Virus record (IMG/VR): IMGVR_UViG_3300049255_000605
Coordinates: 1-32,576 of that record
Source of the DNA: a virus
Length of the DNA: 32,576 bases
Strand: one strand, 5' to 3'
Position numbers and translations under genes: made by a program
Shown: positions 1 through 32,576 of the stretch, piece by piece
Position numbering within the stretch: position 1 is the stretch's first letter
How the letters are laid out: every line of letters begins with the position of its first letter
The notes under the pieces: model-generated
Told to the model about the DNA's origin: nothing
What the model saw: only the letters and a program-made list of their open reading frames with translations
Databases searched by the model: none

Positions 1-488
1 ATGAAGAAGGTTTTATTTCTTTGCACCGGCAATTCATGCCGTAGCATCATGGCCGAAGCGCTGCTTAATCACTTAGGCAGCGACAGCTTTATCGCCTTCA
101 GCGCCGGGAGCTTCCCCACCGGCACGGTGTATCCGCTGACGCTTAAAACGCTGCAATCCAAAAAGTGCCGGTATTCGGTCTGCGCAGTAAAACGTGGGAC
201 GAATTCAAGGGCAAGCCTATCAATATCGTCATCACCGTCTGCGACCAGAGCGCGGCGGAATCCTGCCCGTTGTTCCCCGGCAAGCCGATCCGAGGACACT
301 GGAGCCTGCCCGATCCGGCCAAGTTCGCCGGTTCGGAAGCAGAACGCCTGGCGGAATTCGAGCATGTCTATGACCTGCTCGAATACCGCATCAAAGCCTT
401 TCTGCGCCTGCCGCTTGACCAGATGGTTCCGGCTGAGATCACCGGCAAACTTAACGAAATAGGCAGGCTGCAACCGCAGGCAGCCTAA
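1..488 (+). pseudogene. arsC: Arsenate reductase (LMW-phosphatase fold), frameshifted
   Basis: The first 54 or so codons read as a low-molecular-weight phosphatase-fold arsenate reductase: the N-terminus carries the P-loop CTGNSCR (Cys8 to Arg14, CX5R). From base 165 the next reading frame continues the same family with two further cysteines ([11 protein letters not shown]) and a DPAKF segment, ending at a TAA at 486-488. The two halves join across an A5 run at 160-164; one more A would restore a single ORF reading SKKVPVFGL. Intact proteins of this family reduce arsenate to arsenite in the cytoplasm. Here it is either a pseudogene or a homopolymer sequencing error. Its stop lies 9 bases from the end of the convergent phage tail gene, and no ars neighbours are visible, so I cannot say whether it is host flank or phage cargo. 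Confidence 0.85.
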
Positions 489-497
489 TTGAAGTGT

Positions 498-806
498 TCA
501 TGCTCCGACCACGGAGGTGAAGGCTTGAGCAATGTCGGCCACGCCTAAACCGTCACCGACAGCGGCCATGGCTGTTTGCGCAATGTCGGCGATGCCGGGG
601 CCGTTACCGACAGTGGTAAGAGAAGCCTGACCAATATCAGCGATGCCCGGCCCGTTACCCACAATGATGATGGCACCCGCGGCGACGCTGATACGCTTCG
701 CCCCGTCGCCCACAGTAACCAGGGCAAGCTGCTCAACGCTGGCCTGCTTCTGCCCGTCGCCAACGGTAATGAGGGCAATCTGCTCGACATCTCCGAACGT
801 GCCCAT
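498..806 (-). CDS. Small tail-associated repeat protein
   Basis: A protein of 102 residues made almost entirely of six degenerate repeats of about 17 residues, with a core like 'VEQLALVTVGDG' or 'IADIAQTAMAAVGDG'. The regular alternation of a Q-A-L-type strand and a V-G-D/N-G turn suggests a beta-solenoid or stacked-hairpin fold (inference). Its ATG overlaps the stop of the upstream gene (TAATG), so translation is probably coupled. A similar repeat makes up the gene at 1886-2203 and the N-terminus of the DUF2460 protein at 7835-8668. Its place at the distal end of the tail operon suggests a virion tip or fibre component. No enzymatic motif is visible. Confidence 0.7.
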   Translation of the reverse strand: MGTFGDVEQIALITVGDGQKQASVEQLALVTVGDGAKRISVAAGAIIIVGNGPGIADIGQASLTTVGNGPGIADIAQTAMAAVGDGLGVADIAQAFTSVVGA

Positions 807-1876
807 TAAGCCGATTCCAATCCCAGCTGACAGAGATTAATGGCCGAGGGCGTCCAGGCCACGCTGCCGGGCGCCTGCGTGAATGTGGCCGATAAATACC
901 AGAAGGCTGCGCCGGTGGTCAGGGTAAACGGCAAGGAAACGTCATCGACGCCATTGACGCGGGCATGCAATTTAAGATCGCGCGTACCGGAATCCTCCTT
1001 GCGGGCGCAAGCGGTAACGACAATGCCGTCGATTACGGTGGGAGCACCCGGAAGATCGGTGGTGTTGTAATAATCCAGCGTGCCGGTCTGGTTGGTCGTA
1101 TTGTAGGTGGTGGTTTGATATGCCTGCCCATCGACCGAAGACCAATTAGCGATAGCGCCGCCCACGCGCGACCACTCAGTATCGTCGCCTACGGCATTGG
1201 GCAGGCTTGTCCATACCGAGCGCGGCGGCACTAGCGTCGATGCGGTATCGGTGCCATCCGTGGAATAGGAAACCAAATCGTCAATGACGAGATTTCCATT
1301 ACCCACGCCTGCGATAGTAATGTATTGAAGCGCAAAGTTGATGCCGATGGTTGCCGTGGCGATCACCGTGCCGTTCAAGGCGAACGTCACCCAGCCGGAA
1401 TTCGGATTACAGGAAACCGACAGCCAATATTGTGTGTTGGAGCTGACCGCATAGGCCGATGACGTAACCAGCACCGCATTGTTTGAATTCTGACGTATGC
1501 GGACGGTGCCGGTATTGTCGAGCGTGATACGAAAGCCGTCCGCGCCCGCGCTGCTTAAAACGCTCGGCGGCGTCGCGGTGAATTGTAAAAGAGTAGCTTC
1601 AGCGGACGGCAGCAACGATATATACCAGCCCATGCCTAAATAGCGCGTGCCGATATTGGGTACCGTCCACAGCACACCAGAGCTTAGATAGCTGCCAAGG
1701 TTCAGCGCCTTCGGGGTAACACCGTTCCCCTGCAGGGAACGAACCCCGGTGGTGGTGGAAATGGTCATGAACTGGGGGAAAAAGCCTTGAGCAGTCCATG
1801 GCTCGGCAATCTGATTGAGATCGCTGATGGCTCCGAATTGTTCGAAGCCACAAGCCCATTCAAGTGATAATGCCAC
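806..1876 (-). CDS. Tail fibre/adhesin-like jelly-roll protein
   Basis: A protein of 356 residues, rich in Ser, Thr, Asn and Gly and in predicted beta strands. Residues about 70-205 look like a LamG/concanavalin-type jelly roll (a strand pattern ending in 'NLVIDDLVSY'). The C-terminal 120 residues (around 'ARKEDSGTRDLKLHARV') resemble the C-termini of the genes at 2200-3687 and 8670-9641. The start is GTG (1874-1876) with a good Shine-Dalgarno AGGAG seven bases upstream. It is followed by an overlapping repeat-protein gene. It probably decorates the tail tip or binds a host glycan; that role is inferred from position and fold only. Confidence 0.7.
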   Translation of the reverse strand: MALSLEWACGFEQFGAISDLNQIAEPWTAQGFFPQFMTISTTTGVRSLQGNGVTPKALNLGSYLSSGVLWTVPNIGTRYLGMGWYISLLPSAEATLLQFTATPPSVLSSAGADGFRITLDNTGTVRIRQNSNNAVLVTSSAYAVSSNTQYWLSVSCNPNSGWVTFALNGTVIATATIGINFALQYITIAGVGNGNLVIDDLVSYSTDGTDTASTLVPPRSVWTSLPNAVGDDTEWSRVGGAIANWSSVDGQAYQTTTYNTTNQTGTLDYYNTTDLPGAPTVIDGIVVTACARKEDSGTRDLKLHARVNGVDDVSLPFTLTTGAAFWYLSATFTQAPGSVAWTPSAINLCQLGLESA

Positions 1877-1885
1877 AATACACTC

Positions 1886-2203
1886 CTATGTCATGATCCA
1901 TAAATACGGTAGGGCAGCCGTGCTGCCGCCGCTGCCGTTGCCGTATAAAACTTCGACGGCAAGCTGGCTGAGAGATATTCCCGCTTGCCCTTGCCGCAGA
2001 ACTTCCAAGGCAAGTTGCGTCACGTTCACATTCGCTGGCGTCACGGTAAGGCTGCTGCGCAGAACCTCCAACACCGCTTGCCCCAGCTTGACCGGGGGAA
2101 CGCCACCGCGCAGAACTTCCGCGGTAACCTGGCTTTGATTGATGCCCGGCTGCCCTTTACGCAGAACCTCAAGCGCGGTTTGGGTAAGGTTGACGTTTGT
2201 CAC
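1886..2203 (-). CDS. Small tail-associated repeat protein (QxALEVLR repeats)
   Basis: A protein of 105 residues built of five degenerate repeats of 17-20 residues with the core 'QxALEVLRxG' (for example TQTALEVLRKG, GQAVLEVLRSS, TQLALEVLRQG, SQLAVEVLYGN). It starts with GTG at 2201-2203, overlapping the TGA of the upstream gene (GTGA), which implies translational coupling. It is a counterpart of the gene at 498-806 and of the first 70 residues of the DUF2460 protein. It ends in a hydrophobic LPYLWIMT tail. It is probably a structural element of the tail tip; no catalytic motif is seen. I do not know a named function for this repeat. Confidence 0.7.
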   Translation of the reverse strand: MTNVNLTQTALEVLRKGQPGINQSQVTAEVLRGGVPPVKLGQAVLEVLRSSLTVTPANVNVTQLALEVLRQGQAGISLSQLAVEVLYGNGSGGSTAALPYLWIMT

Positions 2204-3687
2204 GTTGCGATCTTCGCTCCGGCTGACACGGCATTAACACCGCTTGCCGTCCATGCCGCCGATGTGTTGGGGTCGGTATCCTGGTAACTGGAATAATAAA
2301 GGTAGGATGTGGTTGGGGATTGAGACGAGCCGGTCACTTCCGTGCTGCCGGATTTAAGCTGCATCGTCACCGTGCGCGCGCCGCTATCGGTTTTACGCAA
2401 CAAGGCCGAAACCTTGACACCGGCGATGTTGCTTGGCGTGGAACTGAGCGAGCCGAAATTGTAGCGATCCTCCGCGCCGACCGTGCTTGAGGTAACGCAG
2501 CTTACATCGCCGCCTGGCGGCACCTCGTTTGTTTCGGTGTAATTGGTGCTCATGCCGGTGACGTTGCCCCACACCTGCAGGCTGTACTGGCCGGAGCTCA
2601 TGCTGGGCGCGGTGGACGGCGGCGCGCTTGAAAACGTGATACTGGCGGTATAACCGGCACTCGTCACAAAGCCGGTGGCATCCTGGCGCTGCATGGAGAG
2701 CGCCGTGTCGGTAACATAGCCGATCCAGTAGTTGGTGCCCGCCGTCAAGCTCTGCGCGGTCGTAAGCGGCAAGGTTAATGCCGTGTACCCGGTGCAGCCG
2801 GTGACGGTCGAGCCGCCAGATAGCAGCGTGCCGGGCGAACCGCTATTATCAGCATAAACAGTCGGTTTGAAATTGGCGCCCACAGAGGTGCTCTGCGGCA
2901 TGATGCTGATGCTGTTCAAGGTTCCCGACACGGGTGCCGTGAATTTGCGTAAGAACAGAATATTGGCCGACATATAGCCGGTCAATTCCTGCAGGCTGTA
3001 ATACGCGCCAATCGCTCCCTGGCTGGGCGAGAAAGCAACGGATGCATCGGCAGTGGGATACAGCGTTTCTACCCGGCTATCGCCGCGCTGGGCGTTGTTG
3101 GTGCTGCCGGTGCTATCGAACAAGTACATATCATCGAAATTGCTGCCGGAGCCGCTGCTGCTCCCATAGAGTATCAACGAATTAGCGTAGGAGTTGCTGC
3201 TGGTTTTGAGATTGCCGCTGCCGGTGAACACCTGCACGCCGTCGAGCCAGACGGTGTAGGTGCCGCTCGACGCGAAGGTCAAATCCCATTCGACATAATG
3301 CCAGCTATTGGCGGTGATGGAGGCAGAAGAAATGGCGATCTGCGTACCGCCGAGGCCACCCTGCCACAGCACCAGCTTGCCGGAAGAATTAAATCCTACA
3401 GCGCACTGGTCGGTGCCGATATCGGTGAATATAACGCCGCAGTTGCCTGACAGGCTGGGCTGCATGGCGACACCGCCGATCAGGCGCGAATAGTTGCTGG
3501 GCAGAGTACGGCTGGCGGTATAGCCGTAGGTAAGGTTCAGTGCCAGGCTGCCCGTAAAGCGGCCAGCAACGAGTACCCCATAGCCCAATGCCGGCAGGGT
3601 TGTCCATTCGTCGCCCATGGTCGAGTAAGAGGTGTACGCATTCAGCGGGCCGTATTTATCGAATCCGTCCCAAAAAATTTCTACCAT
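2200..3687 (-). CDS. Large tail fibre/adhesin-like protein
   Basis: A protein of 495 residues with three parts. Residues about 35-200 form a LamG-like jelly roll (ending 'SNFDDMYLFDST'). Residues about 210-385 form a separate beta-rich domain of the kind found in secreted and phage adhesins (the 'TAGTNYWIGYV' region). A C-terminal domain from about 390 to the end resembles the C-termini of 806-1876 and 8670-9641 ('RKTDSGARTVTMQLKSG'). Compared with those two it carries an extra inserted middle domain. It begins 3 bases after the tail tip gene stop, so it belongs to the same late operon. A receptor-binding or decoration role is inferred. Confidence 0.7.
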   Translation of the reverse strand: MVEIFWDGFDKYGPLNAYTSYSTMGDEWTTLPALGYGVLVAGRFTGSLALNLTYGYTASRTLPSNYSRLIGGVAMQPSLSGNCGVIFTDIGTDQCAVGFNSSGKLVLWQGGLGGTQIAISSASITANSWHYVEWDLTFASSGTYTVWLDGVQVFTGSGNLKTSSNSYANSLILYGSSSGSGSNFDDMYLFDSTGSTNNAQRGDSRVETLYPTADASVAFSPSQGAIGAYYSLQELTGYMSANILFLRKFTAPVSGTLNSISIMPQSTSVGANFKPTVYADNSGSPGTLLSGGSTVTGCTGYTALTLPLTTAQSLTAGTNYWIGYVTDTALSMQRQDATGFVTSAGYTASITFSSAPPSTAPSMSSGQYSLQVWGNVTGMSTNYTETNEVPPGGDVSCVTSSTVGAEDRYNFGSLSSTPSNIAGVKVSALLRKTDSGARTVTMQLKSGSTEVTGSSQSPTTSYLYYSSYQDTDPNTSAAWTASGVNAVSAGAKIAT

Positions 3688-3690
3688 AAA

Positions 3691-6513
3691 TTACCTCGTT
3701 CCGGTGATGGTGGTGCTAATACCTGCAAATGTCGCATCGGCAGGGTTTGGCGCATCGAGTTCAAACACGTCGCCGGGGTTCAGTATCACCTGGCTGGCAA
3801 AAGTGAACGTGCCGGTAGTGGCGCTGGCCGCAAAATTAATGCTTCCGATCGACGTGCCGTTTTGCTTGATCGACAAAGTGATGGCGCCGGTGGGCGCGGT
3901 CTGGCACACGGCGCGGCTTCCGGTGAGGCTGGCTGGCAAAGTGACTGCACGAACCATCTCGACACGAAACAAAGTTTGCCCCGCTGTGGGAATGCCTGGC
4001 AGAAAACCGGCGATATCGTAAGGATTGACACCGGCACCAGATGCCACGGCCACCACTTGCCCTGCGGCATTATAGGTAATGCCGCCATAGCTACCGCTTG
4101 AACTTAAAAGCGGAAATCCGGTACCGACCGGCGTATAGCTGTAGGCCGTGCAGGTAGATAAATCCTGCACGCCGCCGCCCCAGATATTAAAGCTCTGCAG
4201 CTTAACCGTAATCGGCACGCCGACATAGGCTTCCGGCAGATCGTACTCAAACACCGCGCCATCAAGGCGGGCAAATTGCGAACCCGAAGAATGCGCGCTG
4301 GCCGTGGTGTTATAAAGGGCACGGTAAAGCGTGGTAAGATTATAAAGTCCGGTGCCTGTCAGCGTGGCGGTTTCATAAGAAAGCAATTCGCCGTCACAAT
4401 AGCAGAGCGTGCGGTAGGCTGCGGCATCGCCAGAAGTGCCGGAGGTCAGTGTGCCAGCGCTTTCATTCAGATTTACGGCAAGCGTATGCGAATTGTCGGG
4501 GTTGGCGCTGGTGAATGACGGCAGCGTTGCCGTCAGCACGCCCATGCGCGCCGGGCCGGTAATGGTGCCGACCATGGAATAATTGGTGCCATCGGCCGAG
4601 AGCCAGACATTGCAGCCACCCCAATTCGGATCAGCCACACCGGCAGCGCCACCGGAAGCGGCAATCCACACCTGCGCCACGCCTGCTGTGAGCGTAGCAT
4701 CCGGTTCAAAAATGACCGGCGTGTTAACTGGATCCGGAATCGCAGCAGGATTGATAGTCAGGTTGCTGCTATTGCCTTGGGTGGAATAAGCAGCCGTGGT
4801 CGCTGTGCCGGAAGGAAATTCTTCGGCGATGATGGTTAAAATGCCCTGGTCGTCTTCCTCAATGGAGGTGATGCGCACCGCCACTTCCGTCATGCCCATA
4901 CCGCTATCGGTGAGCGTGACCAGATCCATCGGCTCCAGCAGGAAATATTCCCAAGAGAGTTTGAAGGTATAGGTATTGCGGATATTAACCGACCGCTGGC
5001 AAATCAGGTTTGCAGCGGTAGTTGCCACCGTGCTTTGAGTGAATTCATCGGCCTGAATCTGGTCGGCGACGCGCAGGCCGAAAGCCTCAATGCTTGCCTG
5101 GTCGCGCGCTTCGGCAATATTAGCGTTGTAGAGAACCGTATTATCGGAAAATTCTAGACGGAAACAATTATAAGCGTCGTTCGGGTCGGAGCGTATCAGC
5201 TGCACCGGATCGGCATTGTCTGGCTTTACGTAATCGCTATCGGTTAAATTATAGACCGGCGTGACGTCCGGCACGAACACATAGCCATTACCGGTGACGG
5301 GCAGATCGCCATAGGGAATTGCTTTTAAGACCGCTCCAGACCATACGGCGGCGGTATTGGTAATCTGAAACCAGCGCGCCAGCACGTCATTGGCTTTTTC
5401 CACCGAAGCCAGGCTCGGCGAAAAATCCAGCCCCAGCGCCCGGCAATAGGTCTGCCATGACGCATCGCCGGTGGTGGTCGCGTCCGGGCCGGAAAACCAC
5501 GAGCCGTTATCGATACAGTTCGATGGCAGGCCGACACCATGCAGGCCAATAAGGTAATCCTCAGCTACCAGCGGAATATCGGCATCGCCGCGCCCGTTGA
5601 TGCCGGTGTTGTAAAGTGCGCCGTAGGTTTCGACTTTCAGCTGCGGCAGCGCATCGTTAGAGCCAAGGTCAAAATTGGCGGAAGCGAGATAGGAGATATA
5701 ATGGTAATTCAGTGCCTGAGCGGCATTGAATGAAACCAACCAACCCCATGCCGTCTGCGATGAAGAACCTAGAAAAGCGGTTAAGCCCAGCGCGCCGGGG
5801 CTACCGTATTGGTCTTTACCTTTCCAGATATTGCCGAAGCCGTTTATCGGGCCACAGCAAATGCCTAAAATGAGTCCGGTCTGATAATCATAACTGCCGG
5901 TTTTGCTGCCGCCGCCATTATGCACCAGCACACCATCCGCAAGGTAATTGTGATGCGGCTCGATGGTAAGATTATAGGTGAATTCGATATCGGGCGCGGA
6001 AACGATTTCCTTTATTTTAGATGCAAGCCAGCCCGCAAACACCAGCGTATCGCCAACTTGCCAATCCTTAGCCTCAATCTTCTCCGTACCATCCTTCCAG
6101 AGATAATGGTTTTCGGTAACGTGCAATTCCCCGCGCTCATGCAGAATACGCAGCATACGGTCGTGGCTTTCGGCAACGTCATGCTTATGGGTAAGGCGTA
6201 CATGGCCAAAAACCCTGGCACCTGTTTCTGGGTGGATACACCATACGGCATCACCGCGTCTTAACTCGGCGATCGGGCGCAGGCCGCGTGGCGTTGATAT
6301 CAATGTTTCCGGCGCAAAGCATCCGCTGCCGCCGCCTTTGCCGCCGTGAACCTTTTGCGGTATGGCCTGGAAGTTGCCGTACCATAGCAAGTTAATGCCA
6401 GCAGCTGCGCGTCCCCATATCATCGGCACCGGCAAGGTGGATATGGACGTATTAATGGCGATGTCGGTGAATTCCGGCTTCTGCGCCTTTCCGCCGCCGA
6501 AAAGCCAACTCAT
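3691..6513 (-). CDS. Tail tip protein (GTA gp15/lambda J-like) with inserted Hint domain
   Basis: A protein of 940 residues from the ATG at 6511-6513, which overlaps the stop of the NlpC/P60 gene (ATGA) and follows GGGGGCG; another ATG at 6523-6525 would add four residues. The N-terminus (MSWLFGGG, then 'PVPMIWGRA') and the central region match the large tail tip or 'megatron' proteins of alphaproteobacterial siphophages, which sit at the end of the tail and contact the cell. Residues 65-199 are a foreign Hint domain, listed separately. The region around 'YNLTDSDYV' to 'IIAEEFP' is the hub-like fold of tip proteins. The last 100 residues form a beta-sandwich tail. It should assemble with the hub and distal-tail proteins encoded just upstream. 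Confidence 0.85.
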   Translation of the reverse strand: MSWLFGGGKAQKPEFTDIAINTSISTLPVPMIWGRAAAGINLLWYGNFQAIPQKVHGGKGGGSGCFAPETLISTPRGLRPIAELRRGDAVWCIHPETGARVFGHVRLTHKHDVAESHDRMLRILHERGELHVTENHYLWKDGTEKIEAKDWQVGDTLVFAGWLASKIKEIVSAPDIEFTYNLTIEPHHNYLADGVLVHNGGGSKTGSYDYQTGLILGICCGPINGFGNIWKGKDQYGSPGALGLTAFLGSSSQTAWGWLVSFNAAQALNYHYISYLASANFDLGSNDALPQLKVETYGALYNTGINGRGDADIPLVAEDYLIGLHGVGLPSNCIDNGSWFSGPDATTTGDASWQTYCRALGLDFSPSLASVEKANDVLARWFQITNTAAVWSGAVLKAIPYGDLPVTGNGYVFVPDVTPVYNLTDSDYVKPDNADPVQLIRSDPNDAYNCFRLEFSDNTVLYNANIAEARDQASIEAFGLRVADQIQADEFTQSTVATTAANLICQRSVNIRNTYTFKLSWEYFLLEPMDLVTLTDSGMGMTEVAVRITSIEEDDQGILTIIAEEFPSGTATTAAYSTQGNSSNLTINPAAIPDPVNTPVIFEPDATLTAGVAQVWIAASGGAAGVADPNWGGCNVWLSADGTNYSMVGTITGPARMGVLTATLPSFTSANPDNSHTLAVNLNESAGTLTSGTSGDAAAYRTLCYCDGELLSYETATLTGTGLYNLTTLYRALYNTTASAHSSGSQFARLDGAVFEYDLPEAYVGVPITVKLQSFNIWGGGVQDLSTCTAYSYTPVGTGFPLLSSSGSYGGITYNAAGQVVAVASGAGVNPYDIAGFLPGIPTAGQTLFRVEMVRAVTLPASLTGSRAVCQTAPTGAITLSIKQNGTSIGSINFAASATTGTFTFASQVILNPGDVFELDAPNPADATFAGISTTITGTR
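5917..6321 (-). other. Hint/BIL-type intein-like domain within tail tip gene
   Basis: This segment codes for residues 65-199 of the tail tip protein. Block A starts at Cys65 (CFAPETLISTPRG). A block B-like motif follows (VTENHYLW, with the T..H pair). Block F closes the domain (YNLTIEPHHNYLADGVLVHN), ending in His198-Asn199. The residue after Asn is Gly, not Cys, Ser or Thr, so standard intein splicing chemistry lacks its second nucleophile. No homing endonuclease is present (about 135 residues). These features fit a bacterial intein-like (BIL, type A) domain, a group known to self-cleave and sometimes splice. The flanks are Gly-rich on both sides (GGKGGGSG and GGGSKTG). Confidence 0.88.
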
Positions 6514-6950
6514 GAACGCCCCCATGGATTAAAGAAGCGCTGCCTCTTGTTTTCAGATAACGGCGAAGGCAACGATATGTCAGATTCGACTACGCGAGCT
6601 TCCGGCTGATAGGCATGCACCACCAGCGGCCAGCCGACGACAATGCCGCCATGCGCAAACGAGCGGCCAATCTTCCACACCATAATGTCACCCGGCTGCG
6701 GTTCGCTTACTTCGATGCCGCGCTCCAGCAGGAAACCAAGATAACGCTCGTCATCGCGGTGAAGGTGCCATTGCGGAGAATATGGCCTTGGATCAAACGG
6801 CGGCACCACGCCGGTATCGACATAAACGCGCACCAGCAGCATGCCGCAATCCACGCCAGCGCCCAGCACATCACCCAAATGGTGATAAGGCGTACCAATC
6901 CAACGCCGGGCTTCTGCTACCACGGCGGCGCGCTGTTCCAGTTCATTCAT
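6510..6950 (-). CDS. NlpC/P60-family tail peptidase
   Basis: A protein of 146 residues, the normal length for the phage and GTA tail-tip cell wall peptidase (GTA gp14-like). The catalytic Cys35 lies in GVDCG, a catalytic His100 in SFAHGGI, and a probable third polar residue, His112, in VVHAY. The N-terminal 'AEARRWIGTPYHH' motif is characteristic of the family. These enzymes cleave peptide cross-links in peptidoglycan during genome entry. It lies between the hub gene and the tip gene; its stop overlaps the tip gene start, and 9 bases separate it from the hub gene stop. Confidence 0.92.
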   Translation of the reverse strand: MNELEQRAAVVAEARRWIGTPYHHLGDVLGAGVDCGMLLVRVYVDTGVVPPFDPRPYSPQWHLHRDDERYLGFLLERGIEVSEPQPGDIMVWKIGRSFAHGGIVVGWPLVVHAYQPEARVVESDISLPSPLSENKRQRFFNPWGRS

Positions 6951-6959
6951 GGAAAAATC

Positions 6960-7838
6960 TCAGTACATTGCCAGTTCGGGAGGCGGCACAAACGGGAAAC
7001 CGCGAAAATTGGCTAGGTTGCCAAAGCGGCTCTGACACGTAACCATTGTTTTGTCGCAGCCTTTGTAAACAACGAAATTATCGCCCGCGACCGGCATGTA
7101 ATCCAGCGGGCGCGAGAGTGTTAAGCCGGATGACGTGGATAACTGTACCGTGCGCGATACGCCGACATTAGCGCCGCTTTCAAAAGTGATAGTGCCCTGG
7201 TCATAGGTATCTGCCGCGGAGCCTGACCACGGAATAAAGGAAAATGTCGGGCTGGCGCCTACCGTGCCCGAAGATGCATTGGCCGCTTTGACCATGGTGC
7301 AAAGCCCGTCATAAAGGGTATTGAGACAGGATGGCTGCCAAATATCGCGCGGCATATCGACCGCGAGCTTATTCAGCATGGATTTCACGGTCATCTTGCA
7401 GCTGAGGCGACCAATATTATCGACCGTGGCAACCAGCCCATGGAAAACAATGACCGCCGCGCTGCCGATCACCGCGCCGCCTGGCGCGGTTAGTACCGCC
7501 CGCGCGCGTTCAATCGTGGCGCCGTCAAACCGTCCTTCACGCACAGCTATCGGCCAGGGCAAGCCGGCAATGGTTGAAGTCGGCTTAAAGGAAATATCAA
7601 TGGATTGCTCGTCAATATCGATGCCGCAGGTTTGCTTGAGCTTTAGCCCATCCACCAGAATGTCACCGGCAACGAAAAGCAGCGCCGGATTGCCCGGCAC
7701 CGGAATCGATACGTTATATTGCGCGTTAGTGTAACGGGCGATGGTGCCATCGGCTAGCGTGATGGTAAAGCAATCGGCAAAAGCCAACTCGCGGCTCGTC
7801 TGCAGCGCAGAGATAACGGCGGAAGGAGCGGATTTCAT
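6960..7838 (-). CDS. DUF2163/BR0599 tail hub protein
   Basis: A protein of 292 residues with the N-terminal DUF2163 fold and the C-terminal 'NFRGFPFVP' signature of the BR0599 family (GTA gp13-like hub). Four cysteines in the C-terminal half are spaced C171-x8-C180 and C261-x6-C268. That matches the paired-cysteine pattern of lambda gpL-type hubs, whose C-terminal domain binds an iron-sulfur cluster (established for lambda). I infer a similar cluster here. The start overlaps the stop of the DUF2460 gene by 4 bases (ATGA). It should form the ring joining the distal tail protein to the tip protein. Confidence 0.9.
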   Translation of the reverse strand: MKSAPSAVISALQTSRELAFADCFTITLADGTIARYTNAQYNVSIPVPGNPALLFVAGDILVDGLKLKQTCGIDIDEQSIDISFKPTSTIAGLPWPIAVREGRFDGATIERARAVLTAPGGAVIGSAAVIVFHGLVATVDNIGRLSCKMTVKSMLNKLAVDMPRDIWQPSCLNTLYDGLCTMVKAANASSGTVGASPTFSFIPWSGSAADTYDQGTITFESGANVGVSRTVQLSTSSGLTLSRPLDYMPVAGDNFVVYKGCDKTMVTCQSRFGNLANFRGFPFVPPPELAMY

Positions 7839-8668
7839 GGCAGTACCGATGTCAGTTTAAGTTCATGCAGCGTCCATAGATTCGCCATAAATTCTTCAAA
7901 GTCCTGTGCATCAGCGGCAAACCGGCAGACGAAGTAATAACGGAAGGATGCGATAATCTGGCTGCCGCTCATGGGCGCGGTGTTGAAGGTAAGAATATTA
8001 GGCGTGGCGTAAGAATAGCTCATCGGGTCTTGCAGCACGCCTGCCACGTACACATCGGCAAGATCGGCGGTGAATACATAGCCCACTGGCTCGGAGGCTT
8101 CGCCCACCGTGCGCATCAACGGAAATACGGTAGAAACATCATCACCTACGCCCTGCGCGCCCAGCGTCACATAGCTATCGGCTGAATTCTGCGTGACAGC
8201 ACCAAGATCGAGAAGGAATGTATCGTATTGCCCCTGCCGAGCTAGAAAGAAACCCATCAGCGTTTGGATTTCCTGCGCGGCGTCGCCATTCAGCACGTCG
8301 AAAGACAGTGTAAAATCGTATATCGCATATTGTTGCCAGGCCGTGCGGATTTCGCGCCCTGATACATGCCCAGCGACGCGGGTATTGAATTTCGGCGCGA
8401 CATGCACGCTCCAGGTAAGACCCGGCGACAGTGGGAATTTTTCAGTGCTCACGGTGGGTGGGCTTTCTATTAGAACCAGAGTTTCGATGGCGACAAAGCC
8501 AAGACGCAGCGGCGCTATGCCTTTGGCTGCAGCTTCGGTAAAGGCGGCATTGAACCGAATCGGCGCAGTCGTCTTTCCGACGATTTCCAATGCCACCTGA
8601 TCGACGCGCACAGGCGCAGTACCTTTCGCCGCGGTTTCGGCGACGATAAAATTAGCGCGGGCGGCCAT
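7835..8668 (-). CDS. DUF2460 distal tail protein with N-terminal repeat extension
   Basis: A protein of 277 residues. From about residue 75 to the end it matches the DUF2460 family (GTA gp12-like distal tail protein): 'FPLSPGLTWSVHVAPKFNT' at the start, 'AIYDFTLSFDVL' and 'LMGFFLARQGQYDTFLL' in the middle, 'YYFVCRFAADAQDF' near the end. The first 70 residues are an extra module of four repeats of about 17 residues (VRVDQVALEIVGKTTAP and variants), resembling the free-standing repeat proteins at 498-806 and 1886-2203. Usual family members lack this extension. It probably forms a decorated distal-tail ring. Confidence 0.9.
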   Translation of the reverse strand: MAARANFIVAETAAKGTAPVRVDQVALEIVGKTTAPIRFNAAFTEAAAKGIAPLRLGFVAIETLVLIESPPTVSTEKFPLSPGLTWSVHVAPKFNTRVAGHVSGREIRTAWQQYAIYDFTLSFDVLNGDAAQEIQTLMGFFLARQGQYDTFLLDLGAVTQNSADSYVTLGAQGVGDDVSTVFPLMRTVGEASEPVGYVFTADLADVYVAGVLQDPMSYSYATPNILTFNTAPMSGSQIIASFRYYFVCRFAADAQDFEEFMANLWTLHELKLTSVLP

Positions 8669-8669
8669 G

Positions 8670-9641
8670 TCAGGTTACGAGCTCGGCGCCTACCTGCAGC
8701 GCGTTCACCGCCCCATATGTCCAGCTGCTGCCGGTATTGGGATCGGAGACGAAAATATCGCTATGCCCAGCGTAAGAGCCGCTGGTGTTGACCACGGCGC
8801 CGGTTGCCTGCGCCGACCCCGATTGAATGACGGATTTAATCTGGCGCTGGCCGGAATCATCCTGACGCGCCACCACAATGCTTTGTACCGCCATGATCAG
8901 CGGCGAATTTGCTACCGGCGATAACGTATAAAGATCGATATCGCCCGGCGTACCGCAATACACATAAGAAGAATCGTCCATATAAGGATTGCTCGCCAGT
9001 TGCCAGTTGAACGAAGCCGATCCGGTCGGCGTCCATTGCGTTGATGCCCCGGTGCCATTGGGGAATTGCGCCGGTACGCGGGTATTGCCGAGGAAATTGT
9101 TCAGCGATGCACCGCTGTTGTCGCAGATGTAAAAATCATCGACGACGACATTGTAATCGAAACTGAGTTGGTCAACGCCGGTTGAACCCCGGTAGGAGGT
9201 ATTGGCCGAAACCATCGACAGGACGACTGTTTCATTGACGCGCACCGTCACAGCACCACCGGTCGCTGTAATCACTCCGTACACTTCGATATATTGCCAC
9301 ACCGCGCCGGGAATGACGGCCATGGGCGCCGATGACACGGCGGCACCCGACACCGGCGTGCAGGTAATCGCGCCCGCCGAACTGAATGCAAGACTGAAAT
9401 TCGTGCCTTCGGTCGAGTCGTTGAAATCAATCGTAACGCCCGATGGATTGTTGAGCGCGAAACCACAATAGAACGTGCCCAGCCGTGCCGGTAGGTTGAT
9501 CTGCCCCAACTTAGCCGCACCGCCACCGGCGCGTCCTTGCCCCGGCAGTATGGTAGCATTGGTGAAGCCGAGGCTGGCTAACGCCGAGCTCGGCGCCAGC
9601 GGCGTGAGGTAATCGAAACCGGCGCATTTGATAAGAGCCAT
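8670..9641 (-). CDS. Tail jelly-roll/adhesin-like protein
   Basis: A protein of 323 residues with a LamG-like jelly roll from about residue 15 to 180 (including 'VVVDDFYICDNSG', parallel to 'SNFDDMYLFDST' in 2200-3687). Its C-terminal domain ('VVARQDDSGQRQIKSVIQSG' to 'VNALQVGAEL') resembles the C-termini of 806-1876 and 2200-3687. It lies between the tape measure and the distal-tail gene, an unusual place for a fibre-like protein, and directly precedes the repeat extension of the DUF2460 protein. A decoration or carbohydrate-binding role is inferred. Confidence 0.7.
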   Translation of the reverse strand: MALIKCAGFDYLTPLAPSSALASLGFTNATILPGQGRAGGGAAKLGQINLPARLGTFYCGFALNNPSGVTIDFNDSTEGTNFSLAFSSAGAITCTPVSGAAVSSAPMAVIPGAVWQYIEVYGVITATGGAVTVRVNETVVLSMVSANTSYRGSTGVDQLSFDYNVVVDDFYICDNSGASLNNFLGNTRVPAQFPNGTGASTQWTPTGSASFNWQLASNPYMDDSSYVYCGTPGDIDLYTLSPVANSPLIMAVQSIVVARQDDSGQRQIKSVIQSGSAQATGAVVNTSGSYAGHSDIFVSDPNTGSSWTYGAVNALQVGAELVT

Positions 9642-9664
9642 GCTTAAAACCGTTTGGTAAAATA

Positions 9665-12600
9665 TTAATGTTGGGTCTTGAGCGAACCATTACGCATTTG
9701 ATTGGTAAGCCAGCGGCGCATGGCCGATCCCTGCTGCGCAAGAACGCTGGAAAGATCGACATTGCTATGGGCGTTAACCGATGGCGAATAATGCAGATTC
9801 ACATCGCCCGATGAACGGGAATTGTAAGTATTGCCGCCCATGGAGCCGGGAGATTCATCCGATCCCGCCGCGCGCATATTTTCGGCAGCACCAGCGGGCA
9901 GCGCCATACTGCGGCTGCCAGCGCCCAGCATGGAATGGCCGGAGCGAATATCCGATGCATGCGCTGCGGGCACGATCATTTCGCCCTGGTGGATTTGCGC
10001 CACCATATCACGCGGCACGTTGCTGCTGCCGACATCGAAGGCAGGCAGAAAAGCCATCAAACTGCTGAATAATCCGCCACCACCGGATGAAGCGGATGCT
10101 GAAGACAGCGCCGTCGTGTTCGCCGCGATGGCGGCAGTGTTGGTACTGGTTTGAACGGTGTTGCCGACCACATTGGAGGTCTGCGAAGCAGTATTGCCTG
10201 TCGTTGCCGCCGTGCCAGCCGTGGTCGCCGTGGTATTGGCGGTCACAACCGCGCCGTGGCCGGTGAGCGCCGTCGTCAACGACGTCAACGCCGTGGTGTT
10301 GGCGGTCAGCGCGGTCGTTTGCGTCGCCTGTCCTGTAGCTCCGCCGCCGAGGCCAAGGGCGGAACCCACTCCCGGAAATGCGCCCTTTTGCCCGAATACC
10401 GGCGCAGACAGGCTCGCTAATTCCTTGGATAATCCTGCGAACGCCTGTTTGATGCCGGATTGAATGAAACTCAGCACCATCGATTGGGCGAGCTTTTGCA
10501 TCCCCGCCTGCAGGGTCTGCGTTCCCTGCAGCATGCCCTCAATCGAAGAACTGAAGGCATGCTCAATCGGCGCAAAAGCATTTTCCCATGCCTGCGTAAC
10601 CTGCTGCGCCGCTTGCTTATTGAGATTCGTGGCATCGATGGCGTATTGCTCGGTGGCTGCTGCCAGCTTTGCCTGCGCTTCGGCGATCTGCACCGGCGTG
10701 CTGTTGCCGTCATTGATGACATCGTTAAATTCGGCTTGCTTTGCAGTGAATTCCGCCTTTAAGGCATCCATGCGCCGGTCAAGTTCGGCTTTAGCGCCGC
10801 TGCCATCGACATCGCCGAACAGCGAGTCGATAATGCCTTCGCCGCCTTTGCCTTTTGGCGCGGGCGTTCCGGCAAGATCAATTTTTAAGATTTCCGCCTG
10901 GCTTTGCAGCGCGATTTCGCGGATTTTGCGTTCATCCTGAATCTGCGCTTGCAGCAGGCGCGTCTTTTCGTCAAGCGCGGTCTTGTAATTCTTAATGTCA
11001 TCGCCGTAAAGCGACTGGCCTTTTTCTACCCATTGCTCGGCCAGCGCGATCTGCTGCGCGACATTAGTTTTCGACGCCTCGATCTTGAGGCGCATGTTTT
11101 CAGAAAAATTCTGCCACTCGTCGGAAAGCGCCTTAGTATTGATTTCGTGCTGGTCGGCTGCGATTTGCTTGCGGATTTGGATTTCCGCCTTCGATCCGGC
11201 CTGCACCTGGTCGAGATGCTCCTGCCAGAATTGCAGCTCATATTGCTTTTCCTGATCACCGACTAGCTTGCGCTGCACAAGCTCTTGCTCAAGCTGGTCG
11301 CGCAAACCTTGGATCTGGCCAGAACCGACGCGATTATTGAGTTCGCGCTGCTGGCGTTGAAGCAGAGCGATATTGTCCTGAATGATCGAGGCTTCACCGC
11401 CCGTGGCGGTTTTCAGCGCTTCTTCATCGCGCGCCAGTTCCTGCTTGATGCGCCCGCGCTCGGCATCATCGGCGTTAAGTTTTAGATTCTCGTCCTGAAT
11501 TTCACGCAGGATACGCAGTTGGTCATTGGCGGCGCTGGTGTCGGATGTTGGCGTACCGGCTGAAGGAATATTGGCGACTTTGGCACCAGCAATAGAAGCA
11601 CTGCTGGCGCTAAATTCTTGAACTCCCTGCTTTGCTCCATGCAGCAGGCTAATTAATTTGGCTAGGCCAAGCTCTACCACCGCGAGGCCGGTGGTGAAAT
11701 TCTTAAGCCAGGTGCTTTCGCCGATAGCGCGGGTCAATCCTTGCCAGGAATCTTTAAGTTCGTTCGTGCCGATCTGCAGCGGCGTCAGACCGTCACCCAC
11801 CAGCGGCCCGAACTTCGCCTGCAGGGCGCTGATAGCGACGCCCATCGCCTGCGCTTTCTGTCCGCTGGCTTCAAAATCATGGATCGCCTGCGCCTGCGCG
11901 GTCGAAAGAAAGGGAAACTGCTGGTCGAGCTTTGAAATGCTGTCATAGCCGCCATTGAGCGCCGACACCAGTTCCTGGGCGGCTTTCGGCACGTCGCTTC
12001 CGGTGACCCGCGCATAACCCGCGGCGGCCTGCCCAAGCGCCATGTAGGAACTGGTGCCGATATCGCGCTGCCGCGCAAACATCTCCACCATTTCGGTGGC
12101 GGTCTCGGTGTTCACGCCGTGCAGCTGGCGAAGATTGTCGATATAGGAGGCGATCTGGTCTTTGCTGACACCGAAGCCGGCGCCGGTCGCATCCATCGCC
12201 GCTTTGATTTCGCCGAAGGATTCTGCCATCCGCTCGCCAACGGCCACTGCTTTAATGAAAGCACCGGCTACGACTACTACGGCGGCAGCGACCAGCGTCG
12301 TCGGCGTGATCAGCGTACCCAGAGCGCCAGCTAGACCTCCGGTGCGTTCGGACAGCACCACTATCGAACCGACCATGCGCTTGTAATTGCCCATCAGCCC
12401 TTCATGGGCGAGGATCAGTTTTTCGCGGATGATTTGGGATTGATGCTCGTAGCCGTTGGATAGTTCGTCCAGTGGCGGCTTCGCGGATTGAATCTGGCCA
12501 CGGAGGCTTGAAACGCTGGATTGCGCTGAAACGGCGGCTGCGGCCGCTTGCTGCAATCCCGCTTTCAAACTGTCGGATGCCGAAGATCCGGCTTCGCGCA

Positions 12601-12721
12601 TCTGCGCCGCCATATTACGCAATTCCGCCGTGGTCGACGATAAATTGGCTTTGGCGACGGCGAGTTGAGCCGTGAGGCTCGTAACGTCCGCACTTATACT
12701 TACGGCAATATTAGAGGACAT
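9665..12721 (-). CDS. Tail tape measure protein
   Basis: A protein of 1018 residues, the longest in the window and located right after the frameshifted tail chaperone, as expected. Residues 1-120 and about 400-620 are rich in Ala, Gln, Glu and Lys with coiled-coil character. A hydrophobic stretch (LVAAAVVVVAGAFIKAVAV) near residue 140 could insert in the inner membrane during DNA entry. Residues about 790-880 are a Thr/Ala/Asn-rich low-complexity repeat region (TANTTALT units). In siphophages about 0.15 nm of tail corresponds to one residue, so a tail near 150 nm is inferred. The start codon at 12721 is 3 bases from the stop of the upstream frameshift product. Confidence 0.93.
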   Translation of the reverse strand: MSSNIAVSISADVTSLTAQLAVAKANLSSTTAELRNMAAQMREAGSSASDSLKAGLQQAAAAAVSAQSSVSSLRGQIQSAKPPLDELSNGYEHQSQIIREKLILAHEGLMGNYKRMVGSIVVLSERTGGLAGALGTLITPTTLVAAAVVVVAGAFIKAVAVGERMAESFGEIKAAMDATGAGFGVSKDQIASYIDNLRQLHGVNTETATEMVEMFARQRDIGTSSYMALGQAAAGYARVTGSDVPKAAQELVSALNGGYDSISKLDQQFPFLSTAQAQAIHDFEASGQKAQAMGVAISALQAKFGPLVGDGLTPLQIGTNELKDSWQGLTRAIGESTWLKNFTTGLAVVELGLAKLISLLHGAKQGVQEFSASSASIAGAKVANIPSAGTPTSDTSAANDQLRILREIQDENLKLNADDAERGRIKQELARDEEALKTATGGEASIIQDNIALLQRQQRELNNRVGSGQIQGLRDQLEQELVQRKLVGDQEKQYELQFWQEHLDQVQAGSKAEIQIRKQIAADQHEINTKALSDEWQNFSENMRLKIEASKTNVAQQIALAEQWVEKGQSLYGDDIKNYKTALDEKTRLLQAQIQDERKIREIALQSQAEILKIDLAGTPAPKGKGGEGIIDSLFGDVDGSGAKAELDRRMDALKAEFTAKQAEFNDVINDGNSTPVQIAEAQAKLAAATEQYAIDATNLNKQAAQQVTQAWENAFAPIEHAFSSSIEGMLQGTQTLQAGMQKLAQSMVLSFIQSGIKQAFAGLSKELASLSAPVFGQKGAFPGVGSALGLGGGATGQATQTTALTANTTALTSLTTALTGHGAVVTANTTATTAGTAATTGNTASQTSNVVGNTVQTSTNTAAIAANTTALSSASASSGGGGLFSSLMAFLPAFDVGSSNVPRDMVAQIHQGEMIVPAAHASDIRSGHSMLGAGSRSMALPAGAAENMRAAGSDESPGSMGGNTYNSRSSGDVNLHYSPSVNAHSNVDLSSVLAQQGSAMRRWLTNQMRNGSLKTQH

Positions 12722-12724
12722 GGT

Positions 12725-13215
12725 TCAAGCCTTGTAGCCGACGAACCACTTCAGCAGCATGTGCGCGGGCGGGTTTCGGCGCCAGTATGCGAGGAGATCA
12801 AGATAAGCAGGAAAAGGCAGTGCATCGATTTCGGCATGCGTATAGCCGCACGCCGTCATCAGACTGCCGTAGATTTCGACCCAGTCGAGGTTGTCGAGGC
12901 TGCCGGTTGAACCGGCAGGGCTTCCCCCGGTTCGACAGCCCGCGTCTCAACGCCCATCAGTATCGCCACTTTTTCCACGGCTATTTTCAGTTCCGGAAAA
13001 GTAACGCCGAGAATGGCATCAACATCCGCAGGCGTAATTTTAGGATCGGCATTGTGCATGGTCAGATAAAGAAGCGTGGTCTGCGCGGCCACGCCTTCCG
13101 GCGTATCAATGCCAATGCGCGTGAAAGCCGGGCCTGCCTGCTTCATTTGGCCCAAGGTCAGCGGCGCAATCGGAAATTCCCGTCCGCCTAAAATGATGGT
13201 GTTGTCTTTGCTCAT
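12725..13215 (-). CDS. Tail assembly chaperone GT fusion by -1 frameshift
   Basis: The G part is the ORF 12859-13215. If ribosomes slip -1 on the G5 run (minus strand CCGGGGGAAG, plus-strand C run 12924-12928), translation continues in an open frame to a TGA at 12725-12727. The extension begins with a flexible linker (GGSPAGSTGS). It then gives a compact domain with 'GYTHAEIDALPF' and 'LLAYWRRNPPAHMLL', typical of T-part tail chaperones. G and GT products made by -1 slippage are a conserved feature of long-tailed phages. The heptamer is not a perfect double-slip site: the P-site GGG re-pairs perfectly, the A-site GAA does not. Confidence 0.82.
12859..13215 (-). CDS. Tail assembly chaperone (G part)
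   Basis: A protein of 118 residues starting at MSKDNTIILGG with AGGAGAAC upstream. An in-frame ATG 16 codons earlier lacks such support and would run into the methyltransferase stop. The sequence 'FPIAPLTLGQMKQAGPAF' and the following helical segment fit the gpG-type tail assembly chaperones, which keep the tape measure soluble and recruit major tail protein. It is followed by a proline- and serine-rich linker that ends in the zero frame at 12859. Its neighbours are a methyltransferase gene upstream and the tape measure downstream. Confidence 0.85.
   Translation of the reverse strand: MSKDNTIILGGREFPIAPLTLGQMKQAGPAFTRIGIDTPEGVAAQTTLLYLTMHNADPKITPADVDAILGVTFPELKIAVEKVAILMGVETRAVEPGEALPVQPAASTTSTGSKSTAV
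12924..12928 (-). promoter_or_regulatory. Programmed -1 frameshift site of tail chaperone
   Basis: A run of five G on the minus strand lies in the zero-frame codons CCG GGG GAA, near the end of the G ORF. Slipping back one base opens a frame of about 66 codons ending at 12725, adjoining the tape measure start. The position and the downstream domain agree with the known G/GT arrangement. Confidence 0.7.
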
Positions 13216-13259
13216 AAATGTTCTCCTGGTTGGTTTAAAAATGGTTCGCGGATACCTGT

Positions 13260-14276
13260 TCATGCCCGCTGCGCATGTTCCGTCTCCTGCGGCGAGGCTG
13301 TGCGTATGTCGGTGAACATGCCGCCTTCCTCCTTGATTCTCTTTGCCGCGATATCGATATATTCGGGGTTGATCTCGATACCGGTGCAGTTTCTCTGCAG
13401 CCGGTCAGCGACCAGGCCGGTGGTGCCAGCGCCGAAGAACGGATCGAGTACCGTGCCGCCCTGCGGACAACCCGCCAGCACGCATGGCTCGATCAGTTTC
13501 GGCGGATAGGCCGCGAAATGCGCGCCGGTAAACGGCTGAAACGGCACTTCCCACACCGTGCGCTTGTTGCGCTTCTCCACCACGGCGCGGAATGCCTCCC
13601 TGCCGGGCAGCGCCTGCGTCTTACCGGCAAATTCGCCGCGCCTTTTGCTTGGCCGCGTCACACGCAGCTTGGAATCGTAATCGAAAACCCTATCCCGCAC
13701 GATGCCGGGGAGCCTGCCATCCGCTTCCAACGCGTCTTCCTTGATGATCAGGTGATCGTAGTGATATTTCGGCTCCTTACTGAGCAGGAAGATGCGCTCG
13801 TGCGCCGTGGTCGGTCTGTCTTCGACGCTCTCCGGCATGGCGTTCGGCTTATGCCAGATGATTTCGCTGCGCAGGTACCAGCCATCGGCGCGCAGCGCGA
13901 AGGCCACCATCCACGGAATGCCCACCAGGTCTTTCGGCTTCAATCCCGCAGGAACAAGTCCCTTGTTGGAATATGCCGGTTGCCAGTTCTTGCTGCGCTT
14001 CTCCTCCGATTGGCCGCCTTTGCCGCTTCCGGCGTAAGAGTCGCCGAGATTGAGCCATAGTGTGCCATCGTCGCGCAGCACACGGCGAACGGCGCGAAAT
14101 ACCGACACCATAGTTTCGACGTAGGCTTCCGGCGTTTCCTCGCGCCCGATCTGGCCGTCCATGCCGTAATCGCGCAAGCCCCAGTAAGGCGGGCTGGTGA
14201 CGCAGCAATGCGCCGAGCCTTCCGGCAGGGCGCGCAGCACCTCCAGGCAATCGCCCTGCAGAATGGTGATGGTCAT
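13260..14276 (-). CDS. DNA methyltransferase, N4-cytosine/N6-adenine, beta class
   Basis: A protein of 338 residues starting MTITILQGDCLEVL. The catalytic motif IV is TSPPYW (residues 27-32) and the S-adenosylmethionine-binding motif I, DPFFGAGTTG (about 278-287), comes after it; this order defines the beta class. A target-recognition region lies between them. SPPY can serve either N4-cytosine or N6-adenine methylation, so the base is uncertain. No cognate endonuclease is next to it, so it is likely an orphan methylase that protects phage DNA or marks it. It lies directly upstream of the tail chaperone, inside the late operon. The Shine-Dalgarno is weak (CAGGCAATCC). Confidence 0.88.
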   Translation of the reverse strand: MTITILQGDCLEVLRALPEGSAHCCVTSPPYWGLRDYGMDGQIGREETPEAYVETMVSVFRAVRRVLRDDGTLWLNLGDSYAGSGKGGQSEEKRSKNWQPAYSNKGLVPAGLKPKDLVGIPWMVAFALRADGWYLRSEIIWHKPNAMPESVEDRPTTAHERIFLLSKEPKYHYDHLIIKEDALEADGRLPGIVRDRVFDYDSKLRVTRPSKRRGEFAGKTQALPGREAFRAVVEKRNKRTVWEVPFQPFTGAHFAAYPPKLIEPCVLAGCPQGGTVLDPFFGAGTTGLVADRLQRNCTGIEINPEYIDIAAKRIKEEGGMFTDIRTASPQETEHAQRA

Positions 14277-14286
14277 GGATTGCCTG

Positions 14287-14389
14287 TTATTTGGTGATGC
14301 GTTTGCCGTCCATGCCGCGCTTCGGCGCGGCGTTCGGTGAAGTTGAACAGCCTGGCAAGCATGGCGACGGGAACGCTCGGATTGGCCAT
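14287..14389 (-). pseudogene. Remnant of a small HTH (Nu1/small terminase-like) gene
   Basis: From an ATG at 14387-14389 the minus strand reads MANPSVPVAMLARLFNFTERR, which resembles the helix-turn-helix start of Nu1-type small terminase or related phage DNA-binding proteins. The frame then becomes implausible and ends at a TGA overlapping the methyltransferase ATG. A neighbouring frame gives a natural-looking C-terminus, GMDGKRITK, with its stop at 14287-14289. The simplest reading is an internally deleted and frameshifted small gene. The assignment rests on about 20 residues and is tentative. Confidence 0.35.
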
Positions 14390-14394
14390 AATTT

Positions 14395-14495
14395 GGACAC
14401 ACTGCTAGTCAAGTTGATAATCGCCTTAATATGTTGATATATAATGCGAATTAGTCACTTTTTCAGTTGATAAACGCTGTGTTCGGAGCATTATG
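14395..14495 (+). promoter_or_regulatory. Early promoter/leader module, copy A
   Basis: This segment shares blocks with 17203-17303 over the same 101-base length: GGACACACTGC, then CTTAATAT.TTGATATATAATG with a -10-like TATAAT (14440-14445), TTCAGTTG, and GGAGCATTATG at the end. A TTGATA at 14414-14419 could be a -35 box if TATATA at 14438-14443 is used (spacer 18). Two of these blocks recur at 20652-20671 and 20707 with the same 36-base offset. The module heads the plus-strand gene cluster that starts at 14542. Confidence 0.7.
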
Positions 14496-14541
14496 TAGAT
14501 GTCCGCAGGGATAGGATCAAACAACCGAAAGGAGCCAGGCC

Positions 14542-14760
14542 ATGAAACACCAAGCGCAAGTGACCAAGGAATATAACGATAATGTCGCCAGCATCAGGAA
14601 AATGCTGAAGCGGTTGAACGAAACACCCTACGAAAAACATTTCCTCGTCGACCATGCGCAGCCGGATTGGGCTGACCTCGGCGACATCCGCCGCATCGAA
14701 ATCAAGGTGAAAGAATTGTCCGACCTAGTGTTTCAGGAAGGCGAATACGCAAACGATTAA
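14542..14760 (+). CDS. Small hypothetical early protein
   Basis: A charged protein of 72 residues with strong AAAGGAGCC upstream of its ATG; it is the first gene after promoter module A. The segment 'IRKMLKRLNETPYEKHFLVDHAQPDWADL' to 'LVFQEGEYA' aligns with the product of 15021-15254 (LEAMLERLN and NEGKYA at equivalent places), so the two are paralogues. No known domain or membrane segment is evident. Small duplicated early genes of this kind often inhibit host functions, but nothing in the sequence shows that here. Confidence 0.75.
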   Translation: MKHQAQVTKEYNDNVASIRKMLKRLNETPYEKHFLVDHAQPDWADLGDIRRIEIKVKELSDLVFQEGEYAND

Positions 14761-14779
14761 CCCAACAAAGGAGCATTTT

Positions 14780-15010
14780 ATGAGCAAAGGATTTCACAAC
14801 GATACGCGCAAACAGGTGGTCGCCACCAACATCGCCTGCATCAAGAGCTTGCTGGAAAACGCCCTGCAAGCGGTTACGGAAGCCAACGAAGCGGCAAGCA
14901 CCAAAGACCAGAACATGGCTATCGGCCACTTAGCTGGCATCGAAGGCATGCTGGTCAATGCCAAGGCGGTCTACGACGCCACAATGTTCATGCATCGCAT
15001 GGTGCGGTAA
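14780..15010 (+). CDS. Small hypothetical early protein
   Basis: A protein of 76 residues that looks wholly alpha-helical (ALQAVTEANEAAS... and a C-terminal helix ending MHRMVR). It has a good Shine-Dalgarno, AAAGGAGCATTTT before ATG, whose GGAGCATT resembles the conserved box in the promoter modules. It is the second gene of the unit and lies 10 bases before the next gene. I do not recognise the family. Confidence 0.7.
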   Translation: MSKGFHNDTRKQVVATNIACIKSLLENALQAVTEANEAASTKDQNMAIGHLAGIEGMLVNAKAVYDATMFMHRMVR

Positions 15011-15020
15011 GGAGGCAATC

Positions 15021-15254
15021 ATGAACAGCCAGCAACTAGCCACCAGCATTTACGCTGCCCATGTGTTTGGCCTTGAGGCGATGCTGGAGCGGCTAAACGC
15101 CCCCGCCGAAAGCGATTTTTTTATCAACCCGGCGAAGGCGAACTGGTCGCACGTAAACACGATTGAAAGCCTGACGATAACGGTCAAGGACATCTGCGAC
15201 ATGACTTTTAACGAAGGCAAATACGCCACCTACCAACCACGGAGGATTTTATGA
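15021..15254 (+). CDS. Small hypothetical early protein, paralogue of 14542-14760
   Basis: A protein of 77 residues from the ATG at 15021, chosen because AAGGAGG lies directly upstream. Its body aligns with that of the 14542-14760 product (LEAMLERLN, then NWSHVNTIESLTITVKDI, then FNEGKYA). Its stop overlaps the start of the next gene (ATGA at 15251-15254). The function is unknown; the pair suggests a local gene duplication followed by divergence. Confidence 0.72.
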   Translation: MNSQQLATSIYAAHVFGLEAMLERLNAPAESDFFINPAKANWSHVNTIESLTITVKDICDMTFNEGKYATYQPRRIL

Positions 15255-15451
15255 AGCCCATAGATAATGAAAAAATCGAAGCGACCCTGCGGCAGATTGC
15301 GCTGGAGAAACTGTGCATCAAAACTTTGGAAACGCGCCACAGCGATAGCCTTGATTTTCACGAGGTATCGGTCTGGTGCCTCCATGATGCCCTTGAAGCC
15401 GCCTTTCACGATGGAATGGCCTACGCAAAACGGCAAGCGAAAGGAAAATAA
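15251..15451 (+). CDS. DUF6900-like small protein
   Basis: A protein of 66 residues with the compact motif 'LETRHSDSLDFHEVSVWCL' preceded by an amphipathic helix. This is the pattern I associate with the DUF6900 family of small phage and plasmid proteins; the function of that family is not established. The Shine-Dalgarno is GGAGG in the end of the previous gene, with a start-stop overlap, so expression is probably coupled. Confidence 0.75.
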   Translation: MKPIDNEKIEATLRQIALEKLCIKTLETRHSDSLDFHEVSVWCLHDALEAAFHDGMAYAKRQAKGK

Positions 15452-15453
15452 CC

Positions 15454-15678
15454 ATGACCGAGCAACAGCGATTTGAACAATTTGTGCGGGAGCTAACCGC
15501 GATTTCAAAAAAGCACGGCGTCGGCATCGTGAGCACCGGCGGCGTGTTTATCCTCGAAGACAGCAATGCCATGCAGGACATCACCTATTCCTGCGATGCC
15601 ATCAGCGGGGATTTACTATTCACACTCAGCCCAGCAACCCAGCCCATAGAAAGGAATGATTATGAGCAACAGCAATGA
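15454..15678 (+). CDS. Small hypothetical early protein, paralogue of 17338-17571
   Basis: A protein of 74 residues with core 'FEQFVRELTAISKKHGVGIVSTGGVFI', closely matched by 'FAAFVKELTELSKKHGIVIKSTGGIYI' in the gene at 17338-17571. The C-terminal part (ISGDLLFTLSP) corresponds to the partner's CDLYYNLTE. An alpha-then-beta-hairpin fold is likely. Its last 17 bases overlap the next gene in another frame. The function is unknown. Confidence 0.75.
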   Translation: MTEQQRFEQFVRELTAISKKHGVGIVSTGGVFILEDSNAMQDITYSCDAISGDLLFTLSPATQPIERNDYEQQQ

Positions 15679-16009
15679 CGCACCTGTTTTAGTGCGCTTC
15701 GCCCGCAAGCCGACCGGCATTGATGATATCAAGGCGGCGGCAGGCAATCCCGATTACGAAGCCGACGATGTTGCAATCATCGAAACCCGGCAGTTGAGTC
15801 CGTGGGAATACGATGACTTCGTCACCAACTTTTTTGCTGACCGCGATTGGCTGGCGGGCAAAGGCGGCTTCAAGGATAAAATCCGCCAAGCGGTCGAAAT
15901 TACCGCGCCCCTGCGCCACACGCTTTACGTTGACCCCTCCGGCCATGCTTATGCCCGCTATGTCGGCATACGCATCGACTCCGCAACCGGCGAAAGGATT
16001 CAAGCATGA
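15662..16009 (+). CDS. Hypothetical phage protein
   Basis: A protein of 115 residues from ATG 15662; the ATG at 15656 sits too close to the AAAGGA box. It is an acidic alpha/beta protein with motifs 'QLSPWEYDDFVTNFFADRDWLAGKGG' and 'TLYVDPSGHAYARYVGI', a pattern I have seen in phage and plasmid proteins of unknown function. Its stop overlaps the ATG of the next gene (ATGA at 16006-16009). Confidence 0.75.
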   Translation: MSNSNDAPVLVRFARKPTGIDDIKAAAGNPDYEADDVAIIETRQLSPWEYDDFVTNFFADRDWLAGKGGFKDKIRQAVEITAPLRHTLYVDPSGHAYARYVGIRIDSATGERIQA

Positions 16010-16251
16010 ACATTTACGACCAGCTTTACGCCGTGCTGCACGACCCGCAAGGCTCCCGCACATGGCAGGCGTTCTTCCGCGACGGGCGCTGCCTCGTCAT
16101 CGCGCCGGATTTTTCCCGACACACCGTGCATCAATCCTCGGTCGTCGATGAGGATCGTCCTTATCTCGTCAGCTTGTCCGGCGTTCCCGACGAGGTGCTG
16201 GCCATCTGCAAGCGCGTTCTCGACGAACCCGGCAAAGCGTCAGGAGCATAG
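16006..16251 (+). CDS. Hypothetical phage protein
   Basis: A protein of 81 residues starting MNIYDQLYAVLHDPQGSRTW, with an all-mixed fold and no membrane segment. It is translationally coupled to the preceding gene and ends 2 bases before the next one, so all three are co-expressed. I do not recognise the family. Confidence 0.7.
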   Translation: MNIYDQLYAVLHDPQGSRTWQAFFRDGRCLVIAPDFSRHTVHQSSVVDEDRPYLVSLSGVPDEVLAICKRVLDEPGKASGA

Positions 16252-16253
16252 CC

Positions 16254-17189
16254 ATGTTGTGCGATTTCATGCTCGAAAAATGGCTCGATTGCACAAAATT
16301 AAGACCTCTCTTTCCAAAAATGGATGAGGCGCTTAGGCGTAAAGAAGCTGGCGCCAGCGATGAAGAAATTAAAGGCATGCTCAACGATGAGGATATCAGG
16401 CAAGCCAAAGAATACATAAAGAACTATGAAAAGAGTCCGCAGCTGTGCGGCGATAGCATGCCTTTTGAAAATATAACCCCTTTTCAGGAAGTCCTGCGTA
16501 AAGCCCATAAATTTACACTCAGTAATGCCTTCACCGGCGCATCGCTTAAGCGCCTTGCCACCGCCGATACCATCATGAAGGCGAAGGAATGGTTCGCGCT
16601 TATCCACGACCCGATGTGGATGGAGTGGCAATTCGCCGACCTGGAATCGCGCATGGGCGCATTATTATATACCAAACCCGTTGCAAACGGCGATCCGGCC
16701 ATCATGTGTTATTTCGTACACGGCGTTACACGCGGTGAAATGAAATGGTTTGAAATCCATCACATCCGGCTTTTCCCCGCATCGCTAAAGCAGGAAGGCG
16801 ATACCTTCAAAATGGATATTGAGGATGCAAACGGCATTTCGGTTGCAGAGGAAAATTTTAAATATGTCTCCACCATGATCATTTTCGATTTTGTGGTTCG
16901 CTTAAATTCCCCTCGCATAACTGAATTCCGCCCACCGGAGGATTTATCGCGCATCAATAAGAAGCGTCTGCAACTAGGCAAATTCCCGCTTTGCGTTTAT
17001 CAGGTGGTCGACCTCAATAAAGAAATCCAACATTACCTTAAACTGGCCGAAACCGAGGATGGATCAGGTGTGCGCTTCCACTGGCGGCGCGGGCATTTCA
17101 AGGCAAGAAAAACGGGCATTTTCTGGTGGAATCCCCATACGGCTGGCAGGAAGGCACATGGCGAAATCCACAAGGATTATATTGCATAA
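16254..17189 (+). CDS. Hypothetical phage protein with HWRRGH C-terminal motif
   Basis: A protein of 311 residues, by far the largest of the plus-strand group. It begins with a basic helical region (to about residue 70) and continues as mixed alpha/beta. It ends with 'VRFHWRRGHFKARKTGIFWWNPHTAGR', a His/Arg/Trp-rich motif that recurs at the C-terminus of many uncharacterised phage and plasmid proteins. A nucleic-acid-related role is possible, but no catalytic site is clear. AGGAG lies 8 bases before the ATG. It is the last gene before promoter module B. Confidence 0.75.
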   Translation: MLCDFMLEKWLDCTKLRPLFPKMDEALRRKEAGASDEEIKGMLNDEDIRQAKEYIKNYEKSPQLCGDSMPFENITPFQEVLRKAHKFTLSNAFTGASLKRLATADTIMKAKEWFALIHDPMWMEWQFADLESRMGALLYTKPVANGDPAIMCYFVHGVTRGEMKWFEIHHIRLFPASLKQEGDTFKMDIEDANGISVAEENFKYVSTMIIFDFVVRLNSPRITEFRPPEDLSRINKKRLQLGKFPLCVYQVVDLNKEIQHYLKLAETEDGSGVRFHWRRGHFKARKTGIFWWNPHTAGRKAHGEIHKDYIA

Positions 17190-17202
17190 AATGTATCGTA
17201 TC

Positions 17203-17303
17203 GGACACACTGCCGGCCAAGCGGATAGCTTGCTTAATATATTGATATATAATGTAAATATAGCTCTTATTCAGTTGCTTTATTTCGTCATAGGAGCATT
17301 ATG
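17203..17303 (+). promoter_or_regulatory. Early promoter/leader module, copy B
   Basis: Second copy of the module at 14395-14495, of identical length and block spacing, displaced by 2808 bases. It has GGACACACTGC, a -10-like TATAAT at 17248-17253, TTCAGTTG, and GGAGCATTATG at the end. After the last ATG the frame runs three codons (ATG AAT GTG TAA). The block lies between two gene sets and heads the unit starting at 17338. Confidence 0.7.
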
Positions 17304-17337
17304 AATGTGTAAGGTAAATCAGCCAAAGGAGCCGAAA

Positions 17338-17571
17338 ATGAATAAAAAAGAACATGAAGAACACGAGGAACGGCGCAAACTAGAGCAACAACGCTTTGCA
17401 GCCTTTGTGAAAGAGCTAACCGAGCTTTCCAAGAAGCACGGAATCGTTATCAAAAGCACTGGCGGCATATATATTTCTAACGATCCCAAAGAGGTGGAAG
17501 GCTTGGTTTATACCGACGATGCCAGCAGCTGCGACCTTTATTACAACCTTACCGAAACGCAGGAGGCATGA
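17338..17571 (+). CDS. Small hypothetical early protein, paralogue of 15454-15678
   Basis: A protein of 77 residues from the ATG at 17338, which follows CAAAGGAGCC. A very charged N-terminus (KKEHEEHEERRKLEQQR) precedes the conserved 'KELTELSKKHGIVIKSTGGIYI' core shared with 15454-15678. It is the first gene after promoter module B. The function is unknown. Confidence 0.75.
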   Translation: MNKKEHEEHEERRKLEQQRFAAFVKELTELSKKHGIVIKSTGGIYISNDPKEVEGLVYTDDASSCDLYYNLTETQEA

Positions 17572-17574
17572 CAT

Positions 17575-17811
17575 ATGACACGGACAAATTTTAGCAAAAA
17601 AACTTATGGCTGGGGCGACTTGATTGTCCTGACCGAAGGCCATAGCTACACCTGCGTAATCCATCCCGAACATCTGGTGGCAATCAACCGTGAGGAAGCC
17701 TTCACCGATGAGCAGGGCATACGCTGGGATACGCAAATTGTAGACGGCATGGTCACCCTGCGTAACGGCAATAACAGTTTCACAATTCCCTTAGCCCAAC
17801 TCAATGCATAG
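17575..17811 (+). CDS. Small hypothetical early protein
   Basis: A protein of 78 residues, probably an all-beta fold (KTYGWGDLIVLTEGHSYTCVIHPEH and DGMVTLRNGNNSFTIPL). GGAGG lies 8 bases before the ATG, inside the end of the preceding gene. It is the second gene of the module B unit. I do not recognise the family and see no membrane segment or metal-binding pattern. Confidence 0.7.
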   Translation: MTRTNFSKKTYGWGDLIVLTEGHSYTCVIHPEHLVAINREEAFTDEQGIRWDTQIVDGMVTLRNGNNSFTIPLAQLNA

Positions 17812-17820
17812 GAGCGTTTT

Positions 17821-18021
17821 ATGACAGCTAAATATCCCAATGTGCATGTACAGCTGGTCGGTCAGGACGGCAACGCCTTTATAGTGCTCGGTCTTTGCCA
17901 GCGCGCCGCGCAGAAGGCTGGACTGTCGAAAGCGGAGATTGACGAGTTCTTTAAGGAAGCCCAATCCGGCGATTACTACCACCTGCTGGACACCTGCAGG
18001 AAGTGGTTCGATGTCGACTGA
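17821..18021 (+). CDS. Small conserved phage/plasmid protein
   Basis: A protein of 66 residues with 'VQLVGQDGNAFIVLGLCQRAAQKAGLSKAEIDEF' and 'SGDYYHLLDTCRKWFDVD', a compact beta-helix-helix pattern that I recognise from small conserved proteins of phages and mobile elements without a known function. TAGGAGCG precedes the start. Its last 29 bases are repeated almost exactly at 18518-18546. Confidence 0.75.
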   Translation: MTAKYPNVHVQLVGQDGNAFIVLGLCQRAAQKAGLSKAEIDEFFKEAQSGDYYHLLDTCRKWFDVD

Positions 18022-18053
18022 GCATCAATTTACTTAAAACAGGAGTAACGACA

Positions 18054-18287
18054 ATGGAGCCTACAACATTCATGGAAAAAGGCGTGTTGCTGACACGCGA
18101 CTTAATCAGGCAGGCGCAGACTGATAAGGCAACGCTTTATGTGAGGGCAGGCATTACTATAGAAGTTACGCCAGCGAAAGTCTTAAAGGCCATCGCCGAG
18201 CAGGCAAACCACAACGCGCTGTGCTTTGTCTCACGGCGGCGCAAGGACAATAAAATTATCTTTGTACAAATCAATTATGCAGCGTGA
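18054..18287 (+). CDS. Small hypothetical early protein
   Basis: A protein of 77 residues starting MEPTTFMEKGVLLT, with AGGAGTAACGACA directly upstream, so the ATG at 18054 is preferred over earlier in-frame ones. Basic residues cluster near 'CFVSRRRKDNKIIFVQINYAA'. It has no recognisable domain. The next gene starts 11 bases later. Confidence 0.7.
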   Translation: MEPTTFMEKGVLLTRDLIRQAQTDKATLYVRAGITIEVTPAKVLKAIAEQANHNALCFVSRRRKDNKIIFVQINYAA

Positions 18288-18298
18288 AAGGAGACCTT

Positions 18299-18487
18299 AT
18301 GCTTACCGATAATCATCTGCTCACACAACTCGAAGCCCTCCGCGATAAGGCAATGGATGGCGACTGCGATTACAGCGAATGGCAATCGCGGGCGCTGGAG
18401 AAGGTAATGGACGCCATCGACATCTTGTCAGCGACGCGAAGGCTGCCTGACACTGCCGGTCATTTAACCAGCCCGTCGATGTCCTGA
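18299..18487 (+). CDS. Small hypothetical protein with recombinant 3' end
   Basis: A protein of 62 residues from the ATG at 18299 (GAAAGGAGACCTT upstream). The first 50 residues look like an ordinary helical small protein (LLTQLEALRDKAMDGDCDYSEWQSRALEKVMDAIDIL). The last 11 residues are coded by a segment copied from the end of the gene at 18577-18867 and read in a different frame there, so the original C-terminus was replaced. The product may be partly degenerate. Confidence 0.55.
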   Translation: MLTDNHLLTQLEALRDKAMDGDCDYSEWQSRALEKVMDAIDILSATRRLPDTAGHLTSPSMS

Positions 18488-18546
18488 ATCCTCTCACCCA
18501 GCCAGCGTGCCGCACAACCTGCATGAAGTGGTTCGATGTCGACTGA
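18453..18546 (+). repeat. Recombination scar made of two displaced gene ends
   Basis: Bases 18453-18507 match 18853-18907 (55 bases, four mismatches, offset exactly 400), which is the end of the gene at 18577-18867 plus the start of the convergent 3' end of the C5 methyltransferase. Bases 18518-18546 match 17993-18021 (29 bases, one mismatch), the end of the gene at 17821-18021. So this stretch is a mosaic of two gene tails with no gene bodies, the footprint of past duplication and deletion. Confidence 0.85.
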
Positions 18547-18576
18547 ATATAACCTTTAACATTGAGGAGAAAGACC

Positions 18577-18867
18577 ATGACCAAATCTGCAAGCGCCAAG
18601 GCGCTGAATCAATCGGACAAGGCTGCGGAACACAAAATGCGCTGGAGCAAATTCGGCGAGGAGAAACTGCTCGGTCGCACCATCGTCGGCATCCGCTACC
18701 TCACCGACAAGGAAACGGCGGCAATGGACTGGATGCACTCCAGCGCCGTGCTAGTGCTAGACGACGGCTCACTTCTTTTCCCGTCGATGGACGATGAAGG
18801 TAATGACGGCGGCGCGCTGTTCGGCCAGACAAAGGACGGGAAAGAAATTACCCTGCCGGTCATTTAA
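18577..18867 (+). CDS. Conserved small phage protein
   Basis: A protein of 96 residues starting MTKSASAKALNQ, with GAGGAG upstream. The core 'LLGRTIVGIRYLTDKETAAMDW' and 'VLVLDDGSLLFPSMDDEGNDGGALFGQT' is a pattern I recognise from phage proteins of unknown function. A C-terminal 'KEITLPVI' ends the fold. Its stop overlaps by 8 bases the convergent stop of the C5 methyltransferase. Confidence 0.78.
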   Translation: MTKSASAKALNQSDKAAEHKMRWSKFGEEKLLGRTIVGIRYLTDKETAAMDWMHSSAVLVLDDGSLLFPSMDDEGNDGGALFGQTKDGKEITLPVI

Positions 18868-18907
18868 CCAGCGCGTCGATTTCCTGAATCCTTTCGCCCA
18901 GCCAGCG
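18853..18907. repeat. Parent copy of 55-base displaced repeat
   Basis: This segment spans the overlapping ends of the small gene at 18577-18867 and the C5 methyltransferase on the other strand. It is repeated with four mismatches at 18453-18507, 400 bases upstream. The convergent overlap makes the pair of stops recognisable in the displaced copy. Confidence 0.85.
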
Positions 18908-20614
18908 CATCACCGGCACGGCCATGCTGTTGCCTAGCGCCTTGTAGCGATTGCCATCGGCGGCTGGTTTGCCCCGGAACGGCACCAGCGTGTAATCGTC
19001 CGGAAAGCCCTGCAGCCGTTCACACTCGCGGGGAGTGAGGCGCCGCACGGCCATCGGCGATATCACCCCCGGCGTATGCGCCGTGCTGATGGTAGGCGCC
19101 GGGTCGCCGTCCTCGCCCACGCCGTTGCCCTGCCGGTTGACAGCATCGTGCTTCTCCGGGTCACGCATGGCGTTGCGCAAGTCGAGCGGATGCAGCACGG
19201 CGGGCTTGTTGTTGCCTCCACCGCCGCCTTCGAGCGACGGCGCGACGTCATCTTCGTAGCCGATGCTGCGCGATGCTGCTGACTGGCCGGGCTTAAAGCA
19301 GCTCGCCACAAAAGTCTGCTGCTTCATGCCCGGCTGTGCCGGCAGCGCACCGGCCAAATCACCATCACCGTTCAGGAGACGCACCTCGTCGCGGCAGTTC
19401 TGCGCGAAAGCAACGGCATGCTGTGCTGCAGCCTGCAGCGTGAACATGGCATCGCCGTCATTGCCGATGCCGGAGCCGATGCTGGCATCGTCGGTGGAGG
19501 CGCCGGTACGTTTGCCCACCTCCTGCAACGGGATGGCCACCGCTAGCTGCCCGCCGCCGTTCTGGTGGCTGCCGTGATGCGTCATGGCGCGCAGCGTCGG
19601 CGCGATATCATCCGCCGCCGCGCCGTTGCCGTAATCCTTGGCGGAGAAGGCAATCAGGGTTTCCGTATCGAAATCCTGCCGTTGCGTTGATTTGGCATTA
19701 AGCCCAGCCGCCACGTCGATGCTGCCGGAGGTGTTGCCGCCGCCGAACGCCAGCAGAGGAACGCCGCGACCGGTGCCATCCTCGCTGGCGTCGAAGCCAT
19801 CGCCGCGCAGCGTGTGCGCCACCAGCGTCTCGGCATCTTCCCTGTGGCTGCAATTCGGCTGCCCGCGCAGGGAATGAGCGACCAGCCCGCCGCTGGTAGC
19901 GAAGGAATTCTCGCCGCTGCGTCCGGAACGTGCATCAAGAGTGGGGGCAACTAATCCGCCACCGTCGCCATCGCTGGGGTCGGGATAGCCACGACTTCCA
20001 GTGCCGCCTTTAAGTGTTCCGGCAATGCTTTCCCGCGCTTTGCGGCGCGGCGTAATATCCCGGCGCAGGCTTTCGCGCTCAAACAATACCGCCGCGGCAG
20101 GGCGCCAGTCTCCAAGATGTCCGACAACGAACACACGCCTGCGCCGCTGCGGCACTCCGAAATACTGAGCGTCAAGAATCCGGTAGGCGAACCCATACCC
20201 GCATTCTGCCAACCCTCCGAGGAAGGTTCCAAACGCCCGTCCTCCGTCAATGGACAGCACACCGGGAACATTTTCCCAAACCAGCCAGCGGGCGCGAGAT
20301 TTTTCAGCCAGCCGTATAAACTCAAGGGAGAGGTTCCCTCGATCGTCAGCAAGTCCTTTTCGCAGCCCGGCGACGCTGAAGGACTGGCAGGGCGTTCCTC
20401 CGACCAGAAGGTCAATTGCTGCATAATCGCTTTCCTTCAGCGCCGTGAAATCACCGTGCAGCGGCACGTCCGGATAATGATGCGCCAGCACCGCGCGGGC
20501 GAAGGAATCGATTTCCGAAAATCCCACCGGCTGCCAGCCGAGCGCATGCCAGGCGGCGGTCGCCGCTTCGATGCCGGAACATATCGACAGATATTTCAGT
20601 GTTTTGCGCGTCAT
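18860..20614 (-). CDS. C5-cytosine DNA methyltransferase with long repeat-rich insert
   Basis: A protein of 584 residues. Catalytic motifs are complete: motif I (CSGIEA), motif IV GGTPCQSFS with nucleophile Cys76, motif VI ENVPG (Glu114), motif VIII QRRRR (156-160), motif IX 'RRLTPRECERLQGFP' and motif X GNSM. Between motifs VIII and IX lie about 360 residues, much longer than in typical enzymes of the family. That insert consists of degenerate Gly/Asp-rich repeats (GGLVAHSLRG, ETLVAHTLRG, DDIAPTLRAM). The target-recognition domain must be inside it. No endonuclease is near, so it is likely an orphan methylase that protects phage DNA. It lies between and opposite to plus-strand genes. Confidence 0.92.
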   Translation of the reverse strand: MTRKTLKYLSICSGIEAATAAWHALGWQPVGFSEIDSFARAVLAHHYPDVPLHGDFTALKESDYAAIDLLVGGTPCQSFSVAGLRKGLADDRGNLSLEFIRLAEKSRARWLVWENVPGVLSIDGGRAFGTFLGGLAECGYGFAYRILDAQYFGVPQRRRRVFVVGHLGDWRPAAAVLFERESLRRDITPRRKARESIAGTLKGGTGSRGYPDPSDGDGGGLVAPTLDARSGRSGENSFATSGGLVAHSLRGQPNCSHREDAETLVAHTLRGDGFDASEDGTGRGVPLLAFGGGNTSGSIDVAAGLNAKSTQRQDFDTETLIAFSAKDYGNGAAADDIAPTLRAMTHHGSHQNGGGQLAVAIPLQEVGKRTGASTDDASIGSGIGNDGDAMFTLQAAAQHAVAFAQNCRDEVRLLNGDGDLAGALPAQPGMKQQTFVASCFKPGQSAASRSIGYEDDVAPSLEGGGGGNNKPAVLHPLDLRNAMRDPEKHDAVNRQGNGVGEDGDPAPTISTAHTPGVISPMAVRRLTPRECERLQGFPDDYTLVPFRGKPAADGNRYKALGNSMAVPVMRWLGERIQEIDALVK

Positions 20615-20634
20615 CCATAGAACTTCGGGGGAGT

Positions 20635-20740
20635 CAACTCGATTAAGTGAATAATCTGTTCATTTATAATGGCTTATAAGCGTTATAGCGCTTGATAGAA
20701 TTTGGCTTCGAAGCATTCATTGAAGTGTCCATTGGACATT
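20635..20740 (+). promoter_or_regulatory. Early promoter/leader module, copy C, with operator-like palindromes
   Basis: Third, more diverged copy of the module: TAATCTGTTCATTTATAATG (20652-20671, -10-like TATAAT at 20665-20670) and TTCGAAGCATT at 20707 keep exactly the 36-base offset seen at 14427-14446 and 14482. It also holds two inverted repeats: AAGCG-N6-CGCTT at 20678-20693 and a perfect TGTCCA-T-TGGACA at 20726-20738, both plausible repressor sites. It heads the last plus-strand unit (20767-21612) and lies upstream of the divergent methyltransferase. Confidence 0.6.
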
Positions 20741-20766
20741 TACGAAACCAAACCGAAGGAGAACTT

Positions 20767-21288
20767 ATGAGTAAAATTTCCGACAGCCAGCGCGGCATCC
20801 TGAAGGCGGCAAGCAAGCAGCCCAAGACCGATGTGCGCGAATTCATGACCCACATTAAAAGCCCGCTCATCCGCGACAAGGTCGTCAACGCCATGTTTCA
20901 TAATGGTCTGGTGGTGGAAGACCCCGATGCCGAAGGTGTTGTTTACATCATCTCGGATGCAGGCTTCGAAGCCATCGGCAAAAAACCACCGGCGCATGAT
21001 GCCGGGGAAAATGAAACCGCCGCGCCTGAGCCGGAGACCAAAGCGCCCGCTAAAAAACGAGAGCCGAAGCAAAAGCGTGAAGGCGCTTCGAAGAAGCAGA
21101 CCATGATTGACCTGCTCTCGCGTCCGGAAGGTGTCACCATTCAACAGATGATGGATACCATCGGCTGGCAGAAGCATTCGGTGCATGGAGCGATGGCCAA
21201 TCTGAAAAAGGAAATCCACGAGAAGCACGGCCAGACCATCACCGGAACCAAGGGTGAAGGCAAAGAACGTGTTTATAAAATCGCATAG
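20767..21288 (+). CDS. DUF3489 family protein
   Basis: A protein of 173 residues from the ATG at 20767, preceded by GAAGGAGAACTT. Residues 1-75 look like a winged-helix-type N-terminal domain. The middle (about 80-115) is a Lys/Glu/Pro-rich linker (KKREPKQKREGASKKQ). The C-terminal domain 'TMIDLLSRPEGVTIQQMMDTIGWQKHSVHGAMAN' to 'KERVYKI' matches the DUF3489 pattern, which looks like a DNA-binding helix-turn-helix. A regulatory role in the early operon is a reasonable inference. It is the first gene after promoter module C. Confidence 0.8.
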   Translation: MSKISDSQRGILKAASKQPKTDVREFMTHIKSPLIRDKVVNAMFHNGLVVEDPDAEGVVYIISDAGFEAIGKKPPAHDAGENETAAPEPETKAPAKKREPKQKREGASKKQTMIDLLSRPEGVTIQQMMDTIGWQKHSVHGAMANLKKEIHEKHGQTITGTKGEGKERVYKIA

Positions 21289-21297
21289 GAGGCAGCC

Positions 21298-21612
21298 ATG
21301 TCCAATAAGCAAGAAGGAATGCAAGTGCATAGCCCCGACAGCCTTAGCGGCCAATTGACGCTGACCTTGGAAAAGGTCTCCGCCGAAAAGCTCGAAGAAG
21401 CCCTTGTCAAATATCAGCAGGTCGAAAACGTCAAGATCGGCACCAAACTGGGGATAAATGATAAAGGGTTCTTTTTTTCAGATGATCCGCAGTGGCATCC
21501 AGAGAAACCAAACGCCTTTAAAAAGAAATTTGGCTTTATCCCTTGGGTCTATATCCATGAACTCTTGGGCGATGTGCCCGAAGGCACGACCGGAAAACGT
21601 TTAGGATTATAA
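21298..21612 (+). CDS. Small hypothetical protein
   Basis: A protein of 104 residues starting MSNKQEGMQVHSPD, with TAGGAGGCAGCC upstream of its ATG. Residues about 10-60 look like a beta-hairpin/helix unit (GQLTLTLEKVSAEKLEEALVKYQQV). The C-terminal part is aromatic and basic (WHPEKPNAFKKKFGFIPWVYIHELL). I do not recognise the family. It is the last plus-strand gene, directly before the terminator. Confidence 0.7.
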   Translation: MSNKQEGMQVHSPDSLSGQLTLTLEKVSAEKLEEALVKYQQVENVKIGTKLGINDKGFFFSDDPQWHPEKPNAFKKKFGFIPWVYIHELLGDVPEGTTGKRLGL

Positions 21613-21629
21613 CATCACCTATAAAAACA

Positions 21630-21666
21630 CCCCGCGCAATCGGCTTGACTGCGCGGGGTTTCTTTT
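21630..21666. terminator. Bidirectional intrinsic terminator
   Basis: A 9-base-pair perfect stem, CCCCGCGCA (21630-21638) with TGCGCGGGG (21650-21658), has an 11-base loop. On the plus strand it is followed by TTTCTTTT; on the minus strand by GTGTTTTT. It sits between the convergent ends of the genes at 21612 and 21676 and so can stop both. Confidence 0.88.
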
Positions 21667-21675
21667 CTAGCGGCG

Positions 21676-22170
21676 CTACTGGCCACTGCCGGTGGAACCG
21701 CTGCCTGTGGCGGTGCCGTTGCCGCCTGTGGCGGTGCCGGTCGAGCCGCTGCCGGAAGTGCTGGGCGCGAGGCCGCTGGTCAACACACTGAGGCCAGCCT
21801 GGATGTCGGCGATGGCCGCGGCATCCGCCGTTTCGCTGGTGGTGAGTGACTGAATGGAAGCATCGATGGAAGCGATATGCGTCGGATCGATGGCAGCTTG
21901 AGAGGCTTTGATGGTCGCCACGACGGCGGCCATAGCATCGGTGAATGCGGACATAGTTTTACTCCATAGTTGGTTGATAGATTCACCGGCTCCGAGATCG
22001 AAGCTGGGCGGAGAGGATTCTCCTATCCGTTGACCAGAGCGGTCAGCGAATTCTTTCGTGCCCACCGCGTCGGCGACGCGGATGGCAAATAAATCGATAT
22101 GCTCGTCTTTGACGCCAGCGCCGGATTCCCGGTTGCTGGATTGCAGAACGCCTTTGAAAAAGTCGCGCAT
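21676..22170 (-). CDS. Hypothetical protein with alternative internal start
   Basis: An ORF of 164 codons. The upstream ATG at 22170 follows GGAGCACTAGCC. A second in-frame ATG at 21954 (MSAFTDAM) has a better-placed GGAG seven bases upstream and would give 92 residues. The downstream half is helical and Ala-rich and ends in a Gly/Ser/Thr repeat tail (STGTATGGNGTATGSG). A short helical protein of the same style is at 23980-24267. Both starts might be used. The function is unknown; it ends at the bidirectional terminator. Confidence 0.6.
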   Translation of the reverse strand: MRDFFKGVLQSSNRESGAGVKDEHIDLFAIRVADAVGTKEFADRSGQRIGESSPPSFDLGAGESINQLWSKTMSAFTDAMAAVVATIKASQAAIDPTHIASIDASIQSLTTSETADAAAIADIQAGLSVLTSGLAPSTSGSGSTGTATGGNGTATGSGSTGSGQ

Positions 22171-22206
22171 GGCTAGTGCTCCATTAATGATTTTGATGGG
22201 TGATGG

Positions 22207-22283
22207 TGGATGCGGGAGCCGGATTCGAACCGAGCGACCTCGTGGTTAATGAACCACGCGAGCTTCCACTGCTCTATCCCGCT
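22207..22283 (-). tRNA. Met-type tRNA (CAT) with eight-nucleotide anticodon loop
   Basis: A cloverleaf can be drawn on the minus strand. Acceptor arms are GCGGGA/TCCCGC with an unpaired A1-A72. The D arm is GAGC/GCTC, the anticodon arm CGTGG/CCACG, and the T loop TTCGAAT. The encoded CCA is at 22207-22209. The anticodon loop is TTCATTAA, eight bases rather than seven; removing one T gives the normal Met loop TTCATAA (CAT at 22249-22251). One extra base also disturbs the T stem. The unpaired 1-72 is initiator-like, but the anticodon stem lacks the three G-C pairs. It is either an unusual decoder or a degenerate tRNA. Confidence 0.62.
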
Positions 22284-22298
22284 GAAATAATCGGTGCG

Positions 22299-23129
22299 CT
22301 ATTCGCAGGCGCCCCAGGTGGCCATGCAGCTGGGAACATCCTTCGCGTCGCTGCAGAACATATTCATTTGCCTGCCGCCGTGGTCGGTTTTGCACCACAG
22401 CCTCACGTCAGCGATGGCCGGTATATGCACACCGGGCACGACGCCAGGAGGAAACCAACTCCGGCCTATGCGCCGTTCCCATTCCTCCAGCTTCGCCCAG
22501 GCCCACTCCGGCAACAGGCGCAACTCTTTCTTATTGGCATGGATGCAGGGAAAGCATCCGACGCGCCCGAAACCTAGCGCATATAGCGGATTCGGCGGCA
22601 CGCCGCATTCGGCGAGAAACGAAAACACTTCCGACTCCGTCCAACGCAGTAATGGCCTGATAACCTCGGCATCGTAGAATTCCGAGAATTCCCGCTCCGG
22701 CATTTTCGCGCGCCGCGGCGATTCCCCGGCACGGATGCCTAGATATATATTCACCTCATCGTCCTGCCGGATGCTCTCGATCCACTGACGAATCGGATGC
22801 AGCTTTACATGCTCGGTGCAGAACTGCGCCTTCGCGCTGGGCGCACGGCCTTTCCACAGCATCATATCGAGAAAAGGATTGCCCGACGCCGCGATGCCTT
22901 TACCAGCCAGCCGGTCAGTAAAGTCAGCGCGTACCCATTGAATGTCCGGCCCGCCAGCCATCATGGGCAGATTGCGCACATAATTATAGGTGACCTGATG
23001 CTCGTGGCCGGTGTCGGCGAATACCGCCTTGAAACCGTCCCTGCCAAACTGACGGATCGCCCAGCAATACAATGCCGTTGAATCCTTTCCGCCCGATAGT
23101 GAGACGATGCGTAGTGGCGGATGGCTCAT
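22299..23129 (-). CDS. PAPS-reductase-like PP-loop ATPase
   Basis: A protein of 276 residues with the N-terminal ATP pyrophosphatase P-loop SGGKDSTALYC and a PAPS-reductase/DndC-type core (FADTGHEHQVTYNYV, FCTEHVKLHPIRQWI). Paired cysteines follow in the C-terminal half (VGCFPCIHANKKE) and near the end (CMATWGACE). Members of this superfamily activate sulfur or adenylylate substrates; phage versions are common and mostly unstudied. It could take part in phosphorothioate-type DNA modification or in tRNA thiolation; no dnd partner genes are present. It lies 15 bases upstream of the tRNA in transcription order. Confidence 0.85.
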   Translation of the reverse strand: MSHPPLRIVSLSGGKDSTALYCWAIRQFGRDGFKAVFADTGHEHQVTYNYVRNLPMMAGGPDIQWVRADFTDRLAGKGIAASGNPFLDMMLWKGRAPSAKAQFCTEHVKLHPIRQWIESIRQDDEVNIYLGIRAGESPRRAKMPEREFSEFYDAEVIRPLLRWTESEVFSFLAECGVPPNPLYALGFGRVGCFPCIHANKKELRLLPEWAWAKLEEWERRIGRSWFPPGVVPGVHIPAIADVRLWCKTDHGGRQMNMFCSDAKDVPSCMATWGACE

Positions 23130-23164
23130 GGCATTTCTGCAGATGATTTATCATTTCGTTGCAA

Positions 23165-23800
23165 CTATTTTGCCTGCGCTGTAATGGCCTGGAAATACAA
23201 CTCGAAGTGATGATCGGCGAATAGACCCCAGGGATCGCTAGGCGGCGGCGATACATTCAACCGGGTATTCGACCAGGGGAACACATAAGGATCAAGATAC
23301 GGGATCGTAAACGGCACATCGCAAACAGGATCGTGGCGGTTCTTATAAGCAGTTTTGGCATAGGGAGTGACCAGTTCTTTTATTTTTTGAGCGCCAGGCA
23401 GCGGTGAGCCGAACACGACGATACGATCACCGGCCATAACCGTGTCATGCTCCGCCACCAATGCCGCATATACCCATGCTCTGGCCGCTCCCAGACTGTG
23501 GCCGGTGATGATGGTCGGTTTTTGCGGATCAGGACGCAGTTCACCAAATATATCATGCATGCCTTCGGCGAAGCCGGGATGTACGCCACCCAGATCAGGA
23601 TCATCGACCATCTGAGCGAAATCTTCAAAATCGCGCACCCAATCCAGGAATGTCGTGCTGCCGCGAAAACAGACCACCGTGGCATCAGGTAAATGTTTGA
23701 TCCCGACGCATACGCCATAGGAATCAATGATTTTATCGATTTTGTCCGTTTGCCAGTATAGGTCATGAACCACCTGCGCAATATCGAGATCACTTGCCAT
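23165..23800 (-). CDS. Class 3 lipase-like alpha/beta hydrolase
   Basis: A protein of 211 residues. The nucleophile elbow GHSLGAA places Ser102. Asp157 (NRHDPVCDV) and His197 (FADHHFE) are at the expected positions for a class 3 lipase triad, and 'VVCFRGSTTFLDWVRDF' is the typical oxyanion-hole region. There is no signal peptide, so release would depend on the holin. Its start overlaps the end of the holin-like gene by 11 bases, so it belongs to the lysis block. It may attack envelope lipids at lysis; that is an inference. Confidence 0.87.
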   Translation of the reverse strand: MASDLDIAQVVHDLYWQTDKIDKIIDSYGVCVGIKHLPDATVVCFRGSTTFLDWVRDFEDFAQMVDDPDLGGVHPGFAEGMHDIFGELRPDPQKPTIITGHSLGAARAWVYAALVAEHDTVMAGDRIVVFGSPLPGAQKIKELVTPYAKTAYKNRHDPVCDVPFTIPYLDPYVFPWSNTRLNVSPPPSDPWGLFADHHFELYFQAITAQAK

Positions 23801-23978
23801 CTTTGTTCACCTCCGGCCATTTCAGGTCGATGATGTGGCCAATAGCGCCGCCGAGAAGCATCCCGCAGGAAACAAGTTCAGCCTGTGGGATAGCATAGCC
23901 CAGCGTCCTCGCCAGGAGTGCCCCGGCGAGGACGATAAAAGCGGCAAGGGTGATGCCGATAATATTAGTGGCAGGCAT
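23790..23978 (-). CDS. Holin-like two-helix membrane protein
   Basis: A protein of 62 residues with two hydrophobic segments (IIGITLAAFIVLAGALLA and LVSCGMLLGGAIGHII) separated by a short polar loop, and a charged C-terminus (DLKWPEVNKDGK). Size, topology and its place between the endolysin and the lipase fit a small class II-type holin. The ATG at 23978 follows the previous stop by one base, so translation is coupled. The family cannot be named from the sequence. Confidence 0.72.
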   Translation of the reverse strand: MPATNIIGITLAAFIVLAGALLARTLGYAIPQAELVSCGMLLGGAIGHIIDLKWPEVNKDGK

Positions 23979-23979
23979 A

Positions 23980-24267
23980 TTAAGATGCCGAAGAACTCGA
24001 CGTGGCGGTGGCTGGCGTATTACCGATTGTGCTGATCCACGCGATTAACCCGTTACCGGCAATGTTGAGTGCTGCCGTTTGGGCTGGAGCGGACAGCTGC
24101 GGCACCTGCAGCAATAAATTCGCTGCGGCATTTTGCACCGTCAATAAGTTCGCGCCGGGTGACGTTAATGCCTGAGCAAAAGCCAGAAGCGGCAATTTTA
24201 ACAGTGCCACTTCAGCATCGGCGATCTGGGTAAGCACTTGTTGCGGGGTGGATGTAGATGAACTCAT
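23980..24267 (-). CDS. Small helical protein in lysis block
   Basis: A protein of 95 residues starting MSSSTSTPQQVLTQIADAEVALLKL, chosen because AAAGGAGTAATGTT lies directly upstream; the reading frame extends further upstream without a good site. The central part is Ala/Leu-rich and amphipathic (LLTVQNAAANLLLQVPQLSAPAQTAALNIAG) and the tail is Ser/Thr-rich. It lies between endolysin and holin-like genes. It might be a lysis accessory or a structural protein; the function is unknown. Confidence 0.65.
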   Translation of the reverse strand: MSSSTSTPQQVLTQIADAEVALLKLPLLAFAQALTSPGANLLTVQNAAANLLLQVPQLSAPAQTAALNIAGNGLIAWISTIGNTPATATSSSSAS

Positions 24268-24379
24268 AACATTACTCCTTTGAGTTGCGCTGCTGTTTGA
24301 CACGATGTCAGCAAGCTCCCCGCAGCGTTGGGCGTTTGCTGATGCCATTGGCCGTCTGATAAGCGTCAGGCCGATTGAT
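24268..24379 (-). other. Gap between endolysin and next gene, with small inverted repeat
   Basis: About 110 bases with no convincing gene. It contains a perfect TGACA-CGA-TGTCA inverted repeat (24298-24310), extended imperfectly on both sides by TGCTG/GCA. It has no T run after it, so I would not call it a terminator. It could be a processing or regulatory hairpin in the late transcript. Confidence 0.35.
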
Positions 24380-24844
24380 CTAGGAATTTGGCGCCAGCGA
24401 TCCGCCAGCATTGAAATAAACGGCCTGCAAATCGCTTAAGTTCTGCTGGTGCTGGCCGTAAGGTGAGCCAGGCAGGCTTGCCCATATCGTTCCGCATTTA
24501 AGGATTGCACTCGACAACCTGCCGGCATCGATATCGGCCAACGCGCACCGTTCGGAAATCTGCCGCAGCGCTATCGCATCCTGCGATGCAGGCGAGAAAT
24601 CCGGCAGGTTAAGCATTTGCTTGTAAGCGTCGTAATATTTCTCCAGCAGCTGGTAACGGCCTGCCGCCGTTGAGTCTAAATCCGGATTGAAAATGCGCGG
24701 GTGATCGGCATAGCTTTCAAACAGCAACGGGTCTTCCGGCGTGGAACCCACTAGGACATTGTATCCGTTGTCGCTTTCCAAAATAGTCGAAGTGCCTTCC
24801 GACCATGCCAGCATGTCGAGAAATGCTTTGCGGTTCCCGGACAT
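24380..24844 (-). CDS. Lambda R-type endolysin (GH104 lytic transglycosylase)
   Basis: A protein of 154 residues close in length and sequence to phage lambda R. The conserved catalytic Glu16 lies in 'RKAFLDMLAWSEGT'. It also keeps the 'SYADHPR' segment, 'STAAGRYQLLEKYYDAYKQ', 'LPDFSPASQDAIALRQI' and 'IWASLPGSPYGQH'. These enzymes cut the glycan strands of peptidoglycan by intramolecular transglycosylation once a holin opens the inner membrane. There is no signal sequence, so it depends on the holin. Its start overlaps the major tail protein stop (TAATG at 24844). Confidence 0.95.
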   Translation of the reverse strand: MSGNRKAFLDMLAWSEGTSTILESDNGYNVLVGSTPEDPLLFESYADHPRIFNPDLDSTAAGRYQLLEKYYDAYKQMLNLPDFSPASQDAIALRQISERCALADIDAGRLSSAILKCGTIWASLPGSPYGQHQQNLSDLQAVYFNAGGSLAPNS

Positions 24845-25620
24845 TAGAGGCTACTCGACCAGTCGAAGAAGCGGCCAAGGCTATCGGTGAAGGCCGAAAA
24901 TTCAAAGTCGGGGACGGTGAAATCCTCGTTTTTGAAATCCCAACTCATCTTCGTTGGGATGGCGGCATAGAGGGTAAGGCACATGTTATTCCCGGCGTAA
25001 TTATTGGCAAGCTGCATCCGAAAAGTTGGCGATGAACCCATCAACTGATTGACCGCAGTGATGCGGTTTCCGGTTGAAGTTTCAAAATACGCATAAGAAA
25101 TAATAACCAGCACGCCTGCCGTATGATCGGCGGAACTGAATGTATAGGTGCCGGTAGTCATATCGCAGGAATACTCGCCTGCCACCGGCGATGATGCGAC
25201 GCGCGTCATCTGAATGCCGGTGCCGGCATTGAACACGCCGCAATCAACGCCAGGGGTGCCCGAAGACATTGAAGATCCGTTAGCAACGATGATCTGATAA
25301 GGTGTGGTAGGAATCGCCGTGCCGTCGGGGCCGCCTTCGTCGACAATCTGAATTTGCTCGCCAGTTGCTAAGGTCTGCCCTAAAAAGGCATCATTAAGCT
25401 GCCGCGCATTCAGGTTAGCGATCTTCGCCTTGCCGGTAATTTTCTGCTGGCCGCGCGCCACGGCGACAGGCGCCTGGTACTGGCCGTAGAGTTCCTTGGT
25501 CTGGAACGACATATCGACGCTGACATCCTGAAGCGTTCCGATGCGCGTGGGTGTCGGTACGGCGATATCGGTGCGCACCAGGAACAACGTCCCGGCGCCG
25601 AAGTTGTATTGTTGTAGCAT
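24844..25620 (-). CDS. Major tail protein
   Basis: A protein of 258 residues from the ATG at 25618-25620 (MLQQYNFGAGTLFLVRTDI), with GGAG ten bases upstream and the conserved hairpin element before it. Its beta-rich composition, the 'TRIGTLQDVSVDMSFQTKELYGQYQAPVAVARGQQKITG' region and its place after the tail terminator fit a siphophage major tail (tube) protein. The segment 'GSSMSSGTPGVDCGVFN' to 'SYAYFETST' may be a surface-exposed insertion. It should form the tail tube with the tape measure inside. Confidence 0.85.
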   Translation of the reverse strand: MLQQYNFGAGTLFLVRTDIAVPTPTRIGTLQDVSVDMSFQTKELYGQYQAPVAVARGQQKITGKAKIANLNARQLNDAFLGQTLATGEQIQIVDEGGPDGTAIPTTPYQIIVANGSSMSSGTPGVDCGVFNAGTGIQMTRVASSPVAGEYSCDMTTGTYTFSSADHTAGVLVIISYAYFETSTGNRITAVNQLMGSSPTFRMQLANNYAGNNMCLTLYAAIPTKMSWDFKNEDFTVPDFEFSAFTDSLGRFFDWSSSL

Positions 25621-25685
25621 AGGGGAAACTCCATCTGAGGGATGCGCCGTCGTCACGACGGTGCGATTGCCTTGCCGAAGGGCGT
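25621..25685 (-). promoter_or_regulatory. Conserved hairpin leader upstream of major tail protein
   Basis: On the minus strand the block reads CGCCCTT.GGCAAGGC, then about 8 bases later a perfect 5-bp hairpin CCGTC-GTGAC-GACGG (25647-25661), then AGATGGAG and the start codon 27 bases after the hairpin. The same blocks, spacing and hairpin lie before the major capsid gene (29449-29515). It is not seen at other gene starts in the window. It probably acts on the mRNA or on translation of highly expressed genes. Confidence 0.7.
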
Positions 25686-25719
25686 GGCGTAACACTGGCT
25701 ATCGGCTAAACCAGCGGGA

Positions 25720-26151
25720 TTAAGGGACTAAAATTTTTACGGGTATGATTGCTTTGGCGATGCCGTCAAGCACACCGGGAAACTGTTCGATCTCGCCTTC
25801 GATCCACGCATGCGAAACGATGCCGCCAAGGGTTTGCGCAATGCAGTTGATGCCAGGTGCGAGCGCCGCCTCAATCGCATCGATGATATTATTAAGCGCC
25901 TGTTCAGGATTGGCGTTGGGGTCTTTACCGACATCGGTATAAACCCACAGTTCCGCTGTGATGGTGCGTTTTGGCGGTATGCCTCGCGCTTCCCGCGGCG
26001 GGTAATGCGTGCCGGTCGATTGAACAAACAGCGCCGGAAATGACGCCACCTTGCTCCATAACAGCAGGCGGCGGCCATTGGTATTAAAGGTAGTTGCCGT
26101 CAGCGCCAGATCGAACAAGGCCTGGATGATGGTCTCGCGGCTAGGCGTCAT
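25720..26151 (-). CDS. Tail terminator-like protein
   Basis: A protein of 143 residues starting MTPSRETIIQALFDLAL. Its pattern (an N-terminal helix, 'PALFVQSTGTHYPPREARGIPP', 'ITAELWVYTDV', 'ALNNIIDAIEAAL') fits the gpU/tail terminator group, which caps the tail tube on the head side. The size and the location between the gp10-like gene and the major tail gene agree. Its start overlaps the upstream gene by 11 bases. Confidence 0.75.
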   Translation of the reverse strand: MTPSRETIIQALFDLALTATTFNTNGRRLLLWSKVASFPALFVQSTGTHYPPREARGIPPKRTITAELWVYTDVGKDPNANPEQALNNIIDAIEAALAPGINCIAQTLGGIVSHAWIEGEIEQFPGVLDGIAKAIIPVKILVP

Positions 26152-26653
26152 CGTCGAAACCCTTTACTGATTGATCGATCACCTGCTGCAATTCTGCCGT
26201 CGCTTCGGCTTCCACATCGGCGAGACCGCCGCGCAGATAAACCCGCGCGTCGATATTGGCGATGCGTTTATAGGCGCTGACATCGATGCGCGTCGGCGAA
26301 ATATCGCGTCCGAACGCTTCGGCGATTGTGCGTGAATAAGAAGAAACCTCGTGCCGTCCGCCGCGTCCCGGTGCGCCATATTCCAGCGCAGCAGCCTTGG
26401 CGTATTCCGAACCGGAGAGGCCGCCGTCAAGCGTTACCAATCCTTTGATTTTTTGCGGATCGTCGAATACACGCGACGTGATCTCGCTTTTGAGTTTTCC
26501 GGTGCGTTCGGGCGCCAGCGCTTGAACCCTGCCTTCCAATGCTTCCGTCAGCGCTTTAATACGGACGAACAAAGCATCATGAAGTTCTTTCGGCCATTCA
26601 CCGAAACGGGCGACAATGCGGCGGTCGCCGGTGATGACGGCATCGAAATCCAT
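26141..26653 (-). CDS. HK97 gp10-like head-tail/tail completion protein
   Basis: A protein of 170 residues with the order and length expected for the HK97 gp10 family: an N-terminal helix region 'ALFVRIKALTEALEGRVQALAPERTGKLKSEI' followed by beta strands and 'EYGAPGRGGRHEVSSYSRTI', which corresponds to the family's E-Y-G-core. It bridges the head completion complex and the tail. It is 16 bases after the connector gene and overlaps the tail terminator gene by 11 bases. Confidence 0.82.
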   Translation of the reverse strand: MDFDAVITGDRRIVARFGEWPKELHDALFVRIKALTEALEGRVQALAPERTGKLKSEITSRVFDDPQKIKGLVTLDGGLSGSEYAKAAALEYGAPGRGGRHEVSSYSRTIAEAFGRDISPTRIDVSAYKRIANIDARVYLRGGLADVEAEATAELQQVIDQSVKGFDDDA

Positions 26654-26669
26654 GTGTTACCATCCATGC

Positions 26670-27356
26670 TTAAACCGCCAGCGGCACACGGTATTTTTCC
26701 AGCGCTGCCGCGATATCGGGCGGAAATGCCCCGGTCTGTCCGGGCATGGCGCCGACCCAATATTGTTCGGTGCCGATATTGGGTTCGCCCTGGCTTTTCA
26801 GGAACGGATCGCGGCCACGCGCCTTGAAACGGGCGGTGACCAGCCGCAGCACGGCCATTTCAAGGTCGGCGGGCGGACTATCGGTGCCGGGCGTAAAATA
26901 GCCCGCCGTGTACTGGATGGTATATTGATCGGGGCTCCAGCCGGTGGGATATCCCGTGTTCGGATCGGTCTTCGTCAGCCAGCCGCGCGCGGCGTCAATC
27001 ACAAAATCCGTGCCTGCAACCAGCGTATTGGAAACATTAACCGCGACGGTATCCGTAACCGAGGCCACCGACACCACCGGCCAGCGCGAAAGCATCAACT
27101 CGGAAAGCATGCCGGTGACCTGGTAAGGATACGGATCGCGGTCGGGATAGATGACGTCCTGCATTGTTTCGATGGGAAACACCCGATTGCAGTATTGCGC
27201 TACCAGCGCCGATTGCTCGGTAATGAATCGGGCAAGCGTGGCGTCGCTGGAGGTGTCGGTATCGGGGATGGCGAGATCATCCTTGATATTCTCCAGCGTC
27301 GTCAGGTCATAACTCGACGCCGCGGTTACAATAGTAGAGACGATTCGGATGGGCAT
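26670..27356 (-). CDS. Head-tail connector (gp6-like)
   Basis: A protein of 228 residues, longer than the minimal HK97 gp6 family member. An N-terminal helical bundle ('LENIKDDLAIPDTDTSSDATLARFITEQSALVAQYCNRVF') is followed by an all-beta domain and a C-terminal helix with 'LEMAVLRLVTARFKARGRDPFLKSQ'. That layout matches the adaptor proteins that dock on the portal ring (phiE125 gp8/gp6-like). It overlaps the small gene upstream by 31 bases. Confidence 0.82.
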   Translation of the reverse strand: MPIRIVSTIVTAASSYDLTTLENIKDDLAIPDTDTSSDATLARFITEQSALVAQYCNRVFPIETMQDVIYPDRDPYPYQVTGMLSELMLSRWPVVSVASVTDTVAVNVSNTLVAGTDFVIDAARGWLTKTDPNTGYPTGWSPDQYTIQYTAGYFTPGTDSPPADLEMAVLRLVTARFKARGRDPFLKSQGEPNIGTEQYWVGAMPGQTGAFPPDIAAALEKYRVPLAV

Positions 27357-27547
27357 GTCGTTTTCCGCTTACGGGTTTTATATTGTTTGCCAACGACCGG
27401 TGGCGCTTGCGCGGATTTGTCGAACACGCTGTCGCGGGGTTTGGCGCTACCCTCCGCGATCAGCTTGTCCGCCATTTCGTCAGGCACAATGCGGGTTTCA
27501 CCCGTGCGATGCGGACGCATATCACGGGTGAATTCGACCATCTTCAT
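27326..27547 (-). CDS. Small conserved head-operon protein
   Basis: A protein of 73 residues, 'VEFTRDMRPHRTGETRIVPDEMADKLIAEGSAKPRDS', with a basic C-terminus (GKQYKTRKRKTT). This short pattern commonly occurs between capsid and connector genes in alphaproteobacterial-type siphophages; its function is unknown to me. The ATG is two bases after the upstream stop and has no clear Shine-Dalgarno, so translation is probably coupled. Confidence 0.68.
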   Translation of the reverse strand: MKMVEFTRDMRPHRTGETRIVPDEMADKLIAEGSAKPRDSVFDKSAQAPPVVGKQYKTRKRKTTCPSESSLLL

Positions 27548-27549
27548 GG

Positions 27550-27987
27550 TTACGCCGCCGCCAGTTCGCGTTCGCCGCCGAGGACAATATCGGCTGCCAC
27601 CAGCGCTTCCGGCGACGTGCCACCGGTAAAGGCGACAATCTGCACCGCCCGGATAAAGCGGTTAGCGCCGGTTAGATCGATGGCCGCCGTGTTCTCACTG
27701 TTAACGGCGGTTAGCGCCGCCGTCTCCTGTACGGTGGAATTGATCTGGAAATCGCTCCACGTTGAATTATCCGGCGAATGCTGCAGTTTCGTTTGAACGC
27801 TGAGAGTGGTAGGCGAACCGCTATCAGCGCCGACGATTTGATGCAGCACGCAGGAACCGGCCATATTATGCAGCGTCCGGTCGATGCTGACTCCGTTGAT
27901 GGTGCCGGCAGCGGCATTTTGTGGAAATACGCCAGTGACCGGGACGACAATCGACCCGATATTGCGCAGAACATTAATATCAGACAT
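27550..27987 (-). CDS. Capsid-associated hypothetical protein
   Basis: A protein of 145 residues right after the major capsid gene, with GGAGG upstream of the ATG (27985-27987). It appears to be an all-beta, immunoglobulin-like or trimeric decoration fold ('SVQTKLQHSPDNSTWSDFQ', 'NRFIRAVQIVAFTGGTSPEALVAADIVLGG'). Position and fold suggest a capsid decoration or stabilising protein, but no family is certain. Confidence 0.68.
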   Translation of the reverse strand: MSDINVLRNIGSIVVPVTGVFPQNAAAGTINGVSIDRTLHNMAGSCVLHQIVGADSGSPTTLSVQTKLQHSPDNSTWSDFQINSTVQETAALTAVNSENTAAIDLTGANRFIRAVQIVAFTGGTSPEALVAADIVLGGERELAAA

Positions 27988-28029
27988 AGGATTCCTCCAA
28001 AGTTAAATGGGTTGTTAGAAAAGAACCGG

Positions 28030-29448
28030 TTATTGAACCGCAGGCGCCCAGCGAACAAACTGCAGAACGGAGCAAGCAGAGTCGTGCCGCAGCTGGAAGT
28101 CGTGTTCGGTGATGGCGCGGATCAGCGTCTGGTCGTACTGGAAGGCCGAGACCGTATTGCCACCGGCATCGGTGTAACTGCCTTCGCGCGACACGGCGAG
28201 TTCCATGCTCATCGAATCAAGAATCATCGCTTCGGTCATTTCCGCGAGGATAATGAACGAGCAATCCCTGTTCGTGCCGGTCGGATCCCAGATACTGATC
28301 GGAATCTGCGTGGTTTTCTTGAACGGATAGCCATACAGCGTGCCACGCGTCAATTCATCGCGGAACACATAGAGGCCAAGCGAGTTCAGCAAGCCGAACA
28401 GGTAGTTATACGTCCGGTGATGCATGTACCAGACGCGCTTGCGATCCGGCACGTTGGCGACATCGAGCCGGTTGATCAGACCGGTCAGCTCTGCCACAAC
28501 GGTGGCTTCGTTGTAGGTTTCGTTGGAGGTGATGAAGTTACCACCATTCTGGCCAAGCAGCGGGTTGCCAGCGTTGCCATTGACAGCGGCCGTCGAATTG
28601 GCGTTCGCACTCCACACGCCCGCCGTGCCGCCCTGCGACACCGCCCAGGCATTGGCAAAGCCGGTGAAGCCCATGGGAGCCGCCTGCGTGCCGTCGCCGA
28701 GCAGGAACGCCAAGTCTTCACGAAGCGCGATTACTTCGACCAGATCATCGCGCACCATGGCGTCGATCGCCGGATCGGCATAGCGCATCAGATCGTTGGA
28801 GATCGGCACCAGCGCAGTCAATTTCTTGAAGCTGGCGACGATTTGGCGCAGGGTTTGCTGCGACGTGGCGATCTGCGAGTTTTCCGTGCCGTAGCTCGCC
28901 GTGGCGGGGCTGGCCTGGCCGGGCAAAGTCATCGTGCCGCGAGGCATCGGAATAACGCGCGGGTTGGAGCCGCGTACCACCGCTGCCGGGCGCAGCAGTT
29001 CGATCACTTCGTTCATGTAATCCGGAGGTATGATAAAGCCGCCAGCCGGGCCGGTCGATGCCACCAGGGCGCGGGTGACGGGATGGCGTTCGCCATACAC
29101 CTCCACCGACGCCTGGCGGGCATTGAACAAATTACCGCCGCCGTAAGCCATCATCTTGGCCGCAGCGCCGATAACGAGGCTGCGTTCCTTGACATAGCGG
29201 TCAGCATCCACCGATGCTGGCGCCTTGGTAATATGATTGTCTTGCCCCTCTACCGGCTGCGCGGTTTCCGCCGAAAGTGCCTGCGCTTCTTTGACGCGGA
29301 CAATTTGCGCATCCAGATCGGTTACGGCACGTTTTTTCGTTTCGTACTCGGCCTGCTCGGCTTCGGTGAGGGTAGTTTTTTCGGCCAGCGCCTTGAATTC
29401 ATCAAAGGCGCGGGCGCGTTGCTTTAACAGTTCTGCAATTTTAGTCAT
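28030..29448 (-). CDS. Major capsid protein (HK97 fold)
   Basis: A protein of 472 residues. Residues 1-115 form an acidic, coiled-coil delta domain ('TLTEAEQAEYETKKRAVTDLDAQIVRV'), which HK97-type phages remove with the prohead protease. The fold proper starts near 'TGPAGGFIIPPDYMNEVIELL' and ends with 'AFQYDQTLIRAITEHDFQLRH', both characteristic of the HK97 family. The delta domain is probably a scaffold in addition to the nested scaffold gene upstream. The conserved hairpin leader precedes its start (29449-29515). Confidence 0.95.
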   Translation of the reverse strand: MTKIAELLKQRARAFDEFKALAEKTTLTEAEQAEYETKKRAVTDLDAQIVRVKEAQALSAETAQPVEGQDNHITKAPASVDADRYVKERSLVIGAAAKMMAYGGGNLFNARQASVEVYGERHPVTRALVASTGPAGGFIIPPDYMNEVIELLRPAAVVRGSNPRVIPMPRGTMTLPGQASPATASYGTENSQIATSQQTLRQIVASFKKLTALVPISNDLMRYADPAIDAMVRDDLVEVIALREDLAFLLGDGTQAAPMGFTGFANAWAVSQGGTAGVWSANANSTAAVNGNAGNPLLGQNGGNFITSNETYNEATVVAELTGLINRLDVANVPDRKRVWYMHHRTYNYLFGLLNSLGLYVFRDELTRGTLYGYPFKKTTQIPISIWDPTGTNRDCSFIILAEMTEAMILDSMSMELAVSREGSYTDAGGNTVSAFQYDQTLIRAITEHDFQLRHDSACSVLQFVRWAPAVQ

Positions 29449-29515
29449 AGTTGGGCTCCATCTAAAAGGGAAAGGCCGCCATCACGACGGTCTGGTGCGC
29501 CTTGCCCAAGGGCGG
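29449..29515 (-). promoter_or_regulatory. Conserved hairpin leader upstream of major capsid gene
   Basis: The minus strand reads CGCCCTTGGGCAAGGC, then a hairpin CCGTC-GTGAT-GGCGG at 29476-29490, then AGATGGAG and the start codon 28 bases after the hairpin. The same order and spacing occur before the major tail gene. Between the two copies one stem pair changes from U-G to U-A, and the loop keeps GUGAY, so base-pairing is maintained. The element is intergenic and lies before the two most abundant structural genes. Confidence 0.7.
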
Positions 29516-29548
29516 ATTGGGGCATCGGACGGCACGCGCCGCCCGAAT

Positions 29549-29953
29549 TCAGGTTTTCTGCGACAGGACTTTCAGATCGGCAGAGCGGCGCCGGAAATCG
29601 GCGTTGCGTTGATCGTCATTGCCGCCATCGCCGGCAGAGGGATCCGTATCGTCTTCCTCGTCATCGTCGTTGGCCGGTGGCTTGGTGTTTTTCATCGCCG
29701 TGCGCAGGCAGCGCTGGCAAGCCTGCAGGGAACGGCCAAGGGCGCGGTGAGCGTCGTTGGCGTCTTCATGCATATCGGCAAGATCAGCGCGCATGTCTTC
29801 ATCGCCTTCGCTTCGATCCCGGATGTCATCCATCTGTTCGCCAAGCGCCTTATGGCGTTCCATGGCGCGTTGCAGATGGTCGTTGGCTTCACTCAATTGC
29901 TTCTTGGTGGCGGCCGACAATTTCTTGCCAGCCCGCGTTTGGGTCGTGGACAT
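29549..29953 (-). CDS. Nested capsid scaffold protein (internal start)
   Basis: An in-frame ATG at 29951-29953 inside the protease gene is preceded by AGGAG with a 7-base spacer, a strong ribosome site. It would give 134 residues: a coiled-coil region (LSAATKKQLSEANDHLQRAMERH), a central acidic helix (EGDEDMRADLADMHEDANDAHRA) and a very acidic tail. The layout copies lambda C/Nu3, in which the scaffold is a nested gene in the protease frame. The expression of this internal start is an inference. Confidence 0.72.
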   Translation of the reverse strand: MSTTQTRAGKKLSAATKKQLSEANDHLQRAMERHKALGEQMDDIRDRSEGDEDMRADLADMHEDANDAHRALGRSLQACQRCLRTAMKNTKPPANDDDEEDDTDPSAGDGGNDDQRNADFRRRSADLKVLSQKT

Positions 29954-30457
29954 AGTGCTCTCCTGTGGTTTAACGGGGTTTGACTCCGGCGATGTCGCCG
30001 TTCTGGCAGTTACAGCCGCGCCAGGATCGGCTGGTACCGAGCAGAAGGAGCATTCAAGCAACTCCCACTTGGTAAAGCGTTGGCCGCCGTAGGGTTTTTT
30101 CGGATCGAGCGGCTCACTATCGAGAACGTCAAAACCGACCGAAACACCCGATACGATTCCGGTTTTGACCAGCCCGCGCACTTCATCGGCTTTGGGTGAA
30201 ACGCCAGCGGGCGCAAAAAGGATACGTGCGCGAATTCTGTCACCATCGACCATTAAATCGGCGGCACGGCCAACCGGAGTATCCGGATTGTGCTGCCAGA
30301 GGACGATGGGGTTGGCGCGGTAATTTGTTAAATCGCAGCCGGCAGGTTCAAGAATATGGCCGTCTCGCGCTATGGCGGAGGTCGAGATAATGACTTCCAC
30401 CTCATTTTCGCCCAGTTCTTTGATTTGCGCTGAAACAGCCGCACGCATTTTCGTCAT
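29549..30457 (-). CDS. Prohead protease with C-terminal scaffold extension
   Basis: A protein of 302 residues. The first 150 match the HK97-type (U35) prohead protease with candidate catalytic His56 (LWQHNPDTPVG), Ser106 (SGVSVGFD) and Glu135 (LLECSFCSVPA). From about residue 169 the sequence becomes a charged helical coiled coil ending in an acid-rich tail (DDDEEDDTD), typical of scaffold proteins. This region also has its own start, listed separately. The enzyme would trim capsid delta domains and scaffold. Confidence 0.9.
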   Translation of the reverse strand: MTKMRAAVSAQIKELGENEVEVIISTSAIARDGHILEPAGCDLTNYRANPIVLWQHNPDTPVGRAADLMVDGDRIRARILFAPAGVSPKADEVRGLVKTGIVSGVSVGFDVLDSEPLDPKKPYGGQRFTKWELLECSFCSVPADPGAAVTARTATSPESNPVKPQESTMSTTQTRAGKKLSAATKKQLSEANDHLQRAMERHKALGEQMDDIRDRSEGDEDMRADLADMHEDANDAHRALGRSLQACQRCLRTAMKNTKPPANDDDEEDDTDPSAGDGGNDDQRNADFRRRSADLKVLSQKT

Positions 30458-30474
30458 AATTATTTCTCCAAGAG

Positions 30475-31824
30475 TTACAGTTCGCCTTGCGGATCCAACT
30501 GCGGGTCGGGATCGCCGCCAGTTGATACGCCGGGAGGCGGCGGGTTGCCGCTATCCGGCCGTCCGGCACCATCCGGCGCCGTGCCGGTCATGTCGGAACC
30601 AAGTGCCGCCGTGTTGGCAGGCACCATAAGTTTGTCGCCGCCTTCCAGCGGTGGTAGGCCTTCGGAGCGTCGCACTTCATTCGGCGTCAGAATGCCGGTG
30701 AGCACGCCAAGGCGTGCGGCATTGTAGCGCGTCATGATGTCGGCGCGCAGCAGCTGCCCTTCGTCGAAATCAACCTCGATGCCTTCCTTATCGAGACCGA
30801 ATACCTGCATGATTTTCTGTTCGGCGATCACCAAGTCGGGCATCACCGTGTGATTAACGTAAGCCTGTTCTTCCTCGGCGGGCGTGATCTTGCTTGACGT
30901 GCCGCCGACCACACTCAGGCGGCTAAGTGGTACGTCGTAATAGCGGGCGATATCGGCAATCTGCAGATTGCGCTGCTGGATGAATTCGAGATCGACGGAA
31001 GTCAGCTGCACCTGCTGCCATTCGACGCCTTCCTCCAGCACCGCCGTTCCGCCGACATTCTGCAGGCCGCCGGTGAAGGATTGCCATTGCTGCTTCAAAC
31101 GCTGCCCGGCTTGTTCCGATAAGCGCGTTTTGGCTTTCAGTACGCCGGAGGGACGCGCGCCATTTCCTACCCAGCGTGCGGCTTGCTGCTCAAGGCCCAT
31201 GGCGAGGCCAATGGCATCGCGCGCCAGACCAATCGTTGATACGGCCACCAGCGAGTTAAAGCTGATGCCCCGGAGATGAAACATATCATCTTCGGGCACA
31301 GCCACCGGCATGTTGCGCAGCATGGCGATTTGCCACAGGCCAATACGGTTCACGTTATAAAAAATTGACCCATCCGAAGCCTCCAGCACCATGACGGCGT
31401 CGGGATTGATCGGTATCAGCTCGACCGGATTGCCGCGGCGGTCACGCAGGATGGCGGCATAAGCATTGCCGCGCAGCAGATAGCCGATCATCATCTGTTG
31501 CCAGAATTCGAACCAGGTCTGCTGGCGGTTAGGCCGGGCGAACAGCTTGGCGACGATGTGATCCTTGACCTGATCGCGGCCGCCGTTTTTATTGGCCACG
31601 AACAGGCGCGGTGTGCAACGCGCTACGTCCTTTGCCCTGATCGCCACGCAGGCATATACAGCGGACACCGCCATAGCCGTCGCCTGCGATATCATCAGCC
31701 CCGATGCGCTTGGCACCGAGCCGAGCGGCGGGATCATGCCGTAAGACGGCACACCGGTCGACGCACGGCTCTGTTTCGGTGTGAAGGCGCGACCGATGGC
31801 GCTGAAAATTCCCGTCATTTTCAT
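30475..31824 (-). CDS. Portal protein (HK97 type)
   Basis: A protein of 449 residues of the HK97-type portal family. Conserved blocks include 'AMAVSAVYACVAIRAKDVA', 'WFEFWQQMMIGYLLRGNAYAAI', 'DMFHLRGIS', and near the C-terminus 'GILTPNEVRRSEGLPPLEGGD'. The dodecameric ring forms the DNA entry vertex of the capsid. The tail of about 40 residues is Pro/Gly/Asp-rich. Its start is coupled to the terminase stop at 31824. Confidence 0.95.
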   Translation of the reverse strand: MKMTGIFSAIGRAFTPKQSRASTGVPSYGMIPPLGSVPSASGLMISQATAMAVSAVYACVAIRAKDVARCTPRLFVANKNGGRDQVKDHIVAKLFARPNRQQTWFEFWQQMMIGYLLRGNAYAAILRDRRGNPVELIPINPDAVMVLEASDGSIFYNVNRIGLWQIAMLRNMPVAVPEDDMFHLRGISFNSLVAVSTIGLARDAIGLAMGLEQQAARWVGNGARPSGVLKAKTRLSEQAGQRLKQQWQSFTGGLQNVGGTAVLEEGVEWQQVQLTSVDLEFIQQRNLQIADIARYYDVPLSRLSVVGGTSSKITPAEEEQAYVNHTVMPDLVIAEQKIMQVFGLDKEGIEVDFDEGQLLRADIMTRYNAARLGVLTGILTPNEVRRSEGLPPLEGGDKLMVPANTAALGSDMTGTAPDGAGRPDSGNPPPPGVSTGGDPDPQLDPQGEL

Positions 31825-32576
31825 TAGAATACTAAAAGTCCGCGTTCTTCATATATCGAGCCGCCTTGAGCGGTCTGCAATCGCCCGACCGCCATGACGG
31901 CGGCGACTATCGCATCGATCTTTTCGGCCGAGCGTTCCTTGTCAGGTTTTTCATTACCGGCAGGATCGCGGCGCACGGCGACATTGGAGGCGCACCAGGT
32001 GGCGACAGGGTTGCCGCCATGCCGTAAGGTGCGGCTAATAAGAAGGCGCATGAATTCGGCTGCGGCTGGCCCCATGCTGATAAAGCCCTGACCGAATTCG
32101 ACCATGGTGATACCCTCGTCTTGAAGATTGCGCACCAGTTCACCGGCGAAGGTACGGTCGTAGGCGATTTCCAAAATATTGAAGCGGGTTGATAATTCAA
32201 TAATTTCAGCTTCAAGAAATTTGAAATCCGTTGTGTTTCCCTCGGTAGCGACCAGATATCCGTGATCGCGCCAAACCGTATAGGGAGCGCGGTCACGCCT
32301 AACCCGGCGTAAAATATCTTCCTGCGGGCACCAGTGGCGCCAGATTATTTTTACATCCTCGTCGGGCTGTTCCGGAGGAAACACCAGCGCCAGCGACGAC
32401 AGATCGTTGACGCGGGCAAGGTCGAGGCCGCCATAGCACGTCCTGCCGATAAGCTCGTCCTCGTTAAAAGGTTCGGCGCCGTCAGCCCATACGCCCATAT
32501 CGATCCAGCGCGTGACCTGTTCCGTCCATTCGTTGAGGCGCAAGCGCCTTATGGCGTTCTGCTGTGCAGGCATTTC
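31824..32576 (-). CDS. terL: Terminase large subunit (C-terminal part)
   Basis: The last 250 or so codons of a large terminase. The RNase-H-like nuclease domain is visible, with probable metal-binding Asp in CYGGLDLARV, then 'ILEIAYDRTFAG', then 'EKIDAIVAAVMAVG'. The N-terminal ATPase part lies beyond the right edge; the frame is open to base 32576, so the ATG at 32573 is internal. The enzyme cuts and packages phage DNA into the prohead. Its stop overlaps the portal start. Confidence 0.93.
   Translation of the reverse strand, partial: EMPAQQNAIRRLRLNEWTEQVTRWIDMGVWADGAEPFNEDELIGRTCYGGLDLARVNDLSSLALVFPPEQPDEDVKIIWRHWCPQEDILRRVRRDRAPYTVWRDHGYLVATEGNTTDFKFLEAEIIELSTRFNILEIAYDRTFAGELVRNLQDEGITMVEFGQGFISMGPAAAEFMRLLISRTLRHGGNPVATWCASNVAVRRDPAGNEKPDKERSAEKIDAIVAAVMAVGRLQTAQGGSIYEERGLLVF

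Follow-up and report, generated by a model that had tools for sequence, protein, structure and literature searches.

Our results show that the window (that is, the whole stretch of 32,576 nt of viral DNA analysed here) contains two copies of a composite leader, one before the HK97-type major capsid gene and one before the predicted tail-tube gene, with no third copy, and that the core of this leader is a small RNA hairpin with a bulged C. That it is an RNA element is well supported, since the hairpin, with its covarying stem and fixed loop, its strand and its position are all directly seen. Likewise, we observe that the hairpin occurs almost exclusively before genes for major capsid, tail-tube and sheath proteins, which belong to unrelated families, and that it is linked to the ribosome site AUGGAGCC. 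What the element does is inferred, in the absence of expression data: we lean towards an RNA leader that works in cis, within the late polycistronic mRNA, and affects translation at its initiation or close to it, via a trans-acting factor.

Both leader copies lie on the minus strand, where the initial annotation had located a duplicated leader, and the genes behind them are the major capsid and major tail genes that it had named. Namely, the gene at 28030..29448 (minus strand) encodes a major capsid protein of the HK97 fold (PF05065, 1e-35; phrog_10, 2.1e-51). The product of the gene at 24844..25620 (minus strand) has no annotated family and belongs to phrog_8234, of unknown function; its AlphaFold2 model, predicted from a 52-row alignment with a pLDDT of 77, resembles tail-tube proteins in the PDB, the best match being the YSD1 major tail protein (8xkn, E 1.9e-8), which supports its assignment as a tail-tube protein. 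In the capsid leader, hairpin 1 occupies 29499..29513 (minus strand; GCC-C-UU-GGGC-AA-GGC, with the bulged C at 29510 and a stem that covaries among relatives), followed by hairpin 2 at 29476..29490 (minus strand; CCGUC-GUGAU-GGCGG, an optional module) and by the stretch UCCC...AUGGAGCC at 29454..29471 (minus strand), which includes the Shine-Dalgarno GGAG at 29456-29459. The corresponding parts of the tail-tube leader, all on the minus strand, are hairpin 1 at 25669..25683 (GCC-C-UU-CGGC-AA-GGC, with the bulged C at 25680), hairpin 2 at 25647..25661 (CCGUC-GUGAC-GACGG) and the stretch UCCC...AUGGAGUU at 25627..25642, with GGAG at 25629-25632. As DNA, the block common to both leaders reads GCCCTT[G/C]GGCAAGGC, with one copy at each of 29499-29513 and 25669-25683, and the second hairpin reads CCGTC-GTGAY-GRCGG at 29476-29490 and 25647-25661; the joint pattern of block and hairpin occurs twice in the window and not once in 100 dinucleotide shuffles.

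Some details of the initial annotation need correction. The block is separated from hairpin 2 by 8 bases in the capsid leader and by 7 in the tail leader, and hairpin 2 from the start codon by 27 and 26 bases, respectively, in place of the previously given gaps of 8-9 bases and spacings of 27 and 28 bases. The change of a U-G to a U-A pair without loss of pairing is real, but one-sided. Most importantly, the GUGAY hairpin does exist, but is optional, and it is the shared block, described as if it were linear, that forms the actual core hairpin. The remark that other gene starts in the window lack the leader was accurate: searched with a covariance model of hairpin 1, the window yields the two leader copies as its only strong matches (29.1 and 24.3 bits), the next one scoring 13.0 bits with an E-value of 0.12.

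The block GCC-C-UU-NGGC-AA-GGC is, then, a hairpin with a bulged C, and it is the core and the better conserved of the two leader structures. Its loop and bulge are near-invariant, and its stem is free in sequence and covaries. In particular, 91% of cells in the stem are paired, with 46 doubly changed cells as against 15.7 +/- 3.3 after shuffling, meaning that the check for covarying stem positions was passed. The covariation score is 0.447 versus 0.095 for shuffled data, a value reached by 0/500 shuffles, and it falls to 0.02-0.08 in slid versions. What is more, the label "G-C at pair 1" changes 10 times on the capsid tree, with at least 7 of these changes forced by well-supported branches. 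A shifted pairing of the bulged C is ruled out, as this base is kept as C where its possible partner turns C (10/50), and similarity due to chance or GC-richness is ruled out by the shuffles together with the reversed control. Single leaders fold no better than their shuffles (z from -0.5 to +0.5), and the predicted minimum-energy fold of the leaders often contains an alternative UUGGGC-GCCCAA pairing.

Copies upstream of capsid and tail genes were found in related and unrelated phages alike. The motif-bearing viruses are bacterial tailed phages, mostly of Alphaproteobacteria, with 1-2 copies in a whole phage, placed in front of major virion genes in nearly every case. When capsid relatives were fetched by protein alone, the loop was present in 73/102 leaders; in 1.03 Mb of capsid-relative loci, strict sites numbered 89 forward versus 4 reverse, 67 of the forward ones being found in the 130 nt that precede the capsid gene and most of the remaining ones before the tail gene. 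The 19 strong covariance-model matches obtained in 1.06 Mb of phage sequence are, without exception, located before structural genes, and a ribosome site and an open reading frame follow within 110 nt at 86/102 exact sites, compared with 4/30 reversed-control sites. Across IMG/VR, the hairpin precedes capsid, tail-tube and sheath families that are not homologous to one another, the downstream proteins including PF05065, Phage_cap_E, Phage_capsid_4, P22 coat, KPP10_Orf10, Mu gpT, four tail-tube families and sheath. The spread of the element is mosaic, and the element is dispensable: it is missing from 60/74 distinct leaders of tail-gene relatives (present in 14/74), and 30 alphaproteobacterial capsid loci do without it, as do phages 16-3 and Y3_1. 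A chromosomal element was rejected, with matches in 4/337 and 1/321 genomes and 2 control matches in the first set; in the Proteobacterial chromosomes tested, the motif was not in excess of the reversed control. As a separate observation, phrog_5931 is one recurrent non-structural partner that bears the 16-mer.

The rest of the leader is more variable. Hairpin 2 is a second, optional module; tested in two registers, it reaches at least 4 bp in 42/49 leaders (shuffled mean 28, maximum 36), and other phages have a terminator-like hairpin instead, or none. Hairpin 1 lies 5-45 nt upstream of the atypical ribosome site AUGGAGCC, with which it is associated: CC comes after GGAG in 59.5% of the leaders with the motif versus 7.4% of other GGAG sites, and, after clustering of the capsids, in 15/30 versus 3/25 (p = 0.004). 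The distance from hairpin 1 to the Shine-Dalgarno sequence is bimodal, with a short form (median 11 nt) and a long form (25-44 nt). In many capsid leaders, the loop UUGGGC is complementary to GCCCAA directly after the Shine-Dalgarno sequence; since the loop GGC is invariant, this pairing cannot covary, and only an association can be claimed.

The arrangement that we favour would work as follows. The core hairpin, with its bulged C, fixed loop C-UU-NGGC-AA and free-sequence stem upstream of AUGGAGCC, would be recognised through bulge and loop by a trans-acting factor, for which there are no binding or footprinting data, and the leader would thereby raise or time translation initiation of the virion genes relative to their operon neighbours. 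One possible switch is that the UUGGGC loop pairs with the GCCCAA after the Shine-Dalgarno sequence, a pairing incompatible with hairpin 1 that would hide the ribosome site for as long as no factor keeps hairpin 1 closed. Such a switch cannot be general, as the tail-tube leader of the window has GGAGUUU at this place. Weighing against the favoured arrangement as a whole are the failure of single leaders to fold better than their shuffles, the dispensability of the element and the non-structural partner phrog_5931. Known translational operators of the MS2-type RNA phages and of the T4 type are likewise small hairpins with a bulged base and a short fixed loop beside a ribosome site, and hairpin 1 meets the criterion of lying at or near the ribosome site of its gene. 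However, each of those operators serves a particular gene and is the target of a protein that its own phage encodes, whereas hairpin 1 precedes many unrelated genes, and, binding data aside, no common phage protein has been found. Namely, a phage-encoded partner was sought via gene co-occurrence, and no gene is common to all 15 motif-bearing phage genomes (blastp protein clusters at 1e-4), a comparison that could miss a short, divergent or fast-evolving phage RNA-binding protein. Because the motif-bearing phages have no gene in common, the factor is inferred to be probably host-encoded; binding by a phage protein, as first suggested, is not favoured, being no more likely than recognition by a host factor or the ribosome. 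More tentatively, one could regard the hairpin as a portable tag and an unrecorded RNA family, one that a conserved host factor, or the ribosome itself, would recognise and that has repeatedly been attached to non-homologous capsid, tail-tube and sheath genes, which would define a post-transcriptional regulon by stoichiometric need and not by gene ancestry.

The initial annotation had proposed a shared translational or mRNA-processing element; covariation and the copies before capsid and tail genes support this much, and leave the two options undecided. A 5' processing or stability element remains possible, if unlikely. In that case, a host nuclease would cleave the late mRNA close to one of the two hairpins, which would shield the 5' ends of the capsid and tail mRNAs, as well as the 3' end of the upstream fragment, and raise the level of those cistrons alone. 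The leaders do sit at cistron borders, some relatives swap the optional hairpin 2 for terminator-like hairpins, and several phages without hairpin 1 have such a hairpin directly before the capsid gene. On the other hand, a plain stabiliser needs neither an invariant bulge and loop on a free stem nor the AUGGAGCC context, and hairpin 1 is often only 5-19 nt from the Shine-Dalgarno sequence.

We consider it improbable that the leader acts on transcription in the manner of HK022 put, where two adjacent phage RNA hairpins beside early promoters act at a distance without any phage protein; nascent hairpins would here bind RNA polymerase and modify its pausing or termination, allowing late transcription to proceed through the capsid and tail genes or to start anew there. 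The two hairpins are adjacent here as well, and some leaders (L019, L224, L229 and L379) have a terminator-like hairpin with a U tract after hairpin 1. Most leaders, however, have no terminator after hairpin 1, and in the window a non-U spacer follows it, leaving the criterion for an intrinsic terminator (a GC-rich hairpin, then a U tract) unmet; terminator scoring of hairpin 2 gives a weak result for the capsid copy, with CCUUUCCCUU, and none for the tail copy. Unlike put, which lies downstream of early promoters, the leaders are tied closely to the ribosome sites of individual late structural genes, deep in the operon and far from a promoter, and a promoter common to the two leaders of the window was looked for and not found. 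Lambda-type boxB/nut sites resemble hairpin 2 in their short GC stem and GNRA-like loop, but they belong to early operons and work with boxA and N protein, whereas the present element is at late genes, has the core loop C-UU-NGGC-AA and has no common phage protein.

A DNA element, whether bound by a protein or marking a recombination boundary that aids exchange of capsid and tail modules, is disfavoured and, in our judgement, very improbable. It would explain why non-homologous gene modules have the sequence in common, and the similarly placed ESAS of Cluster K mycobacteriophages were later seen to hold putative promoters (PMC11373665). Yet neither a palindrome nor a boundary needs stem arms that covary around a fixed centre, a bulge on one strand only, or an orientation almost always toward the gene (17 forward and 0 reverse sites in the tail-gene relatives' set). 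The SAS/ESAS of Cluster K and of Microbacterium cluster EF phages are conserved elements at the ribosome site of selected genes: SAS, 5'-GGGATAGGAGCCC, has 11-19 copies per genome at non-structural genes, and the ESAS hairpins have little support according to the authors (PMC3203893, PMC7302621). The likeness lies in a ribosome-site element of different gene families, an upstream extension with an inverted repeat, and a GGAGCCC conserved beyond the reach of 16S rRNA pairing. The leader described here differs in its low copy number (1-2 per genome), in its place at capsid and tail genes and in its covarying RNA hairpin with fixed bulge and loop, and thus does not fit an element of many copies at non-structural genes only, whose inverted repeat lacks RNA covariation. 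Nor is the SAS criterion (13-bp GGGATAGGAGCCC, at most 2 deviations) met by the window leaders, TTAGATGGAGCCC and CTCAGATGGAGTT, of which the first alone has GGAGCCC, and nothing more, in common with it. Finally, shared ancestry alone, with one leader recently copied from the other and no function, is suggested by the likeness of the window copies along about 65 nt and refuted by the loop conservation, the stem covariation, the forced changes on the capsid tree and the unrelated gene families, which require selection.

The initial annotation had also left open whether the element was already catalogued. With Rfam 15, the window has no match to the leader at gathering scores, segment 29400-29560 has none up to an E-value of 5, and 140 kb of motif-bearing phages yield two tRNAs only, so that the element is not recorded there; in the papers that were searched by motif strings and phrases, nothing on the motif turned up. 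How hundreds of capsid and tail-tube subunits, as against few portal and terminase copies, are made from one polycistronic message is poorly explained beyond a few models, and a strict covarying hairpin before capsid and tail genes of unrelated families offers a concrete, testable handle on this question of subunit stoichiometry. A host protein in the role of the factor would constitute a host dependency of phages of Alphaproteobacteria. The hairpin can also serve as a bioinformatic marker by which unannotated phages may be searched for their major capsid and tail genes: in the window, it pointed to a tail-tube gene without an annotated family, a prediction that the structure comparison supported.

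The duplicated hairpin leader proposed in the initial annotation proved to be real, and larger than had been stated. Namely, both segments lie on the minus strand where they had been placed, each with one occurrence of a block, GCCCTT[G/C]GGCAAGGC (hairpin 1; 29499-29513 and 25669-25683), and with a second hairpin, CCGTC-GTGAY-GRCGG (hairpin 2; 29476-29490 and 25647-25661, minus strand); the joint pattern is matched twice in the window and never in 100 shuffles. The spacings had been misjudged by one or two bases, as 8 and 7 bases separate the block from hairpin 2, and 27 and 26 bases separate hairpin 2 from the start codon. It had also been claimed that other gene starts in the window lack the element, and a covariance model of the block agrees, scoring the two sites at 29.1 and 24.3 bits and the next one at 13.0. 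The gene assignments were likewise right: the capsid gene (28030-29448, minus strand) is of the HK97 fold (PF05065; phrog_10), and while the only family of the tail-tube gene (24844-25620, minus strand) is phrog_8234, of unknown function, the AlphaFold2 model of its product, built from 52 aligned sequences with a mean pLDDT of 77, has matches among the tail-tube proteins of the PDB (8xkn at E 1.9e-8, the YSD1 major tail protein at E 1.7e-7). Neighbouring genes encode terminase, portal, protease, adaptor and tape measure. Two further genes, one phosphoadenosine phosphosulfate reductase-like and one class 3 lipase-like (22299-23129 and 23165-23800, minus strand), are located between those for tape measure and tail tube. 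Elsewhere on the same strand lie a DNA methyltransferase gene of the C5-cytosine type (18860-20614; 584 aa), which also matched a phage DNA primase family, and a second one of the N6/N4 type (13260-14402).

The structure and placement of the leader hairpin are strongly supported. In particular, 120 capsid-relative loci, fetched by protein only, gave 102 distinct upstream regions, 73 of which contain C[CT]TN?GGC[AC][AC]; in 70 of these 73, at least 3 base pairs flank the loop and the first C is unpaired, with stems as varied as GCC/GGC, GCCG/CGGC, GCGG/CCGC, GAC/GTC, GAGC/GCTC and GCGC/GCGC. Covariation was assessed on 50 distinct sequences, comprising three tail leaders of isolates and 47 capsid leaders chosen by the loop only, without use of the stem. 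Pair 1 is CG in 39, GC in 10 and UG in 1, pair 2 is CG in 42, GC in 7 and AU in 1, and pair 3 is GC in 31, CG in 12, AU in 3, GU in 2 and UA in 1. The hairpin thus withstood the covariance check, with 46 doubly changed stem cells versus 15.7 in shuffles and a score of 0.447 versus 0.095 shuffled (0/500). What is more, this covariation is lost once the register is slid, and the bulged C is still C where its possible pairing base turns C. Explaining the G-C state of pair 1 on the capsid tree takes 10 changes, of which well-supported branches force at least 7, and therefore the double changes do not stem from one inherited event. By these sequence comparisons, the core of the leader is an RNA hairpin of the form stem-(C)-UU-NGGC-AA-stem'. 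Two capsid leaders with AUGGAGCC, an atypical ribosome-site sequence linked to the motif, have no standard loop and may represent variant forms, one with a GCCGC-GGACGGGCA-GCGGC hairpin instead (L239) and the other with a GGGGG...CCCCC stem around AGATGGGCG (L218).

In 1.03 Mb of capsid-relative loci, the strict core with its stem occurs 89 times in the forward and 4 times in the reverse orientation; 67 of the 89 forward sites lie at most 130 nt 5' of a capsid gene, and most others precede a tail gene. Copies before such genes in other phages were also found with the covariance model, run on 18 phage genomes (1.06 Mb): 19 matches reach at least 23.8 bits, followed by a gap to 18.7, and all 19 sit before structural genes, one or two per genome. 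The exact 16-mer is present in at least 120 IMG/VR stretches, versus 32 for the same motif reversed, and a ribosome site and ORF follow within 110 nt at 86 of 102 distinct sites among the matches listed, versus 4 of 30 control sites. The stem-swapped 17-mer GCCGCTTNGGCAACGGC is likewise located before capsid and tail genes (ribosome site and ORF at 32 of 82 sites).

In a set of 166 non-redundant leaders, the distance between hairpin 1 and the Shine-Dalgarno sequence has a bimodal distribution, with values of about 5-19 or 25-44 nt, the long form usually having a second hairpin. In one class, the loop of this second hairpin is GNRA or GUGAY and the stem reaches 4 bp or more in 42 of 49 cases (shuffled mean 28, maximum 36), pair 2 being UA or CG and pair 5 CG or GC; another class is a terminator-like hairpin with a U tract (L019, L224, L379). 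Similar terminator-like hairpins with U tracts directly precede the capsid ribosome site in several phages without hairpin 1, namely Marinobacter AS1, Pseudomonas PG1, Klebsiella phiKO2 and Komagataeibacter phiKM1 (capsid leaders of L484, L485 and L486; L168:5420-5500), and may do the work of hairpin 2 there. TCCC stands shortly 5' of the Shine-Dalgarno sequence in 59 of 98 long leaders. CC comes directly after GGAG in 59.5% of leaders with the motif versus 7.4% of GGAG sites elsewhere, and AT stands before it in 57% versus 7%; with one capsid per cluster, the GGAG and CC association is 15/30 versus 3/25 (p = 0.004). Since CC after GGAG adds no pairing with the 16S 3' end (anti-Shine-Dalgarno), it must have some other role. 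In energy folding of the capsid leader, UUGGGC of hairpin 1 pairs with GCCCAA just after the Shine-Dalgarno sequence as an alternative to hairpin 1, which the tail leader of the window (GGAGUUU) is unable to form.

The mechanism of the leader is inferred. A constant bulge and loop on a freely changing stem is, judging by pattern alone, the mark of an element that a partner recognises, and the strand, the linked AUGGAGCC and the short distance from the ribosome site indicate that translation initiation would be the step affected; the main rival is that the leader acts in the processing or stability of the mRNA. As for the partner, no protein cluster is common to all 15 motif-bearing genomes compared, which favours a host factor or the ribosome; three clusters reach 10 of 15, and those three are found in motif-free phages too. 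A divergent phage protein remains possible. Recognition may activate translation late in infection, a direction we assume because the marked genes are the most needed ones, with timed repression as the alternative.

As a phage RNA motif that marks major virion genes, the leader has apparently not been recorded before. It has no match in Rfam 15, and searches by sequence string and by phrase did not find it in the literature covered, the one paper listed for the string being a study of mitochondrial DNA, although a published description is not excluded. Among published systems, the nearest analogue is SAS/ESAS, described in Cluster K mycobacteriophages (PMC3203893) and present in Microbacterium cluster EF phages too (PMC7302621). 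Both systems have an over-conserved ribosome site, an upstream extension and GGAGCCC, but their sequences, copy numbers and gene classes are not the same. The authors of the SAS/ESAS work saw little to support pairing at the RNA level (PMC3203893), and ESAS was later seen to hold putative promoters (PMC11373665).

The 78 downstream proteins include PF05065 (18), tail tubes of PF06199 (12), PF18906 (11), PF08813 and PF16461, sheath, and single cases of Phage_cap_E, Phage_capsid_4, P22 coat, KPP10_Orf10 and Mu gpT; as these are different curated families, inheritance of one leader-gene unit fails as an explanation. The only recurrent non-structural partner seen for the exact 16-mer, CGCCCTTGGGCAAGGC, is a phrog_5931 gene of unknown function, which has the 16-mer upstream in several contigs (L098, 6608-7522, minus strand; also L081, L096, L144 and L159) and in L098 adjoins Sak-type annealing protein, exonuclease and primase/helicase genes.

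The spread of the element is mosaic. The known hosts of motif-bearing phages are Alphaproteobacteria: the isolates RcapNL (Rhodobacter), phiLM21 (Sinorhizobium) and RHph_TM3_3_3 (Rhizobium phaseoli) all carry it at the tail gene, and the titles of MAGs with the element name Alphaproteobacteria, Rhodospirillales, Sphingomonadales, Telmatospirillum and Acetobacteraceae, with one Gammaproteobacteria label (L184). Phages 16-3 and RHph_Y3_1 lack it, as do the best 30 PF05065 loci of alphaproteobacterial genomes, the capsid leaders checked in phages of Shigella, Vibrio, Klebsiella, Marinobacter and Pseudomonas, and, among relatives of the tail gene, 60 of 74 distinct leaders; in chromosomes in general, the motif is not in excess over the reversed control. 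Three Rhizobium phages, 16-3, RHph_Y3_1 and RHph_TM3_3_14B, have a different conserved block in common in their capsid leaders, roughly GTAGTCACCCGGC..GCCGGAGGGC..GTCCTGCC (L415:4020-4108, L417:4908-4997, L422:4908-4997), which may be another leader element.
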